Shown here one piece after another: positions 1 through 64,000 of a stretch of DNA of 64,000 nucleotides. This stretch comes from Candidatus Sulfotelmatobacter sp. Its GTDB lineage: Bacteria; Acidobacteriota; Terriglobia; Terriglobales; Acidobacteriaceae. The stretch spans positions 62,001-126,000 of the forward strand of contig JAOAPI010000087.1 of the NCBI GenBank assembly GCA_025462865.1, given 5' to 3'. Under the pieces are notes generated by a model. It was not told the DNA's origin, made no database searches, and worked only from the letters and a program-made list of their open reading frames with translations. Within the stretch, counting starts at the first letter, position 1; every line of letters starts with the position of its first letter. The translations under genes were made by a program, and so were the position numbers.

Positions 1-1
1 G

Positions 2-820
2 GTCGGCGCAAACCTCATGCTGCTGCTTATGAGTGTGCAGGAGGAAGAGTGGGATGATGTTGACCTCGCGATCCGACAATTCCAGGGGATGACGCAAGCC
101 ATAAAATTCTCGCCCAAGCCGGTAGTGGCGTCTGCATTCGGATTATGTCTGGGCGGGGGAACTGAAATCTCACTACACGCTGCGGCGCGCCAGCCGCACG
201 CCGAGCTTTACACGGGATTAGTGGAAGTGGGAGTGGGCTTGCTTCCTGGCGGCGGTGGATGCAAAGAAATGTTGCTACGCGCCGTCGATGGTGCCACTGC
301 CGCGCGAGGCGGCAAAGTTTCCGGCGACGCGCTCGTTGGGTCGATTGAGATGTTGGAGGCGATGAAGCGGGCGTTTGAAGCCATCGCCACGGCTAAGGTG
401 GCCACTTCTGCGCACGAAGCCCGTTCCCTCGGCTTTCTGAACAACAACGACCGCATCAGCATGAATCGGGAGCGCGTGCTGTCTGACGCCAAGGCTCGTG
501 CTCTCGAACTGGTACGCGCCGGGTACGAGCCACCTGTGCCTCGTATTGACATTCCTGCACCCGGCGAAAACCTTTTGGCAACGCTGAAGATGGGAGTACA
601 CCTCATGCGGCAGGGCGATTTCATCACCGACTATGAGGTAAAGCTGGGCGGCAAGATTGCTGAGGTTCTGTGCGGCGGCAATGTAACGCCTGGTATGCCG
701 GTGAGCGAACAGTACATTCTGGATTTGGAACGGGAGGGATTCAAATCTCTCTGCGGCGAGAAAAAGACTCAGGAGAGAATTCAGTACACGCTGAAGACGG
801 GGAAGACGCTCAGGAATTAA
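2..820 (+). CDS. 3-hydroxyacyl-CoA dehydrogenase / enoyl-CoA hydratase, C-terminal part (5' end outside window)
   Basis: The reading frame is open to the left edge (codons before the Met at 17 read V-G-A-N-L), so the gene starts upstream of the window. What remains is the enoyl-CoA hydratase-like (crotonase) half of a FadJ/FadB-type multifunctional protein. The GANL segment and GLCLGGGTE fit the oxyanion-hole region of the crotonase fold, and LLPGGGGCKE fits its active-site loop. The C-terminal LCGEKKTQERI tail is of the kind I associate with 3-hydroxyacyl-CoA dehydrogenases fused to crotonase domains; the NAD-binding half would lie upstream. It catalyses hydration and oxidation steps of fatty-acid beta-oxidation in the cytoplasm. 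The thiolase at 2792 and acyl-CoA dehydrogenase at 4627 on the same strand complete the pathway. Confidence 0.88.
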   Translation, partial: VGANLMLLLMSVQEEEWDDVDLAIRQFQGMTQAIKFSPKPVVASAFGLCLGGGTEISLHAAARQPHAELYTGLVEVGVGLLPGGGGCKEMLLRAVDGATAARGGKVSGDALVGSIEMLEAMKRAFEAIATAKVATSAHEARSLGFLNNNDRISMNRERVLSDAKARALELVRAGYEPPVPRIDIPAPGENLLATLKMGVHLMRQGDFITDYEVKLGGKIAEVLCGGNVTPGMPVSEQYILDLEREGFKSLCGEKKTQERIQYTLKTGKTLRN

Positions 821-917
821 CGACACCTTCCCAGATCATTTGCGCGGGACTTTTGCGACTCTTCTTCGTCTAAGCTGGGGCGGCGATCGTGAGAGCCGGA
901 CGTAACCGAAGGGAAAG

Positions 918-1676
918 ATGAAACCCATGAGATTCCGCCTGTCGCTTCTGATTCTCTTGAGCCTAAGCGTCGCCCACGCCAAGGAAGTCCGGAGCGGAGA
1001 GGACGTGTTGCGGGCGATGCACGATCGCTATGCCAAGTCGTGGTACAAAAACTTGACCTTCACTCAAAAAAGCACCACGTACAACGGCGATAAGACCATC
1101 AAAGTGGAAACCTGGTATGAGGCGTTGGAGTTGCCGGCTAAACTGCGCATTGATATTGGGCCTCCAAAAAATGGCGACGGATATCTAATGGTCGATGGAA
1201 CACTCACCATACTCAAGGAAGGCAAGGAGTCGGGTACGCGTCCCCTGGTGAACATGCTTCTGGTGTTGGGATTTGACGTGTATGGACAGTCTCCGGAGAC
1301 AACTGCCAATGTGGTGAAGGCCGAAGGCTACGACCTCAAGAAGGTTCACGAAGACACATGGGAGGGACAGGCGGTTTATGTCGTGGGTGCGGAAAAGGGC
1401 GATCTGAAGTCCAAGCAGTTCTGGGTGGAGAAGAAGCGGCTGCTATTTGTGCGCCTGTTTGAGCCGACGCAGGCTGATCCAAACAAATTTCAGGAAATTC
1501 GTTTTGAAGATTACCGCGAGATGGCCGGAGGATGGGTGGCGGCGCGAGTCGAGGTTTACGCGGACGAGAGAAAAGTGTTCAGCGAAGAATACTCGGACAT
1601 CCAAAGCAACGTGAAGCTCGACCCAGGCACGTTCGATCCCAAGCAATTCAACGCGACCCATTGGGAGAAGCCGTAA
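918..1676 (+). CDS. Secreted LolA-like outer-membrane lipoprotein-sorting family protein
   Basis: A 252-residue protein with a Sec signal peptide (about residues 1-21, MKPMRFRLSLLILLS then AHA-KE). The mature part alternates short beta strands (LTFTQKSTTY, KVETWYEAL, KLRIDI, QFWVEKKRLLFVR, EIRFEDYREM) in the way of the LolA/LolB/RseB half-barrel. A GGWVAARVEVY segment near the C-terminus is typical of DUF1571/LolA-like proteins. It probably acts in the periplasm on a lipid or lipoprotein, but no substrate can be named. A GAAGGGAAAG ribosome binding site precedes the ATG. It lies 97 bp after the beta-oxidation gene and may be in the same transcript. Assignment is to a fold family, not to LolA itself. 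Confidence 0.6.
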   Translation: MKPMRFRLSLLILLSLSVAHAKEVRSGEDVLRAMHDRYAKSWYKNLTFTQKSTTYNGDKTIKVETWYEALELPAKLRIDIGPPKNGDGYLMVDGTLTILKEGKESGTRPLVNMLLVLGFDVYGQSPETTANVVKAEGYDLKKVHEDTWEGQAVYVVGAEKGDLKSKQFWVEKKRLLFVRLFEPTQADPNKFQEIRFEDYREMAGGWVAARVEVYADERKVFSEEYSDIQSNVKLDPGTFDPKQFNATHWEKP

Positions 1677-1712
1677 TCTGGTGCTGCGTCGTCGGCTGCT
1701 ACAATCGCTCTC

Positions 1713-2285
1713 ATGCGAAGACCTCTCCTAGCTGCTGCTGCCGGGCTGTTCGTGTTCATCTCCATCTTTGGAACTTCACTGACAACTGCCCAAGGAAATA
1801 CTCAGAATGACTCTCCGCGAAAAGAGTCTGCTCCGGATGTTCCTGATTCAATTCAGGTTCCCGCCGGCGAAGAGGTAGTGCTGTTCGTGCACGCATCCGG
1901 CTCACAAATCTATGCGTGCCAAGCTGCTGCGGGAGATAGATTCGCCTGGGCTTTGAAAGGTCCTGAAGCTGACCTTCGCGATCGAAACGACAAAATGATT
2001 GGTCAACATTCTGCAGGTCCGACCTGGAAGCTCAAGGACGGCAGCGAGGTTTCTGGCAAGGCCGCGGCGCAAGTGGACTCTCTCGATGCGGACTCCATTC
2101 CATGGTTGCTGGTGAAGGTCGCAAACAACTCGGGAAAAGGGGCGCTATCGAAAGTGACGAGCATACAGCGAGTCCACACCAAGGGTGGAAAGCCTCCAGC
2201 GGAAGGTTGCGACGCAGCACATCACGACGCGGAATCGAAGAGCAGTTACACCGCAGACTATTATTTCTACGCTCCGGGTAAATGA
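1713..2285 (+). CDS. Secreted DUF3455-type protein
   Basis: A 190-residue protein with an N-terminal signal peptide (MRRPLLAAAAGLFVFIS, cleavage near TTAQG). The mature region matches the pattern I know as DUF3455: PDSIQVPAGEEVVLFVHASGSQIYAC at the start, an FAWALKGPEADL segment, GPTWKLKDGSEVSGK, and a late IPWLLVKVANNSGKG block. Members are small exported proteins of unknown function found in Acidobacteria, Proteobacteria and some fungi. Two Cys residues (in YACQ and EGCDAAHH) could form a disulfide. It begins 36 bp after the LolA-like gene and is probably co-transcribed with it. Confidence 0.75.
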   Translation: MRRPLLAAAAGLFVFISIFGTSLTTAQGNTQNDSPRKESAPDVPDSIQVPAGEEVVLFVHASGSQIYACQAAAGDRFAWALKGPEADLRDRNDKMIGQHSAGPTWKLKDGSEVSGKAAAQVDSLDADSIPWLLVKVANNSGKGALSKVTSIQRVHTKGGKPPAEGCDAAHHDAESKSSYTADYYFYAPGK

Positions 2286-2308
2286 AACCAACTGAATATC
2301 GTCTTTGA

Positions 2309-2488
2309 ATGAAGGTTCGTGACGTAATCAAACGGTTGGAAGCGGATGGGTGGCGGCTCGCCCGCGCCAAAGGCAGTCATCGGCAATATCATCATTCGGC
2401 GAAGCCGGGTACCGTTACCGTCGCGGGACATCCGTCAGTAGACATTCCGCCCGGAACGTTGAACAATATCCTCAAGCAGGCGGGGTAA
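2309..2488 (+). CDS. hicA: HicA-family mRNA interferase toxin (59 aa)
   Basis: A 59-codon ORF from ATG 2309 to TAA 2488. It reads MKVRDVIKRLEADGWRL, then RAKGSHRQYHH, then VTVAGHPSVDIPPGTL and NNILKQAG. This is the complete HicA fold: an alpha-beta-beta-beta-alpha double-stranded-RNA-binding-like domain with the catalytic His in the GSHRQY element. HicA toxins cleave mRNA when free of HicB. The HicB-like ORF starts 2 bp after the stop, giving the standard hicA-hicB order. The pair sits inside a beta-oxidation locus, suggesting insertion of a small toxin-antitoxin cassette. Confidence 0.88.
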   Translation: MKVRDVIKRLEADGWRLARAKGSHRQYHHSAKPGTVTVAGHPSVDIPPGTLNNILKQAG

Positions 2489-2489
2489 A

Positions 2490-2696
2490 GTGAAATATCT
2501 TGTCATTTACGAAAAGTCGCCGACGGGTTGGGGAGCCTATGCGCCGGACCTTCCGGGCCTGGGTGTCGCTGGTACGACGCTCGATGAGGTAAAGGAACTC
2601 ATTCGCGAAGCCATGGAGTTTCATCTTGAAGGTATGCGGCAGCATGGCGACCCAATTCCCGCGCCCAGCGCTACAACGGAATACATCACGGTTTGA
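2490..2696 (+). CDS. hicB: HicB-family antitoxin (68 aa)
   Basis: A short HicB protein that starts with GTG at 2490, one base after the hicA stop. The N-terminal partial RNase H-like fold is clear: KYLVIYEKSPTGWGAYAPDL, PGLGVAGTTLDEVKELI, REAMEFHLEGM, then PIPAPSATTEYITV. It would bind and neutralise HicA. At 68 residues it has no C-terminal HTH or RHH DNA-binding domain, so autoregulation by this protein alone is doubtful. The tight spacing implies translational coupling to hicA. Confidence 0.9.
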   Translation: MKYLVIYEKSPTGWGAYAPDLPGLGVAGTTLDEVKELIREAMEFHLEGMRQHGDPIPAPSATTEYITV

Positions 2697-2791
2697 TTCC
2701 GTTGTTGGTTATAGTCGAGCGTGAACCGCACCGCAGACCGTAAGCATCAAAGATACGACTAGATACTGTCGAGGGGAAATCGAGAATTATC

Positions 2792-3970
2792 ATGCGTGAA
2801 GTCGTAATCGCTTCCTCAGTTCGTACTCCTGTAGGACGCGCCTACAAGGGCACCCTCCGCGCCACTCGTCCCGATGAACTGGCTGCCATCGCAATCAAAG
2901 GCGCATTGGAGCGCGTGCCGCAACTCGATCCTAAAGAAATTGAAGACGTAATCCTCGGCTGCGCCATGCCCGAGGCGGAGCAGGGGATGAACGTGGCTCG
3001 CATCGCCTCGCTGCGCGCGGGGCTGCCAGTCGAAGTTTCGGCTCTAACCATCAACCGCTTCTGTTCGTCGGGGTTGCAGGCAATCGCGATGGCGGCCGAA
3101 CGGATCATGAGCGGTGGGGCAGAGGCGATTGTCGCCGGCGGTACAGAGTCGATGACGATGATTCCGATGGGCGGTCATAAGGTTTCGCCCAATCCCTGGC
3201 TCGTTAATAATTATCCTGACGCATATCTCAACATGGGGCTGACCGCCGAGCGCGTCGGGCAGCGATTCGGGATAACGCGCGAGGCAGCGGACGAATTTTC
3301 TTTGCGAAGCCATCAGAAGGCGCTGGCCGCGATTCAGTCTGGAAAATTCGACGAAGAACTGGTGCCTGTTCCAGTGAGCTTTACTGCTCCGAATGGGTCG
3401 AAGCCCAAGCGGCAGGAAATCGTTTTTAAAATGGACGAGGGACCGCGCGCCGACACTTCGCTCGAAGCGTTGCTCTCGTTGAAGCCCGCATTCCACGTGA
3501 AGGGTACGGTAACTGCGGGAAACTCTTCGCAGATGTCTGACGGTGCGGCGGCGGCGGTAGTGATGTCGGCGGAGCGGGCGAAGGCGCTAGGCATCAAGCC
3601 ACTCGCACGTTACGTTTCATTCGCGACCGCTGGATACAAGCCTGAGGAAATGGGACTGGGGCCGGTGTTCGCCATTCCGAAGGCCTTGAAGATGGCAGGA
3701 TTGAAACTCTCCGACATCGACGTGATTGAGTTGAACGAGGCCTTTGCCGCTCAGTCGCTGGCAGTAATCAAGGAAGCAGGGATCGATCCGGAGAAAGTAA
3801 ATCCTAACGGTGGCGCGATCGCGTTGGGACATCCTCTGGGATGTACGGGAGCCAAGCTGACGGCAACGATCATTCGCGAACTCAAGCGACACAACGAGCG
3901 CTACGGCATGGTCACCATGTGCGTTGGCGGGGGCATGGGTGCGGCGGGCATTTTCGAAAATCTTAGTTAA
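2792..3970 (+). CDS. Acetyl-CoA C-acyltransferase (thiolase)
   Basis: A full-length 392-residue thiolase performing the last step of beta-oxidation, or acetoacetyl-CoA formation in reverse. The nucleophilic Cys91 is in [12 protein letters not shown]. The NEAFAAQ loop, His347 in [14 protein letters not shown] and Cys377 in [12 protein letters not shown] complete the active site. A GAGGGGAAA ribosome binding site precedes the ATG at 2792. Expected substrate is a 3-ketoacyl-CoA, judging from the neighbouring hydratase/dehydrogenase and acyl-CoA dehydrogenase. The stop codon is embedded in the left arm of the palindromic repeat that begins at 3967. Confidence 0.95.
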
Positions 3971-4048
3971 CCACGAAGGACCCGAAGGTTCACGAAATCT
4001 CCGGTAAATAAGATTCCCTTTGTGGACCTTAGTGTCCTTTGTGGTTAA
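3967..4048. repeat. Long imperfect palindrome A (3' of thiolase, left of GxxExxY gene)
   Basis: The left arm 3967-3997 begins TTAACCACGAAGGACCCG. The right arm 4018-4048 ends GTGTCCTTTGTGGTTAA. The right arm's reverse complement matches the left in about 25 of 31 positions, with a 20-bp loop. The left arm includes the thiolase stop codon. Transcribed, it would form a long hairpin, so it could act as a terminator or mRNA-stabilising end. Element B at 4543 is the same family and lies on the other side of the GxxExxY gene. Confidence 0.85.
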
Positions 4049-4122
4049 TTATTTTGTGGATTCTGTGACGGATAACCTGGACTTCCAAACGGCGTTTCGA
4101 TACCGCTGAATCTGGAGGTTCT

Positions 4123-4533
4123 ATGGCCACCGTTCCGATCAGGAGTTTCACCGCCCAGCAGGTCAGCCACGCCGTCATCACCGCTGCTATGAAGGTCCAC
4201 ACCGAACTGGGGCCTGGGTTGCTGGAAAGCACCTACACAGCTTGTTTGCAGTTTGAGCTCGCGCAAGCGGGAGTCCAAGGCGTCACCCAAGTGGGACTTC
4301 CTGTCGTCTACTGCCAGGTGAAGCTCGAACTCGGCTACCGGATGGATTTGCTGGTTGAGGACCTCGTGGTAGTGGAAATCAAGTCGGTTGAGGCTATCTC
4401 ACCCGTCCATCAGGCCCAAATACTTTCGTACCTCAAGCTTAGTGGCAAATCCATCGGATTGCTTATAAACTTCAATGTTGTGCATCTGAAAGACGGTATC
4501 AGGCGCTTCGTAAACGGCACGAACTGGAAATAA
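4123..4533 (+). CDS. GxxExxY protein, PD-(D/E)XK nuclease-fold
   Basis: A 136-residue protein with the family-naming motif G32-L-L-E35-S-T-Y38. It also has a PD-(D/E)XK-like core: Asp75 in RMDLLV, then Glu85 and Lys87 in VVVEIKSVE, followed by the helix HQAQILSYLKLSG and the strand GLLINFNV. The biochemical role of this family is not established, as far as I know. A GGAGG ribosome binding site lies before the ATG at 4123. The gene is bracketed by two related palindromes (3967-4048 and 4543-4615), so gene plus repeats form a unit of about 650 bp inserted between thiolase and acyl-CoA dehydrogenase. Confidence 0.9.
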   Translation: MATVPIRSFTAQQVSHAVITAAMKVHTELGPGLLESTYTACLQFELAQAGVQGVTQVGLPVVYCQVKLELGYRMDLLVEDLVVVEIKSVEAISPVHQAQILSYLKLSGKSIGLLINFNVVHLKDGIRRFVNGTNWK

Positions 4534-4542
4534 AAAACAATA

Positions 4543-4615
4543 AACCACCAAGGACACAAAGTTACACGAGGTTAGAGCGGGATCTCCTTTGTGAACCTTC
4601 GTGTCCTTCGTGGTT
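4543..4615. repeat. Long imperfect palindrome B (right of GxxExxY gene)
   Basis: The left arm 4543-4571 begins AACCACCAAGGACACAAAG. The right arm 4585-4615 ends with CGTGTCCTTCGTGGTT. The arms pair imperfectly around a loop of about 13 bp. The sequence is the same family as element A at 3967. It stands between the GxxExxY stop and the start of the acyl-CoA dehydrogenase, 12 bp upstream of that ATG, so a hairpin here could affect its translation. Confidence 0.82.
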
Positions 4616-4626
4616 GAAAGGTTTCG

Positions 4627-6426
4627 ATGGCTACCACCACAGCAGTTCCCAAAGCCAGAATCTCAGGCGGCAGCTTTCTGCTTGAATCCCGGAGAACCGA
4701 CGAAGTCTTCACCCCCGAGGACTTCACCGAGCAGCAGCTGCTGATCGGGCAGACGGCGGAAGAATTCACGGTCAACGAAATCCTACCCAATGTGGAGAAG
4801 ATGGAGCACAAAGACTTTTCCATTTCCCGCGATCTGCTGAAAAAGGCCGGAGACCTTGGCTTGAGTGGCGTGGAAATTCCGGAAGCTTACGGCGGCCTCG
4901 AAATGGATAAGGTAACCGCCGCCGTGATCGCGGACCACATTGCCCAGTATGCCGGCTTCGCGACCACGTGGGGCGCGCACAGCGGCATTGGAATGCTGCC
5001 GCTGGTTTATTTCGGCACCGAGGAACAGAAAAAGAAATATCTGCCGCGGCTGGCTGCCGGCGAAATTGTCGGCGCGTACGCGTTGTCTGAGGCGTCTTCT
5101 GGTTCCGATGCGCTCAATTGCCGGGCGCGTGCTCAACTCAGCCCTGATGGCAAGCACTACATCTTGAACGGCGAAAAGATGTGGATTACCAACGCGGGCT
5201 TCGCCGATCTGTTCACTGTGTTTGCCAAAATCGACGGCGAGAAGTTCACAGCGTTTTTAGTGGAGAGAACCTTTCCCGGATTTTCCGTTGGCGGCGAGGA
5301 ACATAAGCTGGGTATCCGCGGGTCTTCTACGTGTCCCATCATTCTGAATGACTGCAAGGTGCCGGCGGAAAATCTGCTGGGCGACATTGGTAAGGGTCAC
5401 ATCATCGCCTTCAATATTCTGAATATCGGCAGGTTCAAGCTGGGCGCCATGTGCGTAGGCGGAGGACGGGTATCGCTGCAACAGGCAATTGGCTACGCCA
5501 GGCAGCGCAAAGCTTTCAACAAAGTGATTGCCGACTTCGGTTTGGTGCGCGAGAAGATCGCGAATATGGCGGCAATGATTTACGTAGGCGAATCGCTCGT
5601 CTACCGTACCGTGGGCATGATGGACAGCGCGCTCAGCGAGGTCGACAAATCCGGCGTCGACGCGATGAAGGAAACGCGCAAAGCCATTGAGGAGTACGCG
5701 GTCGAGTGTTCCATCATCAAAGTGTGGGCTTCAGAAATGGTCGATTATGTAGTCGATGAGACCTTGCAAATTTATGGGGGTTACGGTTTCGTCGAGGAAT
5801 ATCCCGCTGAGCGCGCCTACCGCGACGCCCGCATCAACCGGATCTTTGAGGGTACCAACGAAATCAACCGGCTCATCATTACAGGCTTCTTGCTGAAGCG
5901 CGCCATGAGCGGACAGCTGCCGCTGATGCCGGCGATCAAGAAATTGATGGACGAAGTGCTCTCTGGCCCCTCGATGAGCGACGATTTTGAAGGGCCGCTT
6001 GCCGATGAACGCAAACTGGTTGGACAGGCCAAAAAGCTTGGCTTGTTCGCCGCCGGAGCGGCTACGCAGAAATATATGCAGGCGATCCAGGATCAGCAGG
6101 AGATCATGGGCGCCATCGCCGACATGACCATTGAAGCCTACGCCATGGAATCGGCGGTGCTGCGCGCGCAAAAAATTGCGGAAACGAAAGGCGAAGCGGC
6201 AGCCGCTCTTCCAATTGCTATGACGCGTGTTTATCTCACGCAAGCGATGGAGAAAGTTGAGTCTGCCGCAAAGAAAGTAATCGCCGCCGTGGCCGATGGC
6301 GACATGTTGCGGACGCAACTTGCAATTCTTCGTCGTCTGGCAAAATACGAACCGTTCAATACCATCGAACTGCGACAGCAGATCGCGCAGAAAGTCATCG
6401 AACGGGGGAAGTATACGCTGGCCTAA
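4627..6426 (+). CDS. Acyl-CoA dehydrogenase (long, 599 aa)
   Basis: An FAD-dependent acyl-CoA dehydrogenase catalysing the first step of beta-oxidation. Visible blocks are the N-terminal helical domain (EFTVNEILPNVEKMEHKD), the substrate/FAD region AYALSEASSGSDA and KMWITNAGFADLF, the DRxRF-like QRKAFNKVIADF block, and QIYGGYGFVEEYPAER. RIFEGTNEINR follows, with the catalytic Glu of the EGT motif. At 599 residues it exceeds the usual 380. The extra C-terminal helical region (about 430-599) is like that of very-long-chain/ACAD9-type enzymes, suggesting long-chain substrates. It follows palindrome B by 11 bp. Confidence 0.93.
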   Translation: MATTTAVPKARISGGSFLLESRRTDEVFTPEDFTEQQLLIGQTAEEFTVNEILPNVEKMEHKDFSISRDLLKKAGDLGLSGVEIPEAYGGLEMDKVTAAVIADHIAQYAGFATTWGAHSGIGMLPLVYFGTEEQKKKYLPRLAAGEIVGAYALSEASSGSDALNCRARAQLSPDGKHYILNGEKMWITNAGFADLFTVFAKIDGEKFTAFLVERTFPGFSVGGEEHKLGIRGSSTCPIILNDCKVPAENLLGDIGKGHIIAFNILNIGRFKLGAMCVGGGRVSLQQAIGYARQRKAFNKVIADFGLVREKIANMAAMIYVGESLVYRTVGMMDSALSEVDKSGVDAMKETRKAIEEYAVECSIIKVWASEMVDYVVDETLQIYGGYGFVEEYPAERAYRDARINRIFEGTNEINRLIITGFLLKRAMSGQLPLMPAIKKLMDEVLSGPSMSDDFEGPLADERKLVGQAKKLGLFAAGAATQKYMQAIQDQQEIMGAIADMTIEAYAMESAVLRAQKIAETKGEAAAALPIAMTRVYLTQAMEKVESAAKKVIAAVADGDMLRTQLAILRRLAKYEPFNTIELRQQIAQKVIERGKYTLA

Positions 6427-6431
6427 GATCC

Positions 6432-6486
6432 TTAACCACAGGGGTCACGGAGGACACAGGGTAATTCAACTGTGACCTCTGGTCAG
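6432..6486. repeat. Imperfect palindrome C between convergent genes
   Basis: The left part reads TTAACCACAGGGGTCACGG and the right part CTGTGACCTCTGGTCAG, pairing imperfectly around a central AT-rich loop. It is a relative of elements A and B, sharing the AACCAC...GGACAC pattern, but with a CACAGGG-type core. It lies just after the acyl-CoA dehydrogenase stop and overlaps the 3' end of the convergent small gene at 6483, so it could serve as a bidirectional terminator. Confidence 0.6.
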
Positions 6487-6788
6487 TCCTTCTTCAGTTC
6501 TTCCATCACGCTCTGGATTAGTTCTTTCGCGTCGGTGAGGCTCTTCATGATGATCCGGATGTCCATTACTGGCTTGCCCGGCCAGCGCTGGCTCTGACAG
6601 TAGACGCCGTGCTGTCCCACTAGCGCCATTGCGTCCGTGATGGTGTCCATCGTCACAGCTAGGCGCCCGCGCGGCACGCCCATCATGGTTTCGTAGTGCT
6701 CCAGTTCTTCCTGCTTGTCGTCGAATACCGCCATGCAGCGATTGTAACTGTTGCCGCAATTGAGGCATAATTGCAGCTCTGCTGACAT
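6483..6788 (-). CDS. Small hypothetical protein with N-terminal Cys pair
   Basis: A 101-residue protein I do not recognise. The N-terminus has CLNCGNSYNRC, which could be a metal-binding or redox Cys cluster. Most of the rest looks alpha-helical (DDKQEELEHYETMM, MKSLTDAKELIQSVMEELKK). An AAGGG ribosome binding site precedes the ATG at 6788, and a GVPRGRLAVTMDTITDAMALVGQ block looks like a real folded segment. It is convergent with the acyl-CoA dehydrogenase. Function unknown. Confidence 0.65.
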   Translation of the reverse strand: MSAELQLCLNCGNSYNRCMAVFDDKQEELEHYETMMGVPRGRLAVTMDTITDAMALVGQHGVYCQSQRWPGKPVMDIRIIMKSLTDAKELIQSVMEELKKD

Positions 6789-6847
6789 ATCCCTTTCAGC
6801 CGCGTCTAAAGTTCTTAGTCACTGCAGAGAATTCAAAAGGAGACTCC

Positions 6848-7381
6848 ATGAAGAAACGAATCGCCCTTGCTTCGCTTGTGGCCCTGCTACTTTCTAGCGC
6901 TGCATTCGCTCAGATGGGGGGCGGAGCACGTCCCAGCCCGGCTGCCTCAGCCACCTGCGATCTGGGCGGGGGCAAAACGGTTAAGACGGATTACTCCAGC
7001 CCGCGCGTGAAAGGACGAAAGATTTACGGAGAACTGGTGCCCTTCGGGCAGGTCTGGCGCACAGGCGCGAATGAAGCTTCAACTTTCGTTGCCAGCGCGG
7101 ACGTGGTCGTAGGCGGCAAGACCGTGCCAGCGGGCAGCTATACCATCTTCACGGTTCCCAACGCCGACAAGTGGACGCTGATCATCAACAAGAAGAATGG
7201 GGAGTGGGGCATTCCTTACAAGTATGAAAGCGATGAACTCGCCCGCGTAGATATGAAGGTCTCAAAGCTGCCGTCGCCAGTGGAAAATTTTACGATTTCC
7301 TACAAAAAGTCGGGCAACGGCTGCACGATGCAAATTGATTGGGAAAACACGCGCGCATCGGTGGACATCACAGCGAAGTGA
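6848..7381 (+). CDS. Secreted DUF2911 protein
   Basis: A 177-residue exported protein with a signal peptide (MKKRIALASLVALLLSS, cleavage after AFA). The mature part matches the DUF2911 pattern: SSPRVKGRKIYGELVPFGQVWRTGANEAS, then KTVPAGSYTIFTVP, then WTLIINKKNGEWG. The C-terminal half ends with a beta strand MQIDWENTRASVDI. Function is unknown, but these proteins are common in Acidobacteria and Bacteroidetes. An AAAAGGAG ribosome binding site precedes the ATG. It is monocistronic as far as can be seen. Confidence 0.85.
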   Translation: MKKRIALASLVALLLSSAAFAQMGGGARPSPAASATCDLGGGKTVKTDYSSPRVKGRKIYGELVPFGQVWRTGANEASTFVASADVVVGGKTVPAGSYTIFTVPNADKWTLIINKKNGEWGIPYKYESDELARVDMKVSKLPSPVENFTISYKKSGNGCTMQIDWENTRASVDITAK

Positions 7382-7493
7382 CGGCCAGGTCGTAAGATCG
7401 CGAGAATTGTTGATCGTTGATTGGTACCCTTCTGGACCTCAAGCAGTGCTGGGAGGGTTCTTTAATCAACAATCAAAAGTTAGCAATCAAAAC

Positions 7494-8984
7494 TTACACC
7501 ACCGGCTTCCAACGCAGAACAGGTTTCCTCGCGGCGGCGGTCTCGTCGAGCCGTGACACCCGTGTGGAGTGCGGGGCATCGAGCACCGTCTGCGGATCTT
7601 CTTGCACTTCGTCCGCAATCGCCTTCATGGCTTCAACGAACAAATCCATCTCTTCCTTGGACTCGCTTTCGGTTGGCTCGATCATCAGCGCGCCCGGCAC
7701 GATCAAGGGAAACGCCGTTGTATAAGGATGGAAGCCGTAGTCGATCAGGCGCTTGGCAATGTCCATGGTACGAACGCCCTTTTTCGCCTGCAACTTGTCG
7801 CTGAAAACAACTTCGTGCATGGTCGGAGTCGAGTAGGGCAAATCATACGTGCCCTCGAGACCCTTGCGGATGTAGTTGGCATTCAAGACTGCGTCTTCGG
7901 TGGTTTGCCGCAGACCGTCCGGCCCATTCGCTTGAATGTAGGCGAGCGCGCGGACAAACATTCCGAAGTTGCCGTAGAACGCACGAACCCGCCCTACCGA
8001 CTGCGGCCGATTGTATTCGAAACCAAGAGTGCCGTCGGACTTGGCAGTCAAAACCGGAGTCGGCAAGAACGGTTCGAGTTTCTTCTTGATTGCCACGGGG
8101 CCCGATCCCGGGCCGCCGCCGCCGTGCGGCGTGGAAAAAGTCTTGTGCAGATTTAGGTGCATCACATCGACCCCGAAATCGCCGGGGCGCACTTTTCCCA
8201 CCAGCGCATTCATGTTTGCACCATCCATGTAAAGCAATCCGCCCTTGGCGTGCAGGATGTCGGCAATCTTATGAATCTGCTGCTCGAACACTCCCAGGGT
8301 GTTGGGATTCGTCAGCATGAGCGCGGCGACATCCTCATTCATCTGCGCTTCGAGCGCGGCAATATCCACCATGCCGCGCGAGTCTGACTTCAAATTTTCC
8401 ACGGCATAGTCGACCATGGCCGCTGTTGCCGGGTTGGTTCCGTGGGCTGAGTCTGGAATCAGAATTTTCTTGCGAGGACGGCCTTGCGCATGGTGATAAG
8501 CGCGGACCATCAGCAGGCCTGTCATCTCGCCGTGGGCGCCGGCAGCTGGCTGCAGCGTAATCGCATCCATACCGGTGATGTCGATCAGGCACTCGCTCAA
8601 CGTTTTCAAAATTTGGAGAGCACCTTGCGAAATTTTCTCCGGCTGGTAGGGGTGCCCGTTGGCAAGGCCCTCGACCCGTGCGACCGATTCGTTCACTCTC
8701 GGGTTGTATTTCATCGTGCAAGACCCTAGCGGATACATGCCAAGGTCGATGGCATAATTCCACGTGGAGAGGCGCGTGAAGTGGCGAATGATTTCGATCT
8801 CGCTGACTTCGGGCATGTTGCCGAGATCATTTCTTTCCGATGCACCTAGGAGTTTTGCCGCATCTACTTCCGGCACATCGAGCGGCGGCAACTTCCAGGC
8901 GGCTTTGCCAGCCGAGGATTTTTCGAAGATCAATCCTTCGTTCTGGTTGACGTGAAGTGTCGCTTTGCGAGGAGTATGCTTCAT
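7494..8984 (-). CDS. gcvPB: Glycine dehydrogenase (decarboxylating) subunit 2
   Basis: The C-terminal, PLP-binding half of the split P-protein of the glycine cleavage system, 496 residues. The PLP lysine is Lys281 in [18 protein letters not shown]. Other landmarks are CTMKYNPR near residue 90 and [16 protein letters not shown]. With subunit 1 it decarboxylates glycine and passes the aminomethyl group to the lipoyl arm of GcvH. The ATG overlaps the gcvPA stop by 4 bases (ATGA), implying translational coupling. It is the last gene of the gcvT-gcvH-gcvPA-gcvPB run. No lipoamide dehydrogenase (L-protein) gene is in the window. Confidence 0.96.
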
Positions 8985-10360
8985 CGCGCCACCTCTTCCA
9001 CCGATTCTTCTTTTGCGGATCGCAGCGAACCTTCGCGTTCAGCTGCCGACTTAACAGCTGAGTCGATGCCAGTCCGGGTTGTGAGCTCCGTGCAGCACCA
9101 CAACGCCGCATTCCCCAGCTCAGGATAAAACTTCTTCAGCGGCAATCCGCCGACAATCTTGTGTTCCAGCAGCCTGTCATTGATAGCCTGCGGATCTTCT
9201 TTAGTTTGGACAACGAATTCGTTAAACCTTGGCGCACCGGCAAACAGGAGTTTGCCTTGCTTCGCAAACTCTCCGGCCGCGTAGGCCGTCTTCGCCAGGT
9301 TTTGCTTTGCCAGTTCCTTTAGTCCAATCTTGCCGTATACGGTCATGAAGATGTTGACCATCAGGGCGACCAGAGCCTGGTTGGTGCAAATGTTCGACGT
9401 CGCTTTCTCGCGGCGAATATGCTGCTCGCGGGTAGCCAGTGTAAGCACGAACCCGCGGCGGCCTTGCTTGTCGACGGTCTGACCGACCAACCGTCCCGGC
9501 ATCTGCCGTACGTATTTCTCCCGTGTCGCGATCACGCCGCAGTACGGCCCACCGAATCCCAGGGGGACACCGAACGACTGCGCTTCCATGGCGATGACGT
9601 CCGCTTCGCGTGGCGGTTCGACGATTCCCAGCGAGACAGCTTCAGCAATCGACACCACCAGCATTGCGCCGTTCTTATGAGCGATTTCGGCAATGGCAGC
9701 CACGTCTTCAATTGTCCCAAAGAAATTTGGGGACTGGATCAGCACGCACGCCGTTTCCGGTGTAATCGATTTTTCCAGTTCCTTCAGATTGACTCGGCCA
9801 TCATCTCCGAAGCCTGAGACGGAGAGCGGCATTCCCTGATGGGTTGCGTAAGTCGCCAGAACCTCGCGATATTCCGGATGCAAACTGCGCGCGACAATCA
9901 CCGAGCGACGGCCGGTGAGCCGCACGGCCATCATTACGGCTTCGGCTGCCGCCGTCGAACCGTCGTACATGGAAGCGTTCGCTACTTCCATAGCGGTCAA
10001 CTCGCAGATCATCGTTTGAAATTCGAAAATAGATTGCAACGTGCCTTGGGAGATCTCAGCCTGGTAGGGCGTGTATGCCGTGAGGAACTCGCCACGTGAG
10101 ATGAGAGAATCAATAATGACGGGCCGGTAATGAGCGTAGGCGCCTGCACCGAGGAAACTGGTATAACCCTCACCATTTTCCCGCGAGCGTTGCCGGAAAT
10201 AGTCCACGATCTCCGATTCCGCCATCTGGCGCGGCACTTTGAGATCGCGGTTCAGCCGGTACTCCGCCGGAATTGGCGCGAACAATTCATCGACCGTACG
10301 CAGGCCAATGGCCTTCAGCATGGCTTCGCGGTCGGCAGGGGACTTCGGTAAATAGCGCAT
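8981..10360 (-). CDS. gcvPA: Glycine dehydrogenase (decarboxylating) subunit 1
   Basis: The N-terminal half of the two-subunit P-protein, 459 residues. Typical blocks are [14 protein letters not shown] at the start, [18 protein letters not shown], the [22 protein letters not shown] segment, the [14 protein letters not shown] motif, and [18 protein letters not shown]-like sequence in the second half. It forms a heterotetramer with GcvPB, contributing to the active site. The split alpha/beta architecture is usual in Acidobacteria, Firmicutes and Archaea, unlike the fused GcvP of E. coli. It overlaps gcvPB by 4 bases. Confidence 0.96.
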
Positions 10361-10482
10361 AGGAAGTTGATTAGATGTAACTCGAGGTCAGTTCGATTGT
10401 GGAGCCCGTCCACGCGCCGATTTTCAATGCGGAGCAAAAGATTGTTTCATTCGGCGATTGGCAGTTAGCAATTGACAATTCT

Positions 10483-10872
10483 TCAGTGTCCGCCTTCTTC
10501 GGTCACATACTTCTCATAATCCGCAGCAGAGAGCAGCGCGTCCAATTCTTTCGGGTTCTTCAGCGTAATCTTCATCATCCAGGAGCCATGCGCATCCTTA
10601 TTCACCGACTCGGGCGACGTGACAAGATTTTCGTTCACTGCGGTCACGGTCCCGGATGCAGGGGAATAGAGGTCGGATACAGCTTTCACCGATTCGACCG
10701 TCCCGAACGACTTGCCGGCCGCAAGTTCTGCGCCCACCTTGGGCAGTTCGACGAATACGATGTCGCCCAGCTCTTCCTGAGCGTGGTCGGTGATGCCAAC
10801 GGCGCCGGTCGATCCGCTCGCCTGAATCCATTCATGCTGCTTCGTATATTTGCGATCTGTTGGATAGGCCAT
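10483..10872 (-). CDS. gcvH: Glycine cleavage system H protein
   Basis: A 129-residue lipoyl carrier protein. The lipoylation site Lys63 is in the standard FGTVESVKAVSDLYSP motif. The family start (KYTKQHEWIQ) and GITDHAQEELGDIVFVELP are also present. It shuttles the aminomethyl intermediate from GcvP to GcvT and the dihydrolipoyl arm to the L-protein. The ATG is at 10872. About 120 bp separate it from gcvPA downstream, and a half-palindrome (10888-10920) sits between it and gcvT. Confidence 0.96.
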   Translation of the reverse strand: MAYPTDRKYTKQHEWIQASGSTGAVGITDHAQEELGDIVFVELPKVGAELAAGKSFGTVESVKAVSDLYSPASGTVTAVNENLVTSPESVNKDAHGSWMMKITLKNPKELDALLSAADYEKYVTEEGGH

Positions 10873-10887
10873 GATGAATTTCAGCTT

Positions 10888-10920
10888 CCCTTCGTGTAAC
10901 TTCGTGCCCTTCGTTATTAA
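10888..10920. repeat. Solo half-palindrome D between gcvT and gcvH
   Basis: The sequence CCCTTCGTGTAACTTCGTGC followed by CCTTCGTTATTAA closely resembles the right arm of elements A and B. It has no matching left arm nearby. It abuts and includes the gcvT stop codon region (10917-10919), repeating the placement of element A at a gene's 3' end. This suggests a degraded copy of the same element. Confidence 0.6.
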
Positions 10921-12119
10921 GTTTTCTTCGGCCGCTTATAAAAGGGCGTGGGAACTACCTGCGCGGCTACTCCTTGCCCCCGAATCTCGACCTTCACCGC
11001 CGTTCCCACCGCACCTAACTCCGGCGGCACATAAGCCAGAGCGATATTCTTCTTCAAGAAAGGTGCAGGCGAGCCACTGGTGACGTATCCAATCTCACGG
11101 CCGCCATCATCCAGCACCTTGTATCCATCGCGAGCGATGCCGCGCTCAACCATTTCCAGACCTACCAACGTTCGCTTTAGGCCCCCGGCCTTCGCCTTCT
11201 CCAGCGCGGCACGGCCGATGAACTCCGGCTTTTCCATTTTACAGAACCGATCGAGGCCGGCTTCCCAAACATTTATCGTATCGGAAATCTCGTGTCCGTA
11301 GAGGGGGAGCTTACCTTCAAGGCGCAGAGTGTTGCGGGCGCCCAAGCCGCAGGGAACGATGCCGAACTCTTTGCCGGCACTTAGAACTTCATTCCAAACT
11401 CGCGCGCTCGTGTTTTCATCCGAAGGAACGTAGATCTCGAATCCATCTTCGGCAGTGTAGCCGGTGCGCGCAATCAGAATATTTTTCAGTCCGCAGACCG
11501 TTCCGTGCGTGACCCAGTAGAACTTTACCGCGCTCAAATCCGCGTCCGTCAGCTTCTGGAGAACGTTCACGCCTTTCGGGCCCTGGATGGCGATTTGCGT
11601 GAAGTCATCGGAAAGATTCTCCACCGCGCAATCAAATTGCCGTGTGTTGTCGCGCACCCAATTGAAATCCTTTTCGCGCGTCCCCGCATTGATTACCAGC
11701 AGATATTCGTCTTCGCCCAGCCGGTGGACGATCACATCGTCGACAAATGTTCCCTGAGGATAGAGCAGCGCGGAATATTGCGCTTGTCCCACCGCCAGCC
11801 GCGAAGCGTCATTCATCGAAATGTGCTGCACGGCGGCAAGCGCCTGTAGTCCGGCTAGGCGAATGTCGCCCATGTGGCTGACATCGAAAATGCCCACGCC
11901 CGTGCGCACGGCCATGTGCTCATTGATAATTCCGCCACCGATCGATGCAGGGTACTCAACCGGCATATCCCAACCATTGAAGTCGACCATCTTGGCGCCC
12001 ATCTGGCGATGGACGGCGTTTAGCGCAGTCTTGCGGACGGGAGCAAGGGCGCTGGCTGGGGTCGATTCCACAGAAGACAAAATCTGAACCTCTATCCGAG
12101 GAAAGTATTGATCTGCCAA
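10917..12119 (-). CDS. gcvT: Aminomethyltransferase (glycine cleavage T protein)
   Basis: A tetrahydrofolate-dependent aminomethyltransferase. The family blocks are MGAKMVDFNGWDMPVEY, GIFDVSHMGDI, YTAEDGFEIYVP, GLGARNTLRLEGKLPLYGHE and IGYVTSGSPAPFLKKNIALAYV. The start is uncertain. The longest frame begins with TTG at 12119, without a good ribosome binding site, and adds about 25 residues before the conserved KTALNAVHRQMG. A GTG at 12071 is an alternative. It is the first gene of the gcv run, only 71 bp downstream of ftsI, leaving no room for a glycine riboswitch. Confidence 0.95.
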   Translation of the reverse strand: MADQYFPRIEVQILSSVESTPASALAPVRKTALNAVHRQMGAKMVDFNGWDMPVEYPASIGGGIINEHMAVRTGVGIFDVSHMGDIRLAGLQALAAVQHISMNDASRLAVGQAQYSALLYPQGTFVDDVIVHRLGEDEYLLVINAGTREKDFNWVRDNTRQFDCAVENLSDDFTQIAIQGPKGVNVLQKLTDADLSAVKFYWVTHGTVCGLKNILIARTGYTAEDGFEIYVPSDENTSARVWNEVLSAGKEFGIVPCGLGARNTLRLEGKLPLYGHEISDTINVWEAGLDRFCKMEKPEFIGRAALEKAKAGGLKRTLVGLEMVERGIARDGYKVLDDGGREIGYVTSGSPAPFLKKNIALAYVPPELGAVGTAVKVEIRGQGVAAQVVPTPFYKRPKKT

Positions 12120-12190
12120 GAACGGCGTGACTGTTTACCGTAACACGCGGTTTTTCGGGCGGTCAAACTGAGGAAGAATGAAGAGGGTTC

Positions 12191-14389
12191 TTAACGTCCG
12201 AACTGCACCATCACGTGCGCACCGGCAGCAACGTGCGTTCCCGCGGGAGGGGATTGTTGACGCGCCAGTCCGCTGCCTACAGCCTCGATATCCAAGCCGG
12301 CATCTTGAGCAGCTTCCACGGCTCCGCGCACAGTCTTGCCGACGAACGACGGCACTTCAATGCCGCCTTGCTCAACGTCCAGCACGACGGTGCCGGTTGT
12401 CGGAGCTTTTGTTTGCATCCAAGTGGCATCCGGGTTATCCGGCTTCGGCTGATCTGACCGATTTGCCATGCTTGCCGCCGGTTCGCTTTGTCGCATCGAC
12501 GCCTGGACTACATTTCCGTCGCCGCTGGCAGTCCTGGGAGAGAGTGTCCGCGCCACATGGTCTTTTCCCGGTGACTGCGGCAAGTCTGCATTTACTTCCG
12601 CCGTTTCCAGCGGTTCACCGGGATGATCCGGAGTTCCTTCTTCTAAATCTTTATCCTGAGTTTTTGCTTGTGCCAGTAGCAATTGATGTTGCGGCGAGAG
12701 GGGCAGATCGTGCGGCGTGTGGAGATATTCGAGCACTTGCTGCGCCACGCGTCGAAATACCGGTGCCGAGACTTGGCCGCCCTGATGCAGACCGACAGCC
12801 GAATCCAGAATCACAGCAACAACAATCTGGGGATTATTCAGGGGCGCGAATCCCGCAAAGGATCCGATGTACTTCGTCTTCGAATACGCTCCCGTTGCCG
12901 GGTCGACCTTCTGCGCAGTTCCGGTTTTTCCCGCCGACGTGTAGCCCTCCAGAATTGCCTTGCGTCCCGTGCCCTCGAGCACAACTTTCTGCATCATCGC
13001 CCGCATTTCGGCCGCCGTATAACTTGAAATCACACGACGCGACGGCCCGGGATGAAACGCCACCGTCTTCGGCGTGCCCTGTGGCTCAACTTTGCCGGTA
13101 AGAATGCGAGGCGCGACCCAGACTCCATCGTTGGCAAACGTCGAGATGAGCGCGGAGAGCTGCAGCGGCGAAATTCCGATTTCCTGGCCCATGGAAATCG
13201 CAGCGATTGAAACTTTCGACCAGCGGCTCACTGGCTTCGTCAGGCCGCGCGTCTCGCCGGGTAACTCAATTCCGGTCGGTTGTCCGAATCCGTACGCACG
13301 AATGTATTTGTAGAAGCGGTCTTCGCCCAGGCGCAACGCGATCTTGATCGCACCCACGTCGCTCGACTCCGCCAACACTCCCCATACCGGCAGTAAGCCG
13401 TGAGGCTTCGAGTCGCGGATGCGCATGCCGTTGTAGACGATGGATCCCATCTGACAGTCGAATACTTCGTTTGGATTCGTTAATTTCTCTTCGAGCGCAG
13501 CCGAAATCGTCACCAGCTTGAAAGTCGATCCCGGCTCGTACACATAGCTGACAGCGCGGTTGGTGAGCGCCGCGGGCGTAACCTGCTTACGAAGATTCGG
13601 ATTGAACGTGGGCCGGTTGGCCAGCGCCAGAATTTCTCCGGTGTGCGGATTCTCAACGATCACAGTCCCGGCGATTGCCTGCGTATCATGTATCGCCTGA
13701 TCCAGTTCCTTCTCGGCGATGTATTGAATGTTCTTGTCGATCGTCAGGACCACATTCTCGCCGGGCTCCGGCTGCTTCTCGACATCAGAGAACCACTGGC
13801 GACGGGCATCTACCGAGATGAACATTTTCCCGGCACGGCCGCGTAGTTCATCGTCGAAAACATGTTCGATGCCGCTCTGCCCGGAATCCTCCATTCCCAC
13901 AGTGCCAACAACCTGGGCCGCCAGATCGCGCGCGGGATAAAAGCGCTTTGGTTCTTTTTGGAAGTGGATGCCTTGCAGATTCAGCGATTTGATGCGCTCA
14001 ATAGTTTCGTCATCGGCCTTGCGCGCCATCCAGCAGAACGTCTTGTGATTCCTGCAGTCGGCCAGCACTACATTGCGATCATCGCCGGTGATTCGGGTGA
14101 TCAGTGATACCGCAGTAGGCAGATCCTTTACTTCCGACGGTACTGCGAATGCCGAATCCACAAGGACGGACATCGCAAGTTCTTTTCCAGCCCGGTCGTA
14201 AATGACGCCGCGCTTGGGGGAAAGTGGAATCTCGCGCTGTTGCTGGTGTTCCGCCTGCTTAACGAATCCGCCGTAATGGAAGACTTGCAGATAAACCAGG
14301 CGGCCGCAAATGGCCACGCACCAGAACAGGAGCATTCCGCCAAGAAGGTATACGCGAGAGTTCTTGCCGGGGCTGGAGTTAGTAGCCAT
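12191..14389 (-). CDS. ftsI: Cell-division transpeptidase FtsI (class B PBP) with C-terminal PASTA domain
   Basis: A 732-residue septal peptidoglycan transpeptidase. The order is a cytoplasmic tail, one membrane anchor (VYLLGGMLLFWCVAICG, about 13-30), a PBP dimerisation domain (RGVIYDRAGKELA) and the transpeptidase domain. The nucleophile motif is STFK in YEPGSTFKLVTI, and the third motif is KTGT in TSAGKTGTAQ. The second motif reads SSD (AESSDVGAIK) rather than the usual SxN. A Pro/Asp-rich linker leads to one PASTA domain (VPSFVGKTVRGAVEAAQDAG). It follows ftsL in the division cluster, separated by a 230-bp spacer holding repeats. Confidence 0.95.
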   Translation of the reverse strand: MATNSSPGKNSRVYLLGGMLLFWCVAICGRLVYLQVFHYGGFVKQAEHQQQREIPLSPKRGVIYDRAGKELAMSVLVDSAFAVPSEVKDLPTAVSLITRITGDDRNVVLADCRNHKTFCWMARKADDETIERIKSLNLQGIHFQKEPKRFYPARDLAAQVVGTVGMEDSGQSGIEHVFDDELRGRAGKMFISVDARRQWFSDVEKQPEPGENVVLTIDKNIQYIAEKELDQAIHDTQAIAGTVIVENPHTGEILALANRPTFNPNLRKQVTPAALTNRAVSYVYEPGSTFKLVTISAALEEKLTNPNEVFDCQMGSIVYNGMRIRDSKPHGLLPVWGVLAESSDVGAIKIALRLGEDRFYKYIRAYGFGQPTGIELPGETRGLTKPVSRWSKVSIAAISMGQEIGISPLQLSALISTFANDGVWVAPRILTGKVEPQGTPKTVAFHPGPSRRVISSYTAAEMRAMMQKVVLEGTGRKAILEGYTSAGKTGTAQKVDPATGAYSKTKYIGSFAGFAPLNNPQIVVAVILDSAVGLHQGGQVSAPVFRRVAQQVLEYLHTPHDLPLSPQHQLLLAQAKTQDKDLEEGTPDHPGEPLETAEVNADLPQSPGKDHVARTLSPRTASGDGNVVQASMRQSEPAASMANRSDQPKPDNPDATWMQTKAPTTGTVVLDVEQGGIEVPSFVGKTVRGAVEAAQDAGLDIEAVGSGLARQQSPPAGTHVAAGAHVMVQFGR

Positions 14390-14403
14390 GACAATTCCGA
14401 CCG

Positions 14404-14505
14404 TTTGTCATTCCGACGATACGCGAAGCGTAGAGGAGGAACCTGCTTTCTGCTGACGCAAGCAAACAGCAGGTTCTTCGTCGCACTTGCTCCTCGGAAC
14501 GACAA
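14404..14505. repeat. Palindromic intergenic repeat (TTGTCATTCCGA family)
   Basis: The left end reads TTTGTCATTCCGACG, and the right end CTCCTCGGAACGACAA is its approximate inverted complement. Inside, GGAACCTGCTTTCTGCT faces ACAGCAGGTTCTTCG. The whole is an imperfect inverted repeat of about 100 bp, in the spacer between ftsL and ftsI. The motif resembles REP/MITE-like elements that I associate with acidobacterial intergenic DNA. It probably is non-autonomous and may form a hairpin in the ftsL-ftsI transcript. Confidence 0.65.
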
Positions 14506-14538
14506 TTCTTGGGATTCAACTTCACCTCAGACAAACAT

Positions 14539-14558
14539 GGCGGCCTGCACAGGCCGCC
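14539..14558. other. Perfect 9-bp GC-rich hairpin in ftsL-ftsI spacer
   Basis: GGCGGCCTG, a 2-base loop CA, then CAGGCCGCC form a perfect inverted repeat. On the minus strand it follows ftsL and precedes ftsI. The bases after it on that strand are only moderately T-rich (ATGTTTGTC), so it would be a weak terminator or attenuator rather than a strong one. Confidence 0.5.
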
Positions 14559-14619
14559 ACCGAAATTTAGACGAGCTTTGCTGGACGGCCGGATCGAATA
14601 TCCGGTCCCGAAATAATCT

Positions 14620-15084
14620 CTACTGACCTGCCAGCACTATGAGCGGCTCCGCACTCGCCATCACCGGAGCGTTGGCGTCCGTTGACGCACTGTCCATGCG
14701 AATCACCTGCCCTGGTTCCGGCGGCACCAGCCCCAGGCGCCGAGCCATTACATCAATCCGTTCCGGATCGCGTAACGAGGCATCTTCGAGCCGCAACGCA
14801 CGGTTCATCTCCGTCAGGTTGTTGAGTTCGCGTTTTGCGGACTCAATCTGATAGCCATATTCAATAGCCCGGAAGTGCTGCCAGGCATAGGTGAACACCA
14901 GCAGGAACAGGCAAGCCAGCGCCGTGCCAAATTGTTTCATCTCTCGATTTCTCCCAGGATCTTCCACTTTTACCAGCCGTGAGTTATCGATCGCTTTAGC
15001 GAAATAAATCTCCGGCGTTCCAGTGAAAAATGTATTTCGCCGAACCGGGATTGCGCTGTTCATTGTCGCCGCTGCTGCTGCCAT
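14620..15084 (-). CDS. ftsL: Cell-division protein FtsL
   Basis: A 154-residue bitopic protein. It has a basic cytoplasmic N-terminus, a membrane segment at about residues 50-68 (KQFGTALACLFLLVFTYAW), then a heptad-like coil (QIESAKRELNNLTEMNRALRLEDASLRDPERI). The motif MARRLGLVPPEPGQVI is typical of FtsL/DivIC-family proteins of the FtsQBL divisome complex. Position between rsmH and ftsI supports the name. Its ATG follows immediately on the stop codon of the small ORF at 15085. Confidence 0.88.
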   Translation of the reverse strand: MAAAAATMNSAIPVRRNTFFTGTPEIYFAKAIDNSRLVKVEDPGRNREMKQFGTALACLFLLVFTYAWQHFRAIEYGYQIESAKRELNNLTEMNRALRLEDASLRDPERIDVMARRLGLVPPEPGQVIRMDSASTDANAPVMASAEPLIVLAGQ

Positions 15085-15261
15085 TTATGCCGCTCCTGCG
15101 TAAACCGGTTCACTGTGCATCTGCGGAACCTGCAGCCCGAACGACCGCAACAGTTCCATTTCATGGACGATTTGTTTCTGGAACGCGCCTCGTTCGGCTC
15201 GCTCCACCGTCGCCATTAGATCGTTGATCAATGTTCCTGTGTACATTGTTCCTGTGTACAT
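15085..15261 (-). CDS. Small ORF of the division cluster (58 aa), unrecognised
   Basis: Reading from ATG 15261 to TAA 15087-15085 gives MYTGTMYTGT, LINDLMATVERAERGAF, QKQIVHEMELLRSFGLQ and VPQMHSEPVYAGAA. The stop abuts the ftsL ATG exactly (TAAATG), the typical arrangement of coupled genes, and rsmH ends 136 bp upstream. The first ten residues are a 5-residue repeat made by a tandem 15-bp duplication (ATGTACACAGGAACA twice), so the start codon itself is duplicated (15261 or 15246). A GAGG lies upstream. The protein looks helical and cytoplasmic. I cannot assign a function. Confidence 0.5.
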   Translation of the reverse strand: MYTGTMYTGTLINDLMATVERAERGAFQKQIVHEMELLRSFGLQVPQMHSEPVYAGAA

Positions 15262-15397
15262 TTCCCAACCTCAAATTGGATTCCTACCACGGAACCCTTA
15301 ACACTCGCGGATCTTTAGTCCTGTCCGCTGTCTTCAGAACCTGAACGCCCGGCACGCCATTACAGCTGTGCCGGGGACTCCGGCAGGTTTTCCGGAA

Positions 15398-16369
15398 TCA
15401 AACTCTTTCCGCCGCCCGCATCTTCGCGCTGCGTGCCCGCGGATTGCGATCTTGCTCTTCTTCCGATGCTGTCACCGGTTTCTTGGTCAACACCCGGTAG
15501 TACTTGTCCTTAATTCCGCCTTCGCGGAAGGCATCCTTTACGATGCGATCTTCCAGCGAGTGAAAACTGATTACCACCACGCGTCCTCCTGGCTTCAAAA
15601 TCCGTGGCGCCGCTTCCAGCAGGGCCTTCAGATCGTCCAGTTCGCGGTTTACGAAGATTCGAAGAGCTTGAAAAGTTCTGGTCGCCGGATGAATTCGCCT
15701 TTGCTCAGAATTCATTGGCCGGGCCGCGGCTGATATGATCTCCGCTAAATGTGACGTAGATCGTATCGGCCGCGACCGGCAAATGGCTCTGGCGATTCTC
15801 CGCGACCTCCTTTCCTCTCCGAATTCGTAAATCACATCGGCAAGCTCGCGCTCGTCGAGGTGGTTTACCACTTGTTCGGCGGTACGCTCCGACCGCGGGT
15901 CCATCCGCATGTCGAGCGGTCCATCCGCCTGAAAACTGAATCCGCGCGTCGCATCGAAAAGCTGCAGGCTGCTCACTCCGATGTCGGCTAGAATGCCGTC
16001 GACAGTCGCTGGTCGTCGCTCGTTCGCAATTTCTGCGAAGGAGCGATGCAGCAGCGTAATCATCGGCCAGTCTGCCGATTGGTTTTCGGGTTGGCCAACC
16101 ACCAACGACGAACGACCACTGACTAGCCTTTCTCGCGCGATTTCGAGCGCCGCTGGATCTTTATCGAGCCCAATCAAATGTCCCGGTGCGCCGAGGCGTT
16201 TTGCGATTTCGTAACTGTGTCCGCCCAAGCCCACCGTGGCGTCGATATAGGTCCCGCCACGCCGCACGTTTAAAAAGTCGATCGCTTCTTTTAAAAGAAC
16301 CGGAACATGGCTCGCTTCCCTTCCACCATGCCCAACCCCCTGAGGGGTGTCTGTTGAACCCTCGCCCAC
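15398..16369 (-). CDS. rsmH: 16S rRNA (cytosine(1402)-N(4))-methyltransferase
   Basis: A 323-residue SAM-dependent RsmH (MraW). Family blocks are HVPVLLKEAIDFL, the SAM-binding YIDATVGLGGHSYEI, DKDPAALEIA, DGILADIGVSSLQLFDATRGFSF, DMRMDPR and the late GGRVVVISFHSLEDRIVK. It methylates C1402 in the 16S rRNA P-site. The GTG start at 16369 shares one base with the mraZ stop (TAGTG), so the two are translationally coupled. This is the standard mraZ-rsmH beginning of the division/cell-wall cluster. Confidence 0.96.
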   Translation of the reverse strand: MGEGSTDTPQGVGHGGREASHVPVLLKEAIDFLNVRRGGTYIDATVGLGGHSYEIAKRLGAPGHLIGLDKDPAALEIARERLVSGRSSLVVGQPENQSADWPMITLLHRSFAEIANERRPATVDGILADIGVSSLQLFDATRGFSFQADGPLDMRMDPRSERTAEQVVNHLDERELADVIYEFGEERRSRRIARAICRSRPIRSTSHLAEIISAAARPMNSEQRRIHPATRTFQALRIFVNRELDDLKALLEAAPRILKPGGRVVVISFHSLEDRIVKDAFREGGIKDKYYRVLTKKPVTASEEEQDRNPRARSAKMRAAERV

Positions 16370-16809
16370 TAGATGCCCAATTCGTCGAGCGTCTTCTCAT
16401 CGTCAGGCGTGAACTTGTCTTCCTCGACCGACTTGCGGTACGAATCCAGGTTGCGCACGATCAAGTGCGTCAAGTTGCCGGTCACTGCAACTTCGCCTTT
16501 GATCTGCGCCGCTTCGCGCAGCAGTTGCGGCACCAGGAGCCGCCCCTGCCCGTCCATTTCGACCATCTGACCGTAGTAGTTCACGCGGTCCAAAAACTTC
16601 TTCTTCGTAGGATTGAAAGTGGAGAGCCCTGCCAGCTTCTGCTCGATGCGCTCCCACTCCTCGAAGGGATACACTTGAGCAACCTTGCCATCGAGACTTG
16701 TGATGTAGTATTGCTGTCCGTACTTTTCGTCGATCACCCGCTTGAATTCGGCAGGGATCTTGAGCCGTCCCTTTTCGTCGACGCGAGTTGGGTGATTTCC
16801 GCGAAACAT
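16369..16809 (-). CDS. mraZ: Division/cell-wall cluster transcriptional repressor MraZ
   Basis: A 146-residue protein with two SpoVT/AbrB-like MraZ repeats. The first has RGNHPTRVDEKGRLKIPAEFK and the second VEMDGQGRLLVPQLLRE. MraZ forms ring oligomers, binds 10-bp-periodic direct repeats in its own promoter and represses the dcw operon. Such a repeat is visible at 16970-16993 upstream of this gene. It is the first gene of the cluster. Confidence 0.95.
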   Translation of the reverse strand: MFRGNHPTRVDEKGRLKIPAEFKRVIDEKYGQQYYITSLDGKVAQVYPFEEWERIEQKLAGLSTFNPTKKKFLDRVNYYGQMVEMDGQGRLLVPQLLREAAQIKGEVAVTGNLTHLIVRNLDSYRKSVEEDKFTPDDEKTLDELGI

Positions 16810-17234
16810 GTGTAAAGCCTATGTGCACTGCGACAGCAACAAGGGAGGTAAAAACGGCGCAAAGTTCGGTCAATCTCTGTCGGTTCGGGCTGTTTGTCGT
16901 GCTTTTGGGTCGGTTTCCCACCGGCTCCTCTTTATCAGCTTCCCGTTCCCACGGTCTTGCTTGCCTTGACCACTCCGTACCACTTTGTACCACATCTTAG
17001 CCGTAAGTTGTTGATTGTCAAGAGCAAACTTAAAGGTAGGACCAACACTTTAGTACCTGCCGTTCAAACTACGAGGACTTGTGGCTAATTAGAAATAGGA
17101 CCACAAGGGGTTGGGTTTACGCTCCAGATTCATTCGCTATTTATTCGCTTCGATTTTTCTTGCACTCCGCGCCACGAGCGCAGTTTCCTGTGGAAATATA
17201 GATGGGAATTGAGATTTGACGATGGAAGAGAGAT
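16810..17234. other. mraZ upstream region (gene-free)
   Basis: This is a 425-bp stretch without a convincing gene, between mraZ and the YbjQ-like gene, both on the minus strand. It holds the MraZ-box candidate at 16970-16993 and AT-rich sequence around 17090-17170 that is a plausible place for the dcw promoter. Short frames here have no ribosome binding site or recognisable sequence. Confidence 0.6.
16970..16993 (-). promoter_or_regulatory. Candidate MraZ box: GTGG direct repeats at 10-bp spacing
   Basis: On the minus strand the sequence reads GTGGTACAAA, GTGGTACGGA, GTGGTCAAGG. The GTGG unit therefore occurs three times at exactly 10-bp intervals (plus-strand CCAC at 16970, 16980 and 16990). 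Known MraZ operators are TGGG- or GTG-type direct repeats at 10-bp spacing in mraZ promoters. Position, about 160 bp upstream of the mraZ start, fits autoregulation. Confidence 0.7.
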
Positions 17235-17600
17235 CTACTTCGCAAGTTCGACGAAGACGGCAGTGCCATAGGCCAGGACTTCAGTGACACCCTGCATGAC
17301 TTCGGTCGCATCGTAGCGTGCGCCTACGACGGCGTTGCCGCCCAGTTCGGCCGCATGGATCAGCATCAGATCGAAAGCTTCCGCACGAGTCTTCTCACAT
17401 AAGTTCGTAAGCAGGGTGATGTTGCCGCCGACCAGCGTCTGCAGACCGGCGCCGATCGTGCCGAAGATCGAGCGGGAACGCACCACGATCCCACGCACCA
17501 CCCCCAATGTGCGCGTCACGCGGAAACCATCGAGTTCAAACTGCGTCGTGACCATATTGTGCGCGACCATCCGTGCTCCTCCGGTGTAGCTGCTTGCCAT
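17235..17600 (-). CDS. YbjQ/UPF0145 family protein
   Basis: A 121-residue protein of the YbjQ (DUF74) family. The segment [21 protein letters not shown] is the typical N-terminal strand pair. [46 protein letters not shown] and the C-terminal [10 protein letters not shown] are also typical. The family forms pentameric barrels; a heavy-metal link has been suggested but not settled. A GAAAGGGGA ribosome binding site precedes the ATG at 17600. Confidence 0.9.
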
Positions 17601-17723
17601 AGCTCGATCCCCTTTCTAAATCCACGATTGTCTTATTGCCGAGCAGATCACTATATCGCGACACCGCCAAGAACTCGAAGACGTAGCTTGATTGTCTTTC
17701 TTACCACAGGGCCGACTTCGCAC

Positions 17724-17903
17724 TCACTCCAAAGCAGCCGCAATGAAAAACGCCTGTGACGCCGTGTCATACTCGACTTGCAAAACGTTCGATTTGCAGC
17801 AGGTCTGGCAGTCTTCCACATAACTCTGCCGGCGACCCGCGGATTCATCCACCGTGGTGGAGTTCCACTCTCCGCAGCCAGCGCATTGAAATCCAGCTTC
17901 CAT
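17724..17903 (-). CDS. CPXCG-type cysteine-rich small protein (59 aa)
   Basis: The protein from ATG 17903 reads MEAGFQCAGCGEWNSTTVDE, then SAGRRQSYVEDCQTCCKSNV, then LQVEYDTASQAFFIAAALE. Cys7/Cys10 and Cys32/Cys35 would make a zinc ribbon. The pattern FxCxxCGE(W)...YVEDCxxCC.PN is the hallmark of the family named for its CPXCG motif, though here the first motif is CAGCG instead of CPYCG. A longer frame extends to 18287 but runs antisense to the M24 gene, so I chose this start. Function unknown. Confidence 0.75.
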   Translation of the reverse strand: MEAGFQCAGCGEWNSTTVDESAGRRQSYVEDCQTCCKSNVLQVEYDTASQAFFIAAALE

Positions 17904-17952
17904 GTGATTATCTCGCAGCCTCCAGGATTCGGATGGAAGAGCCTTTACAAAA

Positions 17953-17983
17953 TTGACCACATTTGTGTGTCGAACCCTATAAT
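17953..17983 (+). promoter_or_regulatory. Putative sigma-70 type promoter for the M24 peptidase gene
   Basis: TTGACC (17953-17958) and a perfect TATAAT (17978-17983) are separated by 19 bp, 30 bp upstream of the ATG at 18013. The -10 is consensus; the spacer is 2 bp longer than optimal. Placement between the divergent small Cys-rich gene and the peptidase gene fits. Confidence 0.5.
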
Positions 17984-18012
17984 AGCCAGTCCATTCACAG
18001 CACGGAGGCGTC

Positions 18013-19320
18013 ATGATTTCGCGGCGGCGGTTTTTGGAAGTTGGTTGTGTAACAACTGTCGCGGCCGCTTCGGGTCCACTAGCACTGGCCAGCGCGGCGG
18101 ACAAGGCTGAAGAGTCTCCCCTGCCGCCATCCGTAGCGGCTCTGAAATCACGCAGGGCTGAGGCTGTTCCGATCACTCGCGAGGAACGGCACGAACGCCA
18201 GGAGCACGCCCGAAAGCTCATGAGTGAGAATGCACTCGATGCCATCGTCCTGATGGAAGGAACGTCACTGAAATATTTCACCGGCATTCGCTGGTGGGGC
18301 GGCGAGCGCCTGTTCGCCCTGGTGCTTCCGGCGAAGGGATCGTCATTCTATGTGTGTCCCGCATTTGAAGAAGGTCGCGCGCGTGAGCAAATTGAAAACG
18401 CGCCTGACGGAGACAACCCTGACGTTCGCACGTGGCAGGAGGACGAAAATCCTTATCAACGTCTAGCCCAGGGACTGAAAGAACGCGGCATGAGCAGCGG
18501 TAAGCTGGGCGTCGAAGAGACTGTTCACTTTGTCTTTAGCGAGGGAATCGCCCGTGCGCTGCCACAAGCGAGGCTCACACTTGCGACGCCGGTGACAGCC
18601 GGCTGCCGCATGATTAAGAGCGTGCATGAGATTGCGCTGATGCGGCTGGCTTCTCAGGTAACTCTGGCAGCATACGAAGCGGTGTACCAGGCATTGCGCG
18701 AGGGCATGACGCAGCAGCAAGTGGAAGACTTGATCGGAAGCGCATATCACCAACTAGGTTTTCCCGGGGAGGCCAGCGTGCAAGTGGCCGAGTTCTCCGC
18801 GCTTCCTCACGGATCAAGCACGCCGCAGATCATTCACGAAGGCTCGATTGTCATGATTGATGACGGCTGCACTGTGGAAGGATATCAATCCGACATTACG
18901 CGGACGTTCGTGCTGGGCAAAGCGCCAGCCCAAGCAGGGGACAAAATGAAAAGGGTGTTCGAGGTTGTGCACCGCGCCCAATCGGCGGCGCTGGCTGCGG
19001 CCCGTCCCGGAGTGGACTGCGGCTCAGTCGATGCTGCGGCGCGCAAAGTGATCTCCGACGCGGATTACGGGCCCGGCTACAAATACTTCCCTCACCGCCT
19101 GGGTCACGGCATGGGCATGGATGGGCACGAGTGGCCCTACTTTGTGCGCGGCAACACCACTAAACTTCAACCCAACATGACACTCAGCGACGAGCCTGGC
19201 ATTTATGTTCAGGGCGAATTCGGCATTCGCCTCGAAGACGATATGCACATTACAGAAAACGGCGCGGAATTATTCACGCCGCAGAGCCCGTCGCTGGAGG
19301 ATCCATTTGGGAAGGCGTGA
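18013..19320 (+). CDS. Tat-exported M24 family metallopeptidase (Xaa-Pro aminopeptidase type)
   Basis: A 435-residue creatinase/aminopeptidase-fold enzyme. The N-terminus SRRRFLEVGCVTTVAAASG is a twin-arginine signal. Residues about 50-200 form the creatinase N-terminal domain (GIRWWGGERLFALVLP). The dinuclear-metal ligands are all present: Asp283 (DDG), Asp294 (SDITRTF), His365 (GHGMG), Glu394 (DEPG) and Glu408 (RLEDD). It should cleave X-Pro bonds of peptides in the periplasm. A GGAGG ribosome binding site and a TATAAT box lie upstream. Confidence 0.9.
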   Translation: MISRRRFLEVGCVTTVAAASGPLALASAADKAEESPLPPSVAALKSRRAEAVPITREERHERQEHARKLMSENALDAIVLMEGTSLKYFTGIRWWGGERLFALVLPAKGSSFYVCPAFEEGRAREQIENAPDGDNPDVRTWQEDENPYQRLAQGLKERGMSSGKLGVEETVHFVFSEGIARALPQARLTLATPVTAGCRMIKSVHEIALMRLASQVTLAAYEAVYQALREGMTQQQVEDLIGSAYHQLGFPGEASVQVAEFSALPHGSSTPQIIHEGSIVMIDDGCTVEGYQSDITRTFVLGKAPAQAGDKMKRVFEVVHRAQSAALAAARPGVDCGSVDAAARKVISDADYGPGYKYFPHRLGHGMGMDGHEWPYFVRGNTTKLQPNMTLSDEPGIYVQGEFGIRLEDDMHITENGAELFTPQSPSLEDPFGKA

Positions 19321-19326
19321 AAATCC

Positions 19327-20106
19327 TCACTTCACGTCGGCGAAGCGAATAATGGGACGGGTGTTGGAATCCGGAAACGTAAATGTGAAAGTAGCGCCCT
19401 TGCGAACGTTCGTAACCAGGACGGGGCGAAAGCAGGCGATACAAGTTCCACCCGACAGCCGAACACTGGGATACACAATTCCTGAAGAGCCGAGTTGCAG
19501 CAATTCCGCCGCAAGCGCCTGCGACGCTGCGTAACTGACAGGCGAGAGAACATCGGCATATTCGCCCGAGCCGCTGGTATTTCGTACGTCGTTTGAACCA
19601 GAACCATTGATACGAAGATCGTGAAAGTCGGCGCGGAAATCAGCCAAATAGTCGAGATAGTCAGCGGTTTCTTCTATATTCCAAGCAGTCTCTCTGAGCC
19701 AAAGTTGTTTATGGAAAGCTACCTCCGCTTGCGAGGTTTCTAACTCGAAGCCGGCATACCACGCACCGCGATCCGGAGAATTGAAGCGAGAGCCCGTTGG
19801 AGCGGGGTGGCAGAACGTTGCATTAATAATTCGGTAGGAGGGAATTCCGAAGACAAGCTCTCGTGCGTCGATGCCAGGGGAGAGTTGCGATTCAGCCAAC
19901 AGACGGTCATTGGTGGCGTTGTCGAGTTCGAATATTCCGTTGAGAATTTGCTGGTCGTCGGTTAGACGCGCGAGTACAGACGCGCCGCCATCAGCAAATT
20001 GTGCCGGGATAAGGCGATGCGTATCCCGCCGATCGATTGGACTGAGGGTTGGCAAAGGTACTTTACTTTCCGCCGCGACGACTATCAAGCAAACGACGGA
20101 CGCCAA
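19327..20106 (-). CDS. RES-domain toxin (NAD+-degrading type)
   Basis: A 259-residue RES-family protein. The core is in GSRFNSPDRGAWYAGFELETSQAEV, which holds the expected Arg, Tyr and Glu. A C-terminal GSSGIVYPSVR...GGTCIACFRP block completes the fold. RES toxins in MbcTA/RES-Xre systems are ADP-ribosyltransferase-like and deplete NAD+. The longest frame begins with TTG at 20106 and overlaps the antitoxin by 44 bp. A TTG at 20055, after GGAAAG and just past the antitoxin stop, is an equally good start. It is about 80 residues longer than many RES proteins, with extra sequence before the core. Confidence 0.85.
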   Translation of the reverse strand: MASVVCLIVVAAESKVPLPTLSPIDRRDTHRLIPAQFADGGASVLARLTDDQQILNGIFELDNATNDRLLAESQLSPGIDARELVFGIPSYRIINATFCHPAPTGSRFNSPDRGAWYAGFELETSQAEVAFHKQLWLRETAWNIEETADYLDYLADFRADFHDLRINGSGSNDVRNTSGSGEYADVLSPVSYAASQALAAELLQLGSSGIVYPSVRLSGGTCIACFRPVLVTNVRKGATFTFTFPDSNTRPIIRFADVK

Positions 20107-20500
20107 TCATGGCGGGCACGCCGCCATGAACCAGAAAGGATAGCGGCGCACGGTTGCTGAACATCGCATTGCTGTTGGGACGCGACGTCCATTGGTTTGC
20201 CAGCCTCTGGCTAAACAAAATATTCAGAGCTTTGAATATTCCGATCAACAGAGAGATACGCGTCAGCTCGTCCTGAGAGAGCAGGCCTTTGCGATTTTTC
20301 TTAAGTTCGTAGTAGCGGCCGTGGGAAACGCCGCCCAGCAATCCCCTCGCATCTTCGTTGCGCAGGTCCCACTTATCCACCAGAGCAAAGAAAGCCACAA
20401 TGGCAGGAGTGCTTAGCCGAGTGCGCGTCTCTGCCTCGCCTAGATCTGGCAACTTTCTTAAATCCAAGCCGAGATCAGGAAGAACAGTCAGAGCGTTCAT
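20063..20500 (-). CDS. Xre/MbcA/ParS-type antitoxin
   Basis: A 145-residue protein partnering the RES toxin. The N-terminal half carries a helix-turn-helix-like region (FALVDKWDLRNEDARGLLGG, then VSHGRYYELKKNRKG). The C-terminal MbcA/DUF2384 domain is clear: ISLLIGIFKALNILFSQRLA, NQWTSRPNSNAMF, then GGVPAMIGVRRLLDSRRGG. The C-terminal tail usually plugs the toxin's NAD+ pocket. An inverted-repeat operator lies directly upstream (20514-20545), consistent with autorepression. Antitoxin-first order is normal for RES-Xre pairs. Confidence 0.9.
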   Translation of the reverse strand: MNALTVLPDLGLDLRKLPDLGEAETRTRLSTPAIVAFFALVDKWDLRNEDARGLLGGVSHGRYYELKKNRKGLLSQDELTRISLLIGIFKALNILFSQRLANQWTSRPNSNAMFSNRAPLSFLVHGGVPAMIGVRRLLDSRRGGK

Positions 20501-20513
20501 TTATATTTCCAAT

Positions 20514-20545
20514 TTAGTACTTAATTATGTACTAATTAGGACTAA
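20514..20545. promoter_or_regulatory. Candidate operator of the RES-Xre pair
   Basis: TTAGTAC (20514-20520) and GTACTAA (20529-20535) are perfect inverted 7-mers with an 8-bp AT spacer. A third, near-identical half-site TTAGGAC follows at 20536-20542. The block lies 14-45 bp upstream of the antitoxin ATG, where the promoter should be, so binding would block transcription. Confidence 0.65.
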
Positions 20546-20655
20546 CAAGTCAAGCGGTATATCCAACTATGTTTCAACAAGTTAAATGGGCTGAATGGGG
20601 GAGAAAGAGGCTGCAGCTGTGCATCGGATGCACTGCCACAGCCTCGGTAAGAGGA

Positions 20656-21201
20656 CTATTTCGAGGATTCCACGCGAAGGTTATTGGTCACTGAAAAGAG
20701 GCCCGGAACACCATTCGCGCGAAGTCCGACCAGGTTTTTGTCGGCCTCGCTGTCAACCACTCCTTCCAACGTGGCTCTGCCATTCTTCACGATGATGCGG
20801 ATCGGCTTCTGGACGCCTAGTGCGTATTTTTCCAGAGCAGGGTAGCCATAAATCGCGCGATACAATTGCAACCGCAATTGATCGTCCATCGAAGAAGGAG
20901 GAAGAACCTCGATTTGGTTATCGACCTTTTCGACACCTTCGATGTGTTTGACGGCGTTCTCGGCGTCGGACTTGAGCGAAGGCCGGACAACCTGCCCCAG
21001 CAGCGTCACTGTGCCGCCGTCTACTTTAAAGGCGATATTGTCGAATACGCCGAACCACGGCAGCATGAGTAGTTCGTGGCGAACTTCCCGTGTGATGCGG
21101 TCTTGCGACCTGGCTGAGGGCTGATCGCGATCTTGAGCCATGCCCAAGGTCGACGCCAGGAACAAAATTGAAATGATCAGGACCCAGAATCGGTGCTTCA
21201 T
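20656..21201 (-). CDS. Secreted protein with two BON domains
   Basis: A 181-residue exported protein. The signal peptide is MKHRFWVLIISILFLASTLG(M)AQ. The first BON domain spans about residues 36-100 (VRHELLMLPWFGVFDNIAFKV, GGTVTLLGQVVRPS, AVKHIEGVEKVDNQIEVL). The second spans about 105-178 (LYRAIYGYPALEKYA, RIIVKNGRATLEGVV, VPGLFSVTNNLRV). BON domains bind phospholipid or peptidoglycan-associated surfaces and occur in OsmY-like envelope stress proteins. An AAGGAGAG ribosome binding site precedes the ATG. Confidence 0.88.
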   Translation of the reverse strand: MKHRFWVLIISILFLASTLGMAQDRDQPSARSQDRITREVRHELLMLPWFGVFDNIAFKVDGGTVTLLGQVVRPSLKSDAENAVKHIEGVEKVDNQIEVLPPSSMDDQLRLQLYRAIYGYPALEKYALGVQKPIRIIVKNGRATLEGVVDSEADKNLVGLRANGVPGLFSVTNNLRVESSK

Positions 21202-21389
21202 ATAGTCTCTCCTTGCAGGATATTCACGTCGAAAAAATAAAGTTTACTTTGGGCTAACTGAGGTGGGCCTACTGTTTTTACTGTACTTCGCAAAGCATGA
21301 AACGGGTGTGATTTTGTAAGGCGACCAAATTCCAGTCTGTACGACTATTTGCGTAGCGTTCTCTTTTATTTGAAAACGAAATCTTTGCC

Positions 21390-23081
21390 ATGGCGCATTT
21401 AAGTCCACACGACGTGATGACGATGTTCATGGCGCTGGCCACGCTGCTCGGTTGCGCGAAGCTCGCGGCTGAGTTCATGCAGAAGATCGGCCAGCCTCCC
21501 ATTCTGGGGGAAATCTCCGTCGGAATCTTTTTGGGGCCCACCGTTCTCGGACACTACCGGCCGCATCTGTATGAGGTTTTGTTCCCTACGACAGGACCGA
21601 TGCCGATTGTTCTGGATACGGTGACGACGCTGGGCGTGGTTTTCTTCCTGCTAACGGCTGGCCTCGAGATTGATTTGCGCAGTATCTTCCGGCAAGGCAA
21701 GAGCGCATTACTGGTAAGCATATTCGGCGTTGCATTTCCATTTGGAGCTGGCTTTCTGACGGCTGAAATTTTCCCACAGTACATGGGTGCCGAAACGGGC
21801 GCCAATTCTTTGATCTTCGCTCTCTTCGTAGGCACGGCGCTCTCCATCTCGGCGCTGCCTGTCATTGCAAAAATACTGATGGATCTCAATCTTCTGCGCA
21901 CCGAAATGGGCACGGTCATTATTTCGTCGGCCATGTTCGACGATCTGGTGGGATGGATTCTGTTCTCGTTCGTGTTGGGGATGCTCCATCCTCCGGCGGG
22001 TGGAAGCATTGGCGACGGCGTAAAACATACGATCATTCTGGTGCTGCTGTTCGTGGGCGGTACTCTGACTCTGGGACGCTGGCTAATCGACAAGATTCTG
22101 CCGGTATTACAGGCGCACACTACATGGCCGGGCGGAGTGCTCGGCTTCATCTTTACGCTCACGATGGCCGGGGCAGCATTCACTGAATATGCGGGAATTC
22201 ATGCAGTATTCGGAGCGTTTGTTATCGGCATTGCCGTGGGCGAATCCGGCCACTTGCGCAAGCGGACTTCCGAACATATTCACCAGATCGTAACCAATGT
22301 GTTCGCGCCATTTTTTTTTGCCAGCATCGGATTGCGAACAAATTTTGTTTCAAACTTTCACCTGGGGTTGACTGCGACCGTGATTGGCGTGGCTTGCATC
22401 GGCAAGCTTCTCGGCGCGGGATGGGGCGCGCGCCTGGGTGGAATGGACCGGACCTCATCGCTTGCGGTAGGCCTGGCGATGAATGCGCGCGGAGCCATGG
22501 AAATCATCCTCGGGATTCTGGCCCTCCAGGCGGGATTAATCCGGGAGGATATGTTTGTGGCGATGGTGGTAATGGCGCTGCTCACTTCTCTGATATCGGC
22601 GCCTGCCATCCACTTTCTGATCCGGCGCCGGCGCAAACTAACGCTGCGAGATACGGTCACAGCCAAATTATTTCTGCCTAACCTGGCAGCCACCACCAGG
22701 CTGGGAGCGTTGAAAGAAATGTGCGAAGTTGCGGCGGAAGCCGCTAGCAATGCGCCCGAAAGACTGTTCCGCCTGGTATCTGAGCGGGAGCGTATCCTCG
22801 CCAGCGGATGGGAGGACGAATTGGCGGTACCGTATGCGCGGGTGAACGGATTGAGTCATCCACTGGTGGTAGTAGCGAAATCCAGCGGAGTGGATTTTGA
22901 CGCGCGTGATGGCAAGCCGGCGCGGCTGATCATTTTAATTCTGACCGGGGATAATCAGTCGCAACAGGATCTACTTGGCGATGTCAGCAAATTATTCAGC
23001 CATCGAGAGGCGGTCGACCGGGCGGTCCACGCCAATAATTTTCTGGAACTGCAAGCTGCTTTGAACGCGCCGGTGCAGTAG
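21390..23081 (+). CDS. CPA2 cation/proton antiporter fused to a PTS-IIA-like domain lacking the phospho-His
   Basis: Residues about 1-410 form a 12-13-segment CPA2 (KefB/NapA-type) antiporter. GEISVGIFLGPTVLG, FLLTAGLEIDL, SAMFDDLVGWILF (the ND/DD-like ion site) and FGAFVIGIAVGESGHLRK are visible. Residues about 450-560 resemble a nitrogen/fructose-type PTS EIIA domain: SERERILASGWEDELAVPYAR, GVDFDARDGKPARLIILIL, DLLGDVSKLFSHREAVDR. In genuine EIIA proteins the motif is (A)IPHAR with a phosphorylated His; here it is AVPYAR with Tyr482. The domain may be a phosphorylation-independent sensor. No TrkA-N domain is present. Confidence 0.88.
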   Translation: MAHLSPHDVMTMFMALATLLGCAKLAAEFMQKIGQPPILGEISVGIFLGPTVLGHYRPHLYEVLFPTTGPMPIVLDTVTTLGVVFFLLTAGLEIDLRSIFRQGKSALLVSIFGVAFPFGAGFLTAEIFPQYMGAETGANSLIFALFVGTALSISALPVIAKILMDLNLLRTEMGTVIISSAMFDDLVGWILFSFVLGMLHPPAGGSIGDGVKHTIILVLLFVGGTLTLGRWLIDKILPVLQAHTTWPGGVLGFIFTLTMAGAAFTEYAGIHAVFGAFVIGIAVGESGHLRKRTSEHIHQIVTNVFAPFFFASIGLRTNFVSNFHLGLTATVIGVACIGKLLGAGWGARLGGMDRTSSLAVGLAMNARGAMEIILGILALQAGLIREDMFVAMVVMALLTSLISAPAIHFLIRRRRKLTLRDTVTAKLFLPNLAATTRLGALKEMCEVAAEAASNAPERLFRLVSERERILASGWEDELAVPYARVNGLSHPLVVVAKSSGVDFDARDGKPARLIILILTGDNQSQQDLLGDVSKLFSHREAVDRAVHANNFLELQAALNAPVQ

Positions 23082-23134
23082 GCGGACGGAGGAGGGCCTA
23101 GTGGCCGCCAACTGCACCGGTTTCGTCATCAATT

Positions 23135-23770
23135 TCAAGCCGAAACGCTGATCCCTCCGCCGGCGTTCGATCCGCCAGTGGTGTTGGTTGAGGAACCGCT
23201 GGAGGTTGAGGTTGCGCCGAGCAGGTTCAGAACAATCTGCTCGTTGCTGTTGGAAGGCAGATTGAATGTCACCTGCTGCTGATTCGAACCCTGGCTGCCG
23301 CTTCCGATAGAGACCTGTTCTCCACCGCTGGCCGGGTTGCTGATGTTGATGGTGATTTGCTCGGGGCTGGCACTACCGCCGCTAGTACTGGTGATGTTGC
23401 TAAGATTCAGGACAATTTCAGGACCGCTGGCGGCCACCGGGGGGCTGGTCGGGCTTGGATCCAGTGCTCTGCCGTTCGAAAAGGTACTTCCGAGCGTGGC
23501 GAAGGCGTGCTGCGCCGCCGCCAAGTCACCGGACTGCAAGGCTTGTCCGATGCTCGTGAAATCCTGCTCGCGCTGGTTGACCTTGAAAGGGTTCCCTCCC
23601 GGAAAGGGACCATTTTGTCCCAAGGCAACGATGTTGTTATACGCCGTCTGGGCACCCGCCAAGTCGCCAGTGCGAAGCGCTTGTCCGAGTTGTTTCAGAT
23701 CGGTGTGCCGCGTTTGAAAATACTGCTGCAGTTGGCTCAATGAAGTACTGGAAACGGCAGATGTTGACAT
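23135..23770 (-). CDS. Repeat-containing hypothetical protein (211 aa)
   Basis: I chose the start at ATG 23770 because GAGGAG lies 7 bp before it. No signal peptide is visible. Residues about 10-85 hold two copies of a helical repeat (LKQLGQALRTGDLAGAQTAY and FTSIGQALQSGDLAAAQHAF). Residues about 105-211 are Ser/Gly/Asn-rich with four short beta-strand units, EIVLNL, EQITINI, QQVTFNL and EQIVLNL, separated by SGGS-type linkers. The composition suggests a surface-associated or aggregating beta-rich tail. I do not recognise the family. Confidence 0.7.
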   Translation of the reverse strand: MSTSAVSSTSLSQLQQYFQTRHTDLKQLGQALRTGDLAGAQTAYNNIVALGQNGPFPGGNPFKVNQREQDFTSIGQALQSGDLAAAQHAFATLGSTFSNGRALDPSPTSPPVAASGPEIVLNLSNITSTSGGSASPEQITINISNPASGGEQVSIGSGSQGSNQQQVTFNLPSNSNEQIVLNLLGATSTSSGSSTNTTGGSNAGGGISVSA

Positions 23771-24016
23771 GAGTGTCTCCTCAGAAAATCGGTTGATCTG
23801 ACATGGAACGCGGTTTAGGTTCCTGCCATTCAAGGGCCACATCGGCTTAGATAGAACAAACTTTACAGATATATGCGATGGTCGCCCTGATTAGGTTTTT
23901 TGAGACGCACGAGTGCCGCGATGAATTGGCCAGCGTTGTAGAGAGTTCAGATTAGAAAGTTCTACTAAGGGCATCATCCGCAACAGCTCCGTTACCGAAT
24001 ACCCGCGTGTACGCAC

Positions 24017-25141
24017 TCAAGCAGCTTCGCCAGAGGGAGACTCGGTTTTCACTGTGCGTGGTTTGGCATGAGCAGGGCGGTGAATTTCCTGTCGCATGCT
24101 CGGCCGTTTCTTTGCTGGGAAGTCTGGCAAATCGACTGCTCTTCCCGTGCGCGCCGATTCATAAATCGCGCGAACGACCCGGACATCCGCCAGTCCCTCC
24201 CATCCGGAGGGCTCCGGCTCTTTGTCCTTCAAAATACATTCTGAGAAATAAATAAGTTCTGCGGCAAATTGATCGCGTTTTCGAAACGTTTTGCTGATTG
24301 TCTTCTCGCCAATTTTGACCTGGTGCTTCATGGCCGAAGCGTATTCGTACGCAGGATCCGCGGTGAGTGTGCCCTTGGATCCGATCAATGTGTAGCGGCC
24401 TATGTCCGCAGCCCCAAAGCTGCAAGTGAATGTGGCTAGTCTTTCTTGAGGAAAGCGCATAACTACAGAAGTCATTTCGTCGACTTTTTGGAATCTTTTC
24501 TCGCCGTCGTTGGCGCTGAACGCGGTGACTTCTATGGGTTCGGTTTGGAACAAGTAACGCGCAGCATTGATGCAATACACTCCCATGTCGTAGACCGGAC
24601 CTCCGCCTTTCTCTACGGGTTCGGTCACGCGAACGTTGTCCGCAACCACCTGCTGGGCAAATGCCGAATCGAAGATTCGTAACCTTCCCAATTTTCCCGA
24701 TTCCGCTATTCGGATTGCTTCGAGATTGCCTTCTTCAAAGTGCAATCGATAGGCCACCATCAACTTGACGCCGTTGGCGTCGGCGGCGTCGATCATGGCA
24801 TTACAATCCTCCTCCGTTATCGCCATAGGTTTTTCGCACAGCACATGAACTCCGGCTTCCGCCGCTCGCACCGCATATTCCCGATGAAGATGGTTTGGCA
24901 GCACCAGATACACAGCGTCGACTGCTGACAGGGCTCGGTCGTAATCCTCGTAAGAGTAGGTTTGCTCGATGCGATATTTCTTGCCGATCTTCTTGCGCTT
25001 TGCCGGATCGCCGGAAACCAGTGCAACCACCTTAGAGTTTTCGGCCGTTTTGAAGGCCGGCAACACGGCAACCTGGGTTAAATGCCCGAGGCCCACCACG
25101 GCATATCGAATCCTCTCGTCCGGCTTGCGGTTGCGACTCAT
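24017..25141 (-). CDS. Gfo/Idh/MocA family oxidoreductase
   Basis: A 374-residue NAD(P)-dependent oxidoreductase, similar to glucose-fructose oxidoreductase. The Rossmann start is YAVVGLGHLTQVAVLPAF. The family motif CEKPMAITEEDC carries the catalytic Lys of EKP. GPVYDMGVYCINAARYL is the second-domain signature. Lack of a Tat signal suggests a cytoplasmic sugar or sugar-derivative dehydrogenase; the substrate cannot be told from sequence. The last about 30 residues are basic and poorly conserved. It begins 13 bp after udgX and is likely co-transcribed with it. Confidence 0.9.
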   Translation of the reverse strand: MSRNRKPDERIRYAVVGLGHLTQVAVLPAFKTAENSKVVALVSGDPAKRKKIGKKYRIEQTYSYEDYDRALSAVDAVYLVLPNHLHREYAVRAAEAGVHVLCEKPMAITEEDCNAMIDAADANGVKLMVAYRLHFEEGNLEAIRIAESGKLGRLRIFDSAFAQQVVADNVRVTEPVEKGGGPVYDMGVYCINAARYLFQTEPIEVTAFSANDGEKRFQKVDEMTSVVMRFPQERLATFTCSFGAADIGRYTLIGSKGTLTADPAYEYASAMKHQVKIGEKTISKTFRKRDQFAAELIYFSECILKDKEPEPSGWEGLADVRVVRAIYESARTGRAVDLPDFPAKKRPSMRQEIHRPAHAKPRTVKTESPSGEAA

Positions 25142-25154
25142 AAATTTTCTCCCA

Positions 25155-25832
25155 TTATTTGACCAGCGCAGCGATCTTAGTCAGGTCGCGCACGAACTGC
25201 TCCTTTTGTAATTGTCGGGAACTGTGATCGGGCGCCCTCAAAATCGATGAGGGATGCACTGTTGCCATGACCTTTGGAGCTAGCGGAGATTCGATCAGCT
25301 CTCCGCGTTGACGGCTCACGCTGAAATTTCGTCCTAACAGGGATTGGGCAGCGGTGGCGCCTAAACATACCAGTACTTTGGGCTTCACCAAACTTATCTC
25401 AGCGTCCAGCCATGGACGACAAGCGTGTATTTCCGAATAGCGAGGCTTCTTGTGAATGCGCCGCTTGCCTCGTTCCGCAGGCTCCCACTTAAAATGTTTT
25501 ACTGTGTTCGTAACGTAAACTTCGTTGCGATCGATGCCGGCTTCGAGCATGGCTTCATCCAGTAATTTTCCGGCGGGCCCAACAAACGGATGCCCCGCCA
25601 GATCTTCCTGGTCTCCGGGTTGTTCGCCGATAAACATGATTGCCGCCTTTGACGCACCCTCTCCGAAAACCGTTTGAGTGGCATTTTTCCAGAGATCGCA
25701 AGCTCGGCAATCGCGAGCCGCACGTTGCAAGGCAGTCAATGACGACCGGCCTTTGATCGGAACAGCAACCGCGGTTCCTCCGCGCAGCATTGCATCTGAG
25801 GGGCGCGGTCGTGCTTTGACGGAAGCCTTCAT
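25155..25832 (-). CDS. udgX: UdgX: uracil-DNA-binding/crosslinking UDG superfamily protein
   Basis: A 225-residue member of the iron-sulfur uracil-DNA glycosylase superfamily. GEQPGDQEDLAGHPFVGPAG is motif I, and MATVHPSSILR is motif II. Four Cys (42, 45, 138, 156) fit a 4Fe-4S cluster. The diagnostic feature is GKRRIHKKP at 122-130. In mycobacterial UdgX this KRRIH loop carries the His that traps the abasic product covalently; here it is His127. This separates it from ordinary family 4 UDG. It lies 3 bp after the ThDP-enzyme gene and 13 bp before the Gfo/Idh gene. Confidence 0.92.
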   Translation of the reverse strand: MKASVKARPRPSDAMLRGGTAVAVPIKGRSSLTALQRAARDCRACDLWKNATQTVFGEGASKAAIMFIGEQPGDQEDLAGHPFVGPAGKLLDEAMLEAGIDRNEVYVTNTVKHFKWEPAERGKRRIHKKPRYSEIHACRPWLDAEISLVKPKVLVCLGATAAQSLLGRNFSVSRQRGELIESPLAPKVMATVHPSSILRAPDHSSRQLQKEQFVRDLTKIAALVK

Positions 25833-25835
25833 AAC

Positions 25836-27584
25836 CTAGACAAGTTCGCGAACTTTGTCCGAGAGCGCGGTAAGTGCGATCTTGCGGCGATTGGGCTCGC
25901 CTCGCGCCAGAGACTCGGCAAACTTCAGCGCCTGATCCGCAGTGATTTTGGCCGGCAACGGCGGCTCCAGTGGGTCTACAACAGCCTGCAGCAAAGCGGG
26001 GCCCGGCGCATTCAGAAACTCTTCGACCGTGCGGCCGCAGTCCGCGGGATCTTCGACGGTGAAGCCCGCCCCTCCGCAAGCATGAGCCACCGCGGCAAAA
26101 TCTATGGGATGGAGTTCGACTGCATATTCTGGATTCCCCAGAAAGACCATCTGCTCCCACTTGATCTGTCCCAGTGTGTTGTTCTTCACCACAACGATCT
26201 TTACGGGCAATCGATACTTCACTGCAGTGGCGAACTCCGCCATTAGCATGGAGAAACCGCCATCGCCGACGAATGCCACACACTGCCGGTCCGGGTATGC
26301 GATCTGCGCCGCGAGCGTGTAGGGTAGCCCGTTCGCCATTGTGGCGAGATTGCCGGAAAGACTGTGCATCTGTCCTCGTTTTACAGGAATGTGACGAGCC
26401 CACCACGTTGCAATGGTCCCACTGTCGCAAGACACTATTGCATTTTCACGTAACCGGATTCCCAACTCATGGGCGATGACTTGCGGCTTCATCGGAACAT
26501 CGCGCCGCTGAGCTCGCTCCTGCATGATCTTGCGCCACTTTTCCATGTCTTCTTGTGCTTCTCCGAGAAATTTTCTGTTTTCGTTGCGCTTGAGTCTCGG
26601 CAAGAGTTCGCGCAGCACATGCCCGCTGTCTCCAACTAGACCGACTTCCACGGGATACCGGAGGCCGATTCGCTTGGGATCCAGTTCGATCTGTACTCCC
26701 CTGGCATCACCAGGTTTCGGCATGAACTCAAGATAAGGAAACGAAGACCCCACCATCAACAAAGTGTCGCAACCTTCCATCGCCGCCTGCGAGGGCGCGG
26801 TGCCAAGCAAACCTATCGTGCCGGTGGTATACGGGCTGTCGTCGGGAACAGCGCCTCTTCCGAGCAATGCTTTTATGATGGGAGCGCCCAGGGTCTCCGC
26901 AGTCTGCTCTAATTCCGCGGTGGCATTCAGTGCGCCGCGGCCCGCCAGAATCGCGATCTTCTTTCCAGCATTAAGAATTTCGGCGGCCTTATCAAGATCG
27001 GCGTCGTCGGCCATCATGGCGCCATCAGCTTCTGCGCGAGAAGTATGATGAGGAATGTTCCGCTTCGACCGCTGTCGTTTCTTCACTTCCATTTCCTGAA
27101 AGTCCACTGGGAACGTGACGTGACTTACGGTCCGATAGGCGAGCGCCGTCCTCACTGCTAAATCGACAACGTTCTCCACATGGGTTGGTCCCATGATGCG
27201 TTCGTTGTAGGTCGCGACATCCATGTAGAGACGATCGAGCGCAACGTCTTGCTGCGTAAACGTTCCAATCAGATCGTGGAATTGCAATCCCGTGATCGCC
27301 AGAACTGGCTGGCCGTCCATTTGCGCGTCATACAAGCCGTTCAGCATGTGAATGCCACCCGGCCCTGACGTGGCGAGGCACACCCCCAATTTGCCAGTGA
27401 ATTTCGCATAGCCGCAGGCCATGAATGCGGCCGCCTCTTCATGGCGGACCTGAATGAAACGAATCTTATCCTGCCGCGTGCGAAGCGATTCCATGATTCC
27501 GTTAATTCCATCGCCGGGTAAGCCAAAAATAACCTCGACACCCCAATCCATCAGACCTTCGACAAGACAGTCCGCGGCAGTCAT
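25836..27584 (-). CDS. Thiamine-diphosphate-dependent enzyme, PoxB/acetolactate-synthase-like
   Basis: A 582-residue three-domain ThDP enzyme. The N-terminal pyrimidine-binding domain has GLPGDGINGIMESL and the activating Glu in RHEEAAAFMA. The central domain has ILAGRGALNATAELEQ. The C-terminal PP domain has the metal/ThDP motif GDGGFSMLMAEFATAVKY followed by VVKNNTLGQIKWEQM. This last pattern is like pyruvate oxidase (PoxB) and related pyruvate:quinone enzymes. It lacks an obvious C-terminal amphipathic lipid-binding tail. Pyruvate is the likeliest substrate. A GAGGAAG ribosome binding site precedes the ATG. It is first of a run with udgX and Gfo/Idh. Confidence 0.88.
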   Translation of the reverse strand: MTAADCLVEGLMDWGVEVIFGLPGDGINGIMESLRTRQDKIRFIQVRHEEAAAFMACGYAKFTGKLGVCLATSGPGGIHMLNGLYDAQMDGQPVLAITGLQFHDLIGTFTQQDVALDRLYMDVATYNERIMGPTHVENVVDLAVRTALAYRTVSHVTFPVDFQEMEVKKRQRSKRNIPHHTSRAEADGAMMADDADLDKAAEILNAGKKIAILAGRGALNATAELEQTAETLGAPIIKALLGRGAVPDDSPYTTGTIGLLGTAPSQAAMEGCDTLLMVGSSFPYLEFMPKPGDARGVQIELDPKRIGLRYPVEVGLVGDSGHVLRELLPRLKRNENRKFLGEAQEDMEKWRKIMQERAQRRDVPMKPQVIAHELGIRLRENAIVSCDSGTIATWWARHIPVKRGQMHSLSGNLATMANGLPYTLAAQIAYPDRQCVAFVGDGGFSMLMAEFATAVKYRLPVKIVVVKNNTLGQIKWEQMVFLGNPEYAVELHPIDFAAVAHACGGAGFTVEDPADCGRTVEEFLNAPGPALLQAVVDPLEPPLPAKITADQALKFAESLARGEPNRRKIALTALSDKVRELV

Positions 27585-27834
27585 TGCTCACTTCCTCTCG
27601 CAAAATAGCTCAGTCTCTTGAAGATTAAGAGCACGCCCAATGGTGGGACATCGGGTAGCGACTGTAAGGTTTTCTTTAAATACCTCAGTCGCGGTCGTGT
27701 GGTGAATCTCGCGTCGAAAGTCTCATAAGGCATTTGGCCCGGAGACCGTATGGCCCGCTCCAGTTCAGTCTTTCGCGAGGCACTCAGCCCACCGGTGGAA
27801 GGCTGCTTGATCATTCATACGTGGCTGGCGTGGC

Positions 27835-28791
27835 CTAGGCCGCAAGTTTCCCTTTCAAGGATTCAGCCTCGATAAAGATTCGTACGATTGCGGGCTCTTG
27901 CTGACGGATTTTTTTCTCCAGTCCGTCTATCGTGCTCTCGAGCTCCTGCACTCGCAAGTGCGAACTAAAGCGCAACGCCACCGCCAGCAAAACCTGGTCT
28001 GGACCGAGTTGCATCGTGTAAAGGTCGCCCACTCCCTCGACGGCTGGCTCGGACCGAATAATCTCTTTTACCCTTTGAATCTGTGTAAGGTGCGCTCTTT
28101 CTCCCAGCAGCAACTCGCGGCTTTCATTCGCCAGCAGGATCGCAACACCAGTCAGTAGCACACCAATCAGGATTGAGGCGGCCGGATCGCAATAGGGATT
28201 GTCAAGAACCTGGCCGAGAGCAATCCCGAGCGCCGCTATGGTGATTCCAATGAGAGCAGCGGAATCTTCCAGAAAGACCGTGAACACGCTTGGATCTTTG
28301 CTGGCTCGGATTACCCGCCAAAGGCTTTGTCCTGGCCGTGCCCGCGCACGCAACTCTTGACGGGAAATCAACCAGGAATAGCCTTCAAAAATCGCTGCGA
28401 CCGCGAGAATTGCATAATTCCAGTTGGGCTTCGTGGTGGCAACGGGATGCAGCAGCCGGGAAATTCCGTCATCCAGTGAGAAACCTGCACCCAGGCCAAA
28501 AATCACGATGGCCACGATGAGGGACCAGAAATACAGTTCCTTACCGTGGCCAAAAGGATGCAGCTCGTCTGGGGGACGCTGGCTCCTGCGAATCCCGAAT
28601 AGTAGGAGGAATTCGTTGCACGAATCCGCAGTAGAGTGGAAAGCCTCCGCCAGCATTGCAGGACTGCTCGTTATCGCCGCAGCCGCGTATTTGAAAAGGG
28701 CGATTGCGATGTTAGCCGCAATCGCCACATACAGAACTTTCGTTGAAGAGCGCCTTCGCTTGCCGCTGTCGGCCTCGCCACGCCAAGCCAT
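27835..28791 (-). CDS. Cation diffusion facilitator (CDF) family transporter
   Basis: A divalent-metal/proton antiporter of the CDF family, 318 residues from ATG 28791. That start lies 4 bp after the upstream gene's stop; a longer frame to 28860 would overlap it. The membrane domain starts at KVLYVAIAANIAIALFKY. Metal-site motif AFHSTADS (HxxxD) in TM2, HPFGHGKELYFW, and DPAASILIGVLLTGVAILL in TM5-6 are present. The C-terminal cytoplasmic domain has VEGVGDLYTMQLGPDQVLLAV. Zn/Fe/Co/Mn specificity cannot be read directly. Likely co-transcribed with the basic protein at 28796. Confidence 0.92.
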   Translation of the reverse strand: MAWRGEADSGKRRRSSTKVLYVAIAANIAIALFKYAAAAITSSPAMLAEAFHSTADSCNEFLLLFGIRRSQRPPDELHPFGHGKELYFWSLIVAIVIFGLGAGFSLDDGISRLLHPVATTKPNWNYAILAVAAIFEGYSWLISRQELRARARPGQSLWRVIRASKDPSVFTVFLEDSAALIGITIAALGIALGQVLDNPYCDPAASILIGVLLTGVAILLANESRELLLGERAHLTQIQRVKEIIRSEPAVEGVGDLYTMQLGPDQVLLAVALRFSSHLRVQELESTIDGLEKKIRQQEPAIVRIFIEAESLKGKLAA

Positions 28792-28795
28792 CGCT

Positions 28796-29005
28796 CTAGG
28801 CCGCTTTTTTCCTAGGCACTTTGGCGCCTTTCTCTCGTGCTTCGGACAGGCCGATGGCAATGGCTTGCTTGCGGCTCTTTACGGTGCCGCCCTTTCCGCC
28901 ACGGCCGGACTTCAGAGTTCCCTTCTTTTTTCGATGCATCGCACTCTTAACCGACTTGCCTGCGGCCTTACCGTATTTTCTGCCGGATTTCTTTTTGCCT
29001 GCCAT
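28796..29005 (-). CDS. Small basic protein with QAIAIGLS motif (DUF6496-like)
   Basis: A 69-residue, very Lys/Arg/Gly-rich protein: MAGKKKSGRKYGKAAGKSV, then HRKKKGTLKSGRGGKGG, then VKSRKQAIAIGLSEAREKGA. The conserved end QAIAIGLSEAR is the hallmark of a family often found near general-stress genes. The charge suggests nucleic-acid binding. AGGAGG precedes the ATG at 29005. A paralogue of this motif (QQAIAIGLSKARRAG) is encoded at 34113. It is 4 bp from the CDF gene. Confidence 0.78.
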   Translation of the reverse strand: MAGKKKSGRKYGKAAGKSVKSAMHRKKKGTLKSGRGGKGGTVKSRKQAIAIGLSEAREKGAKVPRKKAA

Positions 29006-29074
29006 AGAACCCTCCTACTGGTTAGAGGAAAAACCTGCACAAGGGGTTGGTCAAAGATAACGACGCCGCGAGGC

Positions 29075-29659
29075 TTATCCCCGGCGTGCAGCGCGAATGC
29101 CTTCTTCCATTCGTTTTCTCGCTTGCTTAGGTCCTCGTACGTTGATTACTTTGTACTGTTTGTCGCTTAGTTCGTGATAATTCACGAAAAACTCCTCTAG
29201 CTCACGCAAGAACTGCTTGCCAAGATCATCGATCACCTTGATGTCGGCCCAGCTGTGATTGTCCTTTTCTACGGCAACGATGCGGTCATTGCGTTCCTCT
29301 TTTCCCTTGTCGCCCTGCTCCCCTTCAATAATTCCGATCAGCCGACATTTGAGAACGCAGCCAGGAAATGCCGGCTCGTCCATTAACACCAGCACGTCGA
29401 CGGGATCACCGTCATCCGCCAGCGTGCGAGGGACAAATCCGAAGTCGTAGGGAAACGCCATTCCCGCCGGCAGCACCTTCTTGAGTTCGAATACCCTCTG
29501 CTTCTGATCAAAGGAATACTTGTTGCGGCTGCCTTTCGGGGTCTCGATCACGACTTGAATAATTGCATCATCGTCCTCATCCACGGATTGCAAGCGGCTC
29601 GGATCCGCGAGCGCGCCCGTTTGCTTTCCATTTTTACTTCTCTGCCCGTTCTTGTTCAT
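29075..29659 (-). CDS. ppa: Inorganic pyrophosphatase (family I)
   Basis: A 194-residue soluble family I pyrophosphatase hydrolysing PPi to phosphate in the cytoplasm. The signature DDGDPVDVLVLMDEP carries the catalytic aspartates. NKYSFDQKQRVFELKKVLPA and FPYDFGFVPRTL are the other active-site segments. The first about 30 residues (KNGQRSKNGKQTGALADPSR) are an uncommon basic extension. The ATG at 29659 has a strong GGGAGGAG ribosome binding site. It overlaps the 3' end of the membrane-protein gene at 29634 by 26 bp. Confidence 0.93.
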   Translation of the reverse strand: MNKNGQRSKNGKQTGALADPSRLQSVDEDDDAIIQVVIETPKGSRNKYSFDQKQRVFELKKVLPAGMAFPYDFGFVPRTLADDGDPVDVLVLMDEPAFPGCVLKCRLIGIIEGEQGDKGKEERNDRIVAVEKDNHSWADIKVIDDLGKQFLRELEEFFVNYHELSDKQYKVINVRGPKQARKRMEEGIRAARRG

Positions 29660-30161
29660 CGCTCCTCCCTTTCATTAATGGTTTGTGTAGCTGTGCAGTG
29701 GCAGAGCGGTGATTCGATGCAACCATGCGGCGGACTCGTCTACACAAAACCTCCCTGATTTTCCATATCGATACCGATGTCAAAAACCACGCGACTGTTG
29801 CTCCGGCCAGCGCCATTCCGGTGCCCGATTCTGGCAATCGGCGCCAGACGACGAAAGCAAAGGCTGCGAGTCCGATGGCGCCCATTGATGCTCCGATTGC
29901 ATCCACGCCAGCCGCCTTCCTGCCCCGTTCGGCGCCTTGCATTCCGTTACGTTCTTTTTTTTGCCGCTCATGTTTTTCGATCAATGTGGCGCTGGCTGGG
30001 AGAATTGCGGGAAAAGCCAGAAAAAGACCGCCGATTTCGGGACCAAATCGCTTTGCAATGATTCCCGCCAAAGCTGTCACGGTCCCGCCGAAGGCGAAAC
30101 GTAAGACATATTCGTGCCAGGTTGATTGTCGTAGTGCGCCCGTTTCTAATTTGATCTTCAT
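29634..30161 (-). CDS. DUF3147-like small membrane protein (175 aa)
   Basis: An integral membrane protein with about four hydrophobic segments. EYVLRFAFGGTVTALAGIIAKRFGPEIGGLFLAFPAILPASATLI resembles the DUF3147 pattern (membrane helix, then PxxGGxFxAFPA). A charged Lys/Arg loop (EKHERQKKERNG) is followed by helices near GASMGAIGLAAFAFVVW and GMALAGATVAWFLTSV. The soluble C-terminal tail overlaps the ppa start. Function unknown. It is the downstream member of a pair with 30168. Confidence 0.65.
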   Translation of the reverse strand: MKIKLETGALRQSTWHEYVLRFAFGGTVTALAGIIAKRFGPEIGGLFLAFPAILPASATLIEKHERQKKERNGMQGAERGRKAAGVDAIGASMGAIGLAAFAFVVWRRLPESGTGMALAGATVAWFLTSVSIWKIREVLCRRVRRMVASNHRSATAQLHKPLMKGRSDEQERAEK

Positions 30162-30167
30162 CGCCGT

Positions 30168-30515
30168 CTATCTCAGCACCGCGAACCAGAGACCGAAAGC
30201 GCAGCCGAACCACAAAGTAATGGCGGCGCTCGCGCTGATGAGAACTGGCACGCGTCGACGAATCAGCAGCCGCCCCACAACGAATGCATAAAGTGAAAAC
30301 GCCACCGCCCCAATAATCATCGATCTGGCTTCTGTGCTTGCATACTCTTTGCCATCTTTCGAAACCGTGAGAGCCAGGGTGGCGAGAGCAACTGAAGGCG
30401 CGGCTCCAAAAAGTCCAGCGAAGCTCTTGGGCTTTAACAAGTCACCCAGCAGCGCAAATACTGAAACCACTGCGCCGCCAACGACTATCCTCAACAGAAT
30501 TTCCTTCACAAGCAC
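30168..30515 (-). CDS. Small membrane protein paired with the DUF3147-like gene (115 aa)
   Basis: A 115-residue protein with four hydrophobic segments (EILLRIVVGGAVVSVFALLG, FAGLFGAAPSVALATLAL, MIIGAVAFSLYAFVVGRL, VLISASAAITLWFGCAFGL). The GLFGAAPSVALATL segment is positioned like the FLAFPAILPASATL of its neighbour, suggesting the two are distant homologues that form one membrane complex. The GTG start at 30515 is uncertain. 6 bp separate it from the next gene, so they are an operon. Function unknown. Confidence 0.65.
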   Translation of the reverse strand: MLVKEILLRIVVGGAVVSVFALLGDLLKPKSFAGLFGAAPSVALATLALTVSKDGKEYASTEARSMIIGAVAFSLYAFVVGRLLIRRRVPVLISASAAITLWFGCAFGLWFAVLR

Positions 30516-30783
30516 CCCACCGCAAAACGCCCCTTTTCTAGCGTCGATTTGCGGCGAACCCTCGCCTAATAAGTCGCCGCCGGAATCGTGTATCTCTTAG
30601 TTGCCGAATGATTTAAAGCGGAGAGAGAAGAATAAGAGTTTCCTTAAAATAGTCGTTAAGGCCTGCTTCCCGTAACTCAAAAGTCATCCAGTGTTTACCC
30701 TATGGCCGAAGAGTTGCTGGAATTTTTAACTATTACGCAGCAAATCTTCGGGCTCGCCAGCCCGTAATGAACTTGAGGATGTT

Positions 30784-31050
30784 ATGAACAGCCCTTCGTC
30801 GGGGAAATCACTCAGCAACGATTGGAAGGAGCTTTACCTGGCCGCATTGTTCGAAAATGACAAGAACAAGCTTGCCCAAAGCATCGCGGCAGCGCACGCA
30901 GCGATCGCAGCCAGAAGACACGAAATATTAATTTCTGGAAATGACGCGATGGAGAGGCGCGTTCTGGATAACGCGACTCTCTCTTTGCAGGCCCTCGCTC
31001 AATGTTTCTCGATGGGTCAGTTCGCCGGTAATCAAGGAATTCGGCCTTAG
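30784..31050 (+). CDS. Small helical protein, paralogue of the 49143 gene
   Basis: An 88-residue soluble protein. The block DWKELYLAALFENDKNKLAQ followed by SIAAAHAAIAARRHEI aligns with DWQRPYVSAVLETDRSKLMR and VEDAHAAITARIREM in the 76-residue protein at 49143. The C-terminus LDNATLSLQALAQCF parallels EFALSGLKILRQ. The two define a small, previously unnamed helical family as far as I can tell. GAGG precedes the ATG. It stands alone between divergent/convergent neighbours. Confidence 0.72.
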   Translation: MNSPSSGKSLSNDWKELYLAALFENDKNKLAQSIAAAHAAIAARRHEILISGNDAMERRVLDNATLSLQALAQCFSMGQFAGNQGIRP

Positions 31051-31128
31051 AAATCTCGGTTAGTTCCCTGGATTCGACTAACCGGAAGTAGACCCGGGCC
31101 AATTCCGTTACGCCCGGGTCGCATGACT

Positions 31129-32331
31129 TCAGGCAGCCTTTTTGTCGAACTGAATTAAGACCTTCGTATAGCCCTCGATTCGTTTATCAAATTTGTCGTA
31201 AGCCTCGGGAGCTTCGTCGATCCGGATGTGATGGCTCACAATCTGGCTGGGCTTAGCTTTTCCGTTGACGATGAGGTCACGTAGATACTCGTTGTATTTC
31301 TTAACGGGGGCCTGCCCGCTGCCCATCGTGATTCCCTTGTCAAAGAACTCTGCCAGCGAAAAAGGAAAAATACCCTGTTTCGCCGATTCGTTCTTGGCAC
31401 CGGGATCTGGGGCAATGTATACCCCGATCATGCCGATGCTGCCCGTCGCATTCACGACTTTCAAACAGTTCTGCAGCACCTGCGTTGGCTTTTCCTTGTC
31501 AGGATTCTCGTCATCCCGCGCCTGATAACCGACTGCATCGATAGCGCAATCGACACCCTTCATCTTCTCTTCCCCGGGGCGCAAGCTCTGTTGCATTCCT
31601 TTGTTCTTTTTTCTCAACTTAAAAATCTGTTCCACGGGATCGCCCTTGGAGAAATCCACAGGCGTCGCGCCCATTTCTTCAGCTTTCTGCAACCGCTCAG
31701 GAATGTAATCGACCACGTACACTTCAGACGCACTCTTGAGTAGCGAACAGTAGGCTGAAAGCAATCCGACGGGGCCGGCTCCGAATACCGCAACGGTCTT
31801 GCCGGGGGCAACGCACGCCAGTTCGGTGGCATGGTAGGCAGTTGGAAATACATCGGACAAAAGCAGAAAATCGTCTTCCCACTCATCCCCGGGCTTTCCG
31901 GGTAATTTCAAACAGTTGAAATCGGCGTGCGGGACCAGTACAAATTCCGCTTGTCCGCCTTTATACGGACCCATTCCCGCGTAGCCGTACGCAGCATGGG
32001 GCTCCTCGGGATTCATGACCAGGCAAGCCTCGGTATGCCCGCGATGGCAGTTGAAACAGTATCCACAAGAAATGTTAAAAGGCAGAACGACGCGATCACC
32101 TTTCTTGATGCTCTCCACCGCTTCGCCGACTTCTTCAATCCCACCCATGATTTCGTGGCCAACAACTGTCCCTTTTTCGAGAGGAGTACGGCCGTCGTAC
32201 ATATGCAAATCGCTTCCGCAAATGCCGCTGGTGGTTACTCTTAAAATGGCGTCAGTTGGAGAATCTATTTTGGGTCTTGACTCATTGGAAACCGTCATTT
32301 TTCGAACGCCTTCGTACGTAACTGCTTTCAT
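31129..32331 (-). CDS. Zinc-dependent alcohol dehydrogenase, formaldehyde-dehydrogenase-like
   Basis: A 400-residue medium-chain dehydrogenase. Catalytic-zinc residues are Cys38 (GICGSDLHMY) and His59-Glu60 (VVGHE). Structural zinc Cys are 89, 92, 95 and 103 (CGYCFNCHRGHTEAC). The NAD motif is TVAVFGAGPVGLLSAYCSLL, with Asp in VYVVDYIPER indicating NAD preference. The insertion after the structural zinc loop is like the glutathione-independent formaldehyde dehydrogenase (FdhA) group. TGGAGG precedes the ATG. Expected role is aldehyde or alcohol detoxification. Confidence 0.9.
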   Translation of the reverse strand: MKAVTYEGVRKMTVSNESRPKIDSPTDAILRVTTSGICGSDLHMYDGRTPLEKGTVVGHEIMGGIEEVGEAVESIKKGDRVVLPFNISCGYCFNCHRGHTEACLVMNPEEPHAAYGYAGMGPYKGGQAEFVLVPHADFNCLKLPGKPGDEWEDDFLLLSDVFPTAYHATELACVAPGKTVAVFGAGPVGLLSAYCSLLKSASEVYVVDYIPERLQKAEEMGATPVDFSKGDPVEQIFKLRKKNKGMQQSLRPGEEKMKGVDCAIDAVGYQARDDENPDKEKPTQVLQNCLKVVNATGSIGMIGVYIAPDPGAKNESAKQGIFPFSLAEFFDKGITMGSGQAPVKKYNEYLRDLIVNGKAKPSQIVSHHIRIDEAPEAYDKFDKRIEGYTKVLIQFDKKAA

Positions 32332-32496
32332 CTTGATCTAACCTCCACATATTTAATTTTTTGCCAGCAAGTGGAGCGGGGACTGCCGACAACCATCCTG
32401 CGATAGTGACGCACTTCCGCGTGCACGAAAATCGGGTCTACTCCGTACACGCGGAGTGATTCACGTCGGGCTTGTGACGACCGGCCGACACGCCTC

Positions 32497-33750
32497 TCAG
32501 TACGCCGTCAAATTAACTTGATCCAGCCATACGTTGTAGGGATCGGCATTCGAATCCAAATCCATTTGAAAAGCGGTATCAATCTCTTCCAAGTCCCAAC
32601 CTTGCTCGTTGTTGTAATAGGTATCTACGTTGTAGGCTTGGTCATTCACCGTCAAAGTTATGTAGTGAACTTGATTTCCTACGCGCTCAACATTCCAAAT
32701 CAGATGGTTCCAGGTGTTGGCAGGGAACGGATCGCAGGGAACGCTGGTGGTACGCCAGACTCCTGACGCATCGTCCCAGATATCCCATTTCCCTGGCGTC
32801 TCCCCTTTGAAATTGCACTCAGATCCCCATACCCACCGCTGTGGATTTCCCAGCCCGGTGTCGTCGTAAGCCTGGTTCAGATCGAATTCCAGTGCTTGAG
32901 GGGCCTCCGGATGGTCAATCCAAAAATACAAGTCGTAGACAAAGTGGCTTACATTGTCTCCGCCCGCTATCGGATTGAAGTACAGTTGGTTGGAATAGCC
33001 ATAGGTTGGGTCCGGGGCGCCGCCCGGCGCGCTCATGCTAAATTTCGCCGACTTTCCATCCATCGCGGGCGTCGACTGCCCTTCTGTCATGCTCGATGCT
33101 GGCACATTCTTGTTGCCGGCAGCGCACAGTTGACCTGCCCGTTGAGAGCTCGCTGGAAAATCCGCGGAACACGATTGCCATCCAGGCATATTTTGGATTC
33201 CGCTGATGGTTGTTTGAGCCTGGGACGTCACCGTAACTTTTATCGGAGTGGCTGAGATGTAGCCGCTGGAATCTTCCGCCATGACCTCCACTGTGTGTGC
33301 GCCCGGCGTAACGAAAATTTGCGTGTTGATCGAATTCGACGATGTGTAGTAAACGGATACCGCATCGACATATACCCGCATAAAGAAGATTGGATTGTTC
33401 GGAGTGGCCGATGCCACCACGTTAATGGGAGAGGTCACACTCGAACCGTCGAGTGGACTGGAAAATGTCAGCGGAAAATCGTTCGAGCCTGTTGGGGGCG
33501 CGGTGGCAAGTGGTGCGGGTAGTTTGCTCGTGCTCGGTGACCACGTAATCGGTACCGGCGGCACCGTGGGAAAGGAGGGCTGCGATGGTGGTGGCGTGGT
33601 CGGAGCGGGAGTAGGAGTAGGAGTCGGCGTCGTAGGGGTCATACTCTTCGACGTTCCGCTGCATCCCGCAAGCGAAAGACTCGCCGCAATCAGCGCTAGT
33701 ATTCCGGAAAAAATACGAATGTTTCGGAGAACTGGAAAAATCGCACGCAT
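32497..33750 (-). CDS. Surface lipoprotein with Ig-like domain and C-terminal jelly-roll-like domain
   Basis: I chose ATG 33750 (GGAGG 6 bp upstream), giving 417 residues. A lipobox is present (LSLAGCSG), followed by a Thr/Pro linker (MTPTTPTPTPTPAPTTPP). Next comes an Ig-like domain (SPLDGSSVTSPINVVA, VTPGAHTVEVMAEDSSGY). A C-terminal domain of about 170 residues (VSHFVYDLYFWID, ALEFDLNQAY, WGSECNFK, VGNQVHYITLTVND) may bind carbohydrate. It is a close paralogue of the protein at 34701, on the opposite strand. Function unknown; probably an outer-surface adhesin or glycan-binding protein. Confidence 0.8.
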   Translation of the reverse strand: MRAIFPVLRNIRIFSGILALIAASLSLAGCSGTSKSMTPTTPTPTPTPAPTTPPPSQPSFPTVPPVPITWSPSTSKLPAPLATAPPTGSNDFPLTFSSPLDGSSVTSPINVVASATPNNPIFFMRVYVDAVSVYYTSSNSINTQIFVTPGAHTVEVMAEDSSGYISATPIKVTVTSQAQTTISGIQNMPGWQSCSADFPASSQRAGQLCAAGNKNVPASSMTEGQSTPAMDGKSAKFSMSAPGGAPDPTYGYSNQLYFNPIAGGDNVSHFVYDLYFWIDHPEAPQALEFDLNQAYDDTGLGNPQRWVWGSECNFKGETPGKWDIWDDASGVWRTTSVPCDPFPANTWNHLIWNVERVGNQVHYITLTVNDQAYNVDTYYNNEQGWDLEEIDTAFQMDLDSNADPYNVWLDQVNLTAY

Positions 33751-34112
33751 CCACAACCTCCAGGGCTTCGTAAATAGCTGACGTGGGGAACCAGGATCGG
33801 AGCGGCGAACGGCTGGGGTCACCAAAACGTACAAGCCCCTAAACTATGGCGGCCAACCAGAAGTCGGGCAATACGGCAGGCACCTTAAGGAATAACAAAT
33901 CCACTTTAGTCTTGCGCTCAGCATCTGAATTCTCATTCGCAAACCTCTGGTTCCCAAGTTGGTAAAGCCCGACCAGTTCAGCGCTTACCCAAGTCCGTTC
34001 ACATATCTAAGCAATTTTTTTTGAACCACTACGGTAAATTTCTGATTTGCAGCTTCAGGCAGTTACTGCAAACTCAAATGACCCGCAGACCCAACTTCTA
34101 AGGAGAGGTGTC
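33751..34112. other. Intergenic region between divergent surface lipoprotein and basic protein genes
   Basis: A 362-bp gene-free stretch. It holds a T-run (34014-34021) and a TTTGCAG/CTGCAAA inverted pair (34046-34052 and 34066-34072), just upstream of the gene at 34113. I see no convincing promoter hexamers or additional gene. Confidence 0.5.
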
Positions 34113-34556
34113 ATGCCCGACCAGGAAACCATTGAGCGCGCCCGCCAGGATGCCCGTGAAGGAAAATCCCCGTCCACCCAAGCGGGAGAATTCGTCCGGG
34201 AAGAAATCCATCACATACGCGAGGGTAAGCACGGAGCGAGTTCGCCGCAGCAGGCGATCGCGATTGGATTGTCCAAGGCGAGGCGAGCTGGCGTGAAACT
34301 GGATCCGCCACAAGGAGCAGCCGGGACACGAAAAAAAGCAATACAAGACGAACGGGCAGGCGAACACCCGCGCCGAAAAGTTTCACGAAGACGCTCACAA
34401 GCAACGGAAAGAGCGCTTCAACGCGAGCCGCGCCGTTCGGCGAGCAAGTCGTCGCTTTCGCGGCAGGCGAAAAACACGGCGGCAAAACGCGGGCGAAGCG
34501 CCCGCAGTCGAGCTGCAGTCAAAGCAGCGCACACTCGCAAGAATCGGTCATCGTAA
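34113..34556 (+). CDS. Basic protein with QAIAIGLS motif (DUF6496-like, 147 aa)
   Basis: The start at ATG 34113 follows TAAGGAGAGG. The N-terminal part (DQETIERARQDAREGKSPST, QAGEFVREEIHHIREGKHG) leads to SSPQQAIAIGLSKARRAGVK, matching the motif in the gene at 28796. Residues about 70-147 are an Arg/Lys/Ser/Ala-rich tail (RRKVSRRRSQATERALQ, KRGRSARSRAAVKAAHTRK). The tail resembles histone-H1-like low-complexity tails. DNA binding or stress-related nucleoid compaction is a guess. It is placed between the inverted surface-protein paralogues. Confidence 0.78.
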   Translation: MPDQETIERARQDAREGKSPSTQAGEFVREEIHHIREGKHGASSPQQAIAIGLSKARRAGVKLDPPQGAAGTRKKAIQDERAGEHPRRKVSRRRSQATERALQREPRRSASKSSLSRQAKNTAAKRGRSARSRAAVKAAHTRKNRSS

Positions 34557-34700
34557 GCTCTACAGTGCTCAAGATTTCAGAATTCCATGAAGGCTTACAG
34601 ATGCGATTCACAACTTCTTCTTCAGATCCAGATAGCGTTTTGGGCCGCTCCCCGATGCTGATCTTCGACAAGAGTACTTACCAGGCATCGGGAGGTCAGC

Positions 34701-35828
34701 ATGCGCTGCAGTCCGCGCGTATGTAAAAACCTGATTTACTCTGCCGCTGGAGTAATTTTCCCGATCGGATTGATTGCTCTCGCCTTGCTGGCTTGGAGAG
34801 GATGCCAGGGTCTGCCAGCGAATGTCGCGAACTGCCCCGTGGCTCCGACCGCTCCGGCAAATACTTCAGTGATTCCGCCAGCGATTGAGCCTCCACCACA
34901 GGCGCTATGTGGATTTCCGCTGACGATCTCGGTCCCAGGCGAAGGGGCGACGGTGAATTCGCCTGCCAATGTGGTCGCGCAAGCTGTGCCTCCCGATCAG
35001 ATTTATTGGTTACGACTTTATGTCGACGGACTTGCCGTCTACTACTCCTTTACTAACAACATCAACCAATTTATCTGGATGCCTCCGGGCCCGCATACTA
35101 TCGAGGTCGTGGCCGAAGATGTTGCCGGCTACATAGCGACGGCCACCACCCACGTAAATGTGGGGACGCTAGATCCGGGGGTCGCGGGCATCCAAAATCT
35201 TGCTGGTTGGCAGTCCTGCTCTGCGGCTTTGCACAATGGATTTACCTGCGCCGCCGGTTTGGGCACCGCAACTTCCCAGATGATTCCCGAGCGGTCTTCG
35301 CCATCACTCGACGGCACAGCTGCACAATTCACCATGGGCGGGCCCCACCCTTATTCCAACGAGCTATATTGGTACCCCGTTGGAGGCGGCAACAGCGTAA
35401 GCCATTTCACCTATGACCTCTGGTTCTATATCGATGACGGAACGGCCCCTCAATCATTGGAGTTCGATGTCAATCAGGCTTTCGGAGGGACGCGTTGGAC
35501 ATGGGGATCGCAATGTGACTTCAATCAGTCCGGGAAGTGGAATGTGTGGGATCCCTTGAACGGAAAATGGGTGCCGATATCGATCCCGTGTAACCACTTT
35601 CCTTCGCAAACATGGATCCATCTGGTATGGACGCTAGAGCGCATCGGAAACCAGGTTCACTACATAACTTTGAGCGTGGGCGACCAGACTTACTCGGTCG
35701 ATGCCTATTACACAGCTCAACCCAAGTGGTACCAGGAAGAAATTGATATCGCATTTCAACTCGATGGGAACTACAAGCAGCAGCCCTATAACGTCTGGCT
35801 GGACGAAGTAACCCTGAATGCCTACTGA
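34701..35828 (+). CDS. Surface protein with Ig-like and jelly-roll-like domains (paralogue of 32497)
   Basis: A 375-residue exported protein with a hydrophobic N-terminal segment (AAGVIFPIGLIALALLAW). A Pro-rich spacer leads to an Ig-like domain (ISVPGEGATVNSPANVVAQA, MPPGPHTIEVVAEDVAGYIA). The C-terminal domain of about 160 residues has VSHFTYDLWFYID, SLEFDVNQAF, WGSQCDFN and IGNQVHYITLSVGDQ, each matching the protein at 32497. A C in RGCQG might be lipidated but the lipobox is poor. GGGAGG precedes the ATG. The two paralogues are inverted around the basic-protein gene. Confidence 0.8.
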   Translation: MRCSPRVCKNLIYSAAGVIFPIGLIALALLAWRGCQGLPANVANCPVAPTAPANTSVIPPAIEPPPQALCGFPLTISVPGEGATVNSPANVVAQAVPPDQIYWLRLYVDGLAVYYSFTNNINQFIWMPPGPHTIEVVAEDVAGYIATATTHVNVGTLDPGVAGIQNLAGWQSCSAALHNGFTCAAGLGTATSQMIPERSSPSLDGTAAQFTMGGPHPYSNELYWYPVGGGNSVSHFTYDLWFYIDDGTAPQSLEFDVNQAFGGTRWTWGSQCDFNQSGKWNVWDPLNGKWVPISIPCNHFPSQTWIHLVWTLERIGNQVHYITLSVGDQTYSVDAYYTAQPKWYQEEIDIAFQLDGNYKQQPYNVWLDEVTLNAY

Positions 35829-36000
35829 CGTTCGACGCGCCTGCTCTCGCCCATGTGCAGAGGTTGAGTACCGCGAAAACAGTATCGTAGAAATAGCCTT
35901 CCAGTAGACAGCAACGCCCTCACGCAAAGAGTCATCCTTTGATAGCGCGGATGGAACTCAGAGCATTTGTTCCTCCGGCGCGTAAGAAGGAGGTAGGAAT

Positions 36001-36318
36001 GTGGCAAAAGGGAGCGGTATTCTGCTGCTTATCGTTCTTGCTTCTGCCCTCGCTGGCGCACAGGTATTGGGTCAGACACCAGGGGGACCGGAGCCCGATT
36101 TCAAGAATGCGTTCGTTGGGAGCTCTGTAGCGTGCTCTCAACCATCACACACTATTTTCGTTCCGCGACTAGTCGCAGAACGGGCGAAAATCAAAGCTCG
36201 CCTGTTAAATCTTTTGCGCGACAGTCTCTACGACGATGCACGAGGAGTCGTGAATATCGCGCGGGAAAACGAGATAAAGAAGCTTGCAAATAAGCTGAGA
36301 GGCAGGCAAACGGACTAG
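36001..36318 (+). CDS. Small secreted protein (105 aa), unrecognised
   Basis: Begins with GTG at 36001 after a perfect AAGGAGG (35987-35993). An ATG two bases earlier in another frame gives a shorter, less protein-like product. The signal peptide is SGILLLIVLASALAGAQVLG. The mature 80 residues are mainly helical and basic near the end (RAKIKARLLNLLRDSLYDDA, RGVVNIARENEIKKLANKL), with one Cys. I do not recognise the family. Confidence 0.6.
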   Translation: MAKGSGILLLIVLASALAGAQVLGQTPGGPEPDFKNAFVGSSVACSQPSHTIFVPRLVAERAKIKARLLNLLRDSLYDDARGVVNIARENEIKKLANKLRGRQTD

Positions 36319-36649
36319 ATCGCTTAATTAATTGTCTTCCCTGTCCCGGTGCGCTGCGGCGGCGGCAAACTTAGCTGCTGCAAACGCATCCAAGCGTCGG
36401 CTACTATCAATTCGCCGTGCTGTGGGTTAATTTACAAGAAGGGAAGATCATTCGCTTGCCCTCTAGCAACAGCGATTTATTTGCGACATCGAGTCTTTTC
36501 ACCTGCACAGCTTCGACCTTCGTAGCCTTCGCCCAACCGGTCCGGAACGTTCAGGGTATCCTCATTGAATTTTGGCAGCGCCTGACCCTTCCAAAAACTC
36601 TAACCGCCCTCATACCTGACGCAAAGGCTTGCTGTGGAGTCCTACATAA
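36319..36649. other. Upstream region of the glgX-treZ-treY operon (gene-free)
   Basis: This 331-bp stretch has no convincing gene. A frame running 36417-36701 overlaps glgX out of frame, has no ribosome binding site and reads as non-protein. The operon promoter must lie here, but no clear -35/-10 pair is visible. Confidence 0.5.
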
Positions 36650-38815
36650 ATGCCCAATCTGTTTCAACCAATCGTCTGGCCCGGCCGACCTTATCCCTTA
36701 GGATCAAACTGGGATGGCGAGGGCGTTAACTTCGCACTTTACTCCGAGCATGCGGAGAGAGTTGAGCTTTGCTTGTTCGATCTTTCAGGCAAACGAGAAA
36801 TCCTGCGCGTCCCTCTTCCCGAACAAACCGATATGGTCTGGCATGGTTACCTGCCCGAAGTGCGTCCGGGCCAGCTGTACGGGTATCGCGTGTTTGGGCC
36901 ATATGCGCCCGAGCAAGGTCATCGTTTCAACCCTCACAAGCTCTTACTTGATCCCTACGGCAAACAGATTCAGGGAGCCATCCGATGGGCCGACTCACAT
37001 TTTGGATACAAGGTCGGAAGCAAACAGCAAGACTTGTCCTTCGATCGGCGAGACGATGCCTCCGGGATGCCGAAGAATCGTGTCATCGACTCCGCTTTCA
37101 CATGGGGAACAGATCGCCCGCCTCGAATTCCCTGGCACGAGACTCTCATCTATGAGCTTCACGTTAAAGGTTTCACCATGTGCCATCCCGATGTTCCGGA
37201 GCACCTGCGCGGAACTTATGCGGGCCTCGCCACCGCACCTGTCATCGAGTACTTGACTCGGCTGGGTGTGACCTCAATCGAACTCATGCCGGTGCACAGC
37301 TTCGTGGACGACCGCCAGCTCGTCGAGCGCGGCCTGCGCAATTATTGGGGCTACAACTCCATCGGTTTTTTTGCGCCTGAGCCTCGTTATCTCGCCACTA
37401 ACTCCATCAACGAATTCAAGACCATGGTGAAGACTTTGCATTCCGCGGGCCTCGAAGTGATTCTCGATGTCGTCTACAACCACACTGCGGAAGGTAATCA
37501 CCTTGGACCCACGCTTTCACTCAAGGGCATCGACAACAGTACGTACTACCGGCTCATGCCCGAGAACCAACGTTACTACATGGACTACACGGGCACGGGG
37601 AACACACTCAACATGCGGCATCCGCGGGTCCTGCAATTGATCATGGACAGTTTGCGCTATTGGGTTCTGGAGATGCACGTGGACGGTTTCCGTTTCGATC
37701 TCGCGGCAACTCTCGCTCGCGAACTGCACGAAGTGGATCGGCTGGGCGCGTTCCTCGACATCATCCATCAGGACCCGGTGCTTTCGCAGGTGAAGCTGAT
37801 TGCAGAACCGTGGGACCTTGGCGAAGGAGGATATCAGGTCGGAAACTTTCCCGTGGGATGGGCGGAGTGGAACGATCGGTACCGCGACACCGTGCGATCT
37901 TATTGGAAGGGCGACGAAGGGGTAGTGGGCGATTTGGCGTACCGTCTTACCGGATCGAGCGATCTTTATGCACACAGCGGGCGTCGTCCTTATGCAAGCA
38001 TCAATTTCATCACTGCGCACGATGGGTTCACACTTAACGATCTGGTGAGCTACAACGACAAGCACAACGAAGCCAACGGCGAAGAAAATCGCGACGGCAA
38101 CAGTAATAACCGCAGTTGGAATTGCGGCGTCGAAGGTCCGACCGATGACCCGAACATCTTGGCGCTGAGAGCTAAACAGAAACGCAATCTTCTAGCAACA
38201 CTGCTGCTGTCACAGGGCGTGCCGATGCTATACGCAGGAGATGCTATTGGTCACACTCAGCTTGGTAACAACAACGCGTATTGCCAGGACAACGAGACAA
38301 GCTGGCTCAATTGGAATTTGCAATCTCAAGATCGCGATCTGTTGACGTTCGTGCAGCGCATGATCACCCTTCGAAAGCGGCATCCCGTCTTCCGCCGCCG
38401 CCGCTTCTTTCAGGGCCGTCCCATCAAAGGTGCAAATGTTAAAGACGTGTTGTGGCTAAACCCCCGAGGTCACGAAATGACCGAAGACGAGTGGCGCGAT
38501 CCTGCCGCTCGCTGCCTGGGAATGTTTCTAGCAGGACAAGGTCTGGATGAAAGTGACGAACGCGGCCGCAAAATCGGGGATGAGAACTTTCTACTGCTGC
38601 TGAACGCCCACCATGAAGATATGCCCTTCATCCTGCCCGCGGTCCATCCTGGATCAAGATGGGTGGCGTGGATGGATACTTCAAGAGACGACGGTTTGCG
38701 CGGCGCCGATACGCATGACTCCGGTGCAACCTATCCGTTACAGGCGCGTTCCATGGTGATTCTGATGGAAAGGCGTAACGGCAAGAAGGAAGAATCGAAT
38801 GAAGCGCCGTCATAA
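36650..38815 (+). CDS. glgX: Glycogen debranching protein GlgX
   Basis: A 721-residue GH13 isoamylase-type enzyme cleaving alpha-1,6 branches of glycogen. An N-terminal CBM48-like domain ([22 protein letters not shown]) is followed by the catalytic barrel. Nucleophile Asp350 is in [14 protein letters not shown], acid/base Glu386 in [14 protein letters not shown], and the third acidic residue Asp458 in [24 protein letters not shown] is the first GH13 motif (here [13 protein letters not shown]). It supplies linear maltodextrins to the downstream TreY/TreZ pair. The treZ start lies inside its last codons (17-bp overlap). Confidence 0.96.
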
Positions 38816-40637
38816 CATGCCTTTCGGCGCCGAGTGCCGTGACGACGGAAGCGTACGCTTCCGTTTGTGGGCTCCCTCCGCCAAGCGCGTCGAAGTCAGC
38901 CTCGCGGCGGCGAATCGTTCAGTGAACCTTCCCTTAAAACAGATCGACGATGGGTGGTTTGAACTGGTCACTGACGCGGCCCAGTCAGGCACACAGTATC
39001 GTTTCCGAATCGACGATGCGCAGAATGTCCCTGATCCTGCTTCCCGGTTTCAACCTCGCGATGTGCACGGCCCCAGCGAAGTGATCGATCCTGAAGCCTT
39101 CGATTGGCAGGATGCTGATTGGAAGGGCCGTCCATGGGAAGAGGCCGCTATTTACGAAGTTCACGTGGGAGCATTCACCCCTTCTGGAAAGTTTTCTTCT
39201 TTGTGCAATCGTCTCGACTACCTGGTGGATTTAGGAATTACCGCGATCGAACTGATGCCCGTGGCCGATTTTCCTGGGCGGCGCAACTGGGGTTACGACG
39301 GTGTACTTCCTTTTGCACCCGATAGCAGCTACGGCCGGCCGGAAGATCTTAAGAGATTCATTCAACTCGCTCACGCCCGGGGAATTATGGTTCTGTTGGA
39401 TGTGGTCTACAACCACTTTGGCCCGGAAGGAAATTATTTAAACTCTTACGCGCCGCAATTCTTCACCAATCGGCACCGTACGCCGTGGGGGAATGCCATC
39501 AACTTCGACGGGCCTGAAAGTCGAGCCGTGCGCGACTTCTTCATACACAATGCGGTCTATTGGCTGGACGAATATCACTTCGATGGTCTTCGGCTGGATG
39601 CAGTACACGCGATCATGGATGATTCCACGCCCCACTTCCTGACGGAATTGGCCGAAACAGTTCGGAATGTGGTCGGTTCAGATCGGCGAGTCCACCTTAT
39701 TTTGGAGAACGAATTAAATCAGGCGCACTATCTTCAGCTTACAGAGGAATGCAAAACGAAGGCCTACAACGCCCAGTGGAATGACGATATTCATCACGTG
39801 TTGCATGTCCTGGTGACCGGCGAAAAGGACGGTTATTACTCGGATTATTCAAGCCATCCTCTCGCTCGCTTAGGCCGATGTCTGTGCGAGGGCTTTGATT
39901 ATCAGGGCGAGATATCGCTCTACCGAAATGGCCAAAGGCGGGGGGAGCGAACGATTGGACTGCCGCCGAGTGCATTTATCTCTTTCCTCCAGAATCACGA
40001 TCAAGTGGGAAATCGCGCCTTCGGAGAACGAATCACTACTATTGGAGACGCACGCGCCGTGCGTGCGGCAATCGCAATTTTTCTGCTCGCCCCATCTTCG
40101 CCATTACTCTTCATGGGTGAAGAGTTCGGAGTGGAAACGCCATTTCTCTTTTTCTGCGATTTTGAGAAAAGCCTGGCGCCGGCGGTTGCCGCAGGTCGGC
40201 GAAATGAATTCGCGCGTTTTGCCCGCTTCAACGATCCATCTGCGCGCGAAGGCATCCCCGATCCCAGTGCGCCCACAACTTTTAAGGCCTCGAAGTTGGA
40301 CTGGCATGATCTTGCACATCCGCGTCATCAAGAATGGCTCATTCTTTATCGGAACCTGCTGAAATTGAGATTTCAGCATATTGTCCCCGGGCTTTCTCGC
40401 GGATGCGACGTGAAAGCAGGCTATGAAGTTTACGAAGATAGCAGCGGTCTCACTTCGCATTGGCAGTTTCCGGATGGCTCGAAGCTCACTCTGGTTGCGA
40501 ATCTCGGAGCAAATACTCTCACCGGAGTTACGATTCCTGAAGCTCAGATGATTTACGCCAGCGACGAAGTCAGCGACACGACGCTCAAGAAGGGGATACT
40601 TCCCCCCTGGTCGGTAGTGTGGTTTCTTGAATCATGA
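38799..40637 (+). CDS. treZ: Malto-oligosyltrehalose trehalohydrolase
   Basis: A 612-residue GH13 enzyme releasing trehalose from maltooligosyl-trehalose. The N-terminal CBM48-like domain ([15 protein letters not shown]) precedes the barrel, with [14 protein letters not shown] and [17 protein letters not shown]. Catalytic residues are Asp267 ([10 protein letters not shown]), Glu303 (LILENELN) and Asp401 ([17 protein letters not shown]). GAAGGAAG precedes the ATG. It overlaps glgX by 17 bp and treY by 4 bp, so the three are one operon. Confidence 0.96.
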
Positions 40638-43531
40638 AGCCCGGATCTCAAATCCCGCGAGCGACGTATCGGTTGCAACTCAATCGCGACTTTACGTTTG
40701 ACCAGGCGCGAGCGATCGTGCCTTATCTTGCCGCGCTCGGCATCAGCCATTGCTATGTCTCTCCCCTGCTGAAGGCGCGCCCCGGCAGCATGCACGGATA
40801 CGACATCGTCGACCACAATGCGCTAAACCCCGAAATTGGAAGCCCTGAAGATTTCGATCGCTTCGTGAGCTCTCTCCATCAACACGACATGGGTTTGATT
40901 GTCGATATCGTGCCCAACCATATGGGGATAATGGGCAGCGACAATGCGTGGTGGCTCGATGTCCTCGAGAACGGCGAGGCTTCCACCTATGCTTGTTTTT
41001 TCGATATTGACTGGCGCCCTCTGAAAGAAGAACTCCACGGAAAAGTGCTGGTGCCTGTTCTGCACGATCATTATGGCGCCGTACTCGAAAGCGGAGAGCT
41101 TAAGTTGGTTTTTCAGCCGGAGCGTGGCGCTTTTGATATTTCTTACCGCGACCACCGCTTCCCCGTTAATCCCAGAGAGTATCCGCGCGTCCTGCAGCAT
41201 GCCACGAGCAAGATTGCGGCGACCCTGGGTGAGCAGAATCCCGACCTGTTGGAACTGCAAAGCTTGATTACTGCTTTCGGCCACCTGCCGGCAAGACAGG
41301 AAGCCGATAGAGAACGTGTGGCGGAGCGCAATCGCGATAAGGAAATCCATAAGCGCCGGTTGGCTGAGTTGTGCGCGCGTTCTCCGGAAATTGTCGCCGG
41401 CATCATGGAAGCTGTCGAGCAGATCAATGGCACACCCGCCGACCCCGCGAGTTTCAACGAACTCCACGAACTCATTAAGGCGCAGGCTTTTCGGCTCGCC
41501 AACTGGCGAGTCGCTTCCGATGACATCAACTACCGCCGCTTTTTTGACACCAACGACTTAGCCGCGCTGTGTATGGACAATGAAGCAGTCTTTGAGGCGA
41601 CCCATCGTCTGGTGCTTCGCCTCGTGGCCGAGGGCAAAGTGGATGGCCTGCGCGTGGATCATCCCGACGGGCTCTTCGATCCTGCCAAATATTTCGAACG
41701 CCTTCAACGCAGCATCGCGAGCGCGGCACATGAATCACCTAACAGCGAAAGCAATTCTCGCTATGTCGTGATCGAGAAGATCCTCACCGGCTCGGAACGT
41801 TTGCGGCGCGAATGGCCCGTCTGCGGGACGACGGGCTATGAATTTTCAAATCTGGTTAACGGACTGTTTGTCGACGCCACAGCTGCCTCTCGCTTTGAGC
41901 GGATTTACCGGAACTTTACTGGAGACGAAATTGATTTTGACGACCTCGCCTACCGCTCACGGCGACTTATTATTCGCGTTGCGTTAGCAAGCGAACTGAA
42001 CGTACTGGCAGATCAACTCACGCGCATTGCGCTTGCCAACCGCCATACTTGCGACTTCACCCTCAATAGTTTGCGCGATGCTCTTACCGAAGTGGTTGCG
42101 AGCTTTCCCGTGTACCGCACCTACGTAACTACTACCGCCGTCTCAGAAAGTGATGTGCGTTATATTCGCACGGCAATCGATTCGGCCAAATGGAGAAGCC
42201 CCGCCGCCGACACCAGCGTTTTCGATTTCATCCGGGAAGTACTGCTAACCAATATTGCTGAAGGGCAGATCGAGAGTTACCGCAAAGCAGTTGTCGCCTT
42301 TGCCATGAAATTCCAGCAGTTCACCAGCCCTGTAATGGCGAAAGGCCTTGAGGACACCGCTTTTTATCGGTACAACCGCTTGGTCTCACTGAATGATGTC
42401 GGCAGCGATCTTCACCGTTTCGGAGTGACCACGGCGGAATTTCACTCAGCGAATCAGGAGCGCCAGGCTGATTGGCCCCACAGCATGCTGGCCACCAGTA
42501 CGCATGATTCCAAACGTTCGGAAGACGTGCGCGGCCGTATCAACGTGCTCTCGGAAATATCGAGCTTGTGGCGACTAAGAATACGCGACTGGCGCAGATT
42601 CAATCGTGGATATAAGTCGTTGGTTAACGACCGGGCCGCACCGTCACCGGACGACGAATATTTGCTCTATCAGACCCTGGTAGGCGCCTGGCCGCTCGAG
42701 CCTCTCACAGAAAAAAACGACTGGGATTCTTTTTCGCGGCGTATTGAAAACTACATGCTGAAGGCGATTCGCGAAGCAAAGCAGAACACAAGTTGGATTA
42801 ATCGCAACGCTGCCTACGAAGATGCGCTTTCATCATTCGTCAGGAACATTTTGACTCCTGGCGCGAGGAACCAATTCCTTGCGGACTTCACACCTTTTCA
42901 GCAGCGCGTTTCCCGCATTGGCCGCTGGAACAGCCTTTCCCAAACACTCCTGAAGCTCACGAGTCCTGGGGTCCCGGATATTTATCAGGGAAATGATTTG
43001 TGGGACTTAAGTCTGGTTGATCCCGACAACCGTCGGCCCGTCGACTACTCTCGGCGGCGGCAGGCCTTCGAGACCTTGCGGCGCTGGAGCGACCATCCCG
43101 AAACCTCCGTCGCTGGTCACCTTTTGGAAACACCCGAGGACGGTCGGCTTAAGTTGTATTTGATTTGGAAAACTTTGTGCCTGCGGAAAGACCAGCCCGA
43201 TCTTTTTCGTAGAGGAGAATATTTGCCTTTAGCAGTGCAAGGCGCGAAAGCAGATCATGTCGTGGCCTTCGCTCGGCAATTTCAAAATAGAACCGCAATA
43301 GTGGTCGTCCCGCGCCTTGTGGCCGCTCTGCTCAACGAGCGCGAAGTCGCGCCCCTTGGAGCTGAAATCTGGAAAGACACTCAACTGGTGGTTCCACGCA
43401 CTGGTGCCGGAAGCTATCACAACGCATTCACAGGAGAGGTTCTAACGCTGCCGGGGGATGGGGATCGCGGCACAATCAGCGCTGCGGAGATATTTTCCAA
43501 ATTTCCCGTCGCCTTGCTAATGGCCGGATAG
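40634..43531 (+). CDS. treY: Malto-oligosyltrehalose synthase
   Basis: A 965-residue GH13 enzyme that isomerises the reducing-end alpha-1,4 bond of maltodextrin to alpha,alpha-1,1. ATYRLQLNRDFTFDQARAI is the family N-terminus. Nucleophile Asp342 is in VDGLRVDHPDGLFDP, and Glu381 in VIEKILTGSERLR. TSTHDSKRSEDVRGRI is the third conserved segment, and PGVPDIYQGNDLWDLSLVDPDNRRPV lies near the C-terminus. The ATG overlaps the treZ stop (ATGA). Together with treZ and glgX it makes trehalose from glycogen, a desiccation and osmotic protectant. No treS or otsAB is in the window. Confidence 0.96.
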   Translation: MKPGSQIPRATYRLQLNRDFTFDQARAIVPYLAALGISHCYVSPLLKARPGSMHGYDIVDHNALNPEIGSPEDFDRFVSSLHQHDMGLIVDIVPNHMGIMGSDNAWWLDVLENGEASTYACFFDIDWRPLKEELHGKVLVPVLHDHYGAVLESGELKLVFQPERGAFDISYRDHRFPVNPREYPRVLQHATSKIAATLGEQNPDLLELQSLITAFGHLPARQEADRERVAERNRDKEIHKRRLAELCARSPEIVAGIMEAVEQINGTPADPASFNELHELIKAQAFRLANWRVASDDINYRRFFDTNDLAALCMDNEAVFEATHRLVLRLVAEGKVDGLRVDHPDGLFDPAKYFERLQRSIASAAHESPNSESNSRYVVIEKILTGSERLRREWPVCGTTGYEFSNLVNGLFVDATAASRFERIYRNFTGDEIDFDDLAYRSRRLIIRVALASELNVLADQLTRIALANRHTCDFTLNSLRDALTEVVASFPVYRTYVTTTAVSESDVRYIRTAIDSAKWRSPAADTSVFDFIREVLLTNIAEGQIESYRKAVVAFAMKFQQFTSPVMAKGLEDTAFYRYNRLVSLNDVGSDLHRFGVTTAEFHSANQERQADWPHSMLATSTHDSKRSEDVRGRINVLSEISSLWRLRIRDWRRFNRGYKSLVNDRAAPSPDDEYLLYQTLVGAWPLEPLTEKNDWDSFSRRIENYMLKAIREAKQNTSWINRNAAYEDALSSFVRNILTPGARNQFLADFTPFQQRVSRIGRWNSLSQTLLKLTSPGVPDIYQGNDLWDLSLVDPDNRRPVDYSRRRQAFETLRRWSDHPETSVAGHLLETPEDGRLKLYLIWKTLCLRKDQPDLFRRGEYLPLAVQGAKADHVVAFARQFQNRTAIVVVPRLVAALLNEREVAPLGAEIWKDTQLVVPRTGAGSYHNAFTGEVLTLPGDGDRGTISAAEIFSKFPVALLMAG

Positions 43532-43701
43532 CTCTATTCATTGCCGTAGGCTTTAGATTTTGAGCTCAGAAATGTCTGCTTGATCGTGGCCGGCGACCGG
43601 GTTGAATCTAATTGTCTCCGTTGAATCGCCAGGCTGGAATATTTTCAGCAATCTCTATTACATCCTCGCCGGATTCTGCATCAGACCTGCGGAGAAAATA
43701 G

Positions 43702-44505
43702 TTGCCCTCCCCACAAAGCAAGACGCAGCATCAGGAAGAGGCAGCCCCTGACACCCGAAGACTCACCGCGGCCGAAATCCTTCACGCGGCGATGGACAAC
43801 GCACGCGACGAACTGCGGCGTTCCAGTCAGAAGCTGGCTTTTTCAGGAGTAGCTGGCGGGCTGACCATGGGGCTCACGGGACTCGGTGTAGCCACCATGC
43901 GTGCGCTCGGCGGACCGGGGGCAAACCCCATCGTTCCATATCTCGTGTATCCGATCGGTTTTATTGTGGTCATTATTGGGCGCGCCCAGTTGTTCACTGA
44001 AAATACTCTGTATCCGGTTGTGCTCGTTCTAGACGAGCGTCGTCATCTCCTGAATACGCTCCGGCTCTGGGCCGTGGTCTTCGGCTCCAACGTTTGTGGC
44101 GCTTTTTTATTCGCGTTGCTGGCAGTAAAAACCGCCGCGCTGCGGCCGGAGATCCTATCGCAACTCCTTCAACTCGGGCAGGAGGCCTCCGCCGGCTCCG
44201 CCGCTCATTTTTTTTGGAGCGGAGTCATTGGGGGCTGGCTCATTGCGCTGGTGGCATGGACCGTTACCGGCAGTCAAGGAACCATCGGCCAGTTTGTCGT
44301 CATCTATCTGCTCACCTTCGTGGTCGGAATCGGGCGTTTCGCTCACTGTATTGCGGGAGGCGGCGAAATTCTCTCCGCAGTCGTGGCTGGCTCGGTCTCG
44401 CTCGGAGCCTATTTTCAGTGGCTCGCCACTGCCACCATGGGGAACATTTGTGGCGGAGTGGTTATCGTCAGCCTGCTTAATTACGGTCAAGTGAAAAAGC
44501 TTTAA
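43702..44505 (+). CDS. Formate/nitrite transporter (FNT) family channel
   Basis: A 267-residue pentameric-channel family protein. The start is TTG at 43702, with GGAG 7 bases before it; no ATG is available before the first membrane segment. Six membrane segments include FSGVAGGLTMGLTGLGVA, IVPYLVYPIGFIVVIIGRAQLFTENTLYPVVLVL (the conserved FNT half-helix region), WAVVFGSNVCGAFLFALLA and HCIAGGGEILSAVVAGSVS. The His in FAHCIAG matches the central pore His. A long soluble N-terminus (about 35 residues) precedes it. Formate, nitrite or a related small anion is possible. Confidence 0.85.
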   Translation: MPSPQSKTQHQEEAAPDTRRLTAAEILHAAMDNARDELRRSSQKLAFSGVAGGLTMGLTGLGVATMRALGGPGANPIVPYLVYPIGFIVVIIGRAQLFTENTLYPVVLVLDERRHLLNTLRLWAVVFGSNVCGAFLFALLAVKTAALRPEILSQLLQLGQEASAGSAAHFFWSGVIGGWLIALVAWTVTGSQGTIGQFVVIYLLTFVVGIGRFAHCIAGGGEILSAVVAGSVSLGAYFQWLATATMGNICGGVVIVSLLNYGQVKKL

Positions 44506-44555
44506 TTCGCCGTTCTGACTCGACCCTTATCCTCAATGCTGCATCCAACTGAGCT

Positions 44556-44957
44556 GTGTCGATTGGCCTCCAATTTGCGTGGCTGCTCATGCTGGCGATA
44601 CCGGTAGCGTGCATTGCCTGGACGATTACTCACGAGGAAATTTTCCGCGAGCCGCGCGACTATTGCCAGCAGCAATCAAAACAGGCTGCCAGCCTGCCTC
44701 GCCGTAAATTTTTCTACCTGTTCACCTGCGAATACTGCTTCAGCCATTACGTGGCTCTGCTGTTCCTGATAATCACCCGCTTCAAACTGCTCTACTCGGA
44801 TTGGCGCGGATACCTCATCGCTCTTTTCGCTCTTGTGTGGATCGCGAACCAGTACATGAGTATCTACAACCATCTACGGCTCGACATCAAACATGAACAA
44901 GTCGAGATTCGCGCAAAGGAAAAAGAGGTCATCGCCCCAACACGCAAAGTCGCCTGA
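44556..44957 (+). CDS. Small membrane protein with CEYC motif (133 aa)
   Basis: Starts with GTG at 44556. Hydrophobic segments are FAWLLMLAIPVACIAWTI and YVALLFLIITRF, then YLIALFALVWIANQYMSIY. Between the first and second is FYLFTCEYCFSHY, in which Cys-x-x-Cys suggests a metal or redox site. The C-terminus is charged (RLDIKHEQVEIRAKEKEVI). It lies 50 bp downstream of the FNT gene on the same strand. I cannot name the family. Confidence 0.6.
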   Translation: MSIGLQFAWLLMLAIPVACIAWTITHEEIFREPRDYCQQQSKQAASLPRRKFFYLFTCEYCFSHYVALLFLIITRFKLLYSDWRGYLIALFALVWIANQYMSIYNHLRLDIKHEQVEIRAKEKEVIAPTRKVA

Positions 44958-44973
44958 GCGCTCGGTTCGCCGT

Positions 44974-46383
44974 CTAACTCGATTTGCGAGAACGAGCTCT
45001 TTCCGCTCTTCTTCTCGCCGCGGACCTTCCTATGCCGATCGCGTGTGCAATTTCGGCTGCGGCTCGTTTGCCGGTGGCGATTGCGCCATGAACAGTTCCA
45101 TTGTGGCCGGCAGTGTCTGTGGCTTCGCCAGCAAAGAAGAGGGTATTCTCGATTGGTTTAGCCAGTTCCTCTTCCATACCATCGCCGTCAACTTTTCCAT
45201 AACTATAAGCTCCGCGGGAGAATGGATCACTTTGCCAATCGTGAGAGTAGGCGTGTTGCAGCAAAGTTTCGAGTTCTTGGATGCTGACTCCCATCAGACC
45301 ATGCAAAGTCTGGATCGCTCGCTCCACAACGAATGATTTGCTCTCTCCAGAAAGCCTCGCGGCACAATGGAATGGAGCCCAACCGACCAATAGTGGAAAC
45401 TTTTTTGGCGCCATCGTCCACCAGGTCGGAAACCAGTCATCGTGCGAAAACAGAAAACTCATTCCGCCCATCGTTTTGGAATTCGCTTCGCGAGACTTGG
45501 GAAGTCTTTCCCAGAAACGTTCCTGAAAGCGCAGAGTGACGCGGATTACTTTCCCCATCGCGATATTAGAAAGCGCGTTCTGTTTCGATTCTGGCAAGTC
45601 GGGAAGAAAGCGAATTGCGCCAATTTCTTCAGTTCGCGCCTGAAGCACGCCGAGCGGAACGGTAATCAATACGCGGGCTGCTGACGAACTTGTCGCGCCA
45701 TTCGGGCCGCGCGCGTTAACTTTAACCTGGCCACGCCGCCACTGAATGCTCTGCACCATTGTGCTTTTTTGAACCGAGACACCGGCATCATTCAGTTGCT
45801 GCTGAAATATATTGATGAGATCCGCATACCCATGCTCAGCACGAAAGGAACGATCCCCTTCGATTTTTTCTTCTGCCCGCATTCCTTTCACCAGCCAATG
45901 CACCCCTACCAGCCCCGGATCGGCCGCATTGAATCCGGTGACGTAACCGAGTGCCCATCTTTTGGCTTCCTCTTGCCGGGCGCTGCTTTTTGACTTGGGA
46001 CAGCAGGTTTCCAAAAAATCGGCGAAGGACTGATCGCGCCCGCGGTCATCCATCTTTTTCAGGATTTCATCCACTTCCGAGAAAAAGTCGCAGGTGCTCA
46101 ACTGACCTTCATTCACGCACCAGTTGTCGCCATCTACTTCTGCAACTTTAATTTTCCAGCGATCAAGCAAATCCCATGTTTCAGGAGGACGTCCATGTAT
46201 GAATTCGGCGCCAAGTTCAATCGGAGATCCGCACACATCATCAATCTGCGTGAATATTCGCCCGCCGATCCGATCGCGAGCTTCCAAAATTTTGACAGCC
46301 AAACCGCCACGAGCAAGTTCGATAGCGGCCGTCATCCCGGCGGCCCCGGCGCCAATCACGATCACATCGGCATCTTCGCTCAT
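44974..46383 (-). CDS. Flavin-containing monoamine oxidase family protein
   Basis: A 469-residue FAD amine oxidoreductase. The FAD-binding GxGxxG is in VIVIGAGAAGMTAAIELARGG, and EARDRIGGRIFTQ follows. GAEFIHG is the second FAD motif. The C-terminal LFFAGEATDTAGHNGTVHGA closes the FAD site. I chose ATG 46383 over the GTG one codon earlier. There is no signal peptide, so it is cytoplasmic. The substrate (polyamine, aromatic amine or amino acid) cannot be told. The upstream spacer holds a hairpin at 46405-46439. Confidence 0.9.
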   Translation of the reverse strand: MSEDADVIVIGAGAAGMTAAIELARGGLAVKILEARDRIGGRIFTQIDDVCGSPIELGAEFIHGRPPETWDLLDRWKIKVAEVDGDNWCVNEGQLSTCDFFSEVDEILKKMDDRGRDQSFADFLETCCPKSKSSARQEEAKRWALGYVTGFNAADPGLVGVHWLVKGMRAEEKIEGDRSFRAEHGYADLINIFQQQLNDAGVSVQKSTMVQSIQWRRGQVKVNARGPNGATSSSAARVLITVPLGVLQARTEEIGAIRFLPDLPESKQNALSNIAMGKVIRVTLRFQERFWERLPKSREANSKTMGGMSFLFSHDDWFPTWWTMAPKKFPLLVGWAPFHCAARLSGESKSFVVERAIQTLHGLMGVSIQELETLLQHAYSHDWQSDPFSRGAYSYGKVDGDGMEEELAKPIENTLFFAGEATDTAGHNGTVHGAIATGKRAAAEIAHAIGIGRSAARRRAERARSRKSS

Positions 46384-46404
46384 CACAATTTATTCAAGAC
46401 AAAG

Positions 46405-46439
46405 AGCAAGCCGCTGTCCGGTCGTGACAACGGCTTGCT
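46405..46439 (-). terminator. Candidate terminator after the DUF4142 gene
   Basis: AGCAAGCCG (46405-46413) and CGGCTTGCT (46431-46439) form a perfect 9-bp stem with a 17-base loop. On the minus strand the 3' flank is CTTTGTCTTG, moderately T-rich. It lies after the gene at 46508 and before the amine oxidase start. Confidence 0.5.
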
Positions 46440-46507
46440 ATGCGAAATGGTTTCAACTCGGGTGCAGATGCTCTCTCGTTGCAACAATTCGCTCCTGAGA
46501 GGGCTTG

Positions 46508-47131
46508 CTATTTAGGACCCATCTTGTTGCTGGCTGTGCGGTTTGCCGGAGCAATCTCTTTGGCTTGACGCAGGTGATCTTTCAGCGTGGGCAGCGTTTT
46601 TGAGGCGAAGTCTTTCACGTCTGGATCCGTTCCCGAAGTGCTCTCCCGCTTGAAGTCAGCCACATCCTGAATATGGTCTTGCACCATATCCTTCATATAC
46701 GCTTTGTCGAACTGTTCCCCGCTGAGTTTTGAAAGACGGTCTTTTGTCATCTGGTCTTTGGCGCTGAGTTTATCCGGAACCGGAACTCCCTTACTGCTCG
46801 CGATGTCTTTCAATTGATCTCCGGCCTTGCTGTGATCGTCCACCATGCGTTGTCCGAACTTCTTGACTTCCTCACTGGACGCTTTCTGGGTGGCTAACTT
46901 CCCGAGTTCTACCTCGGCCATGCCGCCTTGGGCCGCCGTCCGAACAAACTTTTTGTCGGCGGCGCTTATGCCCGCAGTACGATGGCCCCCGCGCATACTG
47001 CCTTGATCTGAATTTCTGATTGCCAACGCGGGCGATGGTTTGGAGTTTGTCTGACCCTGGACGGCCAGTGGTAGAGCGGCAAAAGCCACCGCAAAAGCGA
47101 TGCGCCCAACGAAAATATTAAGGGTGTGCAT
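46508..47131 (-). CDS. Secreted DUF4142 protein
   Basis: A 207-residue exported protein. I chose ATG 47131 because GGGAGGAG precedes it; the signal peptide is MHTLNIFVGRIAFAVAFAALPLAVQG. The mature part is a four-helix DUF4142 (ferritin-like) domain with DKKFVRTAAQGGMAEVELGK, SEEVKKFGQRMVDDHSKAGDQL, AYMKDMVQDHIQDVADFKRE and DPDVKDFASKTLPTLKDHLRQA. Members are envelope proteins found with stress genes; biochemical function is unknown. Confidence 0.9.
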   Translation of the reverse strand: MHTLNIFVGRIAFAVAFAALPLAVQGQTNSKPSPALAIRNSDQGSMRGGHRTAGISAADKKFVRTAAQGGMAEVELGKLATQKASSEEVKKFGQRMVDDHSKAGDQLKDIASSKGVPVPDKLSAKDQMTKDRLSKLSGEQFDKAYMKDMVQDHIQDVADFKRESTSGTDPDVKDFASKTLPTLKDHLRQAKEIAPANRTASNKMGPK

Positions 47132-47242
47132 GATTATTTCTCCTCCCTTCGTGAATATTACGCGGCGGAAATCCAGGCAATCGGCCAAAAGCCCTAGGAA
47201 TGTAACTGCAATCCCCTAAAGCCGGCGGACTTATAGTTGAGG

Positions 47243-47722
47243 TTACCGGGGTGCCAGCTTGTGTGATTTCAAATACGCCACCACAGATTCGGCATCCTGG
47301 CGGCTCATGCGGAATTGTGGCATTGGAGGACGCAGGTACTTTCCATCGCGCCAGATTCCTGTCATCAGCAGCTTGACCATTTCCGCGTCTGTTCCTGGGG
47401 GATTTCCAGCGAGGCGCGGAGCCTGCAGCGGCCAATCTTCCGACGGCTGTGCCGGCTTCAGCCATACTGGGGCGCCAGCCAGCCATTGAGCGTCATTGGG
47501 ACCATTGGCGGCGTCGCGTGGCGTGTGGCATTGTCCGCACATCGCAACACCCTCGACAATGTATTTCCCGCGACTCGCATTCCCAGTTGTTGATTTTTGC
47601 GCAGACCTCTCGGTTCTTGTTGTGTGCGCGGTTTGCGAAAAAGCGAAGCCGCTCACGCCGAGAGAAATCAATGCGACACGGGTGATACATCTGCGAATCG
47701 TCACAGCGCTTGTATGGTTCAT
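47243..47722 (-). CDS. Secreted monohaem cytochrome c
   Basis: A 159-residue protein from ATG 47722, chosen because AAGGTG lies 7 bases before it; the next upstream ATG (47737) has none. A hydrophobic N-terminal segment (ALISLGVSGFAFS) exports it. The haem motif is CGQCH in VAMCGQCHTPRD, and the axial Met is likely in PPMPQFRM. The C-terminal DAESVVAYLKSHK is the usual last helix. It is most like cytochrome subunits of periplasmic dehydrogenases. No partner enzyme is adjacent. Confidence 0.88.
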   Translation of the reverse strand: MNHTSAVTIRRCITRVALISLGVSGFAFSQTAHTTRTERSAQKSTTGNASRGKYIVEGVAMCGQCHTPRDAANGPNDAQWLAGAPVWLKPAQPSEDWPLQAPRLAGNPPGTDAEMVKLLMTGIWRDGKYLRPPMPQFRMSRQDAESVVAYLKSHKLAPR

Positions 47723-47961
47723 GTTTTGCACCTTCATTGGTTGAAAATCGTCTCCTGGAAGGTTGGCAAATTGTTGACCGTTTCACCACTTCATATTCAC
47801 CAGTAGCGTCTATTGCGATCGATGCCATGGCTATGTCGCGGGCAAAAAGCGTAGGTGCGCTGGCGCACCAACAAGTTCGCCCCATACCTGTTAGACTTCT
47901 TTTGTCTCTTCTAGCATCCATCCGCCGTACCCTTAACTGGAGACGGTCCTTGCGAAATCAG

Positions 47962-47976
47962 ACAGCGATTCGCTGT
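47962..47976. promoter_or_regulatory. Perfect 15-bp palindrome ahead of the Crp/Fnr gene
   Basis: ACAGCGA-T-TCGCTGT is a perfect inverted repeat with one central base, ending 2 bp before the AAGGAG ribosome binding site of the Crp/Fnr-type gene (ATG 47991). It could be an autoregulatory operator or, in mRNA, a small hairpin near the ribosome binding site. It does not match the canonical TGTGA-N6-TCACA Crp site. Confidence 0.5.
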
Positions 47977-47990
47977 GCAAGGAGCCGTTC

Positions 47991-48746
47991 ATGGTCCCCT
48001 CTAATACTCGTGTATCCAGATCTGCCCCGCTGATTGAAGGAAATCCTGTCAGGAACGAACTTCTGCTGGGTCTGCCCGCCCAGGAATGCGATTCCATATT
48101 CTCCCAGCTCACATTCGTTCAGCTACGGACTCACGATGTCCTTCAGGATTCGGAAGAGCCCATCAAATACGCATATTTTGTCGACAGTGGAATGGTCTCG
48201 ATCCTCAGCGTGATGCGGGACGGAAAAAGCGTAGAAGTTGGACTTACCGGCAAGGAAGGATGCACCGCTTTACAGCTGGTGGCCGGGTTTAAGACTAGCG
48301 ACACCCGAGCCCTGGTTCAGATTGCGGGCACCGCGTTCCGGGTCAACAGCCCAACTCTCGTTAGAGTGTTGCGGGAATGTCCGGCCTTGGCGCGGCGGAT
48401 GCAGCAGTATGCGCTTTTCCTGGCCATGCAGGGCTCACAGGTTGCCGCCTGCAACCGGCTGCATGAGGTGGACGAACGCCTGGCCCGGTGGCTACTGATG
48501 AGCCAGGATCGCATCGGAATCGATGGCGGTGTCGTTCCATTGACTCACGAGTTTCTGGCACACATGCTGGGAACCCGCCGTTCCAGCGTGACAGTCGCCG
48601 CCGGGCTCCTCGCCAAAGCGGGACTGATTACTTACACCCGCGGGCACGTCAAGATCGAAAATCGCGCTCGCCTTGAAGACGCTGCGTGCGAATGCTACGA
48701 CCTCATCGTCAAACACACCGACAGGTGGAAAAAAGAGTCCGCCTAG
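47991..48746 (+). CDS. Crp/Fnr family transcriptional regulator
   Basis: A 251-residue regulator. The N-terminal cNMP-binding fold (about 25-140) has YAYFVDSGMVSILSVMRDGKSVEVGLTGKEGC. The phosphate-binding cassette is atypical for cAMP binding (no RExxGE-like ES/T motif). No Cys cluster for Fe-S is visible, so it is not an Fnr-type oxygen sensor. A winged helix follows (LTHEFLAHMLGTRRSSVTVAAGLLAKAGLI). AAGGAG precedes the ATG. Target genes are unknown; nearby cytochrome, DUF4142 and Kai genes are candidates. Confidence 0.9.
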   Translation: MVPSNTRVSRSAPLIEGNPVRNELLLGLPAQECDSIFSQLTFVQLRTHDVLQDSEEPIKYAYFVDSGMVSILSVMRDGKSVEVGLTGKEGCTALQLVAGFKTSDTRALVQIAGTAFRVNSPTLVRVLRECPALARRMQQYALFLAMQGSQVAACNRLHEVDERLARWLLMSQDRIGIDGGVVPLTHEFLAHMLGTRRSSVTVAAGLLAKAGLITYTRGHVKIENRARLEDAACECYDLIVKHTDRWKKESA

Positions 48747-48860
48747 TCGTTTGTGCGCTAGCGGACAAAATTTTGTTTCCCAGCGGGCAGACTATCTGCG
48801 CCCATACTCCTAGCATTGTATTCAGAATCCTCTCCGCCATTTCTGTTGAAAGAGGAAGCA

Positions 48861-49097
48861 ATGCGCAACTCAGACATTGAGCGGAACAGTGAACTTGTCG
48901 AATCGCTGAAGCAGTTTTTTAACGCTCAAAGCACGGCTGCTCCCAGGACGAGCCTCTGCGCCAAGTGCGGTTCCATCCTTCGCTACCTTCCCACGCAGTT
49001 TTGGCTGGAGGGAGACGAGAAGGGCTGGAATATTCGGTTGCCCTACTGCCCTGACTGCCATCCTCTTCCTGTGACCAAGGAAACTTTTGTCGCTTAA
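48861..49097 (+). CDS. Small zinc-ribbon-like protein (78 aa)
   Basis: The start at ATG 48861 follows AAAGAGGAAG. Two Cys pairs, CAKC (residues about 33-36) and CPDC (about 63-66), frame a zinc-ribbon-like core (SLCAKCGSILRYLPTQFW and LPYCPDCHPLP). The N-terminus is helical (ELVESLKQFFNAQ). It may be a small nucleic-acid- or protein-binding protein. Unrecognised, but the Cys pattern supports it being real. Confidence 0.65.
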   Translation: MRNSDIERNSELVESLKQFFNAQSTAAPRTSLCAKCGSILRYLPTQFWLEGDEKGWNIRLPYCPDCHPLPVTKETFVA

Positions 49098-49142
49098 TAG
49101 GGTTCGCTTAATCGACGTGAGACCTGGAGTGACTCTTCCGTT

Positions 49143-49373
49143 ATGAATGCAGATTACGACTGGCAACGGCCCTACGTTTCCGCCGTGCTTGAGACTGATC
49201 GCTCGAAGCTGATGCGGCGCGTTGAGGACGCGCACGCCGCAATCACCGCGCGGATTCGCGAGATGAGCATGGATCACATGGGTACGCCCGAGGAACGAAT
49301 GGCAATTGAGTTCGCGCTCAGCGGACTAAAAATATTGAGGCAGGATGCACAGCAATCTAAGCAGCATTCTTAA
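49143..49373 (+). CDS. Small helical protein, paralogue of the 30784 gene
   Basis: A 76-residue soluble protein. DWQRPYVSAVLETDRSKLMR and VEDAHAAITARIREM align with the 88-residue protein at 30784. It runs convergently with the response-regulator gene, overlapping its stop by 17 bp. Its placement beside the Kai/two-component operon and the other copy beside the 27-31 kb group hints at a shared stress role, but nothing more is known. Confidence 0.72.
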   Translation: MNADYDWQRPYVSAVLETDRSKLMRRVEDAHAAITARIREMSMDHMGTPEERMAIEFALSGLKILRQDAQQSKQHS

Positions 49374-49734
49374 GCAGCATCTGCAAATCATTAATGAGGG
49401 CCGGCGGACTTGATTTCGTGGCCACCCGGCTTACCCCCGCCGCCAAGGCTTCTTCCGCCAGATTTGAAGCTGCGAATGACGTATACATCAGGATTGGGGT
49501 CTTCGGCATCATCGCGCGGAGTATGCGCGCCGCCTCCAAACCGTTCATGACCGGCATGGAAAGGTCGAGTACGATCAAATCGGGTTTTAGTCGCTCCGCT
49601 TGATCAATCGCTTCGCGTCCGTTTTCCGCTTCCCCGCATACTTGAATATTCTGCTGAGATTCGAGCACGCGCGTGACTGCGCGTCTCATTGCGACATGGT
49701 CGTCGACGATCAACACGCGCTTTTGAACTCCCAT
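49357..49734 (-). CDS. Single-domain response regulator
   Basis: A 125-residue receiver domain without output domain. The acidic pair is Asp11/Asp12 (VLIVDDH), and the phospho-acceptor Asp57 is in LIVLDLSMPVMNG. The switch Thr85 and the conserved Lys107 (VATKSS) are also present. It is 133 bp downstream of the histidine kinase on the same strand. As a stand-alone receiver it must act through a partner protein. It is the last gene of the Kai-linked run. Confidence 0.92.
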   Translation of the reverse strand: MGVQKRVLIVDDHVAMRRAVTRVLESQQNIQVCGEAENGREAIDQAERLKPDLIVLDLSMPVMNGLEAARILRAMMPKTPILMYTSFAASNLAEEALAAGVSRVATKSSPPALINDLQMLLKNAA

Positions 49735-49867
49735 TGCACACCTGGTGCAACTGTCTGCTCTTATGCTAAAAGCAGCAATCGGGTGAAAGGGGTAGCCCTC
49801 ATCCGTGAAGCCTGAGTTCCGGAGTATCAGCTGTAGATAGTTGCAGATACAGCACTGGTTGCGGCAG

Positions 49868-51010
49868 TTACGTCAGTTCGAAAACTGCGCTCACCAGAGT
49901 TCCGGTTTGGTCGGAATGTATTTCCAATGTGCCGCCAAGTTGCCTGACCCGTTCCCGCATGCCGTTAAACCCAAGACCTGATCGAGTGAGCTCCCGTTGT
50001 TTTTCTTCGGGTATTCCCTTCCCATTGTCCTGAATCTCAACCGTGATCTTATTGTCTTCTTTACGGAGACGAATCGAAGCGGCAGCACTTCCCGAATGAC
50101 GGTGAATATTGGTTAAACATTCCTGGACGATGCGGAAAATGGCGATCTCCATTTCAGCCGGCAGTCGCCCGAAATGAGTGGGAATTTCCAGACCCACCTT
50201 GATCTTGCTGCGTTCCGAGAAGCCATCTACGTACCACCGCAAAGCAGAAGTAAGACCCGCCAGATCGAGCAGGGGCGGATGAAGCAAATGGGAAATCGTG
50301 CGGATCTCGCTGGAAACCTGATCGACCAGTGCGACATTGTCAGATAGCGCCCGGGTCGCCTCTGCGTCCAGAAGATGAGTCTGTGCCTGAACAATGCCAT
50401 TGTTCATACTGATCGCAGCCAGCAATTGCCCGACGCTGTCATGCAGTTCGCGGGCGATGCGCTTGCGTTCTTCGTCCTGCATGTTCTGCAGACGCGAGGC
50501 AAATTCAGACTGCTGTTTCCGCACCGTCAGATCAGTGACCAGAACGCCGGTTGCTGACTTATCCCTCGACAATACGCTGAAAGAAAAATTGGCGGGAATT
50601 AAAATGCCGTCGGCAAGACGCAAACGCATTTCGCCTTCACTCGAACCAATCTGGGCGTCGCGCAACAATTTTTGGCATGCGGACTGGTCCGGTGGAGCAA
50701 TAAGATCCTGCAAGAGTCGGCCGATTACTGCCTGCCGCGACGTACCCAATAGTTCGGCCAGGCTTAGATTGCAGTAAACGACGCATCCGCGGCCGTCGAG
50801 CATAGCGGCGCCTTGCTGCATTCTCTCAACCAGGGCGCTATAGGGAAGATCGGAACCCTCCAGCGTATAGACCCGGTGACCCTCCGCTTCCTGCACTACG
50901 AATGCATCGACTGTCCCCTGGCGGATGGCATGGAGTGTCTGCTCGGCCTCTTCCATGAGTCGCATGCTTTTCTCCTGTAGGTCGCTTTTCATCTTAGCTT
51001 TTTCCCGCAA
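49868..51010 (-). CDS. PAS-domain sensor histidine kinase (HisKA_3 type)
   Basis: A 380-residue cytoplasmic kinase with no membrane segments. The order is an N-terminal helix (LHAIRQGTVDAFVVQ), then a PAS domain about 55-165 (YSALVERMQQGAAMLDGRGCVVYC and GVLVTDLTVRK). A HisKA_3 dimerisation domain with phospho-acceptor His190 follows (ERKRIARELHDSVGQ), then a HATPase (ECLTNIHRHSG, VEIQDNGKGIPEE). The TTG start at 51010 has AGGAG 6 bp before it; ATG 50992 is the alternative. It begins 47 bp after kaiB on the same strand, and the response regulator follows. Confidence 0.93.
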   Translation of the reverse strand: MREKAKMKSDLQEKSMRLMEEAEQTLHAIRQGTVDAFVVQEAEGHRVYTLEGSDLPYSALVERMQQGAAMLDGRGCVVYCNLSLAELLGTSRQAVIGRLLQDLIAPPDQSACQKLLRDAQIGSSEGEMRLRLADGILIPANFSFSVLSRDKSATGVLVTDLTVRKQQSEFASRLQNMQDEERKRIARELHDSVGQLLAAISMNNGIVQAQTHLLDAEATRALSDNVALVDQVSSEIRTISHLLHPPLLDLAGLTSALRWYVDGFSERSKIKVGLEIPTHFGRLPAEMEIAIFRIVQECLTNIHRHSGSAAASIRLRKEDNKITVEIQDNGKGIPEEKQRELTRSGLGFNGMRERVRQLGGTLEIHSDQTGTLVSAVFELT

Positions 51011-51057
51011 CTGATTCTCCTAGTGATAGCCCGGGAAAAACTCCCAAATGCATTTCG

Positions 51058-51417
51058 TTATTCCGACGACGCGGGACGCAATTGTAATCCGACCAAAGCA
51101 CGTTCCGTATCGCGAAGATCACCCACAATTTTGCGCAGCGGTTGAGGTAGTTTCCGCACCAGCGTAGGAATAGCAAGAATTTGATCGCCCGCCGCCAACT
51201 GAGGATGTTTCACTAGATCTACTACCTCAATATTGTACCGCCCTTGTAAATTCTCTTCACAAATCTTTTTGAGGTTGGCGAAGGCGGCGACAGACCGGGG
51301 AGTCTGGCCCGCGATGTACAAGCGAAGTTCCCATACCTCGCTCGGCTGGGCTCCGCTGTCGGCAATTTCCTGCAGACTGTGCGGCTGCGACTCCGCACTT
51401 TTGGCTGGTTTTTTCAT
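51058..51417 (-). CDS. kaiB: Circadian clock-type protein KaiB
   Basis: A KaiB-family thioredoxin-like protein of 119 residues. [72 protein letters not shown], read in pieces, is the complete KaiB fold, with the conserved PQLA and IPTLVRKLP. It would bind the CI ring of KaiC. The ATG at 51417 overlaps the kaiC stop by one base (TGATG). The N-terminal 28 residues are an extension absent from cyanobacterial KaiB. No kaiA is in the window. Confidence 0.95.
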
Positions 51418-53171
51418 CAATTCCTCTTTCTGGAACGGGTAATCCCATCGTCGGTATCGGCTTTGCGGCTCCGGGCCATGACGGCGCGATTCTCCTCGAC
51501 GCTTTTTTCCCGCGCCACCTCTAACTTTCCGGAGCTTGCAGCTTCCTCTTCCTCGATCTCAAACTCTTTGCGCATAGATACAATCCTGGCTTCCAGCGCT
51601 TCGCGCTTGCGTTCACGGTCGCGCTCTCGAAGGTCCGCCTCTTGTTTGCGTACCATGGCGGCGGCCTTTTCGCGCGCCTCCTGTGACAGACGCGATGACC
51701 CCGTCAGCACACCATCTGGACCCACATACACATCAAGCAAATCCACTCCCTGCGGGGTAAGAAGGAACTCGCGCAACTGGTTCGAATGCGCCATGCCTCG
51801 CGACTTGAGGACGTACAAGGCCCGGTTCCGCTCTCCGCCCAGTTCAATGTCGCGCATGAAAAGCCAGGTATCGACGATGGATGAGATCTCAACGTCGGTC
51901 CGCTCCAGCGCCTCTCCTCCAGAGGTGAGGTTGGTCAGAAACGCGGTAATTCCCCGTTGCTTCAGGAAGTCAATCAGCCGGATCAACATGATATGTGCGT
52001 CGCGTCCGGTCCCAGCCTGTACAAGGCTGCCAACGGGATCGAGCACCACTACCTGCGGGTCGAATTCGTTGACGATCTTGTGAATGATTGCCAGGTGCAT
52101 CTCCAACCCATAAAACATGGCGCGGCTGGAATGGAACTTGAGAAGACCTTTTTTGCTCCACTGCTCGAGGTTCAAGCCAATGGAGCGCATGTTGCGAATG
52201 AGCTGTCCGGGCGATTCTTCGAACGAAAAATAGAGGCAACGCTCTCCGCGCCGGCATGCGGCATCGACAAAGTGAGCGGAGAGGCTGGTCTTACCAGTTC
52301 CTGCAGTGCCCGAAACCAGAATTGTTGTGCCCCGATAGAATCCTTCTCCGCCAAGCATCGTATCCAGCCGCGGAACACCACTGGAGACTCGTTCTTCACT
52401 CACCTCATGCTGCAGCCCAAGAGATGTGACGGGGAGGACGCTGAAGCCGCCTTCGTCAATCAGAAATGGATATTCGTTAGTGCCGTGAGCCGTTCCGCGG
52501 TATTTAACAATACGCAGACGGCGGGTGGAAACCTGATCAATTACGCGGTGATCCAGCAGAATCACGCAATCGGATACATATTCCTCCAACCCGTGGCGGG
52601 TTAGAGCGCCTTCGCCGCGCTCCGCGGTAATGACGGCGCTTACGCCCCTGTCCTTCAGCCAGCGAAATAGACGCCGCAATTCCGCGCGCAGAATGCCCTC
52701 ATTCTGCAATCCGGCGAAAAGATTTTCGATAGTATCCAGCACAACGCGTTTCGCACCGATGGAGTCGATGGCGGCGCCCAGCCGTATGAAAAGGCCTTCC
52801 AGATCGTAGTCGCCGGTTTCGTCAATTTCGCTGCGTTCAATACGAACATAATCAACGGCAATCTTCTTTTGGGCCGCCAGTTCATCGAGATCAAATCCGA
52901 GGGACCGAACGTTCTGAGCGAGTTCGGCGGCAGTCTCCTCAAATGCCATGAAGACGCCTGGCTCGTCGTACTTCATGGCTCCACTCACCAAAAACTCCAT
53001 GGAGAGCAGAGTCTTGCCAGCCCCCGCGCTACCGCATATGAGTGTCGGACGACCGCGTGGAAATCCGCCTCCGGTTATCTCATCGAGACCTTGAATGCCC
53101 GTCGGTGCCTTGGGCAAACTTGTAACGGAAGTATTTTTTTTTGCCAGGGCTTTGGGTGTGGCAGCTTTCAC
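51417..53171 (-). CDS. kaiC: Circadian clock-type ATPase KaiC with C-terminal coiled-coil tail
   Basis: A 584-residue double-RecA-domain KaiC. CI Walker A is GSAGAGKT (47-54), with catalytic Glu78/Glu79 (FEET). CII Walker A is GTAGTGKT (288-295), with Glu318/Glu319. The phosphorylation region aligned with cyanobacterial T426-S431-T432 reads T425, S430, S431 in [13 protein letters not shown], so both sites are phosphorylatable but the Ser-Thr pair is Ser-Ser. Residues about 500-584 are a charged coiled coil ([15 protein letters not shown]) not present in cyanobacterial KaiC (519 aa). It is first in the kaiC-kaiB-kinase-regulator operon and starts with GTG. Confidence 0.95.
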
Positions 53172-53391
53172 TGGATGGCTCGCGTAACAATTAGGGCAAT
53201 TAAGAAGGTACGAGCATACCGACTGCCGCTGTCCGCCGTCAATCGGGCCTTCTGCAGGCCTAAACCGAGCGAATTTGTGCTTAGTTTAGCGTCTACCCTT
53301 CAGCCGAAATCGACATCTAATGAAGCTATCTGGACGTTCGCGCGCCCTTCGAATCGTTGGAAACGGATGATGCAGCAGCAAGGAGCATTCG

Positions 53392-54228
53392 ATGACAAGG
53401 CTTTTAACTGGATTCTTTGCAGTGGCAGCACTCTGCAGCTTCTCGATAGCGCAGGATGCAACTCCGGCCAGTCCGGCTAGCGCTGCCACCCCACAGGCTC
53501 AACAAAACCCGACGCCGACTCAACCGGCTCCAACTAGGTCAGCACCGGCCAACTCGGCATCAGCTGGCGCCACTCCGCGGCTTGCACCCGGCAGTGTTAT
53601 TCCGGTCCAACTCACCAAGAACATTGACGCGAAGAAAGCGAAGCCTGGCGACCCAGTCGAGGCTAAAGTCACCCAGGACATGAAGACAGCGAGCGGCGAG
53701 GTTCTTGTTCCCAAAGACACCAAAGTTGTCGGACGGGTCACCGAGGCGCAAGCGCGCAGCAAGGAGCAAAAGGAATCACAGGTCGGCATCGTCTTTGACC
53801 ATGCCGTCATGAAAACCGGAGGCGATGTGAACCTCCCAATGTCGATCCAGGCAGTCATCGCGCCGTCGTATCTCAACCCCAATAACAACAGTAGCAGCGA
53901 AGGCACAGGGCAGGCGCAATCCGCTGGAAGCGCCGGGATGTCGCAAGGCAATGGCAACGCGCGCAATGGAGCCACGGGGGGATCGCAGACGTCGACTCCT
54001 ACCCCCTCCGCCAGCGCAGCACCGACCGACGACAAGGGCGGAAACGGTGCCCATCAGCCAGTCACAGGGAATACTCAAGGCGTGCTGGGAATGTCGGATC
54101 TGACATTGTCTAAAGCCACTGGAAGCGCACAAGGTTCCGTGCTGACCTCAGAAAAAAATAACGTCAAGTTGGAAAGCGGCACGCTGATGCTTCTGAGGGT
54201 GGACCAGGCAGGATCGCCGCAACAGTAG
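53392..54228 (+). CDS. Secreted Pro/Thr/Ala-rich protein with a beta-barrel-like core (278 aa)
   Basis: The signal peptide is MTRLLTGFFAVAALCSFSIA. A low-complexity linker (about 22-65, PASPASAATPQAQQNPTPTQ) leads to a core of about 95 residues: LAPGSVIPVQLTKNIDAKKA, PGDPVEAKVTQDMKTASGEV, VPKDTKVVGRVTEAQARSKE. The core pattern resembles TrbI/VirB10-like or trypco-like beta modules: a barrel strand, then VEAKV, then a long-range pair. A second low-complexity stretch rich in Asn/Gly/Ser/Gln separates a C-terminal LTLSKATGSAQGSVLTSEKN strand. Such proteins are frequent in Acidobacteria. Function unknown. Confidence 0.72.
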   Translation: MTRLLTGFFAVAALCSFSIAQDATPASPASAATPQAQQNPTPTQPAPTRSAPANSASAGATPRLAPGSVIPVQLTKNIDAKKAKPGDPVEAKVTQDMKTASGEVLVPKDTKVVGRVTEAQARSKEQKESQVGIVFDHAVMKTGGDVNLPMSIQAVIAPSYLNPNNNSSSEGTGQAQSAGSAGMSQGNGNARNGATGGSQTSTPTPSASAAPTDDKGGNGAHQPVTGNTQGVLGMSDLTLSKATGSAQGSVLTSEKNNVKLESGTLMLLRVDQAGSPQQ

Positions 54229-54291
54229 AAATTGGTGGGCGGGAGAGCGAGCGTATTTTGGACCATGCTCTCGACTTCCGCCCTCTCACAT

Positions 54292-54999
54292 TTACATTTC
54301 GAAAATTCGATAGACCGCCGAGGGTTCCTGCGCTTGCAATCGCGAGATCGCGACGTTATGAACTGCAATTCCAGCCGGAGTACGACCATCCATCTTTCCA
54401 TGATGAGCGTGACCATGCACGACCAAATTGGCCCCATGCCGATCCACCACTTCGCCCAGGCGCGATGTGCCCATAAATGGGTAAATCTCACGGGCTTCGC
54501 CTTCCACGGTATCGACTACGGGCGAATAATGCAGCACCACCACTCTTTTGCTGGTGCGTAGCTGCGCCATGGCACGTTCCAGCTTGAGGGCTTCGTCGAT
54601 CGAAGCCTGAACGAATTGCTTGATCTCGCGCTCTCCAAAGCCGGTAAGCATCTCGCGTCCAAAGCCGCCTACAAAACCTTTTGTTCCCGCAAAACCAATG
54701 CCATCGCGCTCGTACGCCGTGCCGTCCAAAACCTTAATGCCGGCCTCCACCATCATCTGGCAAAGTACTTCTTCTTTGCTGCTCTCGTAATCGTGGTTGC
54801 CCAAAACTGCAATGGTTGGAATTCTCAGCCGGAGCAAAACGTTGAGTAGCGGCTCCATCTCATTGGGCCGGCCGTAATTGGTCAGATCTCCCGCCAGAAC
54901 CAACACGTCGGCCTCATCTCGAACACGCTCAAATTGGTCCTTGAGCTTCGCGTAACTCTGCGGGCTGAAATGCAAGTCGGCAGTAGCGGCGATTCTCAT
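54292..54999 (-). CDS. Calcineurin-like metallophosphoesterase
   Basis: A 235-residue dinuclear-metal phosphoesterase from ATG 54999. The five motifs are ATADLHF, LAGDLTNYG, LGNHDYES, LHYSPV and HGHAHHGKMDG. The start overlaps the nucleotidyltransferase stop by 4 bases (ATGA); a longer frame to 55125 would run through that gene. It lacks a signal peptide, so is cytoplasmic. The coupled gene upstream suggests they act together on a nucleotide or phosphoester, but the substrate is unknown. Confidence 0.9.
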   Translation of the reverse strand: MRIAATADLHFSPQSYAKLKDQFERVRDEADVLVLAGDLTNYGRPNEMEPLLNVLLRLRIPTIAVLGNHDYESSKEEVLCQMMVEAGIKVLDGTAYERDGIGFAGTKGFVGGFGREMLTGFGEREIKQFVQASIDEALKLERAMAQLRTSKRVVVLHYSPVVDTVEGEAREIYPFMGTSRLGEVVDRHGANLVVHGHAHHGKMDGRTPAGIAVHNVAISRLQAQEPSAVYRIFEM

Positions 55000-55868
55000 G
55001 CGGATTGACGGTGCCGGGGCGCATTTTGCGGGGTTTCGGGAACACTCTCCGTGTGCCGCGCGGAAGGATCCACCTGCGCCATTCGGAGTTTTCTGGTCTC
55101 TTCCAGCAGGTTCTCCAGCCCCCACTCATTTATATCGATGGCAAACATGTTTTCATCCACCAGGCTGCCGCGGAAATTCGCCTGCTGATCAGGCTTCGCA
55201 ATCAGCCTTTGAAACCTTTCCAGAAGCTCCCGCCAAATCTTGGCAGGCACATAGTGGGTCTGCGCCGGATACACATAGCGAAAAAGCAGAAGCGACCACA
55301 AAAGCATTTCCCAGTTTTCTCCCACCAATTGGAGTTCCCGGTTCCAGTCGAATTTTGGGTAAGTCCCGTAGATCACGTGAGCAATGTCAGCCCCGTCGAA
55401 TCGCTCCCGTTTGGCCACAAAGATCTTCGATGCCACCAGTTCCTCGGGAGCCAGCACACGCGTCTCGACCCCATGAACCACTGCAGGACTCGCTCTGTTG
55501 ATCCACGAGTCCTCGACCACGATCACGCCGTTACTCATGCCGGTGATCAGGTCAACGAAAAACTCCCCCTTATGTACTTTGGCCAGCCACACCGGGTCAC
55601 GAACCTCGCACTCGAAGCCGCACTTCTCCAGATAGGGCAATACCTCGCGGCTGGTGGCGGCCGTCATGAATAAATCGAGGTCCTTGGTAAACCGGCAAAT
55701 TCCGGTATGTTGCCGTAGAGCAAATGCACCAGAAACCGCGTAAGGAAAGTGCTTTTCTTCAAGAACCAGGAGCACTTCGCGGAACAGTATTGCCTGTGGC
55801 TCGGGAATGTCCATGGGCATGGACGACGTCACGGGCAGAGTTTCTTCGGGTTGAGACGGGTCGGGCAC
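54996..55868 (-). CDS. Nucleotidyltransferase-fold protein
   Basis: A 290-residue protein with a polymerase-beta-like nucleotidyltransferase core. The helix-loop SGAFALRQHTGICRFTKDLDLF has Asp-x-Asp of the metal site, and the third acidic residue is in EFFVDLITG. VEDSWINRASPAVVHGVETRVLAPEELVASKIFVAKRERFDGADI, read in pieces, matches the DUF6036/minimal-NTase-like family. The remainder is helical (IWRELLERFQRLIAKPDQQ) and the C-terminus basic. It is coupled to the phosphoesterase by a 4-bp overlap. It is not obviously an MNT/HEPN antitoxin, since no HEPN gene is near. Confidence 0.75.
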   Translation of the reverse strand: MPDPSQPEETLPVTSSMPMDIPEPQAILFREVLLVLEEKHFPYAVSGAFALRQHTGICRFTKDLDLFMTAATSREVLPYLEKCGFECEVRDPVWLAKVHKGEFFVDLITGMSNGVIVVEDSWINRASPAVVHGVETRVLAPEELVASKIFVAKRERFDGADIAHVIYGTYPKFDWNRELQLVGENWEMLLWSLLLFRYVYPAQTHYVPAKIWRELLERFQRLIAKPDQQANFRGSLVDENMFAIDINEWGLENLLEETRKLRMAQVDPSARHTESVPETPQNAPRHRQSA

Positions 55869-55945
55869 GGTCCTTTGGATGTGCTTCTCATGCCCTGCGG
55901 TTGGTGCTCTTGTTAGGAGCTTATAGTTGTGTACTATCGAACGCC

Positions 55946-57730
55946 CTACTTCTTCTTCACGTCGGCTTCGACGGCTTTCCCTGAACCTTCCTTCACAGTA
56001 TGAATCGCATTCACATCCAGACCCGTAAACCGCTCAATCAACCCGCTCGGCCAGCGGATTTCAATCCAGTCAACATTGGCTGCCGCTCCCAGCCCGAAAT
56101 GAACTCTCATATCGCTGTTGGAGATGTAGCTGGAACCGCTGCGGACCTCGTTCACCAATGTTCGAGACCCGGCTTTCAACACGATACGCGCACCAATTCC
56201 GTCGCGATTCGACCTGGTCCCGACCGTGCGAAAAGTGATCCAGTGGTTCGACGTGCGAATCTGGTTGACCAGCAAGCTGGCAGGAGCATTCATATTGCTT
56301 ACCACCGCTGACATCCTGCCGTCGTTCCAAAAATCACCCACCGCCAAACCGCGCGAGGAGGCCGGACTCGTGATGCCCGACCCTGCCGACGCGGAAATGT
56401 CGCTGAAGGTTCCGTCGCCATTGTTATGGTAGAGGATACGAGGCTCTTTATAACTGCTGCCGAGATGCTGGCTGTCGACTTCCGGATAGACATGGCCGTT
56501 TGCCAGGATCAAATCGGGCCACCCATCATTATCGAAGTCGAAAAACATCGTTCCCCAGCCCAGGTATTGTGTGTACAAACCCAGGCCCGCCGCGGAGGTC
56601 GCGTCGGTAAATGTTCCATCGCCATTGTTGCGATAGAGCGTGGACGTGTCGTCGGAGAAATTGGTCTTGAAGATGTCCAGATGACCGTCGCCGTTGTAGT
56701 CGGCAACCGTACTTCCCATGCCGGCCTGCTCGCGCCCGTCTTCGTTGAAGGCCGCACCGGCCGTCACCGCAACATCGGTGAAGGTTCCATTGTGATTGTT
56801 GCGATAGAGAATGCTCGGAGTGCTATCGCAGGCGACATAGATATCGGGCCACCCGTCTTCGTCAAAATCAAGCGTGGAAACGCTAAACGAATAATGTCCG
56901 TCAGTGCGGTCGATGTGCGCCTTCGTGGTTACGTCTTCGAAGGTGCCATCCCCTTTATTGTGGTAAAGGATATTTTTCGCGCCAGGCAATCCGCGTGGGC
57001 CGCACATTACAGGAACGCCCTTCCACAAACATGTCGCCCTCTGTCCCGGCGCGGGAGCGGTGGACAAATCAAAGTCCACATAGTTGGTCACGATCAGATC
57101 AAGCTTGCCATCGCGGTCGTAGTCGACAAATGCGCACCCAGAGCCCCACGCTTTTCCCGAGCCTGCCACTCCCGCTTTCTCGCCAACCTCGGTAAAGACA
57201 CCGTGTTCGTTGTGGTACAGCCGATTTTTTCCGTAGTAGGTGACGAATAAATCTTCCCAGCCGTCGTTGTCATAGTCTCCGACGCACACCCCTTGTCCCC
57301 AGCCCGTGGCGATGAGACCAGCCTTTGCTGTGACGTCAGAAAAAGTTCCGTCATGATTGTTGCGATAAAGGTGATTCGTCGGCGGATCGCCTGAGGGCAA
57401 TCCTTCCAGCCTGGTTCCATTGACTAGAAAAATGTCGGGCCAGCCATCATTGTCATAGTCGAAGATTGCTACGCCGGTGCCAGTGGTCTCGATGATGTAT
57501 TTCTTCGTCTCGATGCCACCGAAAATCTCCTGCATGGTAAGCCCGGCTTTTTCGGCGATATCCGTGAAGTTGGCCATCGGCTTGACGGGCGCGGAGTTCG
57601 GGGTCTTCGGCTGCTGACCCTGGACGATTCCGATCAGCAAGAAAAAGATCTCGCCCTGGATAAAAGCGCGAAAGGGCCGCTTGAGATTGAAGCGGCGCAG
57701 GATTGCCGATGGCGTAGTCTGAAATTGCAT
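55946..57730 (-). CDS. CRTAC1 family protein (FG-GAP repeats plus ASPIC/UnbV domain)
   Basis: A 594-residue exported protein. The hydrophobic N-terminal segment is FRAFIQGEIFFLLIGIVQG. About seven FG-GAP/VCBS calcium-binding repeats follow, each with DYDNDGWPD- or DFDNDGWPD-like loops and LYRNNxDGTF. The C-terminal ASPIC/UnbV domain is LRTSNHW-like (IRTSNHWITFRTVGT, SGSSYISNSDMRVHFGLG, DWIEIRWPSGL). The family is abundant in Acidobacteria and often pairs with a TPR protein. Divergent from the TPR gene at 57806, with 75 bp between, so the two likely share a control region. Confidence 0.93.
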   Translation of the reverse strand: MQFQTTPSAILRRFNLKRPFRAFIQGEIFFLLIGIVQGQQPKTPNSAPVKPMANFTDIAEKAGLTMQEIFGGIETKKYIIETTGTGVAIFDYDNDGWPDIFLVNGTRLEGLPSGDPPTNHLYRNNHDGTFSDVTAKAGLIATGWGQGVCVGDYDNDGWEDLFVTYYGKNRLYHNEHGVFTEVGEKAGVAGSGKAWGSGCAFVDYDRDGKLDLIVTNYVDFDLSTAPAPGQRATCLWKGVPVMCGPRGLPGAKNILYHNKGDGTFEDVTTKAHIDRTDGHYSFSVSTLDFDEDGWPDIYVACDSTPSILYRNNHNGTFTDVAVTAGAAFNEDGREQAGMGSTVADYNGDGHLDIFKTNFSDDTSTLYRNNGDGTFTDATSAAGLGLYTQYLGWGTMFFDFDNDGWPDLILANGHVYPEVDSQHLGSSYKEPRILYHNNGDGTFSDISASAGSGITSPASSRGLAVGDFWNDGRMSAVVSNMNAPASLLVNQIRTSNHWITFRTVGTRSNRDGIGARIVLKAGSRTLVNEVRSGSSYISNSDMRVHFGLGAAANVDWIEIRWPSGLIERFTGLDVNAIHTVKEGSGKAVEADVKKK

Positions 57731-57805
57731 GATCTGCTTTGAATGTTAGGTTGGTTCACCGAAAATGGTCAATGCTATCCTGTCAATCCAGCTGTAGTTT
57801 GACTG

Positions 57806-59575
57806 ATGCGCGTCTTCACACTCTCCGGCGGTTTGCTTTTCGTGTCCCTCACCTGCGGGCTTGCAGCGGCCACGCCGCAGGCAAAATCTGCAACTTCCAG
57901 AGCGCCTTCGGCATATCAAACAGGCCTTTCCGCTTTCGAGCGCGGCGATTTGCCTGCCGCCCGCGATGCATTCCAAAAAGCCGTAAAACTGAACCCCCGC
58001 AATCCCGATGCTCAAAACATGCTTGGCCAAGTCTTGCTGCAACAAGGTGATGCGGACAACGCAATCGTCCACTTTCGCACGCTCGTAGAACTGCGTCCCT
58101 CGCTCGCGATCGCTCACGCTTACCTAGGCCAGGCGTTGCAAACTCTCGGGCACTTCGATGAAGCCATCACCGAATACCGCATCGCCGTCCAGTTCGCTCC
58201 AAAGCAATGGCAGGCTCACCAATCGCTCGGACGCGCCCTCAGCTTGCAACATAAGACCGATGACGCCATAGCGGAATTTAAACAGGCCATCCTTCTCGCC
58301 CCAAAACAGGCTGAATTGCATGACGATCTCGGATCACTCTTTGCGCAGCAGTCGAAATTCGCTGACGCCGAAAGTGAATTTCGGCAAGCGATAAAACTTA
58401 ACCCGGATTATGAGCATGCTTACCTACATCTGGGTGGGGCGCTCTCCAGCGAAGGTGACGTGAAGAGGGCGCAAGAGGCGCTGGATCATGCGCTGCAACT
58501 CGATCCTCAAGATGCGATGGCCTGGTATTACCGCGGCATTCTGCTCGAGGCGCAAGGCGACCGCGACGAAGCGCTGCGATCTTACGAACACGCCACCGAT
58601 CGTCAACCTGGCAATGCCCCAATGCAGACTCGGTTCGGTCTATTGCTTCAGCGACGCGGCGACCCCGAACGTGCCGTTGCCTCTTTTACGAAAGTCGTCG
58701 CCCTGACACCGGGAGACGCCGACGCCCACAACAATCTCGCGCTCGCCCAACTGCAGCGGGGAGACGCCGACGCAGCCATCAAAGAGTTTCAGGAAGCGAT
58801 TCGCCTGCACCCCGATGACCCTAGTTTTCTCGGAAATCTCGGCACGGCATACCTGCAGAAGACGGACTTTAACGCCGCAATTTCCCAGTTCCGCGCTGCG
58901 CTGAAACTCGATCCAACAACCGCGAGCTTTCATCACGACCTCGCCCTGGCGCTGAAACTTTCAGATGATCTGCCGGCTGCAATCGCTGAATGGAAGGAAG
59001 CGATCCGACTCGACCCAAAATTGGCGGACGCTTATTACAGCCTGGGAGTCACGCTGTGGCAATCGGGAGATTTTCCCGGCGCGGCGGACCAACTGCGACA
59101 AGCGATCCAAATTCAACCGGACTATGCGGAAGCTTACTACACGCTCGGCACAGTCTTGAAACAGATGAATAAACTACAAGAGGCGGCGGACGCCTTGCGC
59201 GAAGCGATTCGTCTCGATCCAAATTTCGCCGGCGCTCATACTACTCTGGCTGCAGTTCTTCGGCAGCTGGGCGATTCCGCCGGAGCCGCGGCTGAAAGCA
59301 AAGCTGGTGCCGAGATGGCGAAGGGAAAAACCGATCTGCAAGCCGCGACTTTCGCCACCAATTCGGGGCGCCGATTGCTCATCGCTGGCGACCTTGAAGG
59401 CGCCATCGCGCAGTTTCAAACCGCGATCCGTGTCATGCCTGCATTTGCCTTGGCACACCACGAACTGGGTCTAGCCCTCAGCCAAAAAGGATTAAAGGAA
59501 GAAGCCAGCGCGGAGTATCGAAAAGCCGCCGAGTTGGATCCTCACCTTGCTCCGCCGCCCACCTCGGCTCACTAA
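57806..59575 (+). CDS. Secreted tetratricopeptide-repeat protein
   Basis: A 589-residue protein with a signal peptide (MRVFTLSGGLLFVSLTCGLAA). At least 13 tandem TPR units run from about residue 35 to 580, each with patterns like AYLGQALQTLGHFDEAITEYR and HNNLALAQLQRGDADAAIKEF. There are no other domains. It probably scaffolds protein complexes in the periplasm or at the outer membrane. The divergent CRTAC1 gene (start 57730) is the expected partner. Confidence 0.92.
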   Translation: MRVFTLSGGLLFVSLTCGLAAATPQAKSATSRAPSAYQTGLSAFERGDLPAARDAFQKAVKLNPRNPDAQNMLGQVLLQQGDADNAIVHFRTLVELRPSLAIAHAYLGQALQTLGHFDEAITEYRIAVQFAPKQWQAHQSLGRALSLQHKTDDAIAEFKQAILLAPKQAELHDDLGSLFAQQSKFADAESEFRQAIKLNPDYEHAYLHLGGALSSEGDVKRAQEALDHALQLDPQDAMAWYYRGILLEAQGDRDEALRSYEHATDRQPGNAPMQTRFGLLLQRRGDPERAVASFTKVVALTPGDADAHNNLALAQLQRGDADAAIKEFQEAIRLHPDDPSFLGNLGTAYLQKTDFNAAISQFRAALKLDPTTASFHHDLALALKLSDDLPAAIAEWKEAIRLDPKLADAYYSLGVTLWQSGDFPGAADQLRQAIQIQPDYAEAYYTLGTVLKQMNKLQEAADALREAIRLDPNFAGAHTTLAAVLRQLGDSAGAAAESKAGAEMAKGKTDLQAATFATNSGRRLLIAGDLEGAIAQFQTAIRVMPAFALAHHELGLALSQKGLKEEASAEYRKAAELDPHLAPPPTSAH

Positions 59576-59646
59576 CAGCTCACGGAAAAATTCACCTCGC
59601 AGCAATCATCTGGTCGGGCCCGCGACAACAGGCGAAAACTTTTTGT

Positions 59647-60237
59647 CTATTTTTTCTTTAGTTCGGAACCGACGCGGTTGGACTCACGATCCATCGCCGT
59701 CAAAAGGTTCTGGGACGCACTTCCGGATGGCTGTGCCAACATCACGGTGTCCAACATAGGTTTGAGACGGTCCATGGGAAATAGGGCGAAGCTGATTTGC
59801 AGATTATCCCGGTAAACCGGACCCGAGGAACCGCCAAGCGGATCGCTCGCATCTATGCTGGGAACTTTCCCTCCGATAGAAATCTGCGGACTTTGCGGAT
59901 CGAAGGGACGTGTCTTCGGATCCACGATTTGGGTGAGCAACATGTAATCACAGTTGTTGCTCTTCGCCTCTTCGCCATTTTCGCGCGTGGGATGAAGTTT
60001 GTGATCGGAAGTCGTACTGGAATCCATGGCGATCGCATCGATCTTGTCTTCTCTCAGATCTTTCGCCAGGCGCTCAGTCAAACGGTCGACAAGTGCGGTG
60101 CGTGGACTCATGTTGGAGACCATTGCTACGCATACCTTGCCATCGGGTTTCGGCTTTGAGGGAAGATCCTGGGGCCACAACGCCGTAGGCGTCATCGCCA
60201 TAATGAGGAGGAAAAACCAACCGGGAGTTTTGTCCAT
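59647..60237 (-). CDS. Secreted hypothetical protein (196 aa)
   Basis: The signal peptide is MDKTPGWFFLLIMAMTPTALW. The mature domain begins KVCVAMVSNMSPRTALVDRL and continues with VDRLTERLAKDLREDKIDAI, NNCDYMLLTQIVDPK and YRDNLQISFALFPMDRLKP. This strand/helix alternation looks like a TolB-N/anticodon-like or DUF-type periplasmic domain, as in proteins that sum up peptidoglycan or lipoprotein signals. I do not recognise the family. It is convergent with the TPR gene. Confidence 0.6.
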   Translation of the reverse strand: MDKTPGWFFLLIMAMTPTALWPQDLPSKPKPDGKVCVAMVSNMSPRTALVDRLTERLAKDLREDKIDAIAMDSSTTSDHKLHPTRENGEEAKSNNCDYMLLTQIVDPKTRPFDPQSPQISIGGKVPSIDASDPLGGSSGPVYRDNLQISFALFPMDRLKPMLDTVMLAQPSGSASQNLLTAMDRESNRVGSELKKK

Positions 60238-60336
60238 AAAGCGCCTCCTGGTCCGATAACTACATACTAACTATCGCGGACGTAAACAACGTGCCCGCCC
60301 GTTACAAATAGTTGCAATTTCCCTGGCAACGGAACT

Positions 60337-61596
60337 TCAGCTGCCATGCTTGCGCACGGCTATGAGATCGGTGATCACCGGAACTCCGTGTGTCACCTTC
60401 ACGCGTAAGAGCGCCTCAAACGGCTTGACCTCGCCGGATTTTGAAACACCCAGGCGCTGCAGAAGTTCAGTCAGAGAATCTTCACGACAAACATACTCTG
60501 CGGCCGCCTGCGTGCCCATGGTCGTAGTTCCCGCCAGGATCAACATCGAATGTGCCGAATCCAAGCCAGGCTTGAGTCCGATAATCGCATAATCCTCGCT
60601 CACTAGCTGGCTCGAAGGGCTTGCCAGAAAAGCCGGCGACTCCCCGGCCACCGGGTGCACGTTGACCACCTGGACGTCTCCCTTACGAGGCCCCGAATTA
60701 ACTCGCTGGAAAATAAATTCCTGCGTTCCAGGGATCTCCAGCAGAGTCAAATTCTCCGCAGGAGAGCCAATGAAGATCAGATCATTGTTCCGGACATCAT
60801 CCAGCGAAAACAGAGCCCCGCGCTTGACTCGTAGTTGGCGGTTGAGCAGGCCGAAAACCCGGTCCAGTTCGTGGATCGCCAGAACCTCTCCCACTCCAGT
60901 GTAATGATCGAGGATCGCCTCACGCGTATCCGTGGACGCATTGAAGTAACGCATGTTCGTTTGCGGACGTCCCACGAAATTGGCGTTGCTGAAAATCACC
61001 CAGGGCGGCTGCTGAGCACTTAGAAAGCGGCTCCAGAAAGTCCGGTAGACAGCCGGTACCGGCTCCTTCGCTCCGGCTTGGCCTCGCGACCTTCCGGACC
61101 ACAGCACCACACTCGTGAGTAACGAAGCGACCAGCAGCACAGCGAGAACTCCAACTGCAACCGGCCAGCCGCGATTCGAGCCTCTTCCCCCGCCCGCGCT
61201 GCTTTCCTTTTCCAGCGTCAGCCCTGAAGGCAGTTGTCCGCCCGGACTGCGTACATGAAAAGTCAGCGAGTAGGAGCCCTTCGGCAGTTCCACAAGGATG
61301 GGATCTTCCTGTCCTTCGTGGGCGTAATACTCGGCCAGTTTAACGCGCAGACGCCCCGCCTGCACCCGGACGGTCGAATCGCTTTGCGGGTCAAATCCGC
61401 CAGAACGCCCTAACACCTCGGTGGCAATTTGATACTCCTTAAGCGCCACGCCGGGGTGATCGAGGGAATGTTCGGCCAGATACCGCAGCAGCTTGCAGAG
61501 CGATTCCGAGCCGCTCAGGCTATGGCTTTTAATAAGCGTATCTATTTGCTGGAAGCACTGCTCCCGGCCAATTACGAAACCATGCGCCAATGCCAT
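60337..61596 (-). CDS. Membrane-anchored winged-helix protein (acidobacterial type)
   Basis: A 419-residue protein. Residues about 15-115 form a winged-helix-like cytoplasmic domain (FQQIDTLIKSHSLSGSES, LCKLLRYLAEHSL, VALKEYQIATEVLG, STVRVQAGRLRVKLAEYYA, ELPKGSYSL). One membrane segment spans 144-166 (WPVAVGVLAVLLVASLLTS). The C-terminal part (about 180-419) is outside the cytoplasm, with VIFSNANFVGRPQTN and an ETLTLLEIPG-like stretch (NLTLLEIPGTQEFI). The layout recalls acidobacterial regulators that sit beside TonB-dependent receptors. It is divergent from that receptor gene at 61800, across 203 bp. Confidence 0.8.
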   Translation of the reverse strand: MALAHGFVIGREQCFQQIDTLIKSHSLSGSESLCKLLRYLAEHSLDHPGVALKEYQIATEVLGRSGGFDPQSDSTVRVQAGRLRVKLAEYYAHEGQEDPILVELPKGSYSLTFHVRSPGGQLPSGLTLEKESSAGGGRGSNRGWPVAVGVLAVLLVASLLTSVVLWSGRSRGQAGAKEPVPAVYRTFWSRFLSAQQPPWVIFSNANFVGRPQTNMRYFNASTDTREAILDHYTGVGEVLAIHELDRVFGLLNRQLRVKRGALFSLDDVRNNDLIFIGSPAENLTLLEIPGTQEFIFQRVNSGPRKGDVQVVNVHPVAGESPAFLASPSSQLVSEDYAIIGLKPGLDSAHSMLILAGTTTMGTQAAAEYVCREDSLTELLQRLGVSKSGEVKPFEALLRVKVTHGVPVITDLIAVRKHGS

Positions 61597-61799
61597 GTGA
61601 CAAAGAGGTAACGTCCTTCTGTATCTTACTGCAGGCTAAGCAATTTACAAGTGTAACGGGGATAAAACGTAAAGAAACTTAAACGTATAGTTATTTTGTA
61701 CTAGGAATGCAGGCCACATAACAACTATCGCTGTGTTCGTGGGGCAAGTGTTCTAAGTACAACGTTCCAACTACAGGTTCAAGCACCAGGAGGAAGTTC

Positions 61800-64000
61800 A
61801 TGAAGAGGTCACTCGTCGCGGCTGTGGCAGCACTCACGCTTCTCTGCGCTTTTTGGACGCCGAACGCATCGGCCCAGGCAGTCTACGGCAGCATCCTTGG
61901 CACAATCACCGACCCCTCCGGCGCCGCCGTTGCCAATGCGAAGGTGACGGTTATCGATCAGCGCAAAGGAACCAAAGACGAAACCACAACGAACGACAGT
62001 GGTAACTATAGCGTCACTCACTTGATTCCCGATGTCTATACCGTCCAAGTAGAAGGGTCCGGTTTCAAGAGGCTGGAATTCAAAGACGTCATCGTTAACG
62101 CGGACGCCGGTTCCAACGTGAATGGCCAATTCCAGGTCGGCTCGGCCAGCGAGCAAGTCGAAGTCACCAGCGAAGCTCCTCAGCTCAAGACGGATCGCGC
62201 GGACATCGCGACTGAATTCAACGCCAAGTATGTGGAAGATATACCGATCCTCAACCGCAACTTCACGACGTTGCAGCTCATGGCGCCGGGTTCGCAGAAA
62301 ATCGTGGGCTGGAGTCATGCCGCGACTGAAAATCCCCAAGGCAGCCAACAGATTTTCACACAGGGACAACACTTCAGCGGCACAGCGTTCGAGCTTGACG
62401 GCACCGACAACCAGGACCCTATCCTTGGGATTATCGTTGTAAATCCGAACCTGGACGCCATTACGGAAGCCAAAGTCTCATTGCAGAATTACGACGCTGA
62501 GTTTGGTAAGGCTGTGGCCAGCGTGGTGACCGCGCAGACCAAGTCCGGCAGCAATGACCTTCACGGCAGCGGCTTCTGGTTCCGGCGAACCGATGCCACT
62601 CAAGCGCGCGACCCCTTTACCCAATACCAGAAAGATCCTTTAACCCACCGCTTCATTCCCAGTTCGAAATGGCAACAGTTCGGCGGCACGATTGGTGGCC
62701 CGATCATCAAGAACAAATTGTTTTTTTTCGGCGACTACCAAGCCACGCGCCAAACCAACGGCGTGAGCGGAACATTTACCCTTCCCACGAACCAAGTGAT
62801 TAGCACGTGTACCCAAACCACGGGAAACTGCGATCTCAGCCAATATCTGACGGCTGGCGTGAACGGCGGCGGACAGGCTTATGACCCGGCGACCGGCAAT
62901 CTGCTCACCGGTGCGGGACGCACAGCATTCGCTGGAAATTTGATTCCGAATACCAGAATCTCTCCCGCAGCGCGTGCGGTCCTGGCTGCTTTCCCCGTCC
63001 CTGCCAGCGGTGGTACGGTTCTGAATAACTTTATCGGCTCCGGTTCTGGTCCTTTTTCGCAGAACAGCTTCGACACCCGTATCGACTATGCCGCAACCTC
63101 GACGGTTAGCGTCTTCGGGCGTTTCAGTCTCGACTACTTCAAGCTCTCAGGGAAAGGATTGCTAGGCGCTGTGGGAGGCCCTGGTAACGGCCTGCTTGGG
63201 CTGGCTGGTAGTTCCATCACCCACAATTACAGCTTGGCCAGCGGTTTTACAAAAACTTTCAGCAGTTCGCTATTAATGGACTTCCGTTTCGGCTACTTCA
63301 AATACAACCCGCAGACGCAGAAGCCTGATGGCGGCACGCCCATGACGGCGTTCGGAATCCCGGGCGCCAACATTCCGGGTGACCCCAAAACTAACGGTCT
63401 TGGTACGTTCCTGCTCGGCGCCGATCCGATCAGCGGCGCGGGTGGCGCTCCGGCTAACAGCGGCCAGGGTCTGGTGATTTCAAGCTTCGGTGACGGGCTT
63501 GGCGTGGCGCGCTGCAATTGCCCCTTAACCGAAAGCGAACAGCAGTTCCAATTTGTTGACAATTGGACCAAGACCAAAGGAAACCACATTATTAAGTTTG
63601 GGGCCGACATCCGCTACGCAGAGAATTTGAGGATCCCGAGCGATAATAATCGAACCGGCGAATACAACTTCAGTCCCCAGGCAACCTCGAACGGGGGCTC
63701 AGGGGGCCTTGATCTGGCAACGTTCTTGTTGGGTGACGTAACCTCCTTCGCTCGCTACGTCAACAATCCTAATATTGCGGGCGCTAACAATGCGGCTGAG
63801 CGCCAGAAGCGTTGGTTCTTCTACGGACAAGACACTTTTCGTGCCACTTCCAAACTCACCGTTAACTTTGGGCTGCGTTGGGAAATCTACTTCCCTGAAT
63901 CAGTCAATGCGAAAGGAAACGGAGGCTTCGCCAACATCGTCGACAACGGCGGAACGGGCGGCATCCGCGTCGGCGGTTTCGGTCCATACGGCCTGAACGG
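61800..64000 (+). CDS. TonB-dependent receptor with N-terminal carboxypeptidase-regulatory domain (runs off the window)
   Basis: Starts at ATG 61800 after AGGAGGAAG. The frame is open to 64000 (about 733 codons so far), so the C-terminus is missing. The signal peptide is MKRSLVAAVAALTLLCAFW...ASA. The carboxypeptidase-regulatory (CarboxypepD_reg) domain follows (SILGTITDPSGAAVANAKVT, NYSVTHLIPDVYTVQVEGSGF). Then come the plug (VEDIPILNRNFTTLQLMAPG, GTAFELDGTDNQDPIL) and beta-barrel strands. This is the Oar/SusC-like receptor type abundant in Acidobacteria, importing oligosaccharides or other polymers. Its substrate is not readable. Confidence 0.93.
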   Translation, partial: MKRSLVAAVAALTLLCAFWTPNASAQAVYGSILGTITDPSGAAVANAKVTVIDQRKGTKDETTTNDSGNYSVTHLIPDVYTVQVEGSGFKRLEFKDVIVNADAGSNVNGQFQVGSASEQVEVTSEAPQLKTDRADIATEFNAKYVEDIPILNRNFTTLQLMAPGSQKIVGWSHAATENPQGSQQIFTQGQHFSGTAFELDGTDNQDPILGIIVVNPNLDAITEAKVSLQNYDAEFGKAVASVVTAQTKSGSNDLHGSGFWFRRTDATQARDPFTQYQKDPLTHRFIPSSKWQQFGGTIGGPIIKNKLFFFGDYQATRQTNGVSGTFTLPTNQVISTCTQTTGNCDLSQYLTAGVNGGGQAYDPATGNLLTGAGRTAFAGNLIPNTRISPAARAVLAAFPVPASGGTVLNNFIGSGSGPFSQNSFDTRIDYAATSTVSVFGRFSLDYFKLSGKGLLGAVGGPGNGLLGLAGSSITHNYSLASGFTKTFSSSLLMDFRFGYFKYNPQTQKPDGGTPMTAFGIPGANIPGDPKTNGLGTFLLGADPISGAGGAPANSGQGLVISSFGDGLGVARCNCPLTESEQQFQFVDNWTKTKGNHIIKFGADIRYAENLRIPSDNNRTGEYNFSPQATSNGGSGGLDLATFLLGDVTSFARYVNNPNIAGANNAAERQKRWFFYGQDTFRATSKLTVNFGLRWEIYFPESVNAKGNGGFANIVDNGGTGGIRVGGFGPYGLN

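Follow-up and report, generated by a model that had tools for sequence, protein, structure and literature searches.

A KaiC2-type kaiC-kaiB-histidine kinase operon in an acidobacterium and a candidate module for reading the state of KaiA-less timers

In the cyanobacterial KaiABC system with SasA-RpaA, KaiB and a double-domain KaiC have a kinase as their output. The closest described relative of the locus considered here is the system on plasmid pRSKD131A of Rhodobacter (Cereibacter) sphaeroides KD131 (8dba, 8fwi and 8fwj), whose KaiC is a KaiC2-type hourglass protein. A C-terminal coiled coil is known in KaiC2/KaiC-RS and the Ser-Ser sites are described as part of the definition of this type (PMC10076222); KaiC2 is likewise reported to have Ser-Ser at the S431/T432 positions (PMC5520375). 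The proto-circadian KaiBC system of Rhodopseudomonas palustris, as described in PMC4794148, also consists of kaiC, kaiB and a PAS histidine kinase without KaiA, and its KaiC has been called KaiC2 (PMC5520375). In the survey of PMC3164672, the first group comprises kaiC-kaiB with a kinase or a GGDEF/EAL protein directly downstream. The section of that survey on kaiC contexts defines a conserved N-terminal region for the KaiB-less group and not for the KaiB-linked kinases, and does not name Acidobacteriota.

The acidobacterial operon has the same kaiC-kaiB-PAS kinase order as R. sphaeroides, and the two KaiC proteins share the Ser-Ser sites and a coiled-coil tail of equal length. On the other hand, the R. 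sphaeroides kinase is annotated as HWE type whereas that of the window (the whole 64-kb stretch of DNA that was analyzed) is of the HisKA_3 type; the next gene after the R. sphaeroides kinase is on the other strand and no receiver is present, whereas the window has one. A further difference is that R. sphaeroides is photosynthetic and R. palustris a phototroph. The kaiC-kaiB-PAS kinase order is thus already published and the acidobacterial operon is a further case of a known arrangement; rarity is not supported, because KaiBC operons followed by a kinase or a GGDEF/EAL protein had already been surveyed outside cyanobacteria (PMC3164672).

Gene order, KaiC and KaiB

Both the coordinates and the Pfam domains agree with the claimed four-gene run on the minus strand, in which kaiC and kaiB are followed in tandem by the genes for a soluble PAS/HisKA_3 kinase and a single-domain receiver. 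The TGATG overlap of kaiC with kaiB and the 47-bp gap before the kinase are also found as claimed, and 133 bp separate the kinase from the receiver. The claimed absence of kaiA agrees with a search of the host genome, which gave no KaiA match at E ≤ 0.001 and detected the S. elongatus positive control. In a promoter/terminator scan the signal stayed within the shuffled range, and a single transcript for the four genes is presumed. No RNA families or tRNAs were found in the window. The convergent neighbor of the operon is a CRP/FNR-type regulator by Pfam.

KaiC (51417..53171, minus strand; GTG start, 584 aa) is of the KaiC2/KaiC-RS type, with two RecA-like ATPase domains and a coiled-coil tail; the Pfam KaiC ATPase domain is found twice. 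By phmmer it matches 8dba with 676 bits over residues 19-569, and its top Foldseek hits are 8fwj, 8fwi and 8dba, the first 17 model matches all being KaiC-RS chains. The two Walker A motifs and two catalytic Glu pairs noted earlier were located, starting at residues 47 and 288 and at residues 78/79 and 318/319, respectively. In the phosphorylation-site region (51879..51899, minus strand), T425 (51897-51899), S430 (51882-51884) and S431 (51879-51881) align by phmmer with T410, S415 and S416 of the KaiC-RS chain, S430/S431 corresponding to the published serines S413/S414. We take T425/S430/S431 to be the probable counterparts of cyanobacterial T426/S431/T432, by residue numbering and by the Ser-Ser reported for KaiC2 at S431/T432 (PMC5520375). 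The phosphorylation pair of the window KaiC is Ser-Ser and not the cyanobacterial Ser-Thr, in line with the replacement of Thr at the last site recorded in the initial annotation, and among 117 rows Ser occurs at the S430 position in 111 and at the S431 position in 112. Judged from its sequence, this KaiA-less KaiC retains the residues needed for phosphorylation. Six of the eight KaiC-RS network residues (S413, S414, W419, V421, Y436, L438, V449, and R450; PMC10076222) are identical in an alignment read by hand; V421 is replaced by F438 and V449 by L466.

The C-terminal tail (residues 491-584; 51420..51701, minus strand) had been considered an extra, charged element. Structure prediction, as had been suggested for this tail, gives one helix at residues 491-569. 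In 103 of 104 tailed KaiCs, 78 residues lie between the anchors 491 and 569, with a hydrophobic period of 3.50, of the heptad type. Alignment with KaiC-RS, this fixed length and the Foldseek matches rule out a novel tail and identify it as the known KaiC2/KaiC-RS coiled coil.

The kaiB gene (51058..51417, minus strand; PF07689, 94 bits) starts with an ATG in the overlap, although translation could also begin at a TTG 3 bp upstream. Its product is type B1, the kaiC-proximal paralog, being closer to B1 than to B2, and its best PDB match is KaiB-RS (8fwj), so that R. sphaeroides provides the nearest PDB relative. The absence of KaiA and the Ser-Ser pair rule out identity with circadian KaiABC, from which the window system differs further in a kinase without the KaiB-like domain of SasA. 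Two ATPase domains, two serines, a coiled-coil extension, a linked kaiB and no kaiA are features that the window system shares with KaiC2/KaiC-RS timers.

The kinase, its front-end module and the receiver

The third gene (49868..51010, minus strand; TTG start) encodes a soluble PAS-HisKA_3-HATPase_c protein of 380 aa, as assigned from Pfam and an AlphaFold model. With the phosphoacceptor His190, HisKA_3 and HATPase_c, it is a two-component histidine kinase, and no KaiB Pfam match is present in it, in contrast to a clock kinase of the SasA type. The catalytic domain matches VraS (4gt8) with an rmsd of 1.8 by Foldseek. The PAS domain (residues 57-162; 50525..50842, minus strand; Pfam PAS and PAS_9) is preceded by a stretch without a Pfam family (residues 16-56; 50843..50965, minus strand), and no best Pfam stretch on the kinase begins before residue 57. 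This pre-PAS stretch is conserved across 49 aligned loci and mostly below pLDDT 50 in the AlphaFold model. The pre-PAS stretch and the PAS domain together form the module considered below. Among the matches listed in a PDB search with a profile, none extends before profile position 29. Foldseek with the kinase model gave nothing specific to the module, the long matches being generic LOV/sensor kinases and phytochromes at an rmsd of 14-32.

The module is linked to KaiC. Among 78 testable loci, defined as those with 3.5 kb on both sides, it lies downstream of kaiC in 63 and upstream in none, and the R. sphaeroides operon kinase matches it with 40.7% identity. In the order sample (397 genomes), 38 of the 42 module carriers also carry KaiC, and in three of the other four a KaiC piece or remnant adjoins the module; 41 of the 42 have one module match each, and the remaining genome has two modules and two KaiCs. 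All 13 module genomes of the phylum sample have KaiC, and kaiC is likewise present on each of the 12 module-bearing plasmids, nine of them from one species, Cereibacter sphaeroides. Conversely, no module match was found in 13 of the 51 KaiC genomes of the order sample, implying that KaiBC can exist without the module; in the 12 of these that were inspected no module lies beside kaiC, and in at least four of them the contig ends shortly after kaiC/kaiB. Four of 16 plasmid kaiC records are also without a module match, and one of these, from Falsirhodobacter, has kaiC, kaiB and a sensor kinase. Behind the module the domains vary (HisKA, HisKA_3, HisKA_2, GGDEF/EAL, HD, or none), and in one locus (L097) KaiB and the module are fused in one protein. 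These sequence comparisons suggest that the front-end module, which is unnamed and almost confined to KaiC neighborhoods, may be the route by which such timers report their state; we read it as the part that would sense the KaiBC state.

The receiver (49357..49734, minus strand; PF00072, 125 aa) has D11/D12, D57, T85 and K107, and is a doubtful member of the system. A check of synteny in relatives upheld kaiC-kaiB-kinase, a linkage that is real and widely conserved, and largely failed to uphold the linkage of the receiver. Of the five closest relatives that share this kinase type, only one has an adjacent receiver (L109); it is 42% identical to that of the window (89.4 bits), a score that narrowly exceeds the next in that genome (88.0 bits). 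In the other five genomes that were searched, a match elsewhere scores higher in every case, up to 110.6 bits. The infrequent linkage and these better matches argue against the receiver as a generally conserved kinase partner, the role of output partner that it had initially been given. In eight further acidobacterial loci that were checked, the kinase is immediately followed by a regulator that combines receiver and GerE DNA-binding domains.

Proposed mechanism and alternatives

The operon probably encodes a KaiBC timer of the KaiC2 type, similar to that of R. sphaeroides and independent of KaiA, together with a signaling kinase dedicated to it. KaiC would form a double hexamer, a dodecamer held by the C-terminal coiled coil, and would autophosphorylate at S431/S430 when ATP/ADP is high. 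Binding of KaiB and a register shift of the coiled coil would then bring about dephosphorylation, giving KaiC-KaiB the kinetics of an energy-reset hourglass. The KaiC-KaiB state would be read, through direct contact, by the N-terminal module of the kinase (helix and beta hairpin before the PAS domain), which would control His190 in the HisKA_3 domain, so that the signal would run from KaiBC to the kinase and on to a physiological output. The kinase probably passes its phosphoryl group to a receiver, be it the neighboring one or another from elsewhere in the genome. The poorly sustained rhythms reported for R. palustris (PMC4794148) count against a timer.

The PAS fold is common among sensors, and the kinase might conversely be an input device whose PAS domain responds to a redox or metabolic signal and passes it on to KaiBC. 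This is unlikely: the module is constant and the catalytic output variable, as would fit one upstream state being shared and translated into different outputs, and the receiver-GerE regulators directly behind the kinase in other acidobacteria also argue against it. That the four genes are mere neighbors, with the kinase and receiver an unrelated two-component pair, is highly improbable. The 133 bp before the receiver and its lack of conservation there favor such an accident, and for the receiver alone this explanation stands; for the kinase, the position of the module downstream of kaiC (63 of 78 loci, against none upstream) and its near-constant single copy, doubled in one genome that has two KaiCs, speak against it.

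It is possible, if somewhat doubtful, that the same proteins serve as a stress or energy switch without daily timing, which is compatible with the timer mechanism. A stress role of KaiC2 in Legionella (PMC5520375) and the convergent CRP/FNR-type neighbor point in this direction, as does the host genome, in which bchL has no match over the cut-off and two weak ones below. The patchy occurrence of the operon's KaiC is also in its favor, as 7 of 45 genomes carry it in the genus and 51 of 397 in the order. In a quick tree the window groups with four other acidobacteria (support 98), within a set of nine that includes a Nitrospira, a Planctomycetia and a proteobacterial MAG. For the 35 acidobacterial rows the tree implies 10 label changes, and since well supported branches force only two of these, it does not separate transfer from loss, and a recent horizontal arrival is not retained as an explanation.

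A broader extension of the timer reading, finely balanced but tilting towards doubt when all its parts are taken jointly, is that KaiC2-type timers of bacteria and archaea share a dedicated, unnamed reader, in which the pre-PAS helix/hairpin and PAS would dock on KaiC-KaiB and carry any output required by the host (kinase types, c-di-GMP enzymes, HD, or none). Where a second KaiB paralog, B2, lies between kaiB and the kinase, it would be the SasA-like adaptor, as the KaiB-module fusion in L097 suggests, and the window lineage would use B1 alone to signal into a HisKA_3 (NarL-class) kinase. The main text of the R. sphaeroides paper does not contain the term "histidine kinase", and an output route for the KaiA-less KaiBC timer is not described there. 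The comparison yields a candidate contact, of kinase residues 1-170 with KaiB/KaiC, and the module provides a sequence signature by which similar readers can be sought. If this reading is true, non-phototrophs would commonly have energy-reset timers whose outputs can be exchanged.

The kai operon and its genome

Four minus-strand genes, reported in the initial annotation as consecutive kaiC, kaiB, kinase and receiver genes, are borne out by their coordinates, starts, overlaps and Pfam domains. The kaiC gene (53171-51417, GTG start) encodes 584 residues with two KaiC ATPase domains, and kaiB (51417-51058) begins with an ATG at 51417 in a TGATG overlap with kaiC and encodes a KaiB domain. After a gap of 47 bp, the kinase gene (51010-49868, TTG start) encodes PAS, HisKA_3 and HATPase_c domains, and the phosphoacceptor His190 is present. 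None of the kinase's 19-residue segments is strongly hydrophobic (highest mean 1.14), and the protein therefore appears soluble, as had been proposed. Its N-terminal part, termed the module here, comprises a pre-PAS stretch (about residues 16-56) and the PAS domain (57-162). The receiver gene (49734-49357) lies 133 bp further on, and its Response_reg domain keeps D11/D12, D57, T85 and K107. A CRP/FNR-type regulator gene on the plus strand (47991-48746 of the window) is convergent with it.

The host genome is a draft of 6.08 Mb (98.45% complete) with one KaiB gene. The operon had been described as lacking kaiA, and a search of the whole genome likewise found no KaiA (E <= 0.001); no bchL was found there above the curated cut-off. 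Two more double-domain KaiC genes are present (L126 on contig C174 and L127 on C13). One has neither KaiB nor a kinase detected nearby; the other overlaps a histidine kinase and resembles the KaiB-less kaiC-Nt_HK group described in the available text of PMC3164672.

KaiC and its C-terminal tail

In a PDB sequence search, the top match of the window KaiC is KaiC-RS, the KaiC2-type protein of Rhodobacter (Cereibacter) sphaeroides (8dba; 676.7 bits, residues 19-569 on 5-554), versus about 343 bits for S. elongatus KaiC, and the alignment to 8dba includes the tail, where it is gap-free. The structural prediction that had been proposed for the tail yields a single helix at residues 491-569 (AlphaFold, 41 aligned rows, mean pLDDT 80.2). 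With the KaiC model as a Foldseek query, the first 17 matches are all KaiC-RS chains, from the dodecamers 8fwj, 8fwi and 8dba and the truncated 8db3. For KaiC-RS, the available text of PMC10076222 describes the tail, Ser-Ser sites, a dodecamer, a register shift and an ATP/ADP-driven hourglass. Of the eight network residues taken from that text, six are identical in the window KaiC, as read by eye from the alignment to 8dba (S430, S431, W436, Y453, L455, R467) and two are altered (F438, L466).

These features were followed through a 117-row KaiC alignment (R. sphaeroides and the 118 loci, less this genome's two KaiCs from other families). Serine occupies the S430 column in 111 rows and the S431 column in 112, and in the T425 column 77 rows carry Thr and 32 carry Ser. 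Both tail anchors (491 and 569) are occupied in 104 rows; the remaining 13 are gapped at an anchor and are tailless or incomplete. The anchors are separated by exactly 78 residues in 103 of the 104 rows, the exception being 74 in L125, a distant KaiC, and position 569 is Arg in all 104. Hydrophobic residues of the tail recur with a period of 3.50, and 25 of 2000 permutations attain this power. A register-switching coiled coil should be insertion-free in this way. The constant length alone is not special, because two of three folded core stretches of equal length are equally constant (114/117, 114/117 and 106/117 rows). Mostly in Ignavibacteriota, kaiC loci were also seen in which the tail is present and neither KaiB nor a module kinase was detected adjacent (L056, L064, L074, L077, L080, L083, L085, L091, L108).

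Gene order, paired KaiB genes and the receiver

The gene-order survey called for earlier covers 118 loci (120 minus the duplicate contigs L158 and L112), namely the window, the best 80 of 573 KaiC relatives from named genome contigs, fetched by KaiC alone, and stretches of further genomes. Because contigs end, the counts of KaiB, paired KaiB, kinase relatives and receivers are lower bounds. In this set, which includes the best 80 of 573, at least 103 of 118 loci have a same-strand KaiB (>40 bits) no more than 7 kb downstream of kaiC, at least 70 have two or more KaiB, at least 88 have a relative (>=40 bits) of the kinase's N-terminal 172 residues, and at least 20 have a receiver-containing frame within 300 bp behind that relative, some of these frames being long and not simple receivers. 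Among the 78 loci of the same set (best 80 of 573 included) that are flanked on each side by 3.5 kb or more, the kinase relative lies downstream of kaiC in 63 and upstream on the same strand in none. This agrees with the available text of PMC3164672, where nearly all non-cyanobacterial kaiBC loci are reported to be followed directly by a kinase or a GGDEF/EAL protein, and with that of PMC4794148 and PMC5520375 for R. palustris and R. sphaeroides. From the open-licence literature on KaiC and KaiB in acidobacteria, the available text of one study assigns kai genes to a cyanobacterial bin only.

Where KaiB occurs exactly twice (68 loci), the first copies are nearer other first copies in 68/68 cases and the second copies nearer other second copies in 67/68. 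Tandem paralogues occur in fixed order, B1 by kaiC and B2 by the kinase (e.g., L030, L073, L096). Single copies (n = 33) are nearer B1 in 26 cases, the window's included, and nearer B2 in seven. At L097 (2597-5332), a single protein joins the kinase-side KaiB, which is nearer B2, to the module and continues into GAF, GGDEF and EAL domains; it is therefore no histidine kinase. The fusion links KaiB and the module physically; as a single case, it could be an assembly oddity.

The receiver did not hold up as part of the conserved order: among L029, L109, L159, L160 and L202, the five closest relatives whose kinase is of this type, L109 alone has one adjacent. The L109 receiver is 42% identical to the window's and leads the matches of its own genome by 1.4 bits. 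In every one of the other five genomes searched, the best match (the window's own receiver excepted) scores higher than it does. The window receiver may be a newcomer. At five acidobacterial loci (L163, L164, L166, L172, L173), a regulator of 210-240 residues begins -3 to 12 bp behind the kinase; Pfam finds receiver and GerE DNA-binding domains in these and in L208, L209 and L210 (8/8), which gives kin a direct route to DNA. The window receiver, unlike the GerE regulators of its acidobacterial kin, has no DNA-binding domain.

The kinase module and its association with KaiC

No best Pfam stretch starts within kinase residues 16-56, the first starting at 57. When 49 of the 88 module regions are aligned, a pre-PAS motif around AIxxGxVDA is retained, with an invariant Asp (D20, alignment numbering), and A53 and N66 are invariant in the PAS part. 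Against the PDB, the module profile matches PAS domains; none of the 60 matches listed, of 122, reaches before profile position 29. In the kinase model, a helix (3-30) and two strands (36-41, 44-49) precede the PAS domain, a shape that is a hint only because most of the hairpin has a pLDDT under 50. Pfam domains of 71 of the 88 module kinases (very long, near-duplicate and some cut ones excluded) comprise, among 25 of 34 families listed, HATPase_c (49), HisKA (29), HisKA_3 (14) and HisKA_2 (3), together with receiver (18), GGDEF (6), EAL (5), HD (3), sigma-54 (1) and KaiB (1). Several Bacteroidota module proteins of about 235 residues have no room for a catalytic domain; such stand-alone modules lie behind two KaiB genes (L037, L047, L050, L051, L060, L062 and other Bacteroidota loci).

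In its own genome, the module has one match at 133.6 bits, the next being 30 bits. Across 397 genomes of the order (module E <= 1e-15, KaiC E <= 1e-100), the module occurs in 42, KaiC in 51 and both in 38 (Fisher p 2.6e-37, kinship ignored). Among the four module-only genomes, KaiC parts adjoin the module at a contig end in G250 (rearranged pieces) and G600, the contig stops beside the module in G531, and G609 retains KaiB and a frame matching KaiC residues 3-42 (E 7e-6, one-to-one comparison). At the G609 locus (L205), the KaiB and module frames are open and kaiC is apparently down to a start fragment. Twelve of the 13 KaiC-only genomes were inspected (G574 left out). In one set of ten, eight retain KaiB, and the module lies near kaiC in none of them; G529 and G477 (L161, L177) have partial KaiCs with no module adjoining. 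At L224, L227, L228 and L177, the contig ends shortly behind kaiC or kaiB, and the module could lie beyond. In the overlapping sample of 247 Acidobacteriota genomes, all 13 module genomes, two with a second copy, are among the 18 KaiC carriers. A search of 72,556 plasmid records (module E <= 1e-8, kaiC E <= 1e-60) found the module on 12, nine from Cereibacter sphaeroides, and kaiC on all 12; four of the 16 kaiC plasmids have no module match, one of them with a sensor kinase behind kaiB.

The window operon, whose kinase is of the HisKA_3 type, adds a member to the KaiC2/R. sphaeroides KaiBC family, and for this operon we infer a possible timing function, binding by the module and a role for the receiver. 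No description of the module-KaiC association was found in the open-licence literature searched, a weak sign of novelty. This association is the part on which a specialist could act.
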